Shown: piece after piece, positions 1 to 41,609 of the stretch
How positions within the stretch are numbered: position 1 is the stretch's first letter
Layout of the letters: every line of letters starts with the position of its first letter
Origin: Burkholderiales bacterium
Lineage (GTDB): Bacteria > Pseudomonadota > Gammaproteobacteria > Burkholderiales > Casimicrobiaceae
Length of the DNA stretch: 41,609 bases
NCBI GenBank assembly: GCA_020845855.1
Contig: JADLEZ010000447.1
Location: forward strand, 1 to 41,609
Direction: 5' to 3'
Translations under genes and position numbers: made by a program
Notes under the pieces: model-generated
Databases searched by the model: none
What the model saw: the letters and a program-made list of their open reading frames with translations, nothing else
Told to the model about the DNA's origin: nothing

Positions 1-44
1 ACATCGCGACCGTGACCGCGCCGCCGGCGCCGCCCGGGCGTTGA
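1..44 (+). CDS. C-terminal end of an upstream gene, possibly exbD/tolR-like (partial)
   Basis: A reading frame open from the window edge ends at the TGA at 42-44 and would encode IATVTAPPAPPGR as its last residues. Its stop overlaps the TTG start of msbA by two bases, as expected inside an operon. In many gammaproteobacteria exbB-exbD precede msbA or lpxK, so an ExbD C-terminus is a context guess. Fourteen codons are too few to identify a family. Confidence 0.3.
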   Translation, partial: IATVTAPPAPPGR

Positions 45-1795
45 ACATCCAGGCGCCCGTCCAGGTCGACGATCCGGGCCGCGTCTACCGCCGGCTGCTC
101 GGCTACGCGCGCCCGCACCTCGGCATGTTCTCGATCGGCGTGCTCGGCATGGCGCTGTTCGCGGCCACCGATTCGGCGCTGGCCTATCTCGTCAAGGTGT
201 TCCTCGGCGGCGCCTTCGTCGAGCCCGATCCGCGCGTGCTGTGGCTGGTGCCGGTCGGCGCGATCCTGCTGTTCACGCTGCGCGGCATCGGCGACTACGT
301 CTCGAACTATTTCCCGGGCTGGGTCGGCCGGCAGATCATCAAGGCGATGCGCGCGGAGCTGTTCGCGCACTACCTGCGCCTGCCGACGCGCTACTACGAC
401 GACTCCGCCTCCGGCCAGATGCTCTCGCGCCTCACGTACAACGTCGAGCTGGTCGCCGAGGCCACGACCAGCGCGGTCACGGTGCTGATCCGCGACACGC
501 TGACCATCCTCGGCCTGCTCGGCATGCTGTTCTGGTTCAACTGGCAGCTCGCGGCTTTCGCGCTGACGCTCGCGCCGCTGATCTCCTGGCTGATCCGCCA
601 CATCAACCGCTCCTTCCGCCGCTACAGCGCGCGCATCCAGGCGTCGATGGGCGATGTGACCCGCGTCGCCAAGGAGGCGCTGGATGCGAACCGCGTCATC
701 AAGGTGTTCAACGCCGAGGCGCACGAGGAGCGCGCCTTCGCCACGGTCAACGAGCTCAACCGGCACACCAACATGCGCCTGATCGGCGCCAAGGCGCTGT
801 CCAACCCGGTGGTGCAGCTGATCGCGGCGGTCGGCCTCGCCGGCGTGCTCTATTTCGCGATCCGCCAGGTGTTCACGCGCGAGATGCGCGTCGACGACTT
901 CATGTCCTTCCTGACGGCGCTGCTGCTGATCACCGCGCCGCTGCGCCGCCTGGTGCAGATCTTCGGGCCGCTGCAGCAGGGCATCGCAGCCGGCGCGAGC
1001 GTCTTCGAGGTCCTCGACACGCCGGTCGAAGACGCGGGCGGCGAGCGGCGCATCGTGCGTGCGCGCGGCGAGATCGAGTTCCGCGACGTGAGCTTCACCT
1101 ATTCGCGCGACAAGGGCGTCGTGCTGCAGGGTGTCGGCTTCCACGTGGCGCCGGGCGAGACCGTGGCCATCGTCGGCAAGTCGGGCAGCGGCAAGTCGAC
1201 GCTCGTGAGCCTGGTGCCGCGCTTCTACGATCCGGACCGCGGCGCCGTGCTGCTCGACGGCCTCGACGTGCGCGAGTACCGGCGCGTCGACCTGCGCGAG
1301 CAGGTGAGCCTCGTCAGCCAGGACGTCGTGCTGTTCAACGACACGATCCGCAACAACATCCGCTTCAGCACCTCCGGCGCGGACGCTGCGGCAGTCGAGG
1401 CTGCGGCCGAGGCGGCCTTCGTCATGGACTTCGTGCGCGAGCTGCCGCAAGGCCTCGATACCATGATCGGCGACCGTGGCGCGGGGCTCTCGGGCGGGCA
1501 GAAGCAGCGCATCTCGATCGCGCGCGCGCTGCTGAAGAACGCGCCGGTGCTGATCCTCGATGAGGCCACGAGCGCGCTCGACAGCGAGTCGGAGCGCTGG
1601 ATCCAGGCGGCGCTGGCGCGGCTGCTGCGCAGTCGCACGACCCTGGTCATCGCGCATCGCCTCTCGACCATCGAGCAGGCCGACCTCATCGTCGTGCTCG
1701 ACGAGGGGCGGGTCATCGAGACCGGCACGCATGCCGAGCTGCTGCGGCGCGAGGGGCCGTATGCGCAGCTCCACCGCCTGCAGTTCGCGGCCTGA
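41..1795 (+). CDS. msbA: Lipid A export ABC transporter, ATP-binding/permease protein MsbA
   Basis: A 584-residue half-transporter that, as a homodimer in the inner membrane, flips lipid A-core from the inner to the outer leaflet using ATP. The N-terminal ~320 residues are hydrophobic (six-helix ABC exporter domain). The nucleotide-binding domain shows Walker A GKSGSGKST (about residue 380), the LSGGQKQR signature, Walker B VLILDEATSALD and the switch histidine in VIAHRLS. Length matches MsbA (about 580). The TTG start overlaps the preceding stop; no ATG lies nearby, so TTG is the best start. lpxK follows 13 bases later, the usual msbA-lpxK pair, which supports MsbA over another ABC exporter. 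Confidence 0.93.
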   Translation: MNIQAPVQVDDPGRVYRRLLGYARPHLGMFSIGVLGMALFAATDSALAYLVKVFLGGAFVEPDPRVLWLVPVGAILLFTLRGIGDYVSNYFPGWVGRQIIKAMRAELFAHYLRLPTRYYDDSASGQMLSRLTYNVELVAEATTSAVTVLIRDTLTILGLLGMLFWFNWQLAAFALTLAPLISWLIRHINRSFRRYSARIQASMGDVTRVAKEALDANRVIKVFNAEAHEERAFATVNELNRHTNMRLIGAKALSNPVVQLIAAVGLAGVLYFAIRQVFTREMRVDDFMSFLTALLLITAPLRRLVQIFGPLQQGIAAGASVFEVLDTPVEDAGGERRIVRARGEIEFRDVSFTYSRDKGVVLQGVGFHVAPGETVAIVGKSGSGKSTLVSLVPRFYDPDRGAVLLDGLDVREYRRVDLREQVSLVSQDVVLFNDTIRNNIRFSTSGADAAAVEAAAEAAFVMDFVRELPQGLDTMIGDRGAGLSGGQKQRISIARALLKNAPVLILDEATSALDSESERWIQAALARLLRSRTTLVIAHRLSTIEQADLIVVLDEGRVIETGTHAELLRREGPYAQLHRLQFAA

Positions 1796-1808
1796 AGGCC
1801 GCTGCGCC

Positions 1809-2873
1809 GTGCAGTCCTGGCTCGAGTCCGCCTGGTACGACGCCTCGGGGCGGCGGGGCGCCTGGCTGCGGCCGCTCGGCGCGCTGTTCGGCGGCCTGAT
1901 CGCGCTGCGGCGCGCAGCGTTCCGCGCGGGCCTGCTGCGTCGCACCCACGCCGGCTTGCCGGTCGTCGTCGTCGGCAACATCTCGGTCGGCGGCACCGGC
2001 AAGACGCCGCTCGTGATCTGGCTGGCGCAGGCGTTGCGCGCGCGCGGCCTCAGGCCGGGGCTGCTGTCGCGTGGCTACCGCGGGCGTGCGCACGAGGTGC
2101 GAGAGGTGCACGCCGGCGACGACCCCGCCGAGATCGGCGACGAACCGCTGCTGCTGGCAGCAGCCGGCGACTGGCCGGTCGTGATCGCGCCGGTGCGCAG
2201 TGCCGGTGCCGCGCGCCTGCACGCGCTCGGTGTCGACGTCGTGATCTGCGACGACGGTCTGCAGCACTATGCGCTCGCGCGCGACTTCGAGATCGCCGTG
2301 GTCGACGCCGCACGCGGACTCGGCAACGGCCGCCTGCTGCCGGCCGGCCCGCTGCGTGAGCCGCCGTCGCGGCTCGCGACGGTCGACGCCGTGGTCGTCA
2401 ACGGTGCGGGCGGCTGGCGGCCGGGCCCGCAGATCGCGGCCGAGGCCTGCTTCGCAATGCGGCTCGAGCCAGGCCCGGCGCGCCGGCCGGTCGGTGTGAC
2501 GGGCGTCGCTGAGGCCGGCGCCGATGCGGCTGCAGGCGCGATCCGGATCGAACAGCGGTCGCTGGAGTCGTTCCGCGGCGCACCCGTGCACGCGGTCGCG
2601 GCTCTCGGCAATCCGGCGCGTTTTTTCGCGACGCTGCGCGCAGCGGGCCTTGACCTGCGCGAGCACGCGTTCCCCGACCACCACGCGTTCCGCGCGGCAG
2701 ACCTCGCATTCGGCGACGCGCTGCCGGTCCTGATGACTTCCAAGGATGCCGTAAAATGCCGGGCGTTCGCGGATCCGCGGCTCTGGGAGCTGCCGGTCGC
2801 CGCCCGCCTCGAGCCCGATGCGGGGCGCGCGATCGTCGACCGCATCGTTTCCCTGGTCCACGCGAGGCACTGA
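1809..2873 (+). CDS. lpxK: Tetraacyldisaccharide 4'-kinase LpxK
   Basis: Membrane-associated kinase that phosphorylates the 4' position of the lipid A disaccharide precursor, the sixth step of the Raetz pathway. The P-loop is VGNISVGGTGKTP (about residue 60), followed by the family motifs LLSRGYRG, IGDEP and VVICDDGLQHY. The ORF track opens at 1560 inside msbA. I place the start at GTG 1809, thirteen bases after the msbA stop and behind a GAAGG sequence, giving 354 residues and the typical LpxK N-terminus (QSWLESAWYD). It sits between msbA and the Trm112 gene, as in other gammaproteobacterial lipid A clusters. Confidence 0.93.
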   Translation: MQSWLESAWYDASGRRGAWLRPLGALFGGLIALRRAAFRAGLLRRTHAGLPVVVVGNISVGGTGKTPLVIWLAQALRARGLRPGLLSRGYRGRAHEVREVHAGDDPAEIGDEPLLLAAAGDWPVVIAPVRSAGAARLHALGVDVVICDDGLQHYALARDFEIAVVDAARGLGNGRLLPAGPLREPPSRLATVDAVVVNGAGGWRPGPQIAAEACFAMRLEPGPARRPVGVTGVAEAGADAAAGAIRIEQRSLESFRGAPVHAVAALGNPARFFATLRAAGLDLREHAFPDHHAFRAADLAFGDALPVLMTSKDAVKCRAFADPRLWELPVAARLEPDAGRAIVDRIVSLVHARH

Positions 2874-2876
2874 CGG

Positions 2877-3065
2877 ATGGACACACGACTGCTCGAAATC
2901 CTGGCCTGCCCGATCTGCAAGGGTCCCGTCGTCCATCGTCGCGATGCGCAGGTGCTGGTCTGCCGCGCCGATCGTCTGGCCTTCCCGATCCGCGACGGCA
3001 TCCCCGTGATGATCGAGGAGGAGGCGCGCCAGCTCGCCGCGGACGACCCGCTGCTGGAGCGCTGA
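2877..3065 (+). CDS. ycaR: Trm112-family (YcaR/UPF0434) small zinc-ribbon protein
   Basis: A 62-residue protein with the family signature LLEILACPICKG, a further cysteine in LVCRAD, and the closing AFPIRDGIPVM. Trm112 proteins are activating partners of methyltransferases in archaea and eukaryotes; the bacterial role is less certain. Only three cysteines are visible, so zinc binding may be incomplete, as in many bacterial members. It starts three bases after lpxK and ends six bases before kdsB, the conserved lpxK-ycaR-kdsB order. Confidence 0.9.
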   Translation: MDTRLLEILACPICKGPVVHRRDAQVLVCRADRLAFPIRDGIPVMIEEEARQLAADDPLLER

Positions 3066-3071
3066 GTTACC

Positions 3072-3854
3072 GTGTTCCGGGTCGTGATCCCTGCGCGCTA
3101 CGCCTCGTCGCGGTTCCCGGGCAAGCCGCTGGTCGAGCTCGCGGGCCGGCCGATGCTGCACTGGGTGCACGACAACGCGCGTCGCAGCGGCGCGAGCGAA
3201 GTGCTCGTGGCCACCGACGATGTGCGCATCGCCGACGCCGCGCGCGGCTTCGGCGCTGCCGTGGTCATGACCGCGGCTACGCACGCCTCCGGCACCGACC
3301 GCATCGCCGAGGCGGCTACGCGCGCCGGCTGGGAGAGCGGCGACATCGTCGTCAATCTGCAGGGCGACGAACCGCTGCTGCCGCCGCGCCTGCTGCGCCA
3401 GGTGGCGGAGCTGCTCGCGCGCCACGAGCGCGCCGATCTCGCGACCCTCGCCGTGCCGGTGACTTCGGTCGAGGAATACCTCGACCCGAACGCCGTCAAG
3501 GTGGTCGCCGACGCCGAAGGCCGCGCGCTGTATTTCAGCCGCGCGCCGATCCCCTGGCACCGCGACGGTGCTGTGCCCGGCGCACCGCCGAGCTTCGCGG
3601 GCGCGCGCCGCCACGTCGGTCTCTACGCCTACCGCGTCGGTGCACTGCGCCGGCTGGCGGCGCTGCCGGTCGCGGCGCTCGAGGAGGCCGAGAAGCTCGA
3701 GCAGCTGCGCGCGCTCGCCAACGGCTTCGAGATCCGCATCGCCGATGCGCTCGAGCGACCCGGCCAGGACATCAACACGCCGGCCGATCTGCAGCGCGCG
3801 GCGGCGCAGCTGCACGCGCGCGGCGGCGCGGCCGCCGCCGGGGCCGCGGACTGA
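3072..3854 (+). CDS. kdsB: 3-deoxy-manno-octulosonate cytidylyltransferase (CMP-KDO synthetase)
   Basis: Cytoplasmic enzyme that activates KDO with CTP to CMP-KDO for LPS inner-core synthesis. The 260-residue protein shows the nucleotide-binding start IPARYASSRFPGKPL, then ASGTDRIAEA, VNLQGDEPLLP, YFSRAPIPWHRD and a C-terminal EEAEKLEQLRALANG helix, all characteristic of KdsB. Start is GTG 3072. Its TGA stop overlaps the ATG of the following phosphatase gene by one base (TGATG), so the two were translationally coupled before the prophage split the second gene. Confidence 0.95.
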   Translation: MFRVVIPARYASSRFPGKPLVELAGRPMLHWVHDNARRSGASEVLVATDDVRIADAARGFGAAVVMTAATHASGTDRIAEAATRAGWESGDIVVNLQGDEPLLPPRLLRQVAELLARHERADLATLAVPVTSVEEYLDPNAVKVVADAEGRALYFSRAPIPWHRDGAVPGAPPSFAGARRHVGLYAYRVGALRRLAALPVAALEEAEKLEQLRALANGFEIRIADALERPGQDINTPADLQRAAAQLHARGGAAAAGAAD

Positions 3855-3881
3855 TGCGGATCCTGTTCGTCTGCTTGGGAA
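3854..3881. repeat. attL core (28-bp direct repeat)
   Basis: Identical for 28 bases to 41425-41452 (begins ATGCGGATCCTGTTCGTC). The flanking bases differ on both sides (G versus T before, G versus A after), so 28 bp is the full identity. It corresponds to codons 1-9 plus one base of the LMW-PTP gene. The crossover must lie within it. Confidence 0.9.
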
Positions 3882-3921
3882 GCAGATGGACACGCGGGTT
3901 CTCGGCTGAAAACCGCCATCC

Positions 3922-3940
3922 GTCACTATCCATTCACTAT
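3922..3940 (+). promoter_or_regulatory. Candidate integrase arm-type sites near attL
   Basis: Two tandem near-copies, GTCACTAT (3922-3929) and TTCACTAT (3933-3940), lie 11 bp apart between the attL core and the integrase gene. The same TTCACTAT occurs near attR at 41317-41324. Lambda-type integrases bind short direct arm repeats on both phage arms. The motif is only eight bases, so this is a suggestion based on position and recurrence. Confidence 0.35.
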
Positions 3941-3953
3941 TCGATCGATCGCG

Positions 3954-5054
3954 CTACCGGGGCTTGATCGTCACCCGGACGAATTCCGCCCCTCGGTTGT
4001 TGCGATAGAGCAGGGTGGTCTCCGGGTCAGCGTGTCCCAGGAGCTGCTGCGTGTCGACGTTGCCCTGGGCGCCGTAGAGGCGCTCAGCGAGACTCCGGAT
4101 CTCGTGGAAGGTGGGAGGTGTCTTCTCGCCCCAATCGAGCCCCAGGGCCGCCAGGGCGCCGGAGAAGCGCCGGGAGACGGTGTCCTTCCAGATGGGGCTC
4201 CCGACGGGGCTGTTGCCGTAGGGGGCGGTCTGGTGGATCAGGTAGCGCGAGAGCACCCCGGTGCGCCGGCACTGCTCGTAGACGTCCCGCAGACTCATCC
4301 CGAAGGCGTCGAGGCGCAGCTCGAGCGGGATCTCCAGCTTCGCACCGGTCTTGCGCTGCGTCAGGCGCCAGGCGTCGTCCCGGAATTCGGCAACCTGGGC
4401 GAGCGCGATGTCCTCCCGGCGCTGCCCGGTGAGCAGCGCCAGGGCGATGGCATTGCGCAGCCAGACTGTCTCGCAGGACTCGTAGACCTGCCGAAGCACC
4501 GTCAGGGTGAGGCGGGCGCGCTTCACGACCACCCGGCCGGCTCGGACGTCCCGGACCGGGTTCTCGTCCAGCCAGCCGGGCACGATCGCGGCCCGGCTGA
4601 ACTCTTTCAGGAACGACCGCCATGCCTGCGCCAAGCGCGGCGTGCCCGCCAGCGCTTTCAGTGCTGCGTCGACCGTCAGGGGCGTTATGCTGCGGATGGG
4701 TGCGCGCTCGCCGAAGGTCTGGAGAGTGCGCCCAAGGAGGCTCTTGTACGACTTCAGGGTGTTGGCCGCCAGGGGCGGGTCGCGGGCCTTGAGATCCTGC
4801 CAGAACCGCTCTCCCCAGGCGCCGACCGTGCGCTCCTGGTTCCCCGTGAGGCGGTCGACAAGTCGAGGCTGGTCGAGCTGCTTGGCGAGCCAGAGGTTCG
4901 CCTCGATCGCTTGCCGAAAGGCGTCCTCCTTCGCGATGCGGCCAAGCCCGATCTCCTCGCGCGTGCGTGGATCCCTCCATGTGAAATAGCCGCCGCGGCA
5001 GTAGAGGTTTGCGGGCCAGCCGCGCCTGGAGAGGCTACGGCGCCGGGGTGTCAC
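3954..5054 (-). CDS. int: Site-specific tyrosine recombinase (lambda-type integrase)
   Basis: Catalyses integration and, with Xis, excision at the 28-bp core. The 366-residue protein has an N-terminal arm-binding type segment (about 1-65), a core-binding SAM-like region (about 75-170) and a catalytic domain. Visible catalytic residues: R212 in TGQRRED, K235 in QRKTGAK, H317 and R320 in FHEIRS, H341 in LLGHAD and nucleophile Y350 in LLYRNNRG. The end of the protein resembles lambda Int (HELRSL, LLGHK, YRDDRG). GTG start at 5054 overlaps xis by 20 bases. It is read toward attL and is the last gene of the leftward early operon. Confidence 0.93.
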   Translation of the reverse strand: MTPRRRSLSRRGWPANLYCRGGYFTWRDPRTREEIGLGRIAKEDAFRQAIEANLWLAKQLDQPRLVDRLTGNQERTVGAWGERFWQDLKARDPPLAANTLKSYKSLLGRTLQTFGERAPIRSITPLTVDAALKALAGTPRLAQAWRSFLKEFSRAAIVPGWLDENPVRDVRAGRVVVKRARLTLTVLRQVYESCETVWLRNAIALALLTGQRREDIALAQVAEFRDDAWRLTQRKTGAKLEIPLELRLDAFGMSLRDVYEQCRRTGVLSRYLIHQTAPYGNSPVGSPIWKDTVSRRFSGALAALGLDWGEKTPPTFHEIRSLAERLYGAQGNVDTQQLLGHADPETTLLYRNNRGAEFVRVTIKPR

Positions 5055-5256
5055 GGGTCAGCCTCTGCACCAGCTGCTCGTCCGACAGGTACTCGGCGTT
5101 GGGGCTGACATAGTACGCCCGGCCGTGCTTCTGCGGGGCAGGGTGGATTTTTCCCTCTCGGGCCCACCGGCGGATGGTCTGGACGTGAGGCGTACGAATC
5201 GGGAAGCGCCGCTCGGCCCAGGTGTCCAAGGGGATGAGTTGTCCGGCTGCACTCAT
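5035..5256 (-). CDS. xis: Excisionase (lambda Xis-like winged-helix protein)
   Basis: A 73-residue protein with LIPLDTWAERRF, then TIRRWAREGKIHPAPQKHGRAYYV. This matches the architecture of lambda Xis (LTLQEWNARQ, ETVRRWVREC, IFPPPVKDGREYL). It would bend the attachment-site DNA and direct Int toward excision. The track ORF opens upstream at 5484; I choose ATG 5256, which gives the Xis-like start and overlaps the stop of the gene before it (ATGA). Its 3' end overlaps int by 20 bases, as xis and int overlap in lambda. Confidence 0.85.
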   Translation of the reverse strand: MSAAGQLIPLDTWAERRFPIRTPHVQTIRRWAREGKIHPAPQKHGRAYYVSPNAEYLSDEQLVQRLTRDTPAP

Positions 5257-5465
5257 GCGTTCGGTATCCGCCACGCCAGAATATCTCGATACAGCGTCGG
5301 CGCGTCGAGCTCGGCCAGCGGCTCTGCGCGCAGGAGCAGGCGCTGTGCGGCCTGCAATGCGCGCTCCAGTTCCTTTACTCGCGCGCGGAGGGCGTCGTGC
5401 ACCTCGGCCGATACGTCCGGCCTCGTCACGTCGTGCGCGCAGGTCGCTGACTTCGCATCGGTCAT
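5253..5465 (-). CDS. Small coiled-coil protein upstream of xis, unknown function
   Basis: Start chosen at ATG 5465, nine bases after AAGGAG; this gives 70 residues. Two inputs support reality: the good ribosome binding site and the 4-base stop/start overlap with xis. The middle (SAEVHDALRARVKELERALQAAQRLLLRAE) reads as a heptad-rich amphipathic helix. No known family is recognised. As the gene immediately before xis it may help in recombination, but that is only position. Confidence 0.6.
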   Translation of the reverse strand: MTDAKSATCAHDVTRPDVSAEVHDALRARVKELERALQAAQRLLLRAEPLAELDAPTLYRDILAWRIPNA

Positions 5466-5526
5466 CCTCGTCATCTCCTTGCAAACGCCCCGGAAACCGC
5501 CGGGGCTCGGTGTCAGCTTCGAGCGG

Positions 5527-6309
5527 TCAGGCGGCACCTGCCGCGATAATCTTTTCACACCACACTCTGACGCCCGGACCGACGACCGCGGCCGCGTCGC
5601 CCTTCAGCGCAACAACCGTCTTGCGGATCTTCTGCTCGTCCGGCATCTGGAATTGGGCGCTGACCTTCGACGGGTCGACCACCTCGAATTTCCAAACTTC
5701 CCGCGTGCTGACACCGATCGCCTTCGGCTGCTCGGCCTGCACCACCGGCGCGACGATCATCGCGGCAGCCTGCTGGAAGCTCTCGGCCTTCACCTCCGCG
5801 CGCTCAACCTTCGCCTCGGCGCGTGCGGCGAGCTTCGCGGCTTCCGCGGCGCGGCCCGCCTCGGCCTCCGCGTCCGCGCGGGCGCGCAGCTCCGCGGCCT
5901 CTCGCGCGGCCTTCTCCCGCGCGGCAGCGGCCTCGCGCTCGGCGCGCAACCGTGCCTGGCGGGCTTCCTCATCGGCAATGCGCTGCTTCTCGCGGCGGAT
6001 GCGCTCCTGCTCATCCGAGTACGCGATCAGCCGCGACTTGATCGTCCGCTCGATTGCTGCCAGGCGCTCCGCCGGCGCGCGGAAGAAGCTATTCAGGCGC
6101 TTCAGCGATTCGTTGATTGGGCGCGTGAAGGCCGTGCGCGTTTCTTCGAGGTGCTTCTGCGCGGCCTTCACGCGCTTCAGATCCTCGGCGCCGGCCTGGT
6201 ACTGCTCGGGCGTCGTGACGACGTAGGCGCTTGCGAAGGATTCCAGATCGCTGATTTGCGACGCGAGAGCCTGCACTTCGGGGCGGGATTCGAGGGGGTC
6301 AAGCTGCAT
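5527..6309 (-). CDS. Phage coiled-coil protein of the recombination cluster
   Basis: A 260-residue protein: an N-terminal helical part (1-95), a long Ala/Glu/Arg-rich coiled coil (about 95-185, e.g. REAAELRARADAEAEAGRAA) and a compact C-terminal domain with PDEQKIRKTVVALKGDAAAV and PGVRVWCEKIIA. That C-terminal motif recurs in hypothetical phage proteins beside RecT/Bet and exonuclease genes, from memory of the family. It overlaps the exonuclease gene by 11 bases. Function unknown; a role in recombination or DNA-end processing is inferred from neighbours only. Confidence 0.7.
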   Translation of the reverse strand: MQLDPLESRPEVQALASQISDLESFASAYVVTTPEQYQAGAEDLKRVKAAQKHLEETRTAFTRPINESLKRLNSFFRAPAERLAAIERTIKSRLIAYSDEQERIRREKQRIADEEARQARLRAEREAAAAREKAAREAAELRARADAEAEAGRAAEAAKLAARAEAKVERAEVKAESFQQAAAMIVAPVVQAEQPKAIGVSTREVWKFEVVDPSKVSAQFQMPDEQKIRKTVVALKGDAAAVVGPGVRVWCEKIIAAGAA

Positions 6310-6886
6310 TGCGGGATCTCCAAGTGTGGACGTTAAGGCAACTCAGAAACAGCGGAAAATCCGCAGGATCGTCGAGCGCGTGCAGGCGGTAGTCGCCGGG
6401 CATGAGCTGCACGCAGTAGCGCGAAAGTGCGCGGTTGTAGCTGTTGGCATAGCACCACGCCGCGGCATACGCAGCCGTCTGGGCGCCGACCGACTTCGGC
6501 TTCATGCCCGACTTGATGTCGATCAGTGCGGGCCTGTTGCGCAGCATGCCCATGCGATCGACCGTGCCGGCGTAGCGGTACTGGCGATGCAGCACGCGCT
6601 CCTCGATGTGCGTCGGGACGAACCCGGTGTCGCCGCGGAATTTCCGCCAGCCGTCGAGGTAGGGCCGCAGGTTCATATCGAGCGCGGACTCGTCGAGCGT
6701 CCCGCGATCCCACAGTTCGCACGCTAGATGGACGTGCACGCCGAACTCCCTCGCAGCCTCTAGCGTCCTGGCCGGCACATTCTCGTACTGATCGAGCACC
6801 TGCAGCGCCTGCGTCACGCTCGGCAGCACGCGGCCGCCGAGCGTATAGATGTGCGTCGTCGCGTTGAATTTCAGCTCAGCCAGCAT
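6299..6886 (-). CDS. PD-(D/E)XK phage exonuclease (RecE/RecB-like nuclease)
   Basis: A 195-residue nuclease. The core motif is visible: GTVDRMG (D110), ALIDIKSG (D123, K125) and QTAAYAAAW (Q136), with a glutamate in THIEERV upstream. This order fits the RecB-type PD-(D/E)XK fold. Partnered with the Bet protein immediately upstream (its start lies 11 bases inside bet) it should form a two-component recombination system: the nuclease makes 3' single strands and Bet anneals them, as Exo and Beta do in lambda. No Shine-Dalgarno is evident, so translation is probably coupled to bet. Confidence 0.85.
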   Translation of the reverse strand: MLAELKFNATTHIYTLGGRVLPSVTQALQVLDQYENVPARTLEAAREFGVHVHLACELWDRGTLDESALDMNLRPYLDGWRKFRGDTGFVPTHIEERVLHRQYRYAGTVDRMGMLRNRPALIDIKSGMKPKSVGAQTAAYAAAWCYANSYNRALSRYCVQLMPGDYRLHALDDPADFPLFLSCLNVHTWRSRNAA

Positions 6887-7781
6887 GGAGGCTGTTCAAC
6901 CAGATGAGGGCGTCGGGGATCTTCGTGGCGGGGAACGATTCGAGCCCCGTGCCGGCGACATCGAACTTTTCCAGCAGTTCGGACTCGGGTACGCCCGCGA
7001 AGTCGAGGACGTTGCGGAGCTGGCCGAACAGTTCTTCCTCGGTCGGCGGGAGCAGGTCGGCCGGCGCAGTGGACGCAGCGGCGCGTGCCTGTGGCGCCGT
7101 GGTTTTCGGCTTTGTGCTCACCGGCTGGGCGGTGATGTCGATTACACGACCTTCCATTTCTTCCGCCGTCGCTTCCCCGCCGAGTTCGTCGGGAAATGCC
7201 TCGCGGAGCGCCGCCGCCTCCGCGCATTTCGTCAGCATCTGCGTCGGCGACTTCGACCACTTCTCGTTGAGGCTCAGCTTGCCGGTTTGCTTGTCCTTCT
7301 TCGTGTTCGCGACCTCGCTGAAGACGACGCGCACGCAGAACTCCATCTTCTCTTTCGCGCGATCGCTCCAGCGGTAGACCGACACCTCGCACCAGGACGG
7401 CGCGTCGATGTCTAGATACGGCTCAATAGGGCCGTACTTGAACGCCGAGCGCCCCATGTAGAGGCCGGTGCGGTGCGCGGTGATCCGGTACTCGTAGATG
7501 CCCGGTAGGATCACGTCGCGCCAGCCGTAGCTGCCGGTTTTCGCGTCCCGCACGTTCATCGGGACGATGTGGCAGGGCTTCTTCATGACGTCGAGCTGCC
7601 GCGCCTTGCAGTAGTCAACGGCCATCAGAATCGAGTCGTTCGAAGCGCCGGGGAACAGCGATCCCTTGAGAGTGCGCCACTGCGCTTCGTTTAGACCGCG
7701 GCGCGCAACCGGTTCTGGAAGTGCATCCGCGCCGGGTGCGCCGAGAGTCGGGGGGGCGGTGGTGGTCTGGGACTTGCTCAT
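6876..7781 (-). CDS. bet: Single-strand annealing recombinase, Bet/RecT family
   Basis: Protein of 301 residues that anneals complementary single strands in phage recombination. Family features: an early SILMAVDYCKARQLDVMKKPCHIVPM, then WRDVILPGIYEYRITAHRTG, and KWSKSPTQMLTKCAEAAALREAFPDELGGEAT near residue 200, as in TIGR01913-type Bet proteins. The last 90 residues are a low-complexity linker and a helical tail. The track ORF opens at 8171; ATG 7781 has AGGAG eight bases upstream and gives the normal N-terminus. Next gene downstream is its nuclease partner. Confidence 0.92.
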   Translation of the reverse strand: MSKSQTTTAPPTLGAPGADALPEPVARRGLNEAQWRTLKGSLFPGASNDSILMAVDYCKARQLDVMKKPCHIVPMNVRDAKTGSYGWRDVILPGIYEYRITAHRTGLYMGRSAFKYGPIEPYLDIDAPSWCEVSVYRWSDRAKEKMEFCVRVVFSEVANTKKDKQTGKLSLNEKWSKSPTQMLTKCAEAAALREAFPDELGGEATAEEMEGRVIDITAQPVSTKPKTTAPQARAAASTAPADLLPPTEEELFGQLRNVLDFAGVPESELLEKFDVAGTGLESFPATKIPDALIWLNSLHAG

Positions 7782-7831
7782 CGTCGGTACTCCTATGTGG
7801 GTGTGGTGCGCGACATGCGCACGCTCGGCCA

Positions 7832-8038
7832 TCAGTTCGTGGTCTTGCGCTGCGCCTGCCAGCGCCGGAATTCGGCGAGTTTGTCGCGCGGGTCGTCCTC
7901 GGGCGCCTCGTCCACGTACATCTGCGCGCCGCGATACCACGCGCGCCACTCGATGACCCACGCCACGAGCGCGCAGACCCCGAGCAGCCCGAGCAGGATC
8001 GCGAGCACGGCCAGGTCGGACTCGATGAGCGGCCTCAT
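7832..8038 (-). CDS. Small single-pass membrane protein, unknown function
   Basis: 68 residues from ATG 8038: a short N-terminus (MRPLIESD), one strong membrane helix (LAVLAILLGLLGVCALVAWVIEW, about 9-31), then a charged cytoplasmic tail ending KLAEFRRWQAQRKTTN. The start overlaps the stop of the gene before it (ATGA). It is part of the PL operon, immediately before bet. Lambdoid phages carry host-takeover or exclusion proteins in this position, but no family is recognised. Confidence 0.6.
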   Translation of the reverse strand: MRPLIESDLAVLAILLGLLGVCALVAWVIEWRAWYRGAQMYVDEAPEDDPRDKLAEFRRWQAQRKTTN

Positions 8039-8208
8039 GCCGGCGCCCCCTCGGCGCGCTCGGCGTCTTCGGCGTCGCTCGCGCGCTGCAGGATCGCTTC
8101 GACTTTGGCCAGCGCGGCGTCGTAGCCGGCGAGCCAGCCCGCGCGCCACGCGGCAGGGGCGGGTAGCGCAAGGCTATCCGGCATCTCTGGGATCGTGATG
8201 TCGGTCAT
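8035..8208 (-). CDS. Small hypothetical phage protein
   Basis: 57 residues from ATG 8208, with AGAGAGG seven bases upstream. It contains AAWRAGWLAGYDAALAKVEAILQRASDAED, probably one amphipathic helix with a GWxxGYDAA-type pattern often seen in short phage proteins. Stop overlaps the next start. No function can be assigned. Confidence 0.55.
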   Translation of the reverse strand: MTDITIPEMPDSLALPAPAAWRAGWLAGYDAALAKVEAILQRASDAEDAERAEGAPA

Positions 8209-8209
8209 G

Positions 8210-8419
8210 TCAGTACCTCTCTCGGGCTTCTCTTGTGGCGTCGCGGCGGCCGAGGGCATAGGCCGCGCGCAGCAGCTCGGCGAGTAGCGCAGTGGATGCG
8301 CCGGGCAGCAGCGGCAGCAGCGGCAGCAGCGCGGCATCGCACTCGCGCTCGCAGCGATCAGAGTCAATGGCGCGCGGCAGACCCGGCGCGCGAGTCTCGG
8401 ACTCGATCACAGCGCTCAT
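8210..8419 (-). CDS. Small hypothetical phage protein
   Basis: 69 residues from ATG 8419; the start overlaps the stop of the zinc-ribbon gene (ATGA), and the track ORF start at 8554 lies inside that gene. Sequence ends in GASTALLAELLRAAYALGRRDATREARERY, helical, with an ALGRRDA pattern shared by other small phage proteins. Translation is likely coupled to the first gene of the operon. Function unknown. Confidence 0.55.
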   Translation of the reverse strand: MSAVIESETRAPGLPRAIDSDRCERECDAALLPLLPLLPGASTALLAELLRAAYALGRRDATREARERY

Positions 8420-8757
8420 ACCCGGGCCGCCTGGTATTCGCAGGCCCGACACATCGCGATGCCGTCCTCGACATGCCAGCCGTACCGCGCCGCACGCTCG
8501 CGCTCGATCGTGTCGCCGCACTCGCAGCAGTCGAGGATCGAGGCGGCCTCGCACTCGCCGCAGTAGTGCTTAGGCTCGATCCCGCTGCCCTCGCAGCGCG
8601 GGCACCAGTCTTTGACATCGCGGAATCGCGCGTCGTCACCGCTGCCGCTGTAGGTGATCGGCTCGATACCGACCGTCACGCGGCACGCGCCGGCGCACTC
8701 GGTGCAGGCATTGCCAGCGACTAGCAGGTGGCTGGCGTCGTCGTCGGGGTGGTACAT
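8416..8757 (-). CDS. Cysteine-rich zinc-ribbon protein, first gene of the leftward operon
   Basis: 113 residues with CTECAGAC, CPRCEGSG, CGEC, CCECGDTI and CRACEYQ, i.e. four or five CxxC knuckles that could bind at least two zinc ions. CPRCEGSG resembles the DnaJ-type cysteine repeat. ATG 8757 follows GGAGG by five bases. It is the first product made from PL, the slot held by the antiterminator N in lambda. There is no similarity to N and no arginine-rich motif, so an early regulatory or host-takeover role is speculation. Confidence 0.65.
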   Translation of the reverse strand: MYHPDDDASHLLVAGNACTECAGACRVTVGIEPITYSGSGDDARFRDVKDWCPRCEGSGIEPKHYCGECEAASILDCCECGDTIERERAARYGWHVEDGIAMCRACEYQAARV

Positions 8758-8781
8758 GGGGCCTCCGGGTGGGTGGAAACG

Positions 8782-8810
8782 AGAATAGCCCAGCTATTAA
8801 TGTCCGTCAA
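8782..8810 (-). promoter_or_regulatory. Candidate early leftward promoter PL
   Basis: On the - strand TTGACG (8805-8810) and TATTCT (8782-8787) are separated by exactly 17 bp, a good sigma-70 promoter. Transcription would begin near 8775, just before the GGAGG of the zinc-ribbon gene. Both hexamers are overlapped by the operator copies at 8784-8798 and 8809-8823, so repressor binding should block it. Confidence 0.7.
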
Positions 8811-8823
8811 TAGTGGAGCTATT
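8784..8823. promoter_or_regulatory. Left operator region: two copies of the 15-bp operator
   Basis: AATAGCCCAGCTATT (8784-8798) is a perfect 6-3-6 dyad and AATAGTGGAGCTATT (8809-8823) has one arm mismatch. Centres are 25 bp apart. Three related copies lie between the repressor and cro genes (10540-10614). They flank PL in the way lambda OL sites do. The repressor and Cro-like proteins of this phage are the obvious binders. Confidence 0.75.
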
Positions 8824-8884
8824 GCCGCGAGCTGTCGACGCCGTATTTCCGACAGTACCGGCCGGCGCGGCGGGTCGGTCGGCT

Positions 8885-8930
8885 GTTGGCATGATTGACA
8901 ACGCGCGTAGCCGTTGGCATCATGGCCAAC
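8885..8930 (+). promoter_or_regulatory. Promoter and tandem operator of the toxin-antitoxin pair
   Basis: GTTGGCATGATTGACAAC (8885-8902) and GTTGGCATCATGGCCAAC (8913-8930) match at 15 of 18 positions, 28 bp apart, and each carries an inverted GTTG.../...CAAC pair. A consensus -35 TTGACA (8895-8900) lies in the first copy; CATCAT (8918-8923), 17 bp on, is a fair -10 in the second. The start of transcription would fall at about 8930, next to ATG 8931. The likely ligand is the HTH antitoxin encoded second in the operon. Confidence 0.55.
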
Positions 8931-9215
8931 ATGCCGGCGACCCTCTTACTGCGCGACCGTCTCGACTTCGACGACGGCACGCGGGTGGAGATGGTGATCT
9001 GGCGCGTGCCGCAGCCGGTCGAGGGCTGCACGCACGGCTACAAGTACCGCCTGTACTTCGGGCGCGAAGGCGCGCGCATCGTCGGCTACGACAACGAGCG
9101 GCCGAAGGGCGATCACCGGCACCTCGGCCGACGCGAGATGCGCTATGTGTTCACGAGCGTGGAGCAGCTGGTCGCCGATTTCCTCTCCGACGTCGAGCAA
9201 TGGAGGGCGCGATGA
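8931..9215 (+). CDS. TumE-family (DUF6516) toxin
   Basis: 94 residues from ATG 8931. Family hallmarks are LLLRDRLDFDDGTRVEMVIWRVP, HGYKYRLYFG, GYDNERPKGDHRH and YVFTSVEQLVADFLSDVE. These belong to the DUF6516 proteins annotated as TumE toxins of a type II-like system; the biochemical target is not certain. An in-frame ATG at 8922 is also possible, but the promoter -10 would overlap it. The stop overlaps the antitoxin start (ATGA), giving the tight toxin-first order usual for TumE/TumA. It lies between PL and the repressor, where lysogeny-expressed genes are common. Confidence 0.8.
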   Translation: MPATLLLRDRLDFDDGTRVEMVIWRVPQPVEGCTHGYKYRLYFGREGARIVGYDNERPKGDHRHLGRREMRYVFTSVEQLVADFLSDVEQWRAR

Positions 9216-9619
9216 AGACCGTCACAATCCGCATCGAGCGGGACACCGGCAAGGCGCTGCGCCAGATGGGCGAGCGCTTCGTGCGCGCTTGGAACAGCGG
9301 CGGCAGGGCGGGCGGCAGCTTTCTCACGTTCGAATCGCCGGCGGCGCTGTTTCGGGTGCTGACGCCGACGCGCTGGGCGCTGATCGAACGGTTGCAGGCG
9401 CTGGGGCCAACGAGCCAGCGGGCGCTCGCGCGCGCGCTCGAACGCGACGTGAAGCGTGTGCACGGCGATGTGCAGGCACTGATCGAGCTGGGCCTCGTCG
9501 ATCGCACGGAGGCTGGCCAGGTGCGCGTGCCCTACGAGGTGATCCGCGCCGACTTCGACCTGCGGGCAGCGCGCATCCAGCCGCCCCCTCGGGCGGAGGA
9601 GGCGGCGAGCGCTACGTGA
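9212..9619 (+). CDS. TumA-like antitoxin, winged-HTH DNA-binding protein
   Basis: 135 residues from ATG 9212, five bases after GGAGGG, rather than the upstream track start. The first part (KTVTIRIERDTGKALRQMG) is followed by a MarR-like winged helix: TPTRWALIERLQALGPTSQRALARALERDVKRVHGDVQALIELGLVDRTEAGQVRVPYE. This fold follows TumE in known pairs, where it neutralises the toxin and represses the operon. It may bind the tandem 18-bp sites at 8885-8930. The last 20 residues are a disordered tail. Confidence 0.78.
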   Translation: MKTVTIRIERDTGKALRQMGERFVRAWNSGGRAGGSFLTFESPAALFRVLTPTRWALIERLQALGPTSQRALARALERDVKRVHGDVQALIELGLVDRTEAGQVRVPYEVIRADFDLRAARIQPPPRAEEAASAT

Positions 9620-9693
9620 GGATGCGGCTCTAACTCGGGTCGAACTGCTGTGGTGCTGGCGGGAGAGGCGGCGCGCTTTGCTATATTGCCGCC

Positions 9694-10029
9694 ATGGAAT
9701 CCTCTCTCGATCCCTCGACGTTCGAGGCAGGAACGCGCGCTCGGATCGCTTCCCCGGTCCCTGGCGCCCGCTTCACCGACGAGGGCTGGCTCGTTCCGCG
9801 CCCTTCGCGCGGAGGGTGGCTCGATCGCTTACTTGTTCCGTTGACCGTGATCCTGCTGCTGGCCGTCGCCGCGCAATGCGTGATGGCGGTCATCATGGCT
9901 CGGGAGCTGGACAGGCTGATCGCGCGTCGCGCGTCTGTTCCGCAAGCTGCAGCATGCGCCACTGAAAGTATATGGACGCCGCCCCTGATGCTGCCGCAAC
10001 CACCAGTGCTACTACCGTTGCCGCGGTGA
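9694..10029 (+). CDS. Putative membrane protein in the lysogeny region, unknown function
   Basis: 111 residues with one strong membrane segment (LLVPLTVILLLAVAAQCVMAVIMA, about 46-69) after a 45-residue polar N-terminus. A -10-like TATATT (9682-9687) lies six bases before the ATG with no Shine-Dalgarno, so a leaderless transcript is possible. The last 45 codons overlap the 3' part of the opposite-strand gene 9893-10096. Either ORF could be the shadow of the other, although the first two thirds here are free of overlap and use GC-rich codons. Confidence 0.45.
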   Translation: MESSLDPSTFEAGTRARIASPVPGARFTDEGWLVPRPSRGGWLDRLLVPLTVILLLAVAAQCVMAVIMARELDRLIARRASVPQAAACATESIWTPPLMLPQPPVLLPLPR

Positions 10030-10096
10030 CGGTGAACCTTTGCCGCTGCTCGGAGATGTAGTCGGCGCGCGTGCGCCAGGGGTTCTCGTTACCCAT
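9893..10096 (-). CDS. Putative small membrane protein cotranscribed with the repressor
   Basis: 67 residues from ATG 10096: MGNENPWRTRADYISEQRQRF, then a membrane helix (TVTAATVVALVVAAASGAASIYF, about 22-44) and a polar tail. A TTG at 10114, overlapping the repressor stop, is an alternative start. As a repressor-coupled membrane protein it would be expressed in the lysogen, the setting of superinfection-exclusion proteins, but no family is recognised. Its 3' half overlaps the convergent ORF 9694-10029. Confidence 0.5.
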   Translation of the reverse strand: MGNENPWRTRADYISEQRQRFTVTAATVVALVVAAASGAASIYFQWRMLQLAEQTRDARSACPAPEP

Positions 10097-10110
10097 CGGA
10101 CAGCAGCCGC

Positions 10111-10539
10111 TCAACCTGCGCGTCGCTGAGCGCTGCGGGGCTTCGACACGTCGGCCTCGACGGCAGCGCTTTTACTCTCCGCCTCGATCCTCTCCAACTC
10201 GCGCAGCAGCACCGACGCGATCGCCAGTTGCTGGCCCGGCGTGAGCCGGTCGTAGCGGGCGCGGTCGAAGGGGAAGGGCCAGGATATTCGCGATCTCTCC
10301 GTGGCGAGACGCCACGCCGGGCTGACTATCGCCGGTTCCAGATTCAACGCGCCGGCGAGGGCCACCGCGCGCCCCGCCGGCACGCGCATTCGTCCGTGCG
10401 CCCACTGCCACACTTGGCCCTGCGTGACTCCAACCAAGTCCGCTACGGCCTCCTGAGTGATCGCCGGGTCTCCAAGTGCTCTCCTGATCGCGGCCGCGGC
10501 TGCAAGCTCTTCGGCGGTCAGGGCGCGTTTCTTGCTCAT
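10111..10539 (-). CDS. Prophage repressor (CI-like), HTH protein without S24 peptidase domain
   Basis: 142 residues. The HTH (about 28-50) is ITQEAVADLVGVTQGQVWQWAHGR; a second helical part (FDRARYDRLTPGQQLAIASVLLRELERIEAE, about 91-121) may dimerise. It is divergent from the Cro-like gene across three operator copies, and its recognition helix (VTQGQVWQWAHGR) is nearly the same as Cro (VTQGMVWQWANGR). The protein ends without the Ala-Gly cleavage site and Ser/Lys dyad of CI/LexA peptidases, so RecA-stimulated autocleavage is not expected. ATG 10539 is the only convenient start; the first operator abuts it, pointing to autoregulation. Confidence 0.8.
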   Translation of the reverse strand: MSKKRALTAEELAAAAAIRRALGDPAITQEAVADLVGVTQGQVWQWAHGRMRVPAGRAVALAGALNLEPAIVSPAWRLATERSRISWPFPFDRARYDRLTPGQQLAIASVLLRELERIEAESKSAAVEADVSKPRSAQRRAG

Positions 10540-10614
10540 TGTAGCAACGCTATTTCGACGTTGGCCGCCACGCCACTAGTGCGGCTATTGCGATGGCTTA
10601 ATAGCCCGGCTAGT
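10540..10614. promoter_or_regulatory. Right operator region: three copies of the 15-bp operator
   Basis: TGTAGCAACGCTATT (10540-10554), ACTAGTGCGGCTATT (10575-10589) and AATAGCCCGGCTAGT (10600-10614) match the left operators (AATAGCNNNGCTATT). The second and third flank the PR -35 and -10 hexamers with centres 25 bp apart, exactly as at PL. The first copy touches the repressor start codon, 35 bp from the second, and could mediate repressor autoregulation. Confidence 0.72.
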
Positions 10615-10616
10615 AT
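10588..10616 (+). promoter_or_regulatory. Candidate early rightward promoter PR
   Basis: TTGCGA (10588-10593) and TAGTAT (10611-10616) are spaced by 17 bp. The predicted transcription start is about 10623, one base before the cro ATG, so cro may be translated from an essentially leaderless mRNA. The hexamers sit 6 bp and 4 bp beyond the operator centres, the same offsets as at PL. Confidence 0.6.
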
Positions 10617-10623
10617 GCGGGCT

Positions 10624-10857
10624 ATGGAAACATCGGCGATTGAACGCGCAGTGCAACTGGCCGGTGGCCAGACGGAGCTGGCGCGCATGCTGGGGGTGAC
10701 GCAGGGGATGGTGTGGCAGTGGGCCAATGGCCGCCGCCAGGTCGCCGCGGAGCGCGTGTTGGCGATTGAAGCAGCGACTGGTGTGTCCCGCCACGACCTC
10801 CGGCCGGACATATACCCGTTCCACGAGCGCAAGCCCCTCCGCCGCGAGGCGTCATGA
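10624..10857 (+). CDS. Cro-like HTH regulator (YdaS/Cro family)
   Basis: 77 residues: IERAVQLAGGQTELARMLGVTQGMVWQWANGRRQVAAERVLAIEAATGVSRHDLRPDIYP, the typical YdaS/Cro-type single HTH domain with the closing RHDLRPDIYP. First gene rightward of PR and divergent from the repressor, so it should act as Cro, turning off repressor synthesis in the lytic cycle through the shared operators. ATG 10624 is chosen because the predicted -10 covers the alternative ATG 10615. No ribosome binding site is visible. The stop overlaps the next start (ATGA). Confidence 0.82.
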   Translation: METSAIERAVQLAGGQTELARMLGVTQGMVWQWANGRRQVAAERVLAIEAATGVSRHDLRPDIYPFHERKPLRREAS

Positions 10858-11093
10858 GCTGCGACCTCGCCGACCTGAAGCGGCTGAAGATCACGGCGGA
10901 GACGCGCGCGTGGCTGGCCGCAGAGGCGCACGTGAGCGGCCGATCCGCGCAGGACGTCGCGCGCGACGTGCTGCACGCCAAGGCGGTCGAGAAGATCCAC
11001 GCGGCCAAAGTAATCACCGCAATGGCCGCGGGCGAGGTCCACATCAGGGACGGGCGGGCCCACATCAGGGACACCAGGGGACGCACCCCGTGA
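10854..11093 (+). CDS. Small early protein downstream of cro, unknown function
   Basis: 79 residues, basic, starting at ATG 10854 inside the cro stop, so coupled to cro. SAEDLA-type helices (ITAETRAWLAAEAHVSGRSAQDVARDVLHAKAVEKIHAAKV) occupy the first 55 residues and suggest a ribbon-helix-helix or HTH-like fold. The C-terminus repeats HIRDGRAHIRDTRG, encoded by a 21-bp tandem repeat. Position resembles cII of lambda, yet no CII similarity is seen. Confidence 0.6.
   Translation: MSCDLADLKRLKITAETRAWLAAEAHVSGRSAQDVARDVLHAKAVEKIHAAKVITAMAAGEVHIRDGRAHIRDTRGRTP
11039..11072 (+). repeat. 21-bp tandem duplication in the 3' end of the post-cro gene
   Basis: CCACATCAGGGAC occurs at 11039-11051 and 11060-11072, period 21 bp, encoding two HIRD heptads. 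The second copy also contains one GGGACA, the half-site of the nearby iteron array, which may be coincidence. Confidence 0.6.
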
Positions 11094-11132
11094 ACCGCCG
11101 CCCCGCCGTGGCGCGGCAGATCCGCGCCAAGC

Positions 11133-11384
11133 TCAATTGGCTTCGCGTTCTCGGCGAAGTGGGTCGGCGAGCCAGTGCATCTGCACCTCCCCGAACTTCT
11201 GGACCGAAGCGAGCGTCTGCGGCGAAAAGTGAGCGCGCTGTGCCAGCAAAGTCTCCCCGAGCTGCCGCTCGTAGTGCTCGCGCAGCAGCTGCGGGTTCGG
11301 ATGGGTCTGCGCGAGCGCGGCGAGCATCACCGTCATCGCGAGGTAGGAAGCGTTGAGCTCGTCAATTGCGGAAAGGTCGTTCAT
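11133..11384 (-). CDS. Hypothetical protein on the opposite strand within the rightward operon
   Basis: 83 residues from ATG 11384, nine bases after GGGAGA. Mostly helical: AIDELNASYLAMTVMLAALAQTHPNPQLLREHYERQLGETLLAQRAHFSPQTLASVQKF. No family recognised. It runs against PR transcription between the post-cro gene and the replication gene, with little overlap with neighbours, so it is probably a separately controlled gene (moron-like) or an antisense-regulated one. The clear ribosome binding site supports coding. Confidence 0.55.
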   Translation of the reverse strand: MNDLSAIDELNASYLAMTVMLAALAQTHPNPQLLREHYERQLGETLLAQRAHFSPQTLASVQKFGEVQMHWLADPLRREREAN

Positions 11385-11433
11385 GGCCGGGGTCTCCCTG
11401 TGAAGTTGGGGTCCGTCAGTGAGGGTTGATGGG

Positions 11434-12407
<974 letters not shown>

Positions 12408-12411
<4 letters not shown>

Positions 12412-12905
12412 CCAACCCGATCATCGAGCGCTTCTGGCGGTCCATGGGCGAGCGTTTCGGCAAGCGCTGGCTCGACGAGTACGGCCCGGTGCCGACCAGG
12501 GCATGGCTCGAGTGCTTGCGGCCTTGGGACGCCGATGTGATCCGCAATGCGCTCGAGATGATGGGGGAGAAGGCGTGGCAACATCCGCCCACACTGCCGC
12601 AGTTCCAAGCCCTGCTGCGCGAGACGGATCGCAAGAACGCCAAGCCGGCCGATGACTTCGTGCGCGGCTACTGGCGCACCGTGATCGTCGGCGCTGCGGC
12701 CCATGCTGCCGGCTTGAGCGTCCGCAAATTCCAGGCGATCCTGGCTGCGAACGCCTACAGCCTCGGGGCCGACCTGCGCGCGCTCCTGGATGAGTTCGAC
12801 GCGCGCGACAAAGCCGCGGGAAGGCGGACCGACGAGCAGGTTCGCTGGTGCGTCGAGCGCGCCTCGGCGATTGCCCAGGATCACGTGGCGAGGGAGGCTG
12901 CATGA
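12408..12905 (+). CDS. Phage replication protein P-like (helicase loader)
   Basis: 165 residues starting at GTG 12408, whose GTGA overlaps the stop of the initiator gene. The segment RWLDEYGPVPTRAWLECLRPW... NALEMMGEKAWQHPPTLPQFQALLRET resembles lambda P-type proteins, which recruit the host DnaB helicase to the initiator at the origin. The WxHPPTLPQFxxLLRE motif is the clearest link. Coupling to a DUF1376 initiator supports the role. The C-terminal half is helical and not conserved as far as I can tell. Confidence 0.72.
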
Positions 12906-12971
12906 CCGCCGCCGCCGATGCGGTACGCGCGCGCGCGTTTGCCGGGCAAGTCTGAAACCAGCAGGTGAATC

Positions 12972-13493
12972 ATGAAAAGCTATTCCGCAGCGAGCGATGA
13001 CGTGATCCGCACGATCCAGCGTGTGCGCGAGCAGCACCACAGCCCCGATCTCGACGGCGTCACGATCGCCGCGCTGTTCATTTTCGACCTGGAAGCGACC
13101 GAGCCCGTGCTCACGCACCAGGGCTATCCGGCGCAGGCGGTCACGCGCATCACGCCGACGCGCGACAGAGCGCTGGGCATCGCCGACGCGGTCGTCGTGA
13201 TCGACCGCAGCAACTGGCTCACGCTCTCGGCGAGGAAGCGTGACGCACTGATCGATCACGAGCTGATGCACCTCGAGCGCGTGCTCGACGAGGAGACCGA
13301 GCTATCGCTGACGGACGCCGTGGATCGGCCGAAGCTGCGCATCCGGCGGCATGATCGACGACTCGGCTGGTTCGACGCGGTCGCGCAGCGGCACGGGGAT
13401 GCCTCGCCAGAGGTTCGCCAGGCGAAGCAGATGATCGCCGAGACCGGCCAACTGTATTTCGATTTTGAGCGCCCGGAGGCTCGGGCTGCATGA
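12972..13493 (+). CDS. Putative phage metallopeptidase (HELMH zinc motif)
   Basis: 173 residues with ALIDHELMHLERV around 92-104, a zincin-type HExxH (H96, E97, H100), preceded by AVVVIDRSNW and followed by an RRHDRRLGWFDAVAQRHG stretch that may hold the third ligand. This matches the putative phage metallopeptidase family (PhageMetallopep type) found in early/replication regions of temperate phages; substrate unknown. ATG 12972 has AGGTG upstream. Its stop overlaps the next start (ATGA), beginning a run of four such couplings. Confidence 0.78.
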   Translation: MKSYSAASDDVIRTIQRVREQHHSPDLDGVTIAALFIFDLEATEPVLTHQGYPAQAVTRITPTRDRALGIADAVVVIDRSNWLTLSARKRDALIDHELMHLERVLDEETELSLTDAVDRPKLRIRRHDRRLGWFDAVAQRHGDASPEVRQAKQMIAETGQLYFDFERPEARAA

Positions 13494-13801
13494 GCTCCCC
13501 GACGCAGCGCAGCCTGGAGGTGATGCGCGAACGTGGCTACACCGTAGCCGTCACCGAGAAGTGGAATCCACACGCCCGCGTGCGGCAGGACCTTTACGGC
13601 TTCATCGACGTGCTCTGCCTGAAGGAAGGCGAGATCGTCGGCGTCCAGGCGACAAGCGACAGCAACCTTGCTTCGCGCATCACGAAGATCAGCGAGCACG
13701 AGCACGTCGGGGCAGTGCGAAGAGCTGGCATCCGAATCCTCGCGCACGGCTGGAAGAAAGTGCGCGGCCGCTGGCGCCTGCGGGAGGTTGATGTCTCGTG
13801 A
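13490..13801 (+). CDS. Small PD-(D/E)XK-like nuclease domain protein
   Basis: 103 residues. RVRQDLYGFIDVLCLKEGEIVGVQATSDSNLASRITKI has the layout of a VRR-NUC/resolvase-like PD-(D/E)XK core: an aspartate after a strand (FID), a strand ending VGVQATS where Gln takes the place of the usual D/E, and a helix with R/K. Such genes may resolve phage recombination intermediates. The unusual Q rather than E/D could mean loss of catalysis. Family call is tentative. Confidence 0.5.
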   Translation: MSSPTQRSLEVMRERGYTVAVTEKWNPHARVRQDLYGFIDVLCLKEGEIVGVQATSDSNLASRITKISEHEHVGAVRRAGIRILAHGWKKVRGRWRLREVDVS

Positions 13802-13896
13802 CCCAGAACACCGCGATCCTCACCGAGCAGGAGCGCAGAGCCCACCAGGCGCTGCAGGGGGCAGTCCTGGCGTATCTCGAAGGACCGAGCGCGTGA
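13798..13896 (+). CDS. 32-residue protein linked by stop/start overlaps on both sides
   Basis: Too short for the ORF track. GTG 13798 overlaps the preceding TGA by three bases, and its own TGA (13894-13896) overlaps the GTG of the next gene. The peptide MTQNTAILTEQERRAHQALQGAVLAYLEGPSA would form one amphipathic helix. Without it the ribosome chain between the nuclease-like and HTH genes would be broken by about 90 bases, which argues that it is translated. No homologue known to me. Confidence 0.5.
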   Translation: MTQNTAILTEQERRAHQALQGAVLAYLEGPSA

Positions 13897-14129
13897 GCGC
13901 GCGTGTCGTCGACTGGCCGAGCTTGCTCGGTGAGCTGCGCCGCCTCGGCTTCTCGCTGCGCTCGGTCGCCGGCCAGGTCGGCACCTCACACTCGATGCTC
14001 GTGGAGTACGCCCAGGGCGTCACGCGCCCGCAGCACGCCTCCGGCGAGCGTCTCATCGGGTTCTACCTGCAGGCCACCGACAAGACGCGCAACGATCTGC
14101 CGATGACGCAGGATTTCTCGCGCAGTTGA
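13893..14129 (+). CDS. HTH DNA-binding protein, last gene before the late region
   Basis: 78 residues from GTG 13893 (GTGA overlap with the previous gene), not the track start at 13668. A helix-turn-helix is visible in FSLRSVAGQVGTSHSMLVEYAQGVTRPQHASGERLIGFYLQAT, a Cro-like pattern often seen in phage proteins of this position. It ends seven bases before the first copy of the 18-nt dyad (14136-14153). Acting on that dyad as a late regulator is a testable guess, not shown by the sequence. Confidence 0.68.
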   Translation: MSARVVDWPSLLGELRRLGFSLRSVAGQVGTSHSMLVEYAQGVTRPQHASGERLIGFYLQATDKTRNDLPMTQDFSRS

Positions 14130-14135
14130 TTCGCC

Positions 14136-14153
14136 TGGTCGGGACTTCGACCA
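14136..14153 (+). promoter_or_regulatory. Conserved 18-nt dyad, copy 1 (before the late operon)
   Basis: TGGTCGGGACTTCGACCA: six-base arms TGGTCG/CGACCA around a fixed GGACTT. Identical to 24554-24571 and one base different from 38068-38085. It stands 45 bases before the first late gene. No U-tract follows, so a simple terminator is unlikely; an operator or RNA hairpin is more plausible. Confidence 0.6.
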
Positions 14154-14197
14154 CGAGCCGGGGAGATATTCCCGACCGCCGCCCACCGGAGGATCCC

Positions 14198-14521
14198 ATG
14201 GCCAAGAAACCGCTGCCGCTCGCCGTCCCTGGCGAATCATCCACCGGTCTGCCGGCCGGCGAGGATCCCGTCGTCGCTGCCGATCGGGCGGCAGACGAGG
14301 CCGCGGCCGCCGATGCCCTCCTCGAGCCGCCGCTGCCGCTCGAGGCGGGTGCGGCACCCGACTACGTCCCCGACCAGTCGGAGATCAACCCGGCCAGCAT
14401 TCCGCACGGCCAGTCGGTGATGTCGAAGCAGGGGCATGTGATCTCGACCGCCGAAGATCCACGGCGCCTGGCGCAGGCGCGGGCGCTGCTCTCGGGCGGC
14501 GTGACGAACTCGCGCGCCTGA
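14198..14521 (+). CDS. Hypothetical protein opening the late operon
   Basis: 107 residues from ATG 14198 with CGGAGG five bases upstream; the track start at 14126 is not supported. The sequence is proline/alanine-rich and probably disordered in the first 75 residues, ending in a conserved-looking block (PASIPHGQSVMSKQGHVISTAEDPRRLAQARALLSGG). Located two genes before the portal, it may be a minor head or packaging-related factor. No family recognised. Confidence 0.65.
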   Translation: MAKKPLPLAVPGESSTGLPAGEDPVVAADRAADEAAAADALLEPPLPLEAGAAPDYVPDQSEINPASIPHGQSVMSKQGHVISTAEDPRRLAQARALLSGGVTNSRA

Positions 14522-14528
14522 TCCGCGC

Positions 14529-14852
14529 ATGTGCGGCAACGACGGCATCTTCCACGGGTCGCTGAAGGATCCGTACTTCGGCAAGCGCAAGCGCAAGGTA
14601 TCGACCGAGACGGTCGATCCTGCTGAGGCTGAGCGCATCCGCATCGAGCAGGAAGCGGCGACTGCCGCCAACCTGCAGACCGCCGCGACCCGCCGGCGCC
14701 GGCGCCAGGGTTCGCTCCTCGGGGCCGGCCGGTCGGTCATGGGTGCTGCGTCGGGGAGCGGTGCGGCCTCGGGGGGCGGCAGCGTACTCGCGGGCGGCGC
14801 TGAGTCCTTCGGCGCGGGCAGCGGCTTCGATCGGTTCGATATCGGCTTCTGA
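14529..14852 (+). CDS. Small Gly/Arg-rich protein preceding the portal
   Basis: 107 residues. Starts MCGNDGIFHGSLKDPYFGKRKRK, then a coiled segment (PAEAERIRIEQEAATAANLQTAA), an Arg cluster (TRRRRRQGSL) and a Gly/Ser-rich tail ending FDRFDIGF. Similar small basic proteins accompany portals in podovirus genomes. It is spaced 7 bases from the previous gene and 2 bases from the portal. Function unknown; DNA or head contact is suggested by the basic cluster only. Confidence 0.6.
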   Translation: MCGNDGIFHGSLKDPYFGKRKRKVSTETVDPAEAERIRIEQEAATAANLQTAATRRRRRQGSLLGAGRSVMGAASGSGAASGGGSVLAGGAESFGAGSGFDRFDIGF

Positions 14853-14854
14853 GC

Positions 14855-16450
14855 ATGGACGCCAAGCAGCTCGAGCGGCGGCACGCCGCGATGAAGGCGG
14901 CCCGCGCCAAGCACGAATCAGTCTGGCGCGATTGCCTCGATCACACGTTTCCATACCGCGGCGACGGCTTCGGCCGCACTGACACAAGTGCGGTCGCCGG
15001 CGCCGAGCGCCGCGCGCGCCTGGTCGATGGCACCGGCGCGGATTCGGCGCGCATCCTCGCCTCGGCGATCATGGGCGGGGTCACGCCGGCCAACTCGCGC
15101 TGGTTCGCGCTCGAGCTGCCGAAGGCGCAGGGGGATGAGCGCGTCTGGCTCGATGAAACCGCCGATCGGCTCTGGCGCAACATCCACGGCGCGAACTACG
15201 ACGCGGCAGGGTTCGAAGCGATCCTCGACGCGGTCTCAATCGGCTGGTTCGTGCTCTACATCGACGAAGAACCTGGCGGCGGCCTGCGCTTCGATGCCTG
15301 GCCCGCGGCGCAGTGCTGCGTCAGCGCAAGCAAACCCGGCGGCCGCATCGACACGATCTACCGCGAGTACGAGCTCACGGCCGAGCAGGCGCTCGCCGAG
15401 TTCGGCGGTGCGATCTCGGAGAAGACGCGCGAGCTGGCGGAATCCAAGCCCGACACGCTGGTGACGTTCCTGCATGCACTGCAGCCGCGGCCGGAAGGGC
15501 GTTCGGATGCGATCTTCGCGCGCGACCTGCCGTTCGCCTCGTTCCACGTGGAGCTGAAAGCGGCGCGGATCGTGCGCGAGAAGGGCTATCACGAGTTCCC
15601 CTGCGTGGCGCCGCGCTGGCAGCTGCTGCCCGCGTCGCACTACGCGGTTGGCCCGGCGGCGGATGCGCTGCCCGACATGCGCACGCTCAACGAGATCAAG
15701 CGCATGGAGCTCGCGGCCGCGGACATTGCCGTGTCCGGCATGTGGAAGGCCGTCGACGACGGCGTGCTCAACCCGCGCACCGTGAAGATCGGGCCGCGCA
15801 AGATCGTGGTGATGGCGGACATTAAATCGATGGAGCCGCTCGAGACCGGCTCCGACTTCAACGTGGCCTTCGCCGCCGAGGAGCGCCTGCAGGCCGCGAT
15901 CCGCCGCATCTTCATGGCCGATCAGCTGCAGCCCCAGGACGGCCCGCAGATGACGGCATACGAGGTGCACGTGCGCGTCGGCCTCATCCGTCAGCTGCTC
16001 GGGCCGGTCTACGGGCGCCTGCAGGCGGAGTTCCTGCAGCCGATGATCGAGCGCTGCTTTGGGCTTGCCTACCGCGCCGGGGCGCTGCCGCCTGCACCGG
16101 AAGGCTTGCGCGATCGCTCGGTGTCGATCAAGTACGTGAGCCCGCTCGCCCGCGCCCAGTCGCTCGAGGACGTCTCGGCGATGGATCAGTACGAGACGGT
16201 GCTGATGAACGAGGCCGAAGTCGAGCCGTCGATTCTCGACAACTACGACTTCGACGAGGCGGCGCGCACGCGCGCGCAGCTGCTCGGCGTGCCGGCAAAG
16301 CTCACCCGCAACGCTCGTGACGTCGAGCAGCGTCGCCGAGCTCGCGCGGAGGCGCAGCGTGAGCAGGACGCGCGCATGGTTGAGGCTGAGGGCGCGACCG
16401 CCATGGCGCAGGCCGCGGGCGAGCGCATTGGGCGTCAGGTCGCGGTATGA
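14855..16450 (+). CDS. Portal (head-to-tail connector) protein, T7 gp8-like
   Basis: 531 residues, close to T7 gp8 (536). Twelve copies would form the portal ring for DNA packaging and tail attachment. Family features: N-terminal RHAAMKAARAKHESVWRDCLDHTFP, DGTGADSARILASAIMGGVTPANSRWFAL, and later YHEFPCVAPRWQLLPASHYAVGPAADALPDMRTLNEIKRMEL and ERLQAAIRRIFMADQLQ. C-terminal ~50 residues form a charged helix (RARAEAQREQDARMVEAEGA). This connector type marks the phage as short-tailed. Stop overlaps the next start. Confidence 0.93.
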   Translation: MDAKQLERRHAAMKAARAKHESVWRDCLDHTFPYRGDGFGRTDTSAVAGAERRARLVDGTGADSARILASAIMGGVTPANSRWFALELPKAQGDERVWLDETADRLWRNIHGANYDAAGFEAILDAVSIGWFVLYIDEEPGGGLRFDAWPAAQCCVSASKPGGRIDTIYREYELTAEQALAEFGGAISEKTRELAESKPDTLVTFLHALQPRPEGRSDAIFARDLPFASFHVELKAARIVREKGYHEFPCVAPRWQLLPASHYAVGPAADALPDMRTLNEIKRMELAAADIAVSGMWKAVDDGVLNPRTVKIGPRKIVVMADIKSMEPLETGSDFNVAFAAEERLQAAIRRIFMADQLQPQDGPQMTAYEVHVRVGLIRQLLGPVYGRLQAEFLQPMIERCFGLAYRAGALPPAPEGLRDRSVSIKYVSPLARAQSLEDVSAMDQYETVLMNEAEVEPSILDNYDFDEAARTRAQLLGVPAKLTRNARDVEQRRRARAEAQREQDARMVEAEGATAMAQAAGERIGRQVAV

Positions 16451-17628
16451 CCAAAGACGCGCGGCCGAAGGTCTGGACACCAATCATCTGGAGCGATGGC
16501 TCTCAGCGCTCCTACGTCGAGCCGCCAGCGCCTTCGAATACCTTCAGTTGGAATCCCGGCTACGGTGTGCGCACGAACAAGCAGCCCTACGCCGAACTGC
16601 TCTCGACCCAATTGGCTGAGTACGACGAGATCGCGAGCGACGTCGGCAGCAACATCGGATTCATTGCCACGCAATTCGCCTGGGGCGACCTCGAACCCAG
16701 CAAGGGCAGCTACGGCGCCGGTCTCGACTTGATCCACCAGCACCTTGATCGCTGCAAGACCAACGGCCACCGGCTCGGGATTCAGCTGAAGACCCGAAAG
16801 TTCGGTGGCTCGAGCGTGCCGAGCACGCCGCAGGCGAACATGCGTGCGACGCCCGACTGGCTCATCAACGAGGGCCGAGTCAAGGTCTGCACGGACGGCG
16901 GCGGCGAGGGCGCTACGCTCCACGACGCGCAGACCATGGATTACTTGCTCGCGTTGATCGCCGCGATCGCCGGCGAGTTCGACGCCGATCCCATGGTCGA
17001 GTTCTTCGAGTTCGGAGAACTCTCGTATTCCCAATGGGGCGACCCCGCATTCACTCAGGAAAACTACATCGCCCAGGTCAATCGACTGTGCGATGCGCTG
17101 CCGGGCCTCTGGACGAAGAAGATCGCCGGCCCTGGCATCAACTACGTCTGGGGGCACAATCAGACGGTGACGTACGCGCTGCGCTCGCACGCGCTGGGCA
17201 ACGCCATCAGCGCGCCGGATGCGATCGTCTACGACGCGAACCCGGCCGGCTCAGGTTGGACGTATGGCGCGTCCTGGGGCATGCTCGGAATCGCCGGCTA
17301 CACCTGGAACGGCGCCGAATGGGTAAAGACAAACCCGGACCGGCGCCTCGAGGCGGCCAGCAAGTACGAAATGCAGGTGGTGCCCAACACCTCGCTCACG
17401 GCGGCGATCTACGCGGACCACGCGGCCGACGTGTTGAAGTGTACGCACTTCATCTACACGAAGATGAACAGCACCGCCGAAGCCTACGGCGCGGCAGGCT
17501 GCGCGTGGAACACGCCCAACGGCGTCAAGCAGTACCTCAACAACCTGGCCACCCGCCGCGCGCTGCGCACCGCATTCCCGTCGAAGCTCGCTGAGCGTGG
17601 CGTCACTCCGATCACGGGGGAGACGTGA
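16447..17628 (+). CDS. Glycoside hydrolase-like TIM-barrel protein in the virion module
   Basis: 393 residues from ATG 16447, overlapping the portal stop. The pattern NIGFIATQFAWGDLEPSKGSYG (about 69-90), LIHQHLDRCKTNGHRLGIQLKTRKF and VEFFEFGELSYSQWGD (about 184-198, candidate acid E191) resembles clan A glycosidase barrels (the WGDLEPSKGSY step and the acid after strand 4). No signal peptide. Probable role: capsule or LPS degradation or decoration during adsorption, but catalysis is unproven and the exact GH family is not recognised. Unusual directly behind a portal gene. Confidence 0.6.
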   Translation: MTKDARPKVWTPIIWSDGSQRSYVEPPAPSNTFSWNPGYGVRTNKQPYAELLSTQLAEYDEIASDVGSNIGFIATQFAWGDLEPSKGSYGAGLDLIHQHLDRCKTNGHRLGIQLKTRKFGGSSVPSTPQANMRATPDWLINEGRVKVCTDGGGEGATLHDAQTMDYLLALIAAIAGEFDADPMVEFFEFGELSYSQWGDPAFTQENYIAQVNRLCDALPGLWTKKIAGPGINYVWGHNQTVTYALRSHALGNAISAPDAIVYDANPAGSGWTYGASWGMLGIAGYTWNGAEWVKTNPDRRLEAASKYEMQVVPNTSLTAAIYADHAADVLKCTHFIYTKMNSTAEAYGAAGCAWNTPNGVKQYLNNLATRRALRTAFPSKLAERGVTPITGET

Positions 17629-19304
17629 GCGCTAGCTTCTTCGGCTATGCGGCGAACCCCGCTAACGGGGGTGACGTCCGCGACGGCGCGATACCGGTGG
17701 CAATCACGCCGCCAGCCGCGATGCTCGAGGGAGACCTGGTCTACGTCGAGGTTACCCAGCGAGATCCCGGCGCCACGCTATCGATCGCCGAGGATGGTGG
17801 GCAGACGTGGAATGCGATTGCGCCATACTCGTCCGGGTCGCAGCGCAAGCGCACGTTCTGGTGCGTTTATAACGGGACCTGGGAGGCGAACCCGAGCTGG
17901 ACGACCAGTTTTCAAGCGGGTCTGCACTTCTCGGTGCAGATGCTGGTTTTTCGTCCGAGCGGGACGCCCACTTGGGCAGTTGACGTCGTGCAGGCCTCGG
18001 GCTACGCCGTGCCGAGCTCTCCCTTCGATGTCACGGCGACCGGACAGACCGCGACGGACTCCGGCGTCACTATCGCAACGTGGTTCAACACCGGTTACGA
18101 CGGCGAGCCCTTCACGCTGCAGACCGGCGGTTGGTCGAACCCGGGCGGCGTCGCGCAGTTCCGCAACACCAAGGCGAGCCCGACTGGCAACGAGCAAAGC
18201 ATATCGATTGCCTACAAGCTCAACAGCGGCGCGGGCGCGACCGGCAATGTCGCCAATCGCGTCACCCAGGCCGTCACGACTCTCTGGACCGTCATCACGT
18301 TCAAGGATCAGAGCTCCGCGGCACCGAGCCCGACCGACGTCGATACCGACGAGATCATCCTTGGTGGGCAGGTTGACGTCGTCGTCACCGGCTCGAACTT
18401 CGGCGCGAGCCAGGGCGCAGGTTCGGTCACGCTGCGCCAAGGAAGCGTCGCGGTCACGCAGACCATCGACTCTTGGGCGGCGGCCTCCATCCAGTTCGAT
18501 ACCGTCTTCGAGACCGCAGGGGCCGACCTGAAGCATGGCGCGGCGAGCTTGCGTGTCACCGATAACGGCGGCGCGTACGGCTCCATCGCCATTACGATCC
18601 ACCCGCCGGCCGGCCATCTCTACGTCGATCTCATTTCGATCGCGGCCGCGGGCGCGCTCGAAGCGCTGCCCACGCTCGTCGCCGGCGACCAGCTGCAGGT
18701 TCGCGGCGTCGGCGGCGGCGCCGCTCCCGCGGGTCTCTTCGTCAACGCGGACGGCGCCTACGGTTTCCTCTCGGGCTACACGCCCACGGCCTTCGAGTTC
18801 CGAGTTTGGGCGGCCTCTGACCAAACCTGGGGCGCCTGGGCAACTGTGGAGCCCACCGACACGGTTCCGGCGGCGTTCGACTTCGTCGACCAAGTCGGCC
18901 AGGAGCTCTCGGTAATCACCGAGTCGGCGCAGATCACCGTCAGCGGTATCAATGCGCCCGCGCCAATCATCGTGGCGAACGGCGAAATGCGGATTGACGC
19001 CGGCCCGTGGATCGGCGGCCAGAGCTCCATCGCCCCGGGCCATACCCTCCAGCTCCGGCACGCGACCGCGAACACCGCGGACACCCTGGTGGTGACGACG
19101 GTCACGATCGGCGGCCTCGCCGCCGACTGGTCGACCAGGACCAAGGCGCTTCCGCCCGAAGAGGAGCAGGAAAGCCCGCCGACCGAGCTGCCGCCGACCG
19201 ACTCGCCGCGACCGACCACGATCGAAGAGGCCTTCGTCATCGACTACGGCGGCACTCCCGATGACATCACGATCCGGCTGCGCCGGCGCCAGCCGAGGAG
19301 CTAA
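17625..19304 (+). CDS. Multidomain beta-rich structural protein with IPT/TIG-like repeat
   Basis: 559 residues starting at GTG 17625 (GTGA overlap). The N-terminal 225 residues (TPPAAMLEGDLVYVEVTQRDPG... TLWTVITFKDQSS) look like a jelly-roll module found in phage fibres. About 240-325 (EIILGGQVDVVVTGSNFGASQGAGSVTLRQG) resembles an IPT/TIG Ig-like fold. A similar beta domain follows at about 420-500, then a Pro/Glu-rich hinge and a C-terminal FVIDYGGTPDDITIRLRRR. Probably a virion surface or host-contact protein. Family assignment is by pattern only. Confidence 0.6.
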   Translation: MSASFFGYAANPANGGDVRDGAIPVAITPPAAMLEGDLVYVEVTQRDPGATLSIAEDGGQTWNAIAPYSSGSQRKRTFWCVYNGTWEANPSWTTSFQAGLHFSVQMLVFRPSGTPTWAVDVVQASGYAVPSSPFDVTATGQTATDSGVTIATWFNTGYDGEPFTLQTGGWSNPGGVAQFRNTKASPTGNEQSISIAYKLNSGAGATGNVANRVTQAVTTLWTVITFKDQSSAAPSPTDVDTDEIILGGQVDVVVTGSNFGASQGAGSVTLRQGSVAVTQTIDSWAAASIQFDTVFETAGADLKHGAASLRVTDNGGAYGSIAITIHPPAGHLYVDLISIAAAGALEALPTLVAGDQLQVRGVGGGAAPAGLFVNADGAYGFLSGYTPTAFEFRVWAASDQTWGAWATVEPTDTVPAAFDFVDQVGQELSVITESAQITVSGINAPAPIIVANGEMRIDAGPWIGGQSSIAPGHTLQLRHATANTADTLVVTTVTIGGLAADWSTRTKALPPEEEQESPPTELPPTDSPRPTTIEEAFVIDYGGTPDDITIRLRRRQPRS

Positions 19305-19344
19305 GCGTGCCATCACTCACTTCGTTCGGACGGTGGGATTGACC

Positions 19345-21171
19345 ATGCGTACACGTCTCGCTCTTGTTCTCCTCGCGCTCGCCGGCACGGCGCAGGCCGC
19401 GACGGTCGCCACGGTCACGCCAGGGGACTGGCCGCTGTACCGTGGTGCGTCCATCGTGAGCCGGCACGCGACGCTCGATGCGTGCGTGGAGGCTGCGAAG
19501 GCGCTGGCCGTGACGCGCTCATACACTTGCCGCACCTCGGCGGGTGTCGCAGTGGTGGTGACGGTCGACCCGCCGCCGCCTGCCGTCACGGCGACGATCA
19601 GCGCAAGCCCGAACCCGGTCGCGGCGGCCGGTGCGTCGACCACCCTCACCTGGGCGAGCACGGGCGCCGCGTCCTGCACGCTCTCGGCGCTCGGCCAGTC
19701 GCAGGCGGTGCCGACCTCGGGCAGTGTCTCGGCGCCTGTCCCGCAGCCGCTGACGGCCACGGTGACGTGCGGCGGCGCGAGTGCATCGGTGGACGTGACC
19801 ATCGCGAGCGCGCCGCCTGCGCCGTCTGACAGCGACGGAGACGGCATCCCGGACTCATCGGACGCTTGCCCGACGGTGGCCGGTGTCGCGCCGGACGGCT
19901 GCCCGGTCGTCACGCCGCCGCCGGTCGACCCGCCGCCTGCCGGTGCGCGCTGGGCCGCCCCCTCGGGCTCGGGCTCGGCCTGCGCCGAGGCGGCGCCGTG
20001 CTCGCTCGATACCGCGCTGTCGGTCGTGGGGACCGTGGTGCTGAAGGACGGCACGTACCCGGCCATCGGCTGGAACGGCTCCGCCGAGCCGCGCCGGCTG
20101 CTCTCGGGCGCGACGCTGCGGGCGCAGAACCCCGGCGGCGCGGTCGTCAACGGCATCTGGATCGGCCGCAGCTCGCGCAAGGACTCGAACATCCGCGTCG
20201 AGGGCGTGCGCATCGAGGGCGGCGCGCTGCTCTACAACACGCAGCGCGTGACACTGAAGGCGGTCGGCGTCCACGGACCCTTGAGCATCGGCACGAACGA
20301 TCATACCCAGGGCAACACGGACAACCTGATCGAGGACGTTTGGGTCTGGGCGTCGGGCCAGCGGCTTATCGCGAGCAACTACCGGAGTGATCGCAACGTC
20401 TGGCGCCGCGTGATCGTGCGCGGCGACGGCTGCGGCACCTCGGGCTGCTCGGGCTCGGGCAACCCGAACGTCGGCGTCACGATCTACGACTCGTCCGACG
20501 TGAGCTTCCAGAACGTGTTGGTGCTGGATCGCGTGCTCGCGGGCAGTGACAGTCCCTATGCGGACTTCGCGTGCGCGCAGCACACGCCGAACCAGTACCT
20601 GTGGGGTCGCAACGAGTGGCTCGGTATCGTCTCGCTGAACGCGCCGGACCAGGCGCTCTATTGCGAGCCCGACCAGGTGATCGCGGGCGTGGTGTCCGCC
20701 ACGATCCGCGACGCACTGCTGTGGAACGGCTACGGCCTCAACCTCGCGCGCCAAGGGCGTTTCGTCGTGGACGGCGCGATCATCACGAACAAGGGGCAGG
20801 GTGACGGCGTGCGAGTCGCGCCGGAGTTGTCCGGCAGCGGCACCACAGTCGCGCGCGTGACGGTCGGCGGCTCGGGCCGCTATGCGGTGAATTCCGCAGT
20901 CGCGCCGACCGACTGCAACGTGTCGGGCTCGTGGCAGTCGGCCTATAACCAGACGCCCTGCTCGCCCTCGGGCAGCGCGGCGCCTGTGTGGACGCTGCCG
21001 CAGCGCTACGGCATCGACGGCACGCGCTACGGCGAGGCGGGTGTGACCGCGCCGCAGGGCGCGCTGCTGCCGTGGCCGAACGATGCGCGGATCAAGGCCG
21101 AGATGTGCGCGGACACCACGCGCGGCTTCTGCTCGGCGCCGTCTGTGTCGGAGTACCTTCGGACGCGGTAA
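19345..21171 (+). CDS. Secreted right-handed beta-helix protein with calcium-binding repeat
   Basis: 608 residues from ATG 19345. Clear signal peptide MRTRLALVLLALAGTAQA with AQA/AT cleavage; an Ig-like domain (about 80-155); a thrombospondin type 3-like calcium repeat (DSDGDGIPDSSDACP, about 162-176); a proline hinge; then a parallel beta-helix (about 205-540: VVLKDGTYPAIGW, NIRVEGVRIEGGALL, YDSSDVSFQNVLVLD). Such helices bind or cleave polysaccharide. A signal peptide on a gene within a virion cluster is unexpected: the product should leave the cytoplasm, suggesting a lysogenic conversion or envelope function. It could also be acquired host DNA. Confidence 0.7.
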   Translation: MRTRLALVLLALAGTAQAATVATVTPGDWPLYRGASIVSRHATLDACVEAAKALAVTRSYTCRTSAGVAVVVTVDPPPPAVTATISASPNPVAAAGASTTLTWASTGAASCTLSALGQSQAVPTSGSVSAPVPQPLTATVTCGGASASVDVTIASAPPAPSDSDGDGIPDSSDACPTVAGVAPDGCPVVTPPPVDPPPAGARWAAPSGSGSACAEAAPCSLDTALSVVGTVVLKDGTYPAIGWNGSAEPRRLLSGATLRAQNPGGAVVNGIWIGRSSRKDSNIRVEGVRIEGGALLYNTQRVTLKAVGVHGPLSIGTNDHTQGNTDNLIEDVWVWASGQRLIASNYRSDRNVWRRVIVRGDGCGTSGCSGSGNPNVGVTIYDSSDVSFQNVLVLDRVLAGSDSPYADFACAQHTPNQYLWGRNEWLGIVSLNAPDQALYCEPDQVIAGVVSATIRDALLWNGYGLNLARQGRFVVDGAIITNKGQGDGVRVAPELSGSGTTVARVTVGGSGRYAVNSAVAPTDCNVSGSWQSAYNQTPCSPSGSAAPVWTLPQRYGIDGTRYGEAGVTAPQGALLPWPNDARIKAEMCADTTRGFCSAPSVSEYLRTR

Positions 21172-21183
21172 TCGCGGATTGCC

Positions 21184-21792
21184 ATGGCCGTACTATTTTC
21201 TGACAACTTCAACCGTTCCGACGGCGGGCTAGGCTCGAACTGGACCAATCTGGCCTACGCCGCGCAGATCGTCAGCAATCAAGCGACTGGAAATTCAAGC
21301 GGGTCGGTCGTTCCGTACTGGAACGGCGGCACGATTGGCAGCGGGTATGCGCAGTGCACGCTTGTCAACAAGCCGAGCAGCGGAGGAAATCACTTCGTCC
21401 TGACGTGCGCTGTCAACATCAGCACGTTCAACGGCTATCAGTTCAAGACGACAGACACGACAGCGCAGATCGAGCGGATCGACAGTTCGACTCCGACGGT
21501 CCTCGGCGCGACGTTCAGCGCACCGGCTAACGGCGACGTCGTTCGATTTGAGCGGAACAACTCATCCGGCGACTGCATCGTCTACTACAACGGCTCGCCG
21601 GTAGCGACACGAAATGACTCGACGTACACCGCTGCCGGAAATCGCGCAGCGTTCAGTTTCAACACCAGTGCGGCCGGCACACTCGACAATTTCGAAGTCG
21701 GCGATCTGGACAGCGGCGGACAGCCTATGTCCCGACGCTGGGAAACCGTTCCTCACTTGGGCGGGCGCCGCCGGTTCGCCGCTTCCTTCTAA
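21184..21792 (+). CDS. LamG/concanavalin-like beta-sandwich protein (tail appendage?)
   Basis: 202 residues: LFSDNFNRSDGGLGSNWTNL... GSGYAQCTLVN... FVLTCAVNISTFNGYQFKTTDTTAQIERID... GDVVRFERNNSSGDCIVYYNGSPVATRND... DNFEVGDL. This is the usual order of a LamG/DUF1080-like carbohydrate-binding sandwich in phage appendages. Codons are visibly less GC-rich than in neighbours, which hints at later acquisition. Starts 12 bases after the beta-helix gene. Binding specificity unknown. Confidence 0.65.
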   Translation: MAVLFSDNFNRSDGGLGSNWTNLAYAAQIVSNQATGNSSGSVVPYWNGGTIGSGYAQCTLVNKPSSGGNHFVLTCAVNISTFNGYQFKTTDTTAQIERIDSSTPTVLGATFSAPANGDVVRFERNNSSGDCIVYYNGSPVATRNDSTYTAAGNRAAFSFNTSAAGTLDNFEVGDLDSGGQPMSRRWETVPHLGGRRRFAASF

Positions 21793-21807
21793 CCTGGAGA
21801 ACTCAAC

Positions 21808-22812
21808 ATGGCTGCTTCCGATTCCCGCCCGGTGCCGCGCAAGAACACGGCGTTCCGGGTGTACTTCCCGATCCTCGATGCGGACGGTGATCCGGTCTCG
21901 GGCGCCGCCGGCCTCGACTCCGAGCGCTCGATCGATGGCGCCGCCTTCGCCGACTGCACCAACGAGGCGACCGAGATCGGTTCGAGCGGCATCTACTACC
22001 TCGATCTCACGGCGTCCGAAATGAACGGCGACGGGGTGGTGGTGCGCATACAAACCAGCACCAGCGGCGCGAAGACGACGCCGATCATTCTGTACCCCGA
22101 GGAGCTCGGCGACCTGCGAGTCGACGTACAGATGATCTCGGGCGACTCGGCCGCAGCGGACAACCTCGAGGCCGCAGCGGACGGCACGGGCTACAACCTG
22201 GGTGGCGGAAGCGTTGTCGCGGCGAGCGTCACCGGCAACGTGAATGGCTCGGTGGCCTCGGTCGCCACGGGCGGCATCACCGCGGCTTCGATTGCGGCCG
22301 ACGCGATCGGCGCCTCGGAGCTTGCCGCAGATGCTGCCGCAGAGATCGCGGCTGCGGTCCGCACCGAGATCGCAACAGAGCTTGGCCGGGTCGATGCAAC
22401 GATCTCCAGTCGCGCCAGTCAGGTCTCAGTGACGACGATCGACGACTTCCTGGACACCGAGATCGCGCAGCTCGTGTCCGACGTCACCACGCTACTCGCT
22501 CGTCTGACCTCGGGCCGCGCTTCCGCGCTCGACAATTTGGACGCGACCGTGAGTTCTCGCGCTACGCCCGCCCAGGTCAACTCCGAGGTGGTCGACGCGA
22601 TCAACGTCGACACCTACGGCGAGCCCGGCTCCGTTCCGGCGGCGACCGTCAGCCTCGTCACGAAGATCAACTGGCTCTTCGCCCTGGCGCGCAACAGGAT
22701 CACTCAGACCAGCACGACCCAGGCGCTGCGTAACGATGGCGATACCTCCAACATTGCGACCGCGAGTGTCTCGGATGACGGCACGACCTTTGTGAGGGCC
22801 GAGTGGACCTGA
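21808..22812 (+). CDS. BppU-like fibre/baseplate-type protein
   Basis: 334 residues from ATG 21808, with GGAGA eight bases upstream. The N-terminal ~95 residues (RPVPRKNTAFRVYFPILDADGDPVSGAAGLDSERSIDG... GIYYLDLTASEMNGD) form the beta domain common in phage proteins; the middle has collagen-like stretches (VTGNVNGSVASVATGGIT) and heptads (ASELAADAAAEIAAAVRTEIATELGRVDATISSRA) likely to trimerise. Ends in a short beta domain. A virion structural role, possibly fibre or head decoration, is inferred. Confidence 0.65.
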   Translation: MAASDSRPVPRKNTAFRVYFPILDADGDPVSGAAGLDSERSIDGAAFADCTNEATEIGSSGIYYLDLTASEMNGDGVVVRIQTSTSGAKTTPIILYPEELGDLRVDVQMISGDSAAADNLEAAADGTGYNLGGGSVVAASVTGNVNGSVASVATGGITAASIAADAIGASELAADAAAEIAAAVRTEIATELGRVDATISSRASQVSVTTIDDFLDTEIAQLVSDVTTLLARLTSGRASALDNLDATVSSRATPAQVNSEVVDAINVDTYGEPGSVPAATVSLVTKINWLFALARNRITQTSTTQALRNDGDTSNIATASVSDDGTTFVRAEWT

Positions 22813-22831
22813 CGCAGCATTCGGCCGGTTC

Positions 22832-22850
22832 GGGCCTGGGGCGCAGGCCC
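22832..22850 (+). other. Hairpin after the fibre-like gene
   Basis: GGGCCTG-GGGCG-CAGGCCC forms a perfect 7-bp stem with a 5-base loop in the 73-base gap between genes. No T-run follows, so it is a weak or Rho-assisted terminator at most, or an mRNA processing/stability element. Confidence 0.4.
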
Positions 22851-22885
22851 ACGAGTTGCAGTGTTCATGCGCGGAGGATATAGCT

Positions 22886-23128
22886 ATGGCCATCGACACC
22901 CGCAACGAGAGGGCGGGGGCGCTGGCGATCGGTCTGCCGTTCGCACGTGTCTTTGACAATCCCGACAGCGGCTTCGGTCAGGGTGACCGGCAGCAGAGCG
23001 CGCTGGTCTTTCCCGGCATCTTGGCCGACTTCGGCGGCGTCACTGAGCAGCCGATCCGACGGCGCGCGATGTACGTCCCTGGCGCATGGAACAACCCGGG
23101 CATCTTCGGCCCGAAGGCCGCGACGTGA
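22886..23128 (+). CDS. Small late protein, paralogue A of a tandem pair
   Basis: 80 residues from ATG 22886, with GGAGG eight bases upstream. It contains RAGALAIGLPFARVFDNPDSGFGQGDRQQSALVFPGI, which aligns with the next gene product (LPFGRLFPETD...DRQQLALLYRPI). C-terminal RRRAMYVPGAWNNPGIFGPKAAT differs. Probably a minor head-assembly protein by location. GTGA overlap couples it to paralogue B. Confidence 0.6.
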   Translation: MAIDTRNERAGALAIGLPFARVFDNPDSGFGQGDRQQSALVFPGILADFGGVTEQPIRRRAMYVPGAWNNPGIFGPKAAT

Positions 23129-23514
23129 CGGTGCGCGACGATCGCAGCAGCGCGCTACTCGTCGCGCTGCCCTTCGGCCGTCTCTTCCCAGAGACGGATG
23201 GCGCGCTCGAAGCGCTCGACCGGCAGCAGCTCGCGCTGCTCTACCGGCCGATCCCCGCGGGCTCCGGGATCCCGCAGACGCCGACCGAGGTCGTGAATTC
23301 GTCGATCGACAACTGGCATGTGATCGACTACTGGCAGCGCAGGACCCGCCCGATCACATCGATCGAGTGGCGCTTCCTGAAACAGGTGTTCGACGTTTGG
23401 CGTCGCAGCGATCGGAAGGCGCGGCGTGACGAACGGCTGCGCCGCGCGCTCGAGCGCCGCTTCACTCGCGACCTAACCCCCCGCCGCAGAAGAGTGGGAG
23501 ACCTCTATGTCTGA
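23125..23514 (+). CDS. Small late protein, paralogue B of a tandem pair
   Basis: 129 residues from GTG 23125 (overlapping the stop of paralogue A), not the track start. The N-terminal half shares LPFxRxF...DRQQxAL with paralogue A; the C-terminal half (DNWHVIDYWQRRTRPITSIEWRFLKQVFDVWRRSDRKARRDERLRRALERRF) is basic and helical. It overlaps the next gene by eight bases. Role unknown; a head-assembly accessory is plausible. Confidence 0.55.
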   Translation: MTVRDDRSSALLVALPFGRLFPETDGALEALDRQQLALLYRPIPAGSGIPQTPTEVVNSSIDNWHVIDYWQRRTRPITSIEWRFLKQVFDVWRRSDRKARRDERLRRALERRFTRDLTPRRRRVGDLYV

Positions 23515-23752
23515 CCGACCGATCGTGACGCCCGAAATGTACGCCCGAATTTTCGAGGGCAACCCAACCGGCGAAGCGCTGCTCGAGGACCTGACGCGCC
23601 GCTTCGTGCGTCCGCCGGTGCTCGAGGGCGGGATCGACGGCATCCGTAAAAGCGACGTCCGCGCCGGATCGCGTGCGGTCATCGAGCACATCGTGAACCA
23701 GATCAACCTAGCGGGCGGCGTGCCGCCCATCGACGAGGAGCAGAGCGAATGA
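23507..23752 (+). CDS. Bbp19-like small phage protein
   Basis: 81 residues: TPEMYARIFEGNPTGEALLEDLTRRFVRPPVLEGGIDGIRKSDVRAGSRAVIEHIVNQIN. The YxxIFxGNPxGExxLxDLxxRF motif followed by a C-terminal helix resembles the small Bbp19-type proteins encoded near the scaffold in Bordetella phage BPP-1-like podoviruses. Function in that family is not established. Stop overlaps the scaffold start (ATGA). Confidence 0.65.
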   Translation: MSDRPIVTPEMYARIFEGNPTGEALLEDLTRRFVRPPVLEGGIDGIRKSDVRAGSRAVIEHIVNQINLAGGVPPIDEEQSE

Positions 23753-24549
23753 CCACCCCAGCACCTGGCACCGCACCCGTCCCCGGCAGCGAGCCGCCGC
23801 CACTGGCCGCGTCCGGTTCCGCGCTGAGCGGCGGCGCGGAGAGTCCGCACGACTGGCTTCCCGAGCGCTACCGCGTGGCGAAGGACGACAAGAGCCTGGA
23901 CGTCGAAGCCTCCGCGCGTAAGCTCGCCGGCGCCTACGGCGAGCTCGCGAAGCGCATGAAGGATGTCGGCCTGCCGCCCGAAACGCCCGACGCCTATGAC
24001 GTCAAGGAGCTGCCGGAGGGCTTGAACTTCGAGGAGCTCAAGAAGGACCCGAAGATGCAGACCTGGTTGAAGGGCGCGCATGCCAAGGGCATGACCAACG
24101 CCCAGATCCAGCACGTGCTCTCGGGCCTGGCAGACGTCGCGCTCGGCGATCGCGAACTCACTGCTGACGATTGCCTCGCGGAGCTGCGCAAGAGCTGGGC
24201 GAGCCCCGCGGACTTCAACCGCAACCAGGCCGCGGCGTATCGAGCGGCAACCCGGCTCGGCGAGCAGGTCGGCGTCACGTTCGCCGAGATCGAGTCCGCG
24301 GGGCTCGGCAACCACCCGCTCTTCATCCGGATCATGGCGAAGATCGGCGAGCACATGCGCGAGGACGGCGCGCCGAACGCGCCGGGCACGCCAGCCCCGC
24401 AGGACTGGCAGGGCCAGATCGATGCGATCCAGAAGCAGCTCGATGAATTGCCGAAGCACGATGGCCGGCGGCGCGAGCTCAACGACCAGAAGCTCAAGCT
24501 CTACGAGCAGAAATTCGGGACGAAACGCGCAGCTGCCTTTGCCGGCTGA
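23749..24549 (+). CDS. Capsid scaffolding/assembly protein
   Basis: 266 residues, acidic and helical, immediately before the capsid gene where podovirus scaffolds lie. A disordered Pro/Ala/Gly start, then HDWLPERYRVAKDDKSLDVEASARKLAGAYGELAKRMKDVGLPPETPDAYDV, a motif common to phage scaffold-like proteins, and a C-terminal basic helix (IDAIQKQLDELPKHDGRRRELNDQKLKLYEQKFG). It would direct capsid protein polymerisation and be absent from mature virions. Family identity is by position and architecture. Confidence 0.78.
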   Translation: MTTPAPGTAPVPGSEPPPLAASGSALSGGAESPHDWLPERYRVAKDDKSLDVEASARKLAGAYGELAKRMKDVGLPPETPDAYDVKELPEGLNFEELKKDPKMQTWLKGAHAKGMTNAQIQHVLSGLADVALGDRELTADDCLAELRKSWASPADFNRNQAAAYRAATRLGEQVGVTFAEIESAGLGNHPLFIRIMAKIGEHMREDGAPNAPGTPAPQDWQGQIDAIQKQLDELPKHDGRRRELNDQKLKLYEQKFGTKRAAAFAG

Positions 24550-24553
24550 GCAC

Positions 24554-24571
24554 TGGTCGGGACTTCGACCA
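24554..24571 (+). promoter_or_regulatory. Conserved 18-nt dyad, copy 2 (before the capsid gene)
   Basis: TGGTCGGGACTTCGACCA, identical to copy 1. It begins four bases after the scaffold stop and 170 bases before the capsid start codon. It is followed by a second, unrelated dyad. Confidence 0.6.
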
Positions 24572-24588
24572 CCTCCCTGAGCCACATT

Positions 24589-24615
24589 CCACGCCATCGG
24601 CCCCCGGTGGCGTGG
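24589..24615 (+). other. Second hairpin in the scaffold-capsid gap
   Basis: CCACGCCA and TGGCGTGG form an 8-bp stem around an 11-base loop (tcggcccccgg). The 191-base gap 24550-24740 holds only this, dyad copy 2 and the AGGAG of the capsid gene. It may attenuate transcription or protect the capsid mRNA. No T-run follows. Confidence 0.45.
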
Positions 24616-24740
24616 GGAACACCCGAGAGCCCGCTTCAGAGCCCGCCCGAGCCGGGGCGAGCGAGCGACATCCAGGCCGCGCGCGAGCGCGAACACCCTG
24701 ACAGGCACGACACGAGTCAACCCTTCCAGGAGCCATCGCC

Positions 24741-25604
24741 ATGTCGCAGCAGATCACAGAGGCCTTTGTCCAGGCCTTCGCCGCCAACTTCCGGCACGTC
24801 GCCCAGCAGAAGACGTCGCGTTTCGAGAACGCCGTGCTGCTCGAGCCGGGCATCGTCGGGACGTCCAAGTCCATCAACCGCCTGGGTCAGCGCACCGCGA
24901 CGCGGCGTCTTACCCGCCACGGCGACACGCCGATCAACGACCAGCCGCACAGCACGCGGTATCTGGATCTCTTCGATTGGGAAGACGGCGACATGCTGGA
25001 CGACCAGGACAAGATCCGCATGCTTACCGACCCGCAGAGCGACTACATCCAGGCTATGGTCGCCTCGCTGAACCGCGCCAAGGACGACGTCGTCATCGGC
25101 GCGCTCGGCGGCAACGCGCGCGCTACCGCGGGCAACATCGCGCTGCCCTCGGGCCAGAAGATCGCGGTGGGCGGCACCGGCCTCACCCGCGCGAAGCTGA
25201 TCAGCGCGCGCGCACTCTTCCGCCGCAATGAGGCGGACGGCGAGCAGGGCGAGGAACTCTTCCTGGCCTACCATGCGACCGGTCTCTCGGACCTGCTGTC
25301 CGACACCTCGCTGACCAACAGCGAGTACAACACGGTGCTCGACATGCAGGCCGGCCGCCCCGTCGGCAGTCTCTTCGGCTTCAAGCCGATCCCGAGCGAG
25401 CGGCAGTCGAAGGTGTCGAGCACTCGCTACATCTACGCCTGGGCGAAGAGCGGCGTTTCGCTCGGCTGGGGCGAGGACATCTTCACCCGCGTCGGCGAGG
25501 ACCCGGGCAAGGGCTTCAACACGCGCGTCTACGCCAAGATGTCCGTCGGCGCGGTGCGCATCGAGGAGGAGAAGGTCGTCGAGATCGCCTGCAACGATCC
25601 CTGA
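24741..25604 (+). CDS. Major capsid protein
   Basis: 287 residues from ATG 24741, AGGAG at suitable distance. QQITEAFVQAFAANFRHVAQQKTSRFENAVLLEPGIVGTSKSINRLGQ is the start seen in capsid proteins of BPP-1-like podoviruses; later LDLFDWEDGDMLDDQDKIRMLTDPQSDYIQAMVASLNRAKDDVVIGAL and ARALFRRNEADGEQGEELFLAYHATGLSDLLSD fit the HK97-fold spine and A domain. Follows the scaffold and precedes a cement-like gene. The long leader and the dedicated dyad suggest strong separate control of this abundant product. Confidence 0.88.
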   Translation: MSQQITEAFVQAFAANFRHVAQQKTSRFENAVLLEPGIVGTSKSINRLGQRTATRRLTRHGDTPINDQPHSTRYLDLFDWEDGDMLDDQDKIRMLTDPQSDYIQAMVASLNRAKDDVVIGALGGNARATAGNIALPSGQKIAVGGTGLTRAKLISARALFRRNEADGEQGEELFLAYHATGLSDLLSDTSLTNSEYNTVLDMQAGRPVGSLFGFKPIPSERQSKVSSTRYIYAWAKSGVSLGWGEDIFTRVGEDPGKGFNTRVYAKMSVGAVRIEEEKVVEIACNDP

Positions 25605-25646
25605 TCGCTGACTCTCAACCCCTGACCCTCTCAAGGAGAACTGAAC

Positions 25647-26117
25647 ATGGCCTCTCAAAATGCTTCCATCGCAGCCGCGCGCGCCGCGATCCCGCAGTCG
25701 CTCGTCCGTGGCAACCAGCAGGACGGCGAGCTGCGCGTCTTCTTCTCGACCGTGACCAACCCCGCGTCCGGCGGCGTCGCGGTCGGTGAGTACATCTCCT
25801 GGGGCCATCTGCCCCTGGGTGCGCGCGTCGTCGGCGGCTTCCTCACCTGCTCGGCGGGCGCGTCGAGCTCGACCCTGAACCTCGGCGATGCGGTGACGCC
25901 CGCGCGCTACCTCGCGGCCTCGGCTGTGAACGCGGCGGCGAACGTCGCGATCAACCCGCCCGCGACGTTCGCGAGCGGCGCCGCAGGCTTCGAGGTGAGC
26001 GTCGTGGCGCCGGGCCTCGCGACCGATCACAGCGAGATCCGCTCGGTGTGCGCCGGTGCGAACCTCGGTGCGAACCAGACGCTCACGCTCTATCTGCTGT
26101 ACGTTTGCAACAACTGA
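25647..26117 (+). CDS. Capsid cement/decoration-like protein (Bbp16-like)
   Basis: 156 residues, beta-rich and low in charge: NQQDGELRVFFSTVTNPASGGVAVGEYISWGHLPLGARVVGGFLTCSAGASSSTLNLGD... LGANQTLTLYLLYVCNN. Location after the capsid gene and a compact jelly-roll-like pattern fit the cement protein of BPP-1-type capsids. AAGGAGA lies ahead of ATG 25647. A probable terminator follows, so capsid and cement form a transcription block. Confidence 0.7.
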   Translation: MASQNASIAAARAAIPQSLVRGNQQDGELRVFFSTVTNPASGGVAVGEYISWGHLPLGARVVGGFLTCSAGASSSTLNLGDAVTPARYLAASAVNAAANVAINPPATFASGAAGFEVSVVAPGLATDHSEIRSVCAGANLGANQTLTLYLLYVCNN

Positions 26118-26153
26118 CAGCGACCACGGGGTGCCCTTTCCCCGTAACCTTCC

Positions 26154-26180
26154 AGGGGGCCTCACGGCCCCCTTTCTTCA
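26154..26180 (+). terminator. Probable intrinsic terminator after capsid-cement genes
   Basis: AGGGGGCC-TCAC-GGCCCCCT gives a perfect 8-bp GC stem with a 4-base loop followed by TTCTTC. A second, weaker stem (ACGGGG...CCCCGT, 26126-26145) precedes it. It would limit readthrough from the capsid block into the tail genes. Confidence 0.7.
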
Positions 26181-26192
26181 TGAGGACGGCGC

Positions 26193-26768
26193 ATGAGCTC
26201 GGCGGTCAATATCTGCTCCAACGCCCTCCTGATGCTCGGCGCGCAGCCGGTCGCCTCGCTGTCAGAAGCCAATGACCGGGCGCGTCTCGCATCGAACCTC
26301 TGGCCAGACTGCCGCGCCGCGCTTCTGCGCTCGCACTACTGGAATTGCCTGGTCGCTCGTGTGGTGCTGGCGGCCGACACGGTGGCGCCCGCGTTCGACT
26401 ACGCGTTCCAGTATTCGCTCCCCGGTGATTGGCTGCGCACGATCTCGGTGGGCGAGGAGGGCGCGGAACCAGACTACAAGCACGAGGGGCGGAAAGTCCT
26501 CTGCGACGAGTCGCCGCTGCGCCTGCGGTACGTACGCGACGTCACCGAGGGCGGGTGGGATTCGATGCTCGTCTGGGGCGCGACGCTCGCCATGAAGTCC
26601 GCCATGGCCTACGCGATCACCCAGAGCGCGAGCGTGCGCGACAGCGCGCTGCAGGAACTTGCGAGCTACCTGAGGCAGTGCCGCGCGATCGACGGCCAGG
26701 ACGATCCTGCGCAGACGTTCGGGGACTTCCGGCTGCTCGCGAGCCGCTACACCTCGGGCGGCTGGTGA
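26193..26768 (+). CDS. Tail tubular protein A (T7 gp11-like adaptor)
   Basis: 191 residues. SAVNICSNALLMLGAQPVASLSEANDRARLASNLWPDCRAALLRSHYWNCLVARVVLA is the characteristic start of the gp11-type adaptor, followed by YAFQYSLPGDWLRTISV and a C-terminal helix (ALQELASYLRQCRAIDGQDDP). A ring of copies joins the portal to the nozzle of a short tail. Starts after the terminator with GAGG eight bases ahead of ATG. Confidence 0.9.
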   Translation: MSSAVNICSNALLMLGAQPVASLSEANDRARLASNLWPDCRAALLRSHYWNCLVARVVLAADTVAPAFDYAFQYSLPGDWLRTISVGEEGAEPDYKHEGRKVLCDESPLRLRYVRDVTEGGWDSMLVWGATLAMKSAMAYAITQSASVRDSALQELASYLRQCRAIDGQDDPAQTFGDFRLLASRYTSGGW

Positions 26769-26771
26769 GCG

Positions 26772-28934
26772 ATGCCGCGCGTCACCACGCTGCAGACCAA
26801 CTTCACGGCGGGCGAGCTCTCGCCGCGGCTCTTCGGTCGCACCGACGTCGAGGCGTACCAGAATGGCGCGGCGGCGCTGGAGAACGTCCTGCCGCTGTTG
26901 CACGGCGGTGTCCGTCGACGCGGCGGCTTCCTGCGAATCGAGGCGTCCAAGGACAGCTCGAAGCGCTCGCGGGTGATCCCGTTCGTGTTTTCGACCTCGG
27001 AGGCGTACCTGCTCGAGCTTGGCCATCAGTACCTGCGCTTCTACAAGGACGGCGCGCGGCTTGGCGCACCCTACGAGATTGCGACTCCCTGGACCGAGGC
27101 GCAGCTCGAGCAGGTGGCCTATGTGCAGGGCGCGGACACGATGTTCCTCTGTCATCCCGCGCACCCCACGCGTCGTCTGCGCCGCTACGGCGACACGCAC
27201 TGGTCGCTCGATGCGATCCCATTCGAGATCGAGCCGCACGACGAGATTGGGCACAGCTTCTCGGTCGCGCTGACCCTGTCGGATGCCACGGTCGGCAGCG
27301 CTCGCACTGCGACCGCGGCAGCCGGGATTTTCCTCGCGGGCGACGTGGGCCGCTCGATCACCTACCAGGGCGGGGTGCTGAAGATCACCTCGGTCGGCTC
27401 CTCGACCGTCGCGACCGGTGATGTCTCGGTCGCCTTCCTGGGTACCGCGATCCCGGCTGATCTCTGGACGCTCGAGGGCTCGCCGCAGGATGCGGTCACG
27501 CCCAGCGCGAAGGATCCGATGGAGGCGGCCTGCACACTCACGACAACCTTGGCCTGCTGGCGCGCAAGTGACGTCGGCAAACTCGTGCGCATCAACGGCG
27601 GCCTCGTCAAGATCGACGCCTACGCGAGCGCGACCAGCGTCTCGGGCAAGATCAAACAGGTCCTTTCCGCGACCGTTGCTGCACCCGCGAACTCCTGGAC
27701 GCTCGAGGCATCGGTCTGGTCGGCGGCCAACGGCTACCCTTCCGCCTGCACGCTCTACCAGCAGCGACTGATCCTCGGGGCGTCCCCGGCGTTCCCGCAG
27801 ACGGTCTGGGGCTCCTCCGTGGGCACCTATCTCGACTTCATGCTCGGCAGCTCCGACTCCGACGGCCTCAGCTACACGCTCGCCTCGGACGAGATCAACC
27901 CGATCCGGCACTTCGCGAGCGGTCGGCTGCTCTTCGCGCTGACCTACGGCGCCGAGTTCTCGATCAAAGGGGGCGTCGAGAAGCCGATCACCCCGACCAA
28001 CGTCCAGGTCGACAACCAGACGGGCTACGGTGCTGCAGGCGTGCGGCCGGTGCGCGCGGGAAAGGATGTGGTCTTCGTGCAGCGCTCGGGCCTGAAGGTG
28101 CGCCGGTTGAGCTACGAGGCGTCCGACGAGGACTTCGACGCCGAGGACTTGGCCGTGCTCTCGGAGCACATCACCGGTCCGGGCGTCGTGGATCTCGCTT
28201 GGCAACAGGAGCCGGAGCCCACGCTCTGGTGCCTGCGTGCCGACGGTGTGCTCGCGTCGCTGTCGCTGTCCCAGAAGCAGGGCGTCGCGGCCTGGGCACG
28301 CCAGATGACCGACGGCGTGGTCGAGTCGATCGCGCGCATCCCGGTCGCCGGCGGCGAGCAGCTCTGGGCGATCGTGCGCCGCAGCCTCGGAGGCGCCACG
28401 GTACGCCACATCGAGCGCCTCGACCCCGCGATCGGTACCGACTGCGCGCTGGTGCAGACGGCCGCAGCGCCGGGGCTCTCGACTTGGTCGGGCCTCGCGC
28501 ACCTCGAGGGCGAGGAAGTCGACGTCGTGGCGGACGGGGCGTACATGGGCCGCTTCACAGTCGTCGGCGGATCGATCACCTTACCGCGCCCCGCGCTCAA
28601 GATCGAAGCCGGCCTGCCGTTCACCGCTCGCGTCAAGCTCCTGACGCCCGAGCTGCAGACTGGCCTCGGATCCGCCCAGGGAAACAGCATGCGCACCGGC
28701 GAGCTCACGCTGCGCCTCCTCGAGACCTATGCGGCGAAGGTGAATGGGCAGGAGGTGGCGCTGCGGCAGTTCGGCGCTGATCTGCTCGATGATCCTCCGC
28801 CGGCGTTTACGGGCGTGAAGCGCATCGAGCTGCTCGGCTGGGGCCGCGGAAGTTCCGACATCGAGATCACGAGCGAGGTGCCGCTGCCGTTTCACCTGCT
28901 CGCGGCCGTACGCAAGTTCACGGTCAACGACTGA
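26772..28934 (+). CDS. Tail nozzle protein (tail tubular protein B-like)
   Basis: 720 residues. The start TLQTNFTAGELSPRLFGRTDVEAYQNGAAALENVLPLLHGGVRRRGGFLRI is the hallmark of the large nozzle-type tail proteins of short-tailed phages. Later VWGSSVGTYLDFMLGSSDSDGLSYTLASDEINPIRHFASGRLLFALTYGAEFSIKGG and EELDVVADGAYMGRFTV-like segments are beta-propeller-like. It forms the distal DNA channel together with the adaptor. Three bases separate it from gene 26193-26768; its stop overlaps the next ATG (TGATG). Confidence 0.9.
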   Translation: MPRVTTLQTNFTAGELSPRLFGRTDVEAYQNGAAALENVLPLLHGGVRRRGGFLRIEASKDSSKRSRVIPFVFSTSEAYLLELGHQYLRFYKDGARLGAPYEIATPWTEAQLEQVAYVQGADTMFLCHPAHPTRRLRRYGDTHWSLDAIPFEIEPHDEIGHSFSVALTLSDATVGSARTATAAAGIFLAGDVGRSITYQGGVLKITSVGSSTVATGDVSVAFLGTAIPADLWTLEGSPQDAVTPSAKDPMEAACTLTTTLACWRASDVGKLVRINGGLVKIDAYASATSVSGKIKQVLSATVAAPANSWTLEASVWSAANGYPSACTLYQQRLILGASPAFPQTVWGSSVGTYLDFMLGSSDSDGLSYTLASDEINPIRHFASGRLLFALTYGAEFSIKGGVEKPITPTNVQVDNQTGYGAAGVRPVRAGKDVVFVQRSGLKVRRLSYEASDEDFDAEDLAVLSEHITGPGVVDLAWQQEPEPTLWCLRADGVLASLSLSQKQGVAAWARQMTDGVVESIARIPVAGGEQLWAIVRRSLGGATVRHIERLDPAIGTDCALVQTAAAPGLSTWSGLAHLEGEEVDVVADGAYMGRFTVVGGSITLPRPALKIEAGLPFTARVKLLTPELQTGLGSAQGNSMRTGELTLRLLETYAAKVNGQEVALRQFGADLLDDPPPAFTGVKRIELLGWGRGSSDIEITSEVPLPFHLLAAVRKFTVND

Positions 28935-29392
28935 TGCACATCCGTCCGGCAAGGTACGACGATATCCCGCGCATCGTCGCGCTCGGCGCGCTGATGGCCG
29001 CGGAGAGCCCGCGCTGGTCGCGCCTCGCGTATAGCCGCGAGAAAGTGCGCGCGCTCGCTTACGAGCTCGTCGGCTCGGCGCAGGGATATCTGTACGTGGC
29101 GGAAGATCAGCACCTCGAGGTCGTCGGCTTCATGGCCGCGATGTGCCAGGAGCACTGGTGCAGCGAGGATCTCGTGATCGCCGAGCTTGCGCTCTACGTG
29201 GAGCCCGCGCGCCGCGGCAGTAGCGCGGCCGCGCGTCTGTTGCAGAGCTTCAAGGTCTGGGCGGTTCGCCGCGGCGCGCGCATGATCCTCGCCGGCTGCT
29301 CGACGGGCATCGGCGACGAACGGGCCGCGCGGCTCTACGAGAAGGTCGGTTTCCGCCGAGCCTCGATCGGCCTGGAGTTGCAGCATGTGTGA
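28934..29392 (+). CDS. GNAT-family N-acetyltransferase
   Basis: 152 residues. MHIRPARYDDIPRIVALGALMAAESP opens a GNAT fold; the acetyl-CoA loop is ELALYVEPARRGSSAAARLLQSF (R/Q-x-x-G-x-G/A type, about 95-117), then GDERAARLYEKVGFRRASIGLEL. Located between nozzle and ejection proteins, coupled to both. GNAT genes here are seen in related podoviruses; targets are unknown and could be phage structural or host proteins. The RGSSA loop departs from the usual RGxGxG/A but keeps the small residues. Confidence 0.82.
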   Translation: MHIRPARYDDIPRIVALGALMAAESPRWSRLAYSREKVRALAYELVGSAQGYLYVAEDQHLEVVGFMAAMCQEHWCSEDLVIAELALYVEPARRGSSAAARLLQSFKVWAVRRGARMILAGCSTGIGDERAARLYEKVGFRRASIGLELQHV

Positions 29393-29795
29393 TCCCGTGA
29401 CCCTGTTGGTCGCTTCGACGGCGGTGAAAGCGACCGGCAGCGTGCTCGCCGGCAAAGCGCAGAAGCGCGGCGCCTACGATGAAGCGGCCGGTCTGCAGGA
29501 TGAGGCGCGCGCGCAGGCGAAGGTGATCCGGCGCCAGGCTGCGGAGTCGCGCTCCCGTGCCACCGCGAACTACGCCGCGTCGGGCGTGGACGTTTCCGAA
29601 GGCACGCCCCTCATCATCGAGCGGGTCATCACCGAACGCTCGGAGCAGGACGTCGGCAACACGCTGCTGACCGCCGATCGGCGCGCCGCGGCGCTGCGCA
29701 AGGGTGGCAAGGCCGCCCAGGCCGCGGGCTACATCAGCGCCGCCGGCAGCGCGCTGCAGACCGGCGGCAGCATCGCGCAGGGGGGCTGGAAGTGA
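29385..29795 (+). CDS. Internal virion protein, small (gp14-like)
   Basis: 136 residues. Starts MCDPVTLLVASTAVKATGSVLAGKAQKRGAYDEAAGLQDEARAQAKVIRRQAAESRSRATANYAASGVDVSEGTPL, a pattern of hydrophobic start, coiled middle and GVDVSEGTP turn typical of podovirus internal core proteins ejected with DNA. Ends in Gly/Ala-rich helices. Overlaps the GNAT gene by eight bases and the next gene by four. Confidence 0.78.
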   Translation: MCDPVTLLVASTAVKATGSVLAGKAQKRGAYDEAAGLQDEARAQAKVIRRQAAESRSRATANYAASGVDVSEGTPLIIERVITERSEQDVGNTLLTADRRAAALRKGGKAAQAAGYISAAGSALQTGGSIAQGGWK

Positions 29796-31936
29796 AGATC
29801 CCGCTCGGAGACTTCGGCAACGTCGTCGGCGAGGGTCGGCGCGGCGCGGATACCTCGGCGATCGGCCGCGCGGTCCAGGGCCTCGGCGATACCGGCCAGG
29901 CGATCGCGGTCGAGATGCAGCGGGAACGTCAGCGCCTCGCTTCCGAGGAGCAGCAGGAGCGGCGCGCGATGGCGCGCGCGCAGGCCGACAACGCAGCGCT
30001 CGACTACGAGCTCGAGGTGAAGCGGCGGGAAGCGGGTGCCGCTGAGGATCTGACCACGGGCGACCTCGACCCCGACCGGGCCGTCCGCCGATTCGACGAC
30101 GAGATCGCGCAGATCCAGGAGCCCGAGATCGAGCATCTCGACCCGATCGCGCGTGAGAGTCTCGGCCGCGCACGCCGCCGCATCGCGGCGGCGGGTCGCA
30201 TGAAAGTCGAGGGCGTCGCGACCGCCGCACGCCGGCGCGCCTACCAGTCGCAGTTCGCCACCGCCCTCGACACGCTCGGTAAGCAGGCGGGTCTGCCGGG
30301 GGCCGACATCGAGGCGATCAACGCCCGCGCGGAGGCCTACCGCGACCTAGGCCGCCAGGCGGGGCTGCCGCCCGATCAGCTCGGCCGGGCCCTCCAGGAC
30401 TTCAAGGACCGCAACTGGCTGAACCACGCTCAGTCCCGGTCGATGGCCGCGAGGAACTCACTCCCGCAGCTCGAGGCGCTCGCCAAGGACCTCACTGCAG
30501 CCGACGGCTACTATGCGAGCCGCCTCGACACCGACCGCCGCAATGCGCTCCTGCGCGGCGTGCAGGCCGACCAGGACCAGCTGCGGATCCGGATCGAGAA
30601 CCAGGCGCTGAGGGTCGAGGCGCGCGCTGAGCGGGCACTGGCGGCCATCGACCGGCAGATCGCCAGCGGCGTGCCGGCGACGCCGCAGATGTGGGCCGCT
30701 TGGCAAGCCCAGGTCGCTGGCTCTCAACTAACGGGCGAGTTCCGGCAGCGCCTGGACGACGAGGCCGAAATCCAGCGGGTGCTGCGCTCGCCGGTCGATC
30801 AGCAGCTGCGCCTGGTCCAGGAGCGCGAGGCCAAGCTGACTCGGGACGGCGGCTCGATCGCTGAGGCCGCGAACGTGGCGCGACTGCGCAGGGCGGTCGA
30901 CGCCTCGGTCCAGAAGCTGCACGAGGCGCCGCTGTCGTTCGCCGAAGAGCGCCTGGGCGTCGAGAACCAGCCGATCGATCTCTCTCGGCTGCTCGAGCCG
31001 GGCGGCGCGAGCCAGGTTGCGGCGCTGCTCGGCGAGCGCGCGGCGACCATCGACTCGCTGCGCAAGCAGTTCGGCGGATCGGTGCCGCTGCGACCGCTGC
31101 TGCCGCAGGAGTCGCAGACCCTCGCCTCGACGCTCGAGAGCGCGAGCCCCGCCCAGGCGTCGCAGTTCTACGCGGCGCTGCGCCACGCGGCGGGCGACGA
31201 CACGGTGTTTCGCGGCGCGATGCAGCAGATCGCGCCGGATTCGCCGATCAAGGCGCTTGCGGGCGTGCTCTCCTCGAAGCAACGCGCCCTCACGCTCGAG
31301 CGCAACTGGATCGCGGACGACGTCGTCGCCTCGAGCCGTGATGTCGCGGTGACGCTCCTGCAGGGCGAGCGCCTGCTCAATCGTAGCGAGGGCGACAAGA
31401 CCGCGGACGGCAAGGCCCAGCCGAAGCTGTTCCTGCCCGAGACGACGACCTTGCAGGCGAGCTTCCAGGCCGAGGTGGGACGGGCGTTCGCCGGCCGACC
31501 CGGCGCCGCCGAACTCGCCTTCCAGGCCGTCCAAGCCTACTACGTCGGCAAGGCCGCGCAGACCGGGCGGCTTGCGAGCAGCAACAGCGACATCGACTTG
31601 GGACTCGTGCGCGAGTCGGTACGCGCCACCCTCGGCACCGTGGTCACCTACAACGGCAACGACGAGGTGATCGCACCCTGGGGCATGGACGCTGGCGAGT
31701 TCGAGGATCGTGTCGAGACCGCCATCCGCATCGAGGCGAAGCGGCGCAATCTCCCGTGGCAGGCCGAGACCCACAGCAGGTCGGTCGGGCTCGTGAACGG
31801 CAGCCGCGACGGCGAGTACACAGTCACGGTCGGTCGCCGGCTGGTGCTCGACGATCAGGGCCAGCCCGTGACGATCAACGTGCACTCCAACGATCCAGGC
31901 GAGCGATCCGGTGCGATTGCGCGAGGCAGCCGATGA
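29792..31936 (+). CDS. Internal virion/ejection protein, large helical (gp15-like)
   Basis: 714 residues from GTG 29792. Almost wholly helical: ETMQRERQRLASEEQQERRAMARAQADNAALDYELEVKRRE in the first 80 residues and long coiled segments after. The C-terminal 90 residues (TAIRIEAKRRNLPWQ... YTVTVGRRLVLDDQGQPVTINV) are beta-rich. Size and position between gp14-like and two further ejection-type proteins fit the DNA-ejection channel proteins of T7-like phages. Sequence families here diverge strongly, so the gp15 label is by order and architecture. Confidence 0.72.
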   Translation: MKIPLGDFGNVVGEGRRGADTSAIGRAVQGLGDTGQAIAVEMQRERQRLASEEQQERRAMARAQADNAALDYELEVKRREAGAAEDLTTGDLDPDRAVRRFDDEIAQIQEPEIEHLDPIARESLGRARRRIAAAGRMKVEGVATAARRRAYQSQFATALDTLGKQAGLPGADIEAINARAEAYRDLGRQAGLPPDQLGRALQDFKDRNWLNHAQSRSMAARNSLPQLEALAKDLTAADGYYASRLDTDRRNALLRGVQADQDQLRIRIENQALRVEARAERALAAIDRQIASGVPATPQMWAAWQAQVAGSQLTGEFRQRLDDEAEIQRVLRSPVDQQLRLVQEREAKLTRDGGSIAEAANVARLRRAVDASVQKLHEAPLSFAEERLGVENQPIDLSRLLEPGGASQVAALLGERAATIDSLRKQFGGSVPLRPLLPQESQTLASTLESASPAQASQFYAALRHAAGDDTVFRGAMQQIAPDSPIKALAGVLSSKQRALTLERNWIADDVVASSRDVAVTLLQGERLLNRSEGDKTADGKAQPKLFLPETTTLQASFQAEVGRAFAGRPGAAELAFQAVQAYYVGKAAQTGRLASSNSDIDLGLVRESVRATLGTVVTYNGNDEVIAPWGMDAGEFEDRVETAIRIEAKRRNLPWQAETHSRSVGLVNGSRDGEYTVTVGRRLVLDDQGQPVTINVHSNDPGERSGAIARGSR

Positions 31937-33732
31937 GTGCGGTCTTCGAACTCGACCCGCGCGGCTGGGAGGCGCTGGTTGCCGACGCACAGGCCAATCC
32001 ACTGGATCTCTCCAGGCTGCGCCCAGCCCCCCTCGAGAACGCGGCGAGCGCGATCGGCCAGGGCGTGATGCGCGGTGGCGCGCGCGTTGCGCAGTTCGTC
32101 GGCATGGCTGCCGCAGCGCCTGCGGTGCTCTATGCGAAGGCGGCCGATGCCCCCGAGCTCGTGGACCCCTACTTCCGCAAGCTCGACGAGCTCGTCACCG
32201 ACGCGGTCGACTACTGGACCCCGAGCGCCCAGGAGACCGGCACCATCGGCCGCATCTTCGGCGGGCTCGCCGAGATCGTGCTGCCGCTGATGGCCGGCGG
32301 CGGCAACCCGACGCTGCTGCTGGGCTCGCAGCAGATGGGCATCGCAATGGACCTCGCGCGCCAGGGTGTCGATTCCGACACGGCGGTTGGAGTCGGCGCC
32401 GTGCAGGGCGCAGCGACCGCGGTCGGCTTCCGACTGCCGTATCTCGGCAAGACGCTCGCCTCGCGCATCGGCTCAGGCATCGGCGGCAACCTCGCGACCA
32501 GCATGAGTGCGGCTGCGGTCTCGCGCGAAGTCCTGCGCTCGCAGGGCTTCAACGCGCAGGCGCAGTCGTTCGATCCGCTCGATGTGGAGGCGCGTGCGAT
32601 CGACGTGCTCACCGGCGCTGTGTTCGGCGGTCTTGCGCACCTCGCGACGCCGACGCAGCGCGCCGCGGCCGCCGGCGCGATGAACGCCCGGAACTTCCAG
32701 GCCGATAGCGCACCGGGACGAGCGGCGGACCTCGAGGCGAGCGCCGCGCACCAGAGCGCGCTGGGAACGGCGCTCAAGCAGCTCTCCGACGGCGAGCCGG
32801 TGAACGTGCCGGCGGCCGTGGCCGATGCCAAGTTCGTCGACACGCCCGCGCGCGCGGCGCAGCGGGCGCAGATCGCCGACGCCATCCTCGCGGAGATGCG
32901 CCAGCTCGAAGAGGCCTACGGTGAAGTGTTGGCGCGGCCGCGAGGGCCCGCTGACGACCCACTCGTGCGCATCCAGCCAGAAGACATCGAAGCCGTCGTC
33001 GTTGCGCGGGGCGGCTGGCGAGGAAAAGGCGACGTCGAGGTGAAAGGATCGGGCTGGGGCCTCGCGAAGTTCATCTGGCGCCATGGGGAGGGCAGCGACA
33101 AAGCCCCCGCATACCAGGTGGGGCGCGAGGACGTGCTGGCCTTCCCGAGTGTCATTCGAGAGTTCGAGCCCTCGCGGGCTGCAGCTGCCGACGGGAGCTT
33201 GGGTCGCGAGTGGCGCATATCGCGGCCCGGCGCGGACGGGGCCTCGCGAACGGTCGTCTACGCGGACAACCTCATCGAAGGCCGGTCCGACCGACACCTC
33301 GTGACGGTCTACGTGCAAGAGCCTGGCTTGCCCGGAACCGATGCGGCGCTGTCGCGCGGCATCGACGAGCCCGGAGTCCCGCGCCCGGACTTTGGAGGTC
33401 CAGCGCGGATACCGCCTGCGGACTTTCGATCGTCGCAGCAGGGGTCCGGGCCGCCTGCCGGCTCAGCACCGGCTCAATCCAGTGTACCCGCGGGCGGCGC
33501 CGAGGCAAGAGGGGAAACTGCCGAGTCTGTCGTGGTCCGCGCCGCCCGCGAGGCGGTTGCGGCGCCCGAAGCCACGGTCCCGATCGACCAGTTCGACGCC
33601 GACGGTCGTCCGCAGGTCGAGCGCGCGGCGGACGTGCTGGCGCGGGCCGACGACGCCGTGAAGCGCGCCCAGACCGACGCGCAGGGCTTCCTGGCCGCCG
33701 TCACCTGTTTCCTGAGCCTAGGGGGTCGCTGA
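31933..33732 (+). CDS. Ejection-type protein with a PBECR-like toxin nuclease domain
   Basis: 599 residues from ATG 31933 (ATGA overlap), not the track start. An N-terminal hydrophobic/helical part (GTIGRIFGGLAEIVLPLMAGGGNPTLLLGSQ..., about 95-215) suits a membrane-crossing ejection protein. At about 340-470 lies VEVKGSGWGLAKFIWRHGEGS... VGREDVLAFPSVIREFEPSRA... RTVVYADNLIEGRSDRHLVTVYV, resembling the phage Barnase-EndoU-ColicinE5/D-RelE-like (PBECR) fold of polyvalent proteins. If right, an RNase-like domain is injected with phage DNA. The domain call is by pattern and tentative; catalytic residues are not proven. Confidence 0.6.
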   Translation: MSAVFELDPRGWEALVADAQANPLDLSRLRPAPLENAASAIGQGVMRGGARVAQFVGMAAAAPAVLYAKAADAPELVDPYFRKLDELVTDAVDYWTPSAQETGTIGRIFGGLAEIVLPLMAGGGNPTLLLGSQQMGIAMDLARQGVDSDTAVGVGAVQGAATAVGFRLPYLGKTLASRIGSGIGGNLATSMSAAAVSREVLRSQGFNAQAQSFDPLDVEARAIDVLTGAVFGGLAHLATPTQRAAAAGAMNARNFQADSAPGRAADLEASAAHQSALGTALKQLSDGEPVNVPAAVADAKFVDTPARAAQRAQIADAILAEMRQLEEAYGEVLARPRGPADDPLVRIQPEDIEAVVVARGGWRGKGDVEVKGSGWGLAKFIWRHGEGSDKAPAYQVGREDVLAFPSVIREFEPSRAAAADGSLGREWRISRPGADGASRTVVYADNLIEGRSDRHLVTVYVQEPGLPGTDAALSRGIDEPGVPRPDFGGPARIPPADFRSSQQGSGPPAGSAPAQSSVPAGGAEARGETAESVVVRAAREAVAAPEATVPIDQFDADGRPQVERAADVLARADDAVKRAQTDAQGFLAAVTCFLSLGGR

Positions 33733-36176
33733 TGCGCCCGGAATGCGTCGCCGCCGTTGCCCAGGCCATCGGCCGGGAACCGACAGCCGAGGAGGTCTCC
33801 GGGTACGAGGCCGGTATCGAAGCCGCGCTGCGCCAGCTGCGGCGCGAGCAAGGGGCCGACTTCCTGTCGACTCCCGTGGCCGAGCGCCTGCAGGCCGCAG
33901 CGGAGCGGGCCGCGCAGGACCTGCTGGAGCAGGCGAAGCGCGCACGCGAACAGACCGCCCAGCGCATCGTCGCCACCCAGCGTGCGGTGGCGCGCGTGCA
34001 GCAGTTGCACCAGGGCGGCGAGCCCGTGGCGACCGCGCTCGGCCGCTTCCTTGAGCAGGCTGACGTCTATGGCAAGGGCGTCTCGCGGGACTACTTCTCG
34101 CGCCTGGTCGACACCATCCGCGCCGCCGAGCCGCGCTTCTTCGGCCTGCTGCAGGATGCCGCGAGCGTGCGCGACTTCGTGCGCGAGGTGCGCGGCGAGG
34201 CGAGCGGGAATGCCACGGCGGCCAAGGGGGCCAAGGCCTGGCTCGAAACCGTTGAGGCCATGCGCCAGCGCTTCAACCGCGCCGGCGGCGACATCGGTCA
34301 GCTCGACTATGGCTACCTCCCCCAGCCGCATGACATGGCGCGCGTGGCGGCGGCGGGACGCGAGGGCTGGGTCGCCGACGTGCTGCCGCGGCTCGACCAC
34401 GCGCGCTACCTGCGCGCCGATGGCGGGGCGATGAGCCAGGCGGAGCTCGTGCAGTTCCTCGCTCACGCCTACGACACGATCTCGAGCAACGGCGTGAACA
34501 AGCTCGAGCCGGGCCACAGCGGCGGGGTCGGTGCGCGTGTCAACCGCCACGCCGAGAGCCGGCAGATCCACTTCCGCGATGCCGACGCCTACCTCGGCTA
34601 CATGGAGCGCTTCGGCCGTGGCAGCGTGTTCGAGGCGATGCAGGGTCACGTGTCGGTGCTCGCGCGCGACATCGCGCTGGTTGAGCAGATGGGGCCGAAC
34701 CCCGAGCATCTCTTCCGCTACCTCGACGATCTCGCGATCAAGGCGGACGGGCGCCGCCGGCTGATCGGCCCGTTCGCGGTGCGCGCCAAGGACCTCTGGT
34801 CGGTGCTGTCCGGATTCACCAGCCAGACGGCTCACCAGCGCCTCGGCGACATCGCCCAGGGTGTGCGCAACTACACCGTGGCGGCGAAGCTGCAGGGCAC
34901 GCTGCTCTCCTCGATCACGGACATCCCGACGCTCGCGCTGACCGCGCGCTACAACCGCCTGCCCGTGCTGCAGACCTTCGCGAACGTGCTGCGCAGCTTC
35001 GGCGCCGAGACGGGCGAGTACGCCAACCGCGCGGGGCTCGTGGCCGACTCGGTCATCTCCGACATGAATCGCTGGGCCGAGGGCAACCTCGGCCACAACT
35101 GGACCGGCAAGCTGGCGAACACCACAATGCGCGTCTCGCTGATGAACGCCTGGACGGATGCGCTGCGGCGCGGCTTCTCGGTGACGCTGATGGGCGCGCT
35201 CGGCAAGCTCTCCCGCATCGACTGGGACGCGCTGCCCGAGGCCGATCGAGCGCACCTTGCTCGCAAGGGCGTCACGGCTGCGGACTGGAAGCTCTGGCGG
35301 CTCGCGCAGCCGGAAGTTTGGCGCGGCGCACAGATGCTGACGCCCGAGGCGGTGCGCGCGATCCCCGACGCACGGCTCGACGGCGTGGCCGACGTCGCGC
35401 AGGCGAAGGATGCCGCGGTCGCCAAGCTCCTCGGTGTCATCACCGACGAATCCGAGTATGCGGTGGTCAGCCCTGACCTCATGACCCGCGCGGCGCTCAC
35501 CCGCTCGACGCAGAAGGGCGAGGCGCTCGGCGAGATCACACGTTCGGTGGCGCTGTTCAAGTCGTTCCCGCTCGCGATGATTTCGCGCCATCTGCGTCGT
35601 GCCGCGCAGATGCCCGACACCGCGGGCGCGCTCGGTTATGCCGCTTCGCTGATCGCAGGCCTCGCCGCCTTCGGTGCGGCGTCGCTGACGGCCAAGGACA
35701 TCGTGACCGGCAAGGACCCGCGGCCGATGGACTCTGGGAAGTTCTGGGCCGCCGCGCTCGTGCAGGGCGGCGGGCTCGGGATCTACGGTGACATCCTCTA
35801 CACTGGCATGGGCGGGCAGACCCGCGGCGGTCAGGCCAACTGGACGAGCCTCATGGGGCCGGTGTTCGGCACGGGCGCGGACCTGCTCGACGTGACGCTC
35901 GGCAACCTCGGCCAGGGCCTGCAGGGCAAGGACCCGCATGCGGCGGCGGAGCTGCTGCGCTTCTCGCGGCAGAACCTGCCCTTCGTCAACCTCTGGTACG
36001 CTCGCGCCGCGCTCGATCACGCGGTGTTTCACGAGATGCAGGAGGCGCTGAGCCCGGGGTATCTCGCGAAGATGCGCCAGCGCGCGGCGCGCGATTGGGG
36101 TCAGCGGTTCTGGTGGGAGCCGGGCGAGGCACTGCCCTCGCGCGCGCCGGACTTCGAAGCGGCCTTGGGAGAGTAG
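33732..36176 (+). CDS. Large internal virion/ejection protein
   Basis: 814 residues from ATG 33732, the A shared with the previous TGA (TGATG); the track ORF opens in another gene. Helical throughout, with conserved-looking stretches YGYLPQPHDMARVAAAGREGWVADVLPRLD, TISSNGVNKLEPGH, GRGSVFEAMQGHVSVLARDIALVEQMGPNPE, and SSITDIPTLALTARYNRLP. A hydrophobic segment (GALGYAASLIAGLAAFGAASLTAKDI, about 630-655) may enter the membrane. These features match the big ejection proteins of BPP-1/T7-type podoviruses. No lysozyme motif was seen. Confidence 0.75.
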   Translation: MRPECVAAVAQAIGREPTAEEVSGYEAGIEAALRQLRREQGADFLSTPVAERLQAAAERAAQDLLEQAKRAREQTAQRIVATQRAVARVQQLHQGGEPVATALGRFLEQADVYGKGVSRDYFSRLVDTIRAAEPRFFGLLQDAASVRDFVREVRGEASGNATAAKGAKAWLETVEAMRQRFNRAGGDIGQLDYGYLPQPHDMARVAAAGREGWVADVLPRLDHARYLRADGGAMSQAELVQFLAHAYDTISSNGVNKLEPGHSGGVGARVNRHAESRQIHFRDADAYLGYMERFGRGSVFEAMQGHVSVLARDIALVEQMGPNPEHLFRYLDDLAIKADGRRRLIGPFAVRAKDLWSVLSGFTSQTAHQRLGDIAQGVRNYTVAAKLQGTLLSSITDIPTLALTARYNRLPVLQTFANVLRSFGAETGEYANRAGLVADSVISDMNRWAEGNLGHNWTGKLANTTMRVSLMNAWTDALRRGFSVTLMGALGKLSRIDWDALPEADRAHLARKGVTAADWKLWRLAQPEVWRGAQMLTPEAVRAIPDARLDGVADVAQAKDAAVAKLLGVITDESEYAVVSPDLMTRAALTRSTQKGEALGEITRSVALFKSFPLAMISRHLRRAAQMPDTAGALGYAASLIAGLAAFGAASLTAKDIVTGKDPRPMDSGKFWAAALVQGGGLGIYGDILYTGMGGQTRGGQANWTSLMGPVFGTGADLLDVTLGNLGQGLQGKDPHAAAELLRFSRQNLPFVNLWYARAALDHAVFHEMQEALSPGYLAKMRQRAARDWGQRFWWEPGEALPSRAPDFEAALGE

Positions 36177-36178
36177 GC

Positions 36179-36523
36179 ATGCGACTCGATCAGTACGACC
36201 GCCTCCAGGCGCTGCAGGAGCGGCTCACCGATACGGTGCTGCAGGAAGCCGACCCGGATCGTTGGCCGGGCGAGGGCAAGGAGCTCGCCGCGCTCACGCG
36301 CGAGGAGCGCGGCGATCGGTACTGGTGCAAGCGCAATGCCGCGGCGACGCTCTCGATCATCATGAAGGTCCATACCCTGCTGGGCGCTACCCATGCGCGT
36401 GGTGTCGCGCGACCGAACGAGACCGACGACGAGGTCGATCTCGAGCAGGAGGTGCGCCAGGCGGAGAAGGAAGCCGCGGCGATCCTCGAGAAGATGCAGA
36501 AGCGGGCGCGTGCCAGGCAGTAA
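36179..36523 (+). CDS. Putative terminase small subunit or packaging accessory
   Basis: 114 residues from ATG 36179. DRLQALQERLTDTVLQEADPDRWPGEGKELAALTREERGDRYWCKRNAAATLSIIMKVHTLLG is a helical domain, followed by a charged C-terminal coil (EVDLEQEVRQAEKEAAAILEKMQKRARARQ). It overlaps the terminase large subunit start by 14 bases, the usual place of TerS, and has TerS-like size and composition. No clear HTH, so the assignment rests on position. Confidence 0.55.
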   Translation: MRLDQYDRLQALQERLTDTVLQEADPDRWPGEGKELAALTREERGDRYWCKRNAAATLSIIMKVHTLLGATHARGVARPNETDDEVDLEQEVRQAEKEAAAILEKMQKRARARQ

Positions 36524-38150
36524 AGCGCCGGTCTCGTTCCTCGTCTTCTTCCTGCTCTGGGCGCGGGTCCAGCGCTGGCAAGTCCCGGAGCTTCATGTTC
36601 GCATCGCGAACTGGCTCGAGGAGTGTCGCGACCCGACCCGTGTGCTGCTGGTCTTCCGTGGCGCAGCCAAATCCACGATCTACGCGGTCTACAAGGCCTG
36701 GCAGCTCTACTGCGATCGCTCGGCACGCTCGCTGATCTGGGCCGCCGACGACAAGCTCGCCACCAAACTCACGCGCGACACGCTCAACGTGCTGCGCCGC
36801 CATCCGCTTTGCAAGGGCATGCTCCCGCCGAAGCCCGGCGCGCAGTCATTCTGGATCAACGGCGCGACCGACGCGCGCAACCCGAGCCTCGATGCCGTCG
36901 GCGTGAACTCGAACGCCACCGGCTCGCGCGCCGATGCGATCGACTTCGACGACGTTGAAGTCCCGAAGAACATCAAGACCCCCGAGGCGCGCGCGAACTT
37001 GCGAGCGAAGATCGAAGAGTCCACCCACATCGCGGTGCCAGGCGGCCAGAAGACCTATATCGGCACGCCCCACACGCACGACAGCATCTATACCGAGCAG
37101 ATCGAAGGGGGCGCCGCCGTGCTGAAGATCCCGCTGTTCGAGCATGTGCGGCGGCACGAGAAGACCGACCAGGCCACGCGCTACCGCTTCGACTTCGAGC
37201 CGGGGACGGACGGTCTCTACGTGATCCTCGGGATCGGTGGCGGGGCAAGAATCCTCGCTGTGGGCGCCGACTACCAGGTGGAGCGCGGCGAAGTGGTGTT
37301 CGCCGCGCCGCCGCGCGCGGTACTCGATATCTGTGCCGGCTGCGCCTGGCCGGAGCGATTCACGCGAGCGGACATCGAGCAGCGCCGACGCGCCACGCGC
37401 ACGCTCAACGCCTGGGACTCGCAGTACCAGCTCGAGGCAAAGCCGGCGCAGGACATCCGCCTCGACCCTGAGAAGATCATCGCTTATGACCTCGAGCCGC
37501 GAATCCGCGAGGCGAACAACGCCGCGGAGTTGCTGCTCGGCAGCGTGCGCATCGTCGGCGCCGCGGCGTATTGGGATTGCAGCCTGGGCAAGCTGAAGAG
37601 CGACGCCTCGGTGTTTTCGATCGTCTTCACCGATGCGCGCGGGCAGCTCTACTGGCACGTGGCCGAGGGGTTGCTCGGCGAGCTCGCGGACTTCAACGAG
37701 CGCGGGCAGCTCGTCGGCGGGCAGTGTGCCGCGATACGAGGCCTCGTGGTGCGCTACCGGATCGGGCGCGTCGAGGTCGAGACCAACGGTCCGGGCGGCT
37801 TCGTGCCGCCGATCCTGCGCCGCGCGCTCGCGGGCACCGGCTGCGGGGTCGCCGAGGTGTTCAACAAGGCCGACAAGCGCGCGCGCATCCTGGACGCCTT
37901 CGAGCCGGTGCTCTCGGTCCGCGCCCTCTGGGCGCACCGGCGCGTCCTCGAGGGGCCGCTCTGGGACCAGATGAAGGACTTCAGTCCCGGCGTCCGTGAC
38001 CAGCCTGACGACTACCTCGATTCGGGCGCCGGCGCCATCAGTGCGACCCCGGTGCGCCTCGGGCACGTGGTCGGGACTTCGACCGGGGAACCCCGCAAGG
38101 ATTGGCGCCCAGCGAGCGGCGTGCACGAGGTGACGCTCGAGCTCGAGTGA
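36510..38150 (+). CDS. Terminase large subunit (T7 gp19-like)
   Basis: 546 residues from GTG 36510. Packaging ATPase/nuclease: the P-loop is the degenerate VFRGAAKST (48-56), Walker B is AIDFDDVEVPKN (143-154), the coupling motif is TYIGTPHTHDSIY, and the nuclease begins AAYWDCSLGKLKSDASVFS (about 352-370, D355). These match T7 gp19-type terminases. Gene position, far downstream of the portal and after the ejection proteins, is like T7, where gene 19 is near the end. The 18-nt dyad copy 3 lies inside its last 28 codons. Confidence 0.9.
   Translation: MPGSKAPVSFLVFFLLWARVQRWQVPELHVRIANWLEECRDPTRVLLVFRGAAKSTIYAVYKAWQLYCDRSARSLIWAADDKLATKLTRDTLNVLRRHPLCKGMLPPKPGAQSFWINGATDARNPSLDAVGVNSNATGSRADAIDFDDVEVPKNIKTPEARANLRAKIEESTHIAVPGGQKTYIGTPHTHDSIYTEQIEGGAAVLKIPLFEHVRRHEKTDQATRYRFDFEPGTDGLYVILGIGGGARILAVGADYQVERGEVVFAAPPRAVLDICAGCAWPERFTRADIEQRRRATRTLNAWDSQYQLEAKPAQDIRLDPEKIIAYDLEPRIREANNAAELLLGSVRIVGAAAYWDCSLGKLKSDASVFSIVFTDARGQLYWHVAEGLLGELADFNERGQLVGGQCAAIRGLVVRYRIGRVEVETNGPGGFVPPILRRALAGTGCGVAEVFNKADKRARILDAFEPVLSVRALWAHRRVLEGPLWDQMKDFSPGVRDQPDDYLDSGAGAISATPVRLGHVVGTSTGEPRKDWRPASGVHEVTLELE
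38068..38085 (+). promoter_or_regulatory. Conserved 18-nt dyad, copy 3 (before tail fibre and lysis genes)
   Basis: TGGTCGGGACTTCGACCG, 17 of 18 bases as in copies 1 and 2, here inside the 3' end of the terminase gene (encoding VVGTSTG) and 101 bases before the tail fibre start. Conservation inside coding sequence suggests selection on the DNA or RNA. Confidence 0.55.
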
Positions 38151-38185
38151 GCGGGGCGCGGCCTCGCGCCACCAGGGGCGAGGCG

Positions 38186-39970
38186 ATGACAGTTCCGGTT
38201 CAGCAATCCTCGAGTTCGACGGTCGGCAACGGCAGCACCACCGTCTTCCCGTATCCCTTCAAGATCCTCGACGAAGGCGACCTGCAGGTCTATGTGGGCG
38301 GTGCGCTCAAGGTCCTGGGCGCCGACTACACCGTCTCTGGCGTCGGCAATGCCAGCGGCGGCAACGTCACCTTCACCACGGCTCCGGCCGACCTGGTCAT
38401 CGTCGACCTGGTGCGCGCCATGGCGATCGAGCGCGAGACCGACTATCAGCAGCAGGGCGACTTCCTCTCGCCCGTCGTCAACGCCGACTTCGACCGCATC
38501 GTGCTCATGTTGCAGCAGGTCGACGACAAGGGCGGCCGCGCGATCCGGATGCCGACCAACGAGCCGAGCGCAATCACGCTGCTGCCCTCGCGCGCGGCAC
38601 GCGCGAGCAAGTACCTGCGCTTCAACGCCAACGGCGATGCCGAGGTTGCAGATTTGGTGGACTCAGGGGCGCCGCTCTCGGCGAGCGTCATCGGCGCGCT
38701 CCTGTACCCGCAGAGCGCAGCGGAGTCAGCCGCCGCAGTCGTTCCGACGTCCTACGCCTACCCGCCCGGCGACGTGCGCCGCTACGGCGCAGATCCAACG
38801 GGTATCGCCTCCAGCACCGCGGCGATCAACACGGCGCTGTCGGTCAACCAGACCGTCACCTTTCCCGCCGGCACCTATCTCGCCTCGACCCTCACACAGA
38901 CGCATCACGATCAGCGCCTTCTCGCGCTGGGCAACGTGCGTGTCGTGAAGAACGCCAACGGTGTACTACTCACGGCAAGCGGCAATGGCGTCGAGATCAA
39001 CGGCATCAGCTTCCGGGGCGATGCGGTCTCGCCAACCTACACCGGTGACAATCTGAATTTTTCCGGAGACAACGTCAGGCTCATCAACTGCGGATCGCGG
39101 TGGGCATACGGCAGGGCGCTGAAGTCTACAGGTCAGCACACGCAGATCATCGGGACCTGCGACATCTACCAGACGGCGGACGCCACGGGTACCGGCTACG
39201 ACATCGAGCTTGGCATCTCGGGCACGGCGACGCTCTACCACCACGTCAGCCACGTCTATTCGTCGCAGGCCACCGGCGGCATCAAGATGGTCGACACGGG
39301 CTCGGTGGTGGTGCAGGGCTCGCAGTTCGGCAAGCTCTTCATCGATGCGGGCACCTCGCCCGCCGGCGTGAACGGTGGAAATTTCAGCGGCAACCGCATC
39401 CTCGGCGACGTGACGGTGGAACTGTCGTCGGCGGCGTTCGCGGCCAACTCATTCGGCACCGTCGCGCTGACCTTCGCCGCGGGCACGTCGGGGCACACGC
39501 TCGACGACTCCAACGTGCTCGCCGGCGGCGCGACGATTACGGACAACTCGACCGGGTCGAGCGTTGTCGACCTTCGCACCGTCGTCCCGACGGCCTACAC
39601 GCCGACGTGGACCGGCGCGAGCGTGAATCCTGCCATCGGCAACGGCACGCTGACGGGCTACTACACACAGCGCGGACGCCACGTCTCGGTGGCGGTACGC
39701 GTCGTCATGGGTAGCACGACGACCTACGGGACCGGGGTGTGGTACTTCGCGCTGCCGAAGATTCCGTCAACCGGCGTCCCTCTGCTCGGCGCGGCCCGCG
39801 CGCTCGACAGTGGCACGAATATCCGCGTCGGCGTTGTCGAGACGCTGACCGACGGCACTGCACGCTGCCAGGTGATGTTCGACAGCGACACGGGCTCGGC
39901 CGACTCGACGAAGCCGTTCGCGTGGGCCAGCGGCGACGAGCTGCGCTTCTCCGTCGACTACTTCACCTGA
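38186..39970 (+). CDS. Tail fibre/tailspike with T7-like anchor and beta-helix
   Basis: 594 residues from ATG 38186. N-terminal PVQQSSSSTVGNGSTTVFPYPFKILDEGDLQVYVGGALKVLGADYTVSGVGN is the T7 gp17-type tail-anchoring domain. About 190-480 (DVRRYGADPTGIASSTAAINTALSVNQTVTFPAGTYLAS and following short repeats) is a pectate-lyase-like parallel beta-helix, typical of polysaccharide-degrading spikes. C-terminal YTPTWTGASVNPAIGNGTLTGYYTQRGRHVSVAVRV is a trimerising tip found in podovirus fibres. It should decide host range. No C-type lectin variable tip or retroelement template was found, unlike BPP-1. Confidence 0.85.
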   Translation: MTVPVQQSSSSTVGNGSTTVFPYPFKILDEGDLQVYVGGALKVLGADYTVSGVGNASGGNVTFTTAPADLVIVDLVRAMAIERETDYQQQGDFLSPVVNADFDRIVLMLQQVDDKGGRAIRMPTNEPSAITLLPSRAARASKYLRFNANGDAEVADLVDSGAPLSASVIGALLYPQSAAESAAAVVPTSYAYPPGDVRRYGADPTGIASSTAAINTALSVNQTVTFPAGTYLASTLTQTHHDQRLLALGNVRVVKNANGVLLTASGNGVEINGISFRGDAVSPTYTGDNLNFSGDNVRLINCGSRWAYGRALKSTGQHTQIIGTCDIYQTADATGTGYDIELGISGTATLYHHVSHVYSSQATGGIKMVDTGSVVVQGSQFGKLFIDAGTSPAGVNGGNFSGNRILGDVTVELSSAAFAANSFGTVALTFAAGTSGHTLDDSNVLAGGATITDNSTGSSVVDLRTVVPTAYTPTWTGASVNPAIGNGTLTGYYTQRGRHVSVAVRVVMGSTTTYGTGVWYFALPKIPSTGVPLLGAARALDSGTNIRVGVVETLTDGTARCQVMFDSDTGSADSTKPFAWASGDELRFSVDYFT

Positions 39971-39975
39971 CGCTC

Positions 39976-40176
39976 ATGGACGGCGATAAGCGACCGCCCT
40001 TCGGCGGCCTAACCGAGGGCGAAATCGAGGCGCTTGTCGAGCGCGTGACGAAGCACGTGATCGAGAACTTCTACAGAGAAGTCGGGAGAAACGTGGTGGG
40101 AAAATTCCTCTGGCTCGTCGGTGTTGTGACGGTGGGCGTTGCGACCTATCTCGGCCTCACCGGCAAGGGTCCGTGA
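39976..40176 (+). CDS. Small membrane protein of the lysis cassette (holin-like)
   Basis: 66 residues from ATG 39976; the track start is upstream in the fibre gene. TEGEIEALVERVTKHVIENFYREVGRNVVGK is amphipathic, then one membrane helix FLWLVGVVTVGVATYLGL (about 44-61). Its TGA overlaps the endolysin ATG. One-TM proteins like this occur as pinholins or holin partners. Another two-TM candidate holin lies after the endolysin, so the roles cannot be split from sequence. Confidence 0.6.
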   Translation: MDGDKRPPFGGLTEGEIEALVERVTKHVIENFYREVGRNVVGKFLWLVGVVTVGVATYLGLTGKGP

Positions 40177-40553
40177 TGGCGCTCTCGGCTCGCTCGGAAC
40201 GTAACCTGCGCGGCGTGCATCCGGATCTCGTGAAGGTCGTGCGCCTGGCGGCTTCGATCTCAACGCAACCCTTCGAAGTTATCGAAGGGTTGCGCACGGC
40301 GGCGCGCCAGGCAGAGCTCGTGAAGGTTGGCGCCTCGCGCACGCTGAAGTCGCGGCACCTGACCGGGCACGCCGTCGACCTCGCGGCGCTGGTATCCGGC
40401 ACGATCCGCTGGGACTGGCCGCTGTACCGACGGCTCGCTATGGAGGTCAAGGCCGCAGCGCGTGATCTCGGCGTGGCCATCGTCTGGGGCGGTGACTGGA
40501 AGACGTTCAGGGACGGCCCGCACTTCGAGCTCGCGCGGAGTGACTACCCATGA
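40176..40553 (+). CDS. Endolysin, M15-family L-alanyl-D-glutamate peptidase
   Basis: 125 residues from ATG 40176. Zinc ligands of the VanY/M15 fold are visible: H61 and D68 in SRHLTGHAVDLA and H116 in DGPHFEL, with VIEGLRTAARQAELVKVGAS preceding, as in T5-type endolysins (H66/D73/H133 pattern). It cuts the stem peptide of peptidoglycan at lysis. No signal or SAR helix, so it depends on a holin for release. It lies between two holin-like genes. Confidence 0.88.
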   Translation: MALSARSERNLRGVHPDLVKVVRLAASISTQPFEVIEGLRTAARQAELVKVGASRTLKSRHLTGHAVDLAALVSGTIRWDWPLYRRLAMEVKAAARDLGVAIVWGGDWKTFRDGPHFELARSDYP

Positions 40554-40837
40554 GCATGAAATCGGCCGCGAACGCCACCGCCGACCGCTTCCCTGTTCTG
40601 ATCCAGCGGTCCACCTCCCAGCTCGCGGTGCGCCTGGTCGTGCTGGCGCAGGGCCTCTGGAACATCCTGGCGATCCTCTTCACCCAGAGCGAGGGCGCGG
40701 TGCGCTTCGCGCTCGTCGTAAACACGTGCTTCGCCGCGGTCGTCTTCCTGCAGGTTGAGCTGCGCAAGCTCCTCGACCTGTTCGGGCCCGATCTGAAGGC
40801 GGCGGCCGGACAGCCGCCGGCCGCCGGCACGCAGTGA
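40550..40837 (+). CDS. Holin-like protein with two membrane segments
   Basis: 95 residues from ATG 40550. Two predicted membrane helices: LAVRLVVLAQGLWNILAILF (about 25-44) and VRFALVVNTCFAAVVFLQVEL (about 51-71), with a polar N-terminus and a short charged tail (RKLLDLFGPDLKAAAG). Placed between endolysin and spanin, coupled to both by overlaps, it fits a class II-type holin that opens the inner membrane for the endolysin. Confidence 0.68.
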   Translation: MSMKSAANATADRFPVLIQRSTSQLAVRLVVLAQGLWNILAILFTQSEGAVRFALVVNTCFAAVVFLQVELRKLLDLFGPDLKAAAGQPPAAGTQ

Positions 40838-41313
40838 TCCCGCTCTGGTGGCGGCTTGGCGCCATCGCGGCCGCGTTGCTGGTCGGCCTCGCGGTGGGCG
40901 GCACCGTGGCGTGGAAGTGGCAGGCATCGCGCGTAAGCCACGCAGAAGCCCGTATGGCGGAGCTCCAGCGGGGCGCGGAGACAGCCGCTCGGCAAGAGCT
41001 GCAGCGGCAGGCCGAGCGCGAGGCTCGCGCCAGGGCCAACAATGACCGGTTGCGAAAGGAGAGGGACGATGCGATCCGGGATGCTGATGCTCGCGGCGCT
41101 GATCTGGCTGCCCGGCTGCTCGACGCCCGGGCGGACGCTGCCCGTAGTCGTGCGCTGTCCGAAGCCGGCGATCGACAGCGAGCTCTTGATGCCGCCGACT
41201 TCGCCCGCCGCGAGGGCGAGATTGCTCGAGCTGTTGCCGCCTACGACGCCGCCTGCCAGCGCGACGCGGCCCAGCTCATCGCCCTGATCGGGCAGCTCGA
41301 GCCGCAGCTCTGA
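40834..41313 (+). CDS. Inner-membrane spanin (Rz-like)
   Basis: 159 residues starting at GTG 40834. One N-terminal membrane anchor (LGAIAAALLVGLAVGGTVAWKW, about 8-29), then a long periplasmic coiled coil (SHAEARMAELQRGAETAARQELQRQAEREARARANNDRLRKERDDAIRDADARGADLAARL...) to the C-terminus. This is the i-spanin layout. The o-spanin is encoded inside it in another frame. Together they fuse inner and outer membranes in the final step of lysis. Confidence 0.85.
   Translation: MIPLWWRLGAIAAALLVGLAVGGTVAWKWQASRVSHAEARMAELQRGAETAARQELQRQAEREARARANNDRLRKERDDAIRDADARGADLAARLLDARADAARSRALSEAGDRQRALDAADFARREGEIARAVAAYDAACQRDAAQLIALIGQLEPQL
41069..41287 (+). CDS. Outer-membrane spanin lipoprotein (Rz1-like), embedded in Rz
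   Basis: 72 residues in the +1-shifted frame wholly inside the Rz-like gene, as in lambda. Lipoprotein signal MRSGMLMLAALIWLPGC with lipobox LPGC (cysteine at 17), then a short proline-rich periplasmic peptide (MPPTSPAARARLLELLPPTTPPAS). ATG 41069 follows AAGGAGAGGG closely; the track start at 41042 lacks a signal-like N-terminus. Confidence 0.85.
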   Translation: MRSGMLMLAALIWLPGCSTPGRTLPVVVRCPKPAIDSELLMPPTSPAARARLLELLPPTTPPASATRPSSSP

Positions 41314-41316
41314 CCG

Positions 41317-41324
41317 TTCACTAT
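41317..41324 (+). promoter_or_regulatory. Candidate integrase arm-type site near attR
   Basis: TTCACTAT, identical to the site at 3933-3940 in the other arm, four bases after the Rz stop and about 100 bp from the attR core. The 111-base gap 41314-41424 holds no gene; only this motif and the ribosome binding site before the phosphatase were noted there. Confidence 0.3.
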
Positions 41325-41414
41325 GCGTTGCTATGTGCCTGATTCCATTGCAACGTATCGCACCATTTCGGGGTATGTTTGCGCGGCGCAGAATAGACGT
41401 AACGCGCTGATCGT

Positions 41415-41420
41415 TAAGGG
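41415..41420 (+). promoter_or_regulatory. Phage-supplied ribosome binding site for the host phosphatase
   Basis: TAAGGG lies four bases before the ATG inside attR. This sequence is phage DNA and replaces the native coupling to kdsB. The spacing is short but usable. No convincing -35/-10 pair was found in the gap; TATGTT (41374-41379) is a possible -10 with a poorly spaced TTGCAA upstream. Confidence 0.45.
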
Positions 41421-41424
41421 AAAT

Positions 41425-41452
41425 ATGCGGATCCTGTTCGTCTGCTTGGGAA
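41425..41452. repeat. attR core (28-bp direct repeat)
   Basis: Second copy of the 28-bp core, perfectly matching 3854-3881. It supplies the start codon and codons 2-9 of the intact phosphatase gene on this side. Confidence 0.9.
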
Positions 41453-41609
41453 ATATCTGCCGTTCGCCGACCGCGCATGGCGTGTTCCGCGAAATCGCGC
41501 GGCGCGAGGCACCGGGCCTCGTCTCGCTCGTGGATTCCGCCGGCACCGCGGACTACCACGTCGGCGAGCCGCCGGATCCGCGGACCTGCCGCATCGCCGC
41601 GCAGCGCGG
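41425..41609 (+). CDS. Low-molecular-weight protein tyrosine phosphatase (3' end outside window)
   Basis: 61 codons present: MRILFVCLGNICRSPTAHGVFREIARREAPGLVSLVDSAGTADYHVGEPPDPRTC. The catalytic loop CLGNICRS (CxxxxxRS, C8 and R14) and the GEPPDPR region identify an LMW-PTP, a cytoplasmic enzyme that removes phosphate from tyrosine, often linked to exopolysaccharide control. Its start and first nine codons come from the att core, so the full protein is restored despite integration. Native partner kdsB is now 37.6 kb away, so expression depends on phage DNA upstream. Truncated by the window, not by mutation. Confidence 0.9.
   Translation, partial: MRILFVCLGNICRSPTAHGVFREIARREAPGLVSLVDSAGTADYHVGEPPDPRTCRIAAQR

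Follow-up and report, generated by a model that had tools for sequence, protein, structure and literature searches.

The 41.6-kb stretch of DNA analysed here (the window) very probably carries the immunity region of a temperate phage, built as a lambda-type bipartite switch with three operators (OR1, OR2 and OR3) between cI and cro and two (OL1 and OL2) in the leftward early promoter PL (Table 1). The repressor and cro genes are divergent with multiple operators between them, the same operator is repeated over PL (8784-8823), the genes for recombination, excision and integration lie in the PL operon, and the right arm carries a replication protein. A coordinated OL/OR switch had been proposed in an earlier note on this DNA; it is supported here by the presence of cI and cro at OR, by the recombination-xis-int operon that runs from OL and by the recurrence of the layout in 21 other phages.

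Table 1. Features of the putative immunity region and of the adjoining leftward operon (window coordinates).
Feature	Position	Strand	Description
Integrase	3954-5054	-	PL operon
Excisionase	5035-5484	-	PL operon
Two exonuclease-family genes	5527-6886	-	PL operon
RecT/Bet-like single-strand annealing protein	6876-8171	-	PL operon
First PL-operon gene	8416-8757	-	113 aa, cysteine-rich; without family match; GGAGG upstream
PL promoter	8782-8810	-	TTGACG (8810-8805), 17-bp spacer, TATTCT (8787-8782); leftward
OL1 operator	8784-8798		0 mismatches, perfect AATAGC-N3-GCTATT; overlaps PL -10
OL2 operator	8809-8823		1 mismatch; overlaps PL -35
cI-type repressor	10111-10539	-	142 aa; lambda-CI-like N-terminal domain; C-terminus predicted helical
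OR3 operator	10540-10554		2 mismatches; directly adjoins cI start codon; 35 bp from OR2
OR2 operator	10575-10589		2 mismatches; overlaps PR -35; centre 43 bp from cI ATG
PR promoter	10588-10616	+	TTGCGA (10588-10593), 17-bp spacer, TAGTAT (10611-10616); rightward
OR1 operator	10600-10614		1 mismatch; overlaps PR -10; centre 17 bp from cro ATG
cro	10624-10857	+	77 aa; YdaS family (PF15943); recognition motif VTQGxVWQW as in cI

The 15-bp operator AATAGCNNNGCTATT was found at five sites in the window when up to two mismatches were allowed, against a mean expectation of 0.28, and five sites were reached in none of 100 shuffles of the window. TAG at positions 3-5 is common to all ten half-sites, and OR3 is set apart from the other four sites by its TG start. 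The spacing between OR2 and OR3 (35 bp; 10540-10589) is one helical turn longer than that between OR1 and OR2. Genome-wide in the host, three sites were found at one mismatch or fewer, all of them within the window, and 29 at two or fewer, 24 of which lie outside it; the prediction of the earlier note that a scan at two mismatches would find mostly these five sites thus holds for the prophage contig and fails for the genome. Many random matches elsewhere in the prophage, which had been named as grounds for giving up the switch, did not appear, as the window scan returned only the five, and the pairing itself (two 15-bp operators at each of PL and PR, with centres 25 bp apart) was confirmed to the base. 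A literature search for the operator string found nothing relevant.

At both promoter regions (PL, 8782-8823; PR, 10575-10616) the offset from an operator centre is +6 for the -35 and +4 for the -10, and the spacer is 17 bp, just as had been claimed. A blind sigma-70 scan of the window picked PL and did not call PR, whose hexamers (TTGCGA/TAGTAT) are weaker than those of PL and match the consensus only weakly. The operator half-site GCTATT gives the first two bases of the -35 (TT) and, within the -10, TATT or TAGT. Because GCTATT doubles as a promoter element, a 17-bp promoter spacer is enough to set the operator spacing at 25 bp, and because GCTATT itself supplies part of both hexamers, the four geometric numbers are not independent. 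The exact agreement between the two sites, taken earlier as strong evidence for an OL/OR switch, is therefore worth about two independent coincidences rather than four and is largely forced: the switch stands, while the weight of the four-number agreement was overstated. As the cro ATG begins 8 bases past the last base of the PR -10, the cro mRNA is probably leaderless.

Equal-spacing double pairs of palindromes were common when templates were left unfiltered (55 of 60 surrogates) because GC-rich templates have dozens of sites, and this test was dropped as an uninformative measure of chance. After filtering for low-copy templates (palindromes with ≤8 sites, a threshold chosen after the unfiltered result had been seen), AATAGC was the only template in the window with an equal-spacing double pair (pairs >200 bp apart), and such a low-copy double pair occurred in none of 150 order-2 Markov surrogate windows. 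One might suspect that two otherwise ordinary promoters contain palindromes by chance, since both the palindromes and the promoter hexamers that they overlap are AT-rich, so that a search is biased towards finding them there, and since the host genome holds two-mismatch sites elsewhere; yet such an origin is extremely unlikely in view of the excess of sites over expectation, the empty set of filtered surrogates and the same layout in other phages, including those found by operator DNA only (see below).

Both regulators have relatives among known switch proteins. Cro matches YdaS (PF15943) with 80.3 bits, above the Pfam gathering cut-off of 30, and its nearest solved relatives are Cro proteins, the nearest being the Cro of PDB 3bd1, in which the recognition helix differs. 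The N-terminal domain of CI matches lambda CI by profile (E 7e-9), and the top matches of its predicted fold are 1lmb and 1rio (the lambda repressor-operator complex and the lambda CI/sigma-4 complex), a comparison that covers essentially the N-terminal domain only, the fold family of the C-terminal part lying outside the claim. CI and Cro are 42% identical over 59 aa and have the recognition segment VTQGxVWQW in common. In alignments, TQEAVAD of CI is paired with SQESVAD of lambda CI, the segment with the acidic residues that contact sigma; this correspondence agrees with activation of PRM, without proving it. No S24/LexA peptidase domain, the C-terminal hallmark of self-cleaving repressors, was found in CI by peptidase family matching, and the C-terminal part is predicted to be helical. 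With a short CI that is presumably not self-cleaving, induction may be independent of a peptidase and would then need an antirepressor or some other signal. LexA-type boxes are not enriched in the window (7 found, 9.2 expected), so no SOS link is made. The repressor of one relative (L109:5956-6258) has a different HTH and the same short C-terminal motif (WPFP..YDRLTPGQ..AI) as the window CI, which suggests a separately exchanged C-terminal module.

From this arrangement we infer a mode of action in which CI dimers would bind at OL1/OL2 and at OR1/OR2, mask the -35 and -10 elements of both early promoters and keep the cro and replication genes and the xis and recombination genes off. When bound at OR2, whose centre is about 43 bp upstream of the cI ATG, CI would probably activate a weak PRM, as lambda CI does, and the PRM transcript would be a leaderless cI mRNA; no convincing hexamers were found for PRM, the best -10 (TACAAT) placing the transcription start within cI. 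Cro, a paralogue of CI with the same recognition helix, would use the same sites, and at OR3, adjoining the cI start, would shut off cI and so tip the phage to lysis. A loop between OL and OR over 1.8 kb may also form. A different division of labour, with CI alone bound at OL and OR1/OR2 and Cro acting only at OR3, so that no competition for shared operators arises at PL, is unlikely, given the recognition segment and the overall identity that CI and Cro share. It does have a precedent in phiKO2, where CB binds five sites and Cro bound only OR3 (PMC4997575), a warning that the window Cro may do likewise, and the TG start of OR3 would suit it. We retain the reading in which both proteins share the operators.

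Between PL and cI (8922-9619, + strand) lie a TumE-type toxin gene (PF20126) and an HVO_A0114-type winged-helix gene (PF25212), the probable antitoxin. Their presumed promoter (TTGACA-17-CATCAT; 8885-8930) has palindromes of its own, GTTGGCN6GCCAAC at 8885 and 8913, 28 bp apart, and a two-mismatch copy of this palindrome is found at 10560-10577, within the presumed PRM. Within the replication-protein gene (11872-12050), TGTCCC/GGGACA palindromes 22 bp apart (two pairs) are followed by a tandem GGGACA repeat; these repeats are possibly origin iterons.

A blast search of 8400-11100 against annotated phages gave no match, and neither did the CI protein; relatives were therefore sought via Cro and via operator DNA. 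For the former, 100 loci with Cro relatives were fetched, and de novo palindrome detection upstream of cro revealed that in many of them two or three copies of a site of another sequence occupy similar positions. A second pair, located by each phage's own template, lies about 1-2.7 kb leftward in about half, compared with almost none in shuffled-arm controls. In the flanking DNA examined, the OL pair is absent from about half of the template-bearing Cro relatives, mostly sphingomonad phages; for example, L005, L007, L010, L012, L015 and L019 have OR operators, with no OL pair found in the flank examined. For the latter, a protein-blind scan of viral contigs, in which two tandem AATAGC sites were required, yielded 15 loci, and at several of these, next to cI/cro genes, PL and PR each have an AATAGC pair. 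The operator is indeed unlike that of lambda, as had been remarked earlier, but it is shared with other phages rather than unique to the window. The stretches examined of the Pseudomonas phages phi1 and Ab31 are without AATAGC sites, and a single such site is present close to the start of cI in Acidovorax phage AP1.

The geometry was tabulated for the window and 21 other phages in which both promoters are present (L112 left out as a near-copy of L111). OL and OR spacings are identical in 18 of these 22 and differ by no more than 1 bp in any of them, the 21 others carrying varied operator sequences; the permutation mean is 9.3 equal, a statistic that kinship between the phages inflates. Promoter offsets are near-identical within each operator class: the exact 25/+6/17/+4 pattern is found at both promoters in L113, L115, L118 and L119, with the same AATAGC operator, and in L008 (from Stenotrophomonas humi), L033, L042 and L069, with a CTTAGG operator, and further classes each keep a set of values of their own, such as 23/+4/17/+4 in the TCAAGC class. 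The 35-bp distance between OR2 and OR3 (the 35/25 pattern) also occurs in L008, L033 and L069, and in L115 it is 25 bp, about one helical turn shorter. In most relatives 41-45 bp separate the cI ATG from the centre of OR2, and in most phages examined 15-20 bp separate the cro ATG from the centre of OR1; L047, L065, L080, L092 and L119 depart in one or both distances. These conserved distances fit leaderless mRNAs for both genes, the cro ATG being so close to where transcription should begin that a leader would not fit; the first gene of the PL operon, by contrast, is preceded by GGAGG. At the level of sequence, these comparisons show a layout that is conserved among related phages while the binding sequence changes.

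Matching geometry could also have arisen by duplication of one promoter-operator block, without selection for coordinated control: TTAATAGC is common to the PL and PR blocks, in register, and the two blocks are near-identical in some relatives (for example, L111). In the window, however, the blocks are not clearly alike beyond operators and promoter hexamers, and the match in geometry persists across phages with unrelated operators, which would need continued selection whatever its origin. Duplication as the sole cause is thus quite unlikely, and selection for coordinated control is the preferred reading.

Among 42 phages, in a table assembled by hand, similarity of the Cro recognition segment correlates with similarity of the operator (Mantel r 0.435; maximum of 5000 permutations, 0.237), relatedness inflating the permutation statistics. 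The motif [ST][QS]Gx[VI][WY]Q is present in 8 of 9 AATAGC phages and in 1 of 33 others, the AATAGC set being a mixture of protein-based and DNA-based finds; phages found by operator DNA alone have the exact 25/+6/17/+4 geometry in common and mostly carry the [ST]QGx[VI][WY]Q type of recognition helix in Cro. For Cro proteins, such a relationship was put forward by Hall, Lefevre and Cordes (2005), as cited in PMC4997575. We tentatively suggest, with somewhat less than even confidence, that phages with YdaS-type Cro have a conserved chassis, in which the distances between start codons, promoters and operators are fixed, both regulators are made from leaderless mRNAs, and operator and recognition helix are swapped as matched sets, combined here with a short CI that does not cleave itself.

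The region is a clear example of the switch layout of phage lambda in which the binding sequence differs and the repressor is shorter, the basic mechanism being already known. Divergent cI and cro, three OR sites, OL in the promoter of the leftward recombination/xis/int genes and a homologous CI N-terminal domain are found in both, and the distance from OR2 to the cI start resembles that at lambda PRM. The differences are that operators are 15-bp AATAGC sites rather than 17-bp sites, that only two OL sites were found, that CI is without a detected peptidase domain and Cro of the YdaS type, that OR2 and OR3 are 35 bp apart, and that PL and cI are separated by a TumE-type TA pair.

The nearest known systems are PaaR2/YdaS of CP-933P and N15/phiKO2. 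CP-933P is the best functional precedent: PaaR2 and YdaS both repress PR and PL through related operators, and as in the window there is a YdaS-type Cro, a small CI-like repressor (His-tagged PaaR2 is 15 kDa), operators at OR and OL and a TA module in the immunity region, the paaR2 mRNA being leaderless by RACE (PMC8630535). Unlike the window, CP-933P has three OL operators and an operator consensus based on GTTTAGTAA, with four repeats at equal spacing; its TA module is in the paaR2 operon, whereas that of the window is on the strand opposite to cI, and its CII analogue, YdaT, has no counterpart recognised in the window (PMC8630535). The immB region of N15/phiKO2 likewise has five operators (three OR and two OL) and a repressor that lacks self-cleavage residues, comparable to a window CI in which no peptidase domain was detected, but its operators are 16-bp TA-N10-TA sites and OL precedes repA of a plasmid prophage (PMC4997575). 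In immB of PY54, which has only one operator (OR3), the cI and cro mRNAs are both leaderless by RACE (PMC4488713), the arrangement that we infer for the window.

An otherwise unstudied prophage thus gains a well-defined immunity region. Together with its relatives, the window forms a natural series in which the layout is constant and the operator class changes with the recognition helix, and this series would be useful to test the recognition rules proposed for Cro proteins and to predict phage immunity groups from sequence.

Follow-up and report, generated by a model that had tools for sequence, protein, structure and literature searches.

A temperate podovirus in the 5′ end of a kdsB-adjacent LMW-PTP gene, with phage attachment sites that appear to rebuild the start of the gene

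A prophage interrupts an LMW-PTP gene next to kdsB

The window analyzed here is a whole contig of 41,609 nucleotides, whose left 3.85 kb hold a cluster of host envelope genes arranged as msbA, lpxK, trm112-like, kdsB. All four genes lie on the forward strand: a partial msbA-like ABC transporter gene (2–1795; Pfam ABC_membrane and ABC_tran), lpxK (1560–2873, the extent of the open reading frame as listed, with an unrefined start; Pfam LpxK, 2.3e-105), a gene for a Trm112-like protein (2877–3065; Pfam Trm112p, 1.4e-17), and kdsB (3072–3854; Pfam CTP_transf_3, 5.8e-56), which ends in a TGA at 3852–3854. Next to this cluster, on the reverse strand, is a lambda-type tyrosine integrase gene (3954–5054; phrog_7244) encoding both an N-terminal arm-binding domain (Arm-DNA-bind_1, PF09003, 6.5e-10) and a tyrosine recombinase domain (Phage_integrase, PF00589, 1.1e-16), and 37% identical to HK022 Int at the protein level. 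It is followed by recombination and replication genes, a repressor-like regulator (10111–10539, reverse strand; phrog_35, transcriptional repressor, 1.1e-07), and a long forward-strand late region with head-tail adaptor, tail, endolysin, and spanin genes. The endolysin is an M15 peptidase (40173–40553, forward; phrog_465, 1.8e-55; Pfam Peptidase_M15_4), and the final late-region gene encodes an Rz-like spanin (40834–41313, forward; phrog_2466, 6.6e-05). A short open reading frame in the early/replication region (12972–13493) weakly matched a transposase PHROG (phrog_513, 1.3e-10). Overall, the element is a podovirus prophage of ~37.6 kb with a lambda-type integrase, and it sits in the 5′ end of an LMW-PTP gene.

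The two prophage ends are marked by an exact 28-bp repeat, ATGCGGATCCTGTTCGTCTGCTTGGGAA, found on the forward strand at 3854–3881 (attL) and 41425–41452 (attR), in both cases within LMW-PTP codons. At attL, the repeat contains the native phosphatase ATG (3854–3856), which shares one nucleotide with the kdsB TGA, along with the first phosphatase codons; the reading frame begins MRILFVCLG, enters phage DNA, and ends at 3967 as a 37-codon remnant. At attR, the phosphatase frame resumes from a phage-supplied start and remains open to the end of the contig (41425–41609, forward), with an LMWPc match over 61 residues (Pfam, E = 4e-15); since the contig ends inside the gene, the protein is readable only in its 5′ part. 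The separation of the phosphatase from kdsB in the lysogen, proposed in a first-pass annotation of this DNA, was thus borne out.

An unoccupied version of the same locus was identified in a Steroidobacteraceae metagenome-assembled genome (L049), which provided the best match to the window kdsB (80% identity). There, kdsB ends in CACTGATGCGC, with the same 1-nt TGATG overlap leading into an intact LMW-PTP gene of 156 amino acids, and we take this as the empty site. Excision from the window would bring back this kdsB–ptp junction, as the first-pass annotation had anticipated. The gene order in L049 is exbB-exbD-msbA-lpxK-kdsB-ptp, then a convergent rne; because ptp is last in the cluster and faces rne, integration would detach ptp alone. 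In pseudomonads, murB follows ptp; a polar effect on an essential gene further downstream was considered and rejected from the arrangement in the closest relative. We saw no Shine-Dalgarno sequence before the native phosphatase ATG, either in L049 or at attL, and a TGATG junction of this kind suggests that native translation of the phosphatase is coupled to that of kdsB.

The contig itself probably entered its genome bin as a contaminant: a second kdsB lies on another contig of the bin (C58), and the window kdsB is closest to Steroidobacteraceae rather than to the relatives of the bin, several of which have kdsB followed by an adenylate-kinase-like gene. Further LMW-PTP matches in the bin (C197 and C242) correspond to other genes and were excluded. 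Bin contamination and a contig that ends inside a gene would both fit a misjoin of a phage contig to host DNA. However, the repeat is exact at both junctions, the integrase gene lies beside attL, predicted integrase arm sites occur on both sides, the host gene order is that of the empty relative, and the target is also the one predicted by independent attPs (see below), so that an assembly artefact is hardly credible.

Predicted crossover in the P-loop codons and a leader made of attP DNA

The attP deduced from the window reads TCTGC-TTGGGAA-GCAGA, i.e., inverted flanks around 7 bp, which is the layout of a lambda-type overlap. From this anatomy, we infer a crossover at TTGGGAA, on the forward strand at 3875–3881 in attL and 41446–41452 in attR. 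The codon immediately upstream (41443–41445, forward) is that of the nucleophilic, catalytic cysteine of the LMW-PTP CX5R P-loop. With the crossover placed here, recombination would occur in the P-loop codons (Cys-Leu-Gly-Asn), directly after the cysteine codon, and the catalytic cysteine codon at attR would come from the phage side. Phage-derived DNA at attR hence probably extends beyond the ATG, up to the crossover.

Upstream of this ATG, the spanin-like gene stops at 41313, and the following 111 nt (41314–41424, forward) are phage DNA that aligns with the P arms of 13 other attPs. The heptamer TCACTAT occurs only four times in the window against 0.64 expected, and three of these copies flank the att sites: two lie 11 bp apart in the P′ arm, at 3923 and 3934 (3923–3940, forward), and one at 41318–41324 (forward), so that the core has predicted arm-type sites on either side. 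Because these three heptamers resemble lambda arm-type sites, we read 41314–41424 as the attP P arm; the leader is primarily recombination DNA. An IHF-like near-consensus, AATCAANNNNTTR, was present on the bottom strand in two relatives (L044 and L045) and is degenerate in the window. At its 3′ end, the leader carries a Shine-Dalgarno sequence, TAAGGG (41415–41420, forward), then AAAT and the ATG at 41425, i.e., a spacing of 4 nt, or 5 nt if counted from TAAGG. A phage-derived leader with TAAGGG ahead of the phosphatase ATG, as described in the first pass, is therefore what lies at attR.

Related attPs resemble the target gene on one side

We next evaluated whether this arrangement was shared by integrase relatives, gathered from viral contigs and one genome. 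Thirteen further distinct attPs were obtained whose integrase-adjacent core reads as the beginning of an LMW-PTP, e.g., RILFVCLG; two other candidates with the core motif, L217 and L222, encoded no LMW-PTP-like start and were left out. Leader identity was 32–64% (median 46%), with a ATATACAG-like block, TTGATTNNATTG, and ACGTTT-like repeats common to the window leader and the 13 P arms. At the DNA level, the leader gave only chance-level matches among known phages.

All 14 attPs resemble the phosphatase gene mainly upstream of the crossover. Compared to LMW-PTP, attP-encoded residues had a mean BLOSUM62 score of 3.4 upstream and 0.14 downstream of the crossover across the 14 attPs, a difference (Wilcoxon p = 1.2e-4) partly conditioned by the choice of attPs through a cysteine-spanning motif. 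Neither upstream starts nor Shine-Dalgarno words played any part in this choice, which was based on the core motif. Within 7 codons upstream of the core, an in-frame start preceded any stop in 12 attPs (6.1 expected, p ~ 0.0009); in the two remaining frames, this was so for 2/14 and 1/14. Within 21 codons, all 14 had such a start (9.0 expected, p ~ 0.001), and six of the 14 carried a Shine-Dalgarno-like word ahead of it (0.56 expected, p ~ 5e-6), with all of these p values optimistic, and independence overstated in the start-codon test, because the 14 attPs are homologous.

This pattern bears on another reading, i.e., that the homology is just what integrase binding needs and that the phosphatase start is kept incidentally. 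Lambda-type integrases usually have a core of ~20–28 bp, and their binding to the core is about symmetrical around the overlap. The length of the repeat found here is thus normal, and core-type inverted sites do account for part of the sequence. However, the likeness observed across attPs is one-sided, and neither in-frame starts at varied positions nor Shine-Dalgarno words are necessary for binding, which makes this reading very improbable.

Instead, we consider it highly probable that the locus is the attR junction left by a temperate podovirus, with a lambda-type integrase acting in the P-loop codons at the 5′ end of a kdsB-adjacent LMW-PTP gene. As the family comparison supports, the P-arm side of the phage attP retains a start and the coding sequence as far as the catalytic cysteine, together with a Shine-Dalgarno sequence in about half of the family, and with the start and N-terminal codons kept by the phage, the gene would survive integration.

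Several relatives indicate how this targeting may vary. In L282, from another host, a kdsB-like C-terminal tail lies directly upstream of attL, which supports use of the same target there. The L282 integrase is much more distant (34% identity to the first sequence of the alignment used as query), with a kdsB-linked LMW-PTP start, GTTTGCCTGGGCAAT, and the LMW-PTP target may thus be used by several integrase lineages. The attP of L141 (identical to L153 and L157) has very similar arms and core-binding sites (GCTATGC and GCATCTG) around an overlap, TATCGGT, that is not of the xTGGGxA type, which suggests a target switch through a changed overlap. In L138, the match of the attP core to the phosphatase continues beyond the crossover (LGSICRSQIAAE) for longer than in any other attP, and this core is possibly longer or recently captured.

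Genome searches around the empty-site relative yielded a single integrase match in 217 genomes of the L049 family, the same match in 396 genomes of its order, and none in 369 genomes of its class; no second attR was found across these three sets. One relative, L131 (contig G269:C15, 5.2 kb, from an L049-family genome), carries an integrase and an apparently unoccupied attP. The single LMW-PTP gene of that genome is intact and on a different contig, consistent with L131 being an excised or free phage binned with that genome.

Expression of the phosphatase in the lysogen

Beyond the change of leader, the first-pass annotation had placed the phosphatase under phage control or readthrough from the lysis genes, with lysogeny and excision acting as an active-lysogeny-like switch on LPS/exopolysaccharide signalling. 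A scan of positions 40800–41609 found no sigma-70-like promoter. No terminator-like site was detected in the same interval, including between the spanin gene and the phosphatase ATG, and readthrough from the lysis genes into the phosphatase is thus possible in the window. Yet in L131 the nearest genes, from mechanical calls of open reading frames, point away from the leader, so that such readthrough is not a general trait of the family.

With a cruder promoter score applied to the 14 leaders, the window leader fell below its shuffles and the family mean slightly above, although we did not count the family score, the leaders being homologous and overlapping the IHF-like block. A TTGATT/TTGAAT/TTGATC-17-TACGTT arrangement is common to the P arms of five relatives and could be taken for a promoter. 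This TTG-17-TACGTT block, however, lies over a region with IHF-like sequence and repeats, and L141, whose overlap differs, has it too; it may therefore serve recombination.

Taken together, a regulatory switch on cell-envelope signalling can draw on the severed link to kdsB, the lack of a terminator-like site, and the promoter-like signals of the family. Against it stand a window leader without a recognizable promoter, a block that may be recombination DNA, and the gene orientation in L131; in addition, the phosphatase open reading frame is kept intact at attR with a Shine-Dalgarno sequence rather than silenced, and we found no evidence of regulated excision or of reversible excision outside induction. 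We consider such a switch unlikely, and the term active lysogeny, as normally used, does not apply. What persists from the first-pass proposal is the swap of the 5′ leader upon lysogeny, now extended to 13 related attPs, whereas phage control of transcription stays hypothetical, as no promoter of sigma-70 type in the window leader outscored the shuffles. The link to LPS/exopolysaccharide signalling is a conjecture from operon association.

Under the integration reading favored above, we expect the phosphatase in an uninfected cell to be translated by coupling to kdsB, through the TGATG junction without a Shine-Dalgarno sequence. In a lysogen, the phage ribosome site would instead allow translation independent of kdsB, and the gene would be detached from kdsB-operon transcription. 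With that transcription lost, its expression would probably rest on a weak or unrecognized promoter in or near the P arm. It is plausible that lysogeny alters the phosphatase level. The function under selection is most likely harmless integration rather than regulation of the phosphatase.

A broader proposal can be derived from these observations: a widespread integrase clade would target the LMW-PTP P-loop, supply the cysteine and translation signals, and thereby set a lysogen-specific phosphatase level. We regard this as doubtful; if true, such a level could alter, e.g., the capsule or envelope, and hence superinfection. The integration reading favored above brings what seems to be a further target to a small group of elements, those that restore the 5′ end of the gene into which they insert. 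A simple sequence signature for separating gene-restoring from gene-breaking integration also follows from it, namely one-sided attP homology combined with an in-frame phage start. Finally, placing the crossover where the codons of an enzyme are most conserved may open many hosts to a single integrase.

Comparison with known integration systems

The recombination machinery deduced here is close to that of lambda and HK022, with arm-binding and catalytic domains in the integrase, TCACTAT arm sites, and a putative 7-bp overlap between inverted core sites, the cleavage position being deduced from this layout. The attB sites of lambda and HK022 are elsewhere, and integration there is not known to rebuild a gene's start. 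The limited literature collection searched contained no report of a phage integrating into LMW-PTP, and LMW-PTP appears to be a previously undescribed integration target.

Gene restoration can be compared with that of the islands and prophages found in dusA (PMC4482086; PMC8409611), where a tyrosine recombinase likewise acts at the 5′ end of a coding gene and attR provides new 5′ coding sequence and restores the frame. In dusA, the replaced residues were reported as not being known functional ones (Farrugia 2015, PMC4482086), whereas here the target is an LMW-PTP gene, the crossover would fall in the catalytic P-loop, and the element would supply the catalytic cysteine codon. For the dusA element IMEVchUSA3, a new promoter was demonstrated by lacZ fusion, with reduced expression (PMC8409611). 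In the present leader, the sequence scan recovered no consensus promoter.

Integration of SXT/R391 ICEs in prfC is also at a 5′ end (PMC2791158), and the element is cited as the source of a new promoter and N terminus, with its expression signals (PMC8409611). In the window, the element similarly supplies an in-frame start and N terminus, the attR frame being open from the phage-side ATG. SXT/R391 elements are, however, conjugative and target prfC, while the element described here is a podovirus with a lambda-type integrase, an LMW-PTP target, and a clade of environmental phage relatives. Among phage regulatory switches of the active-lysogeny kind, e.g., phiSa3 in hlb (PMC6597384), excision restores the native gene structure, as it would here, but the target gene is inactivated in the lysogen, whereas here the phosphatase frame is retained. 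Overall, as judged from attP and attR sequences, restoration of the 5′ end appears to be a property of the integrase family, as it is for SXT in prfC and the dusA elements: the mechanism of gene-restoring integration was already known from these systems, and what would differ here is the target and a crossover in the catalytic loop.
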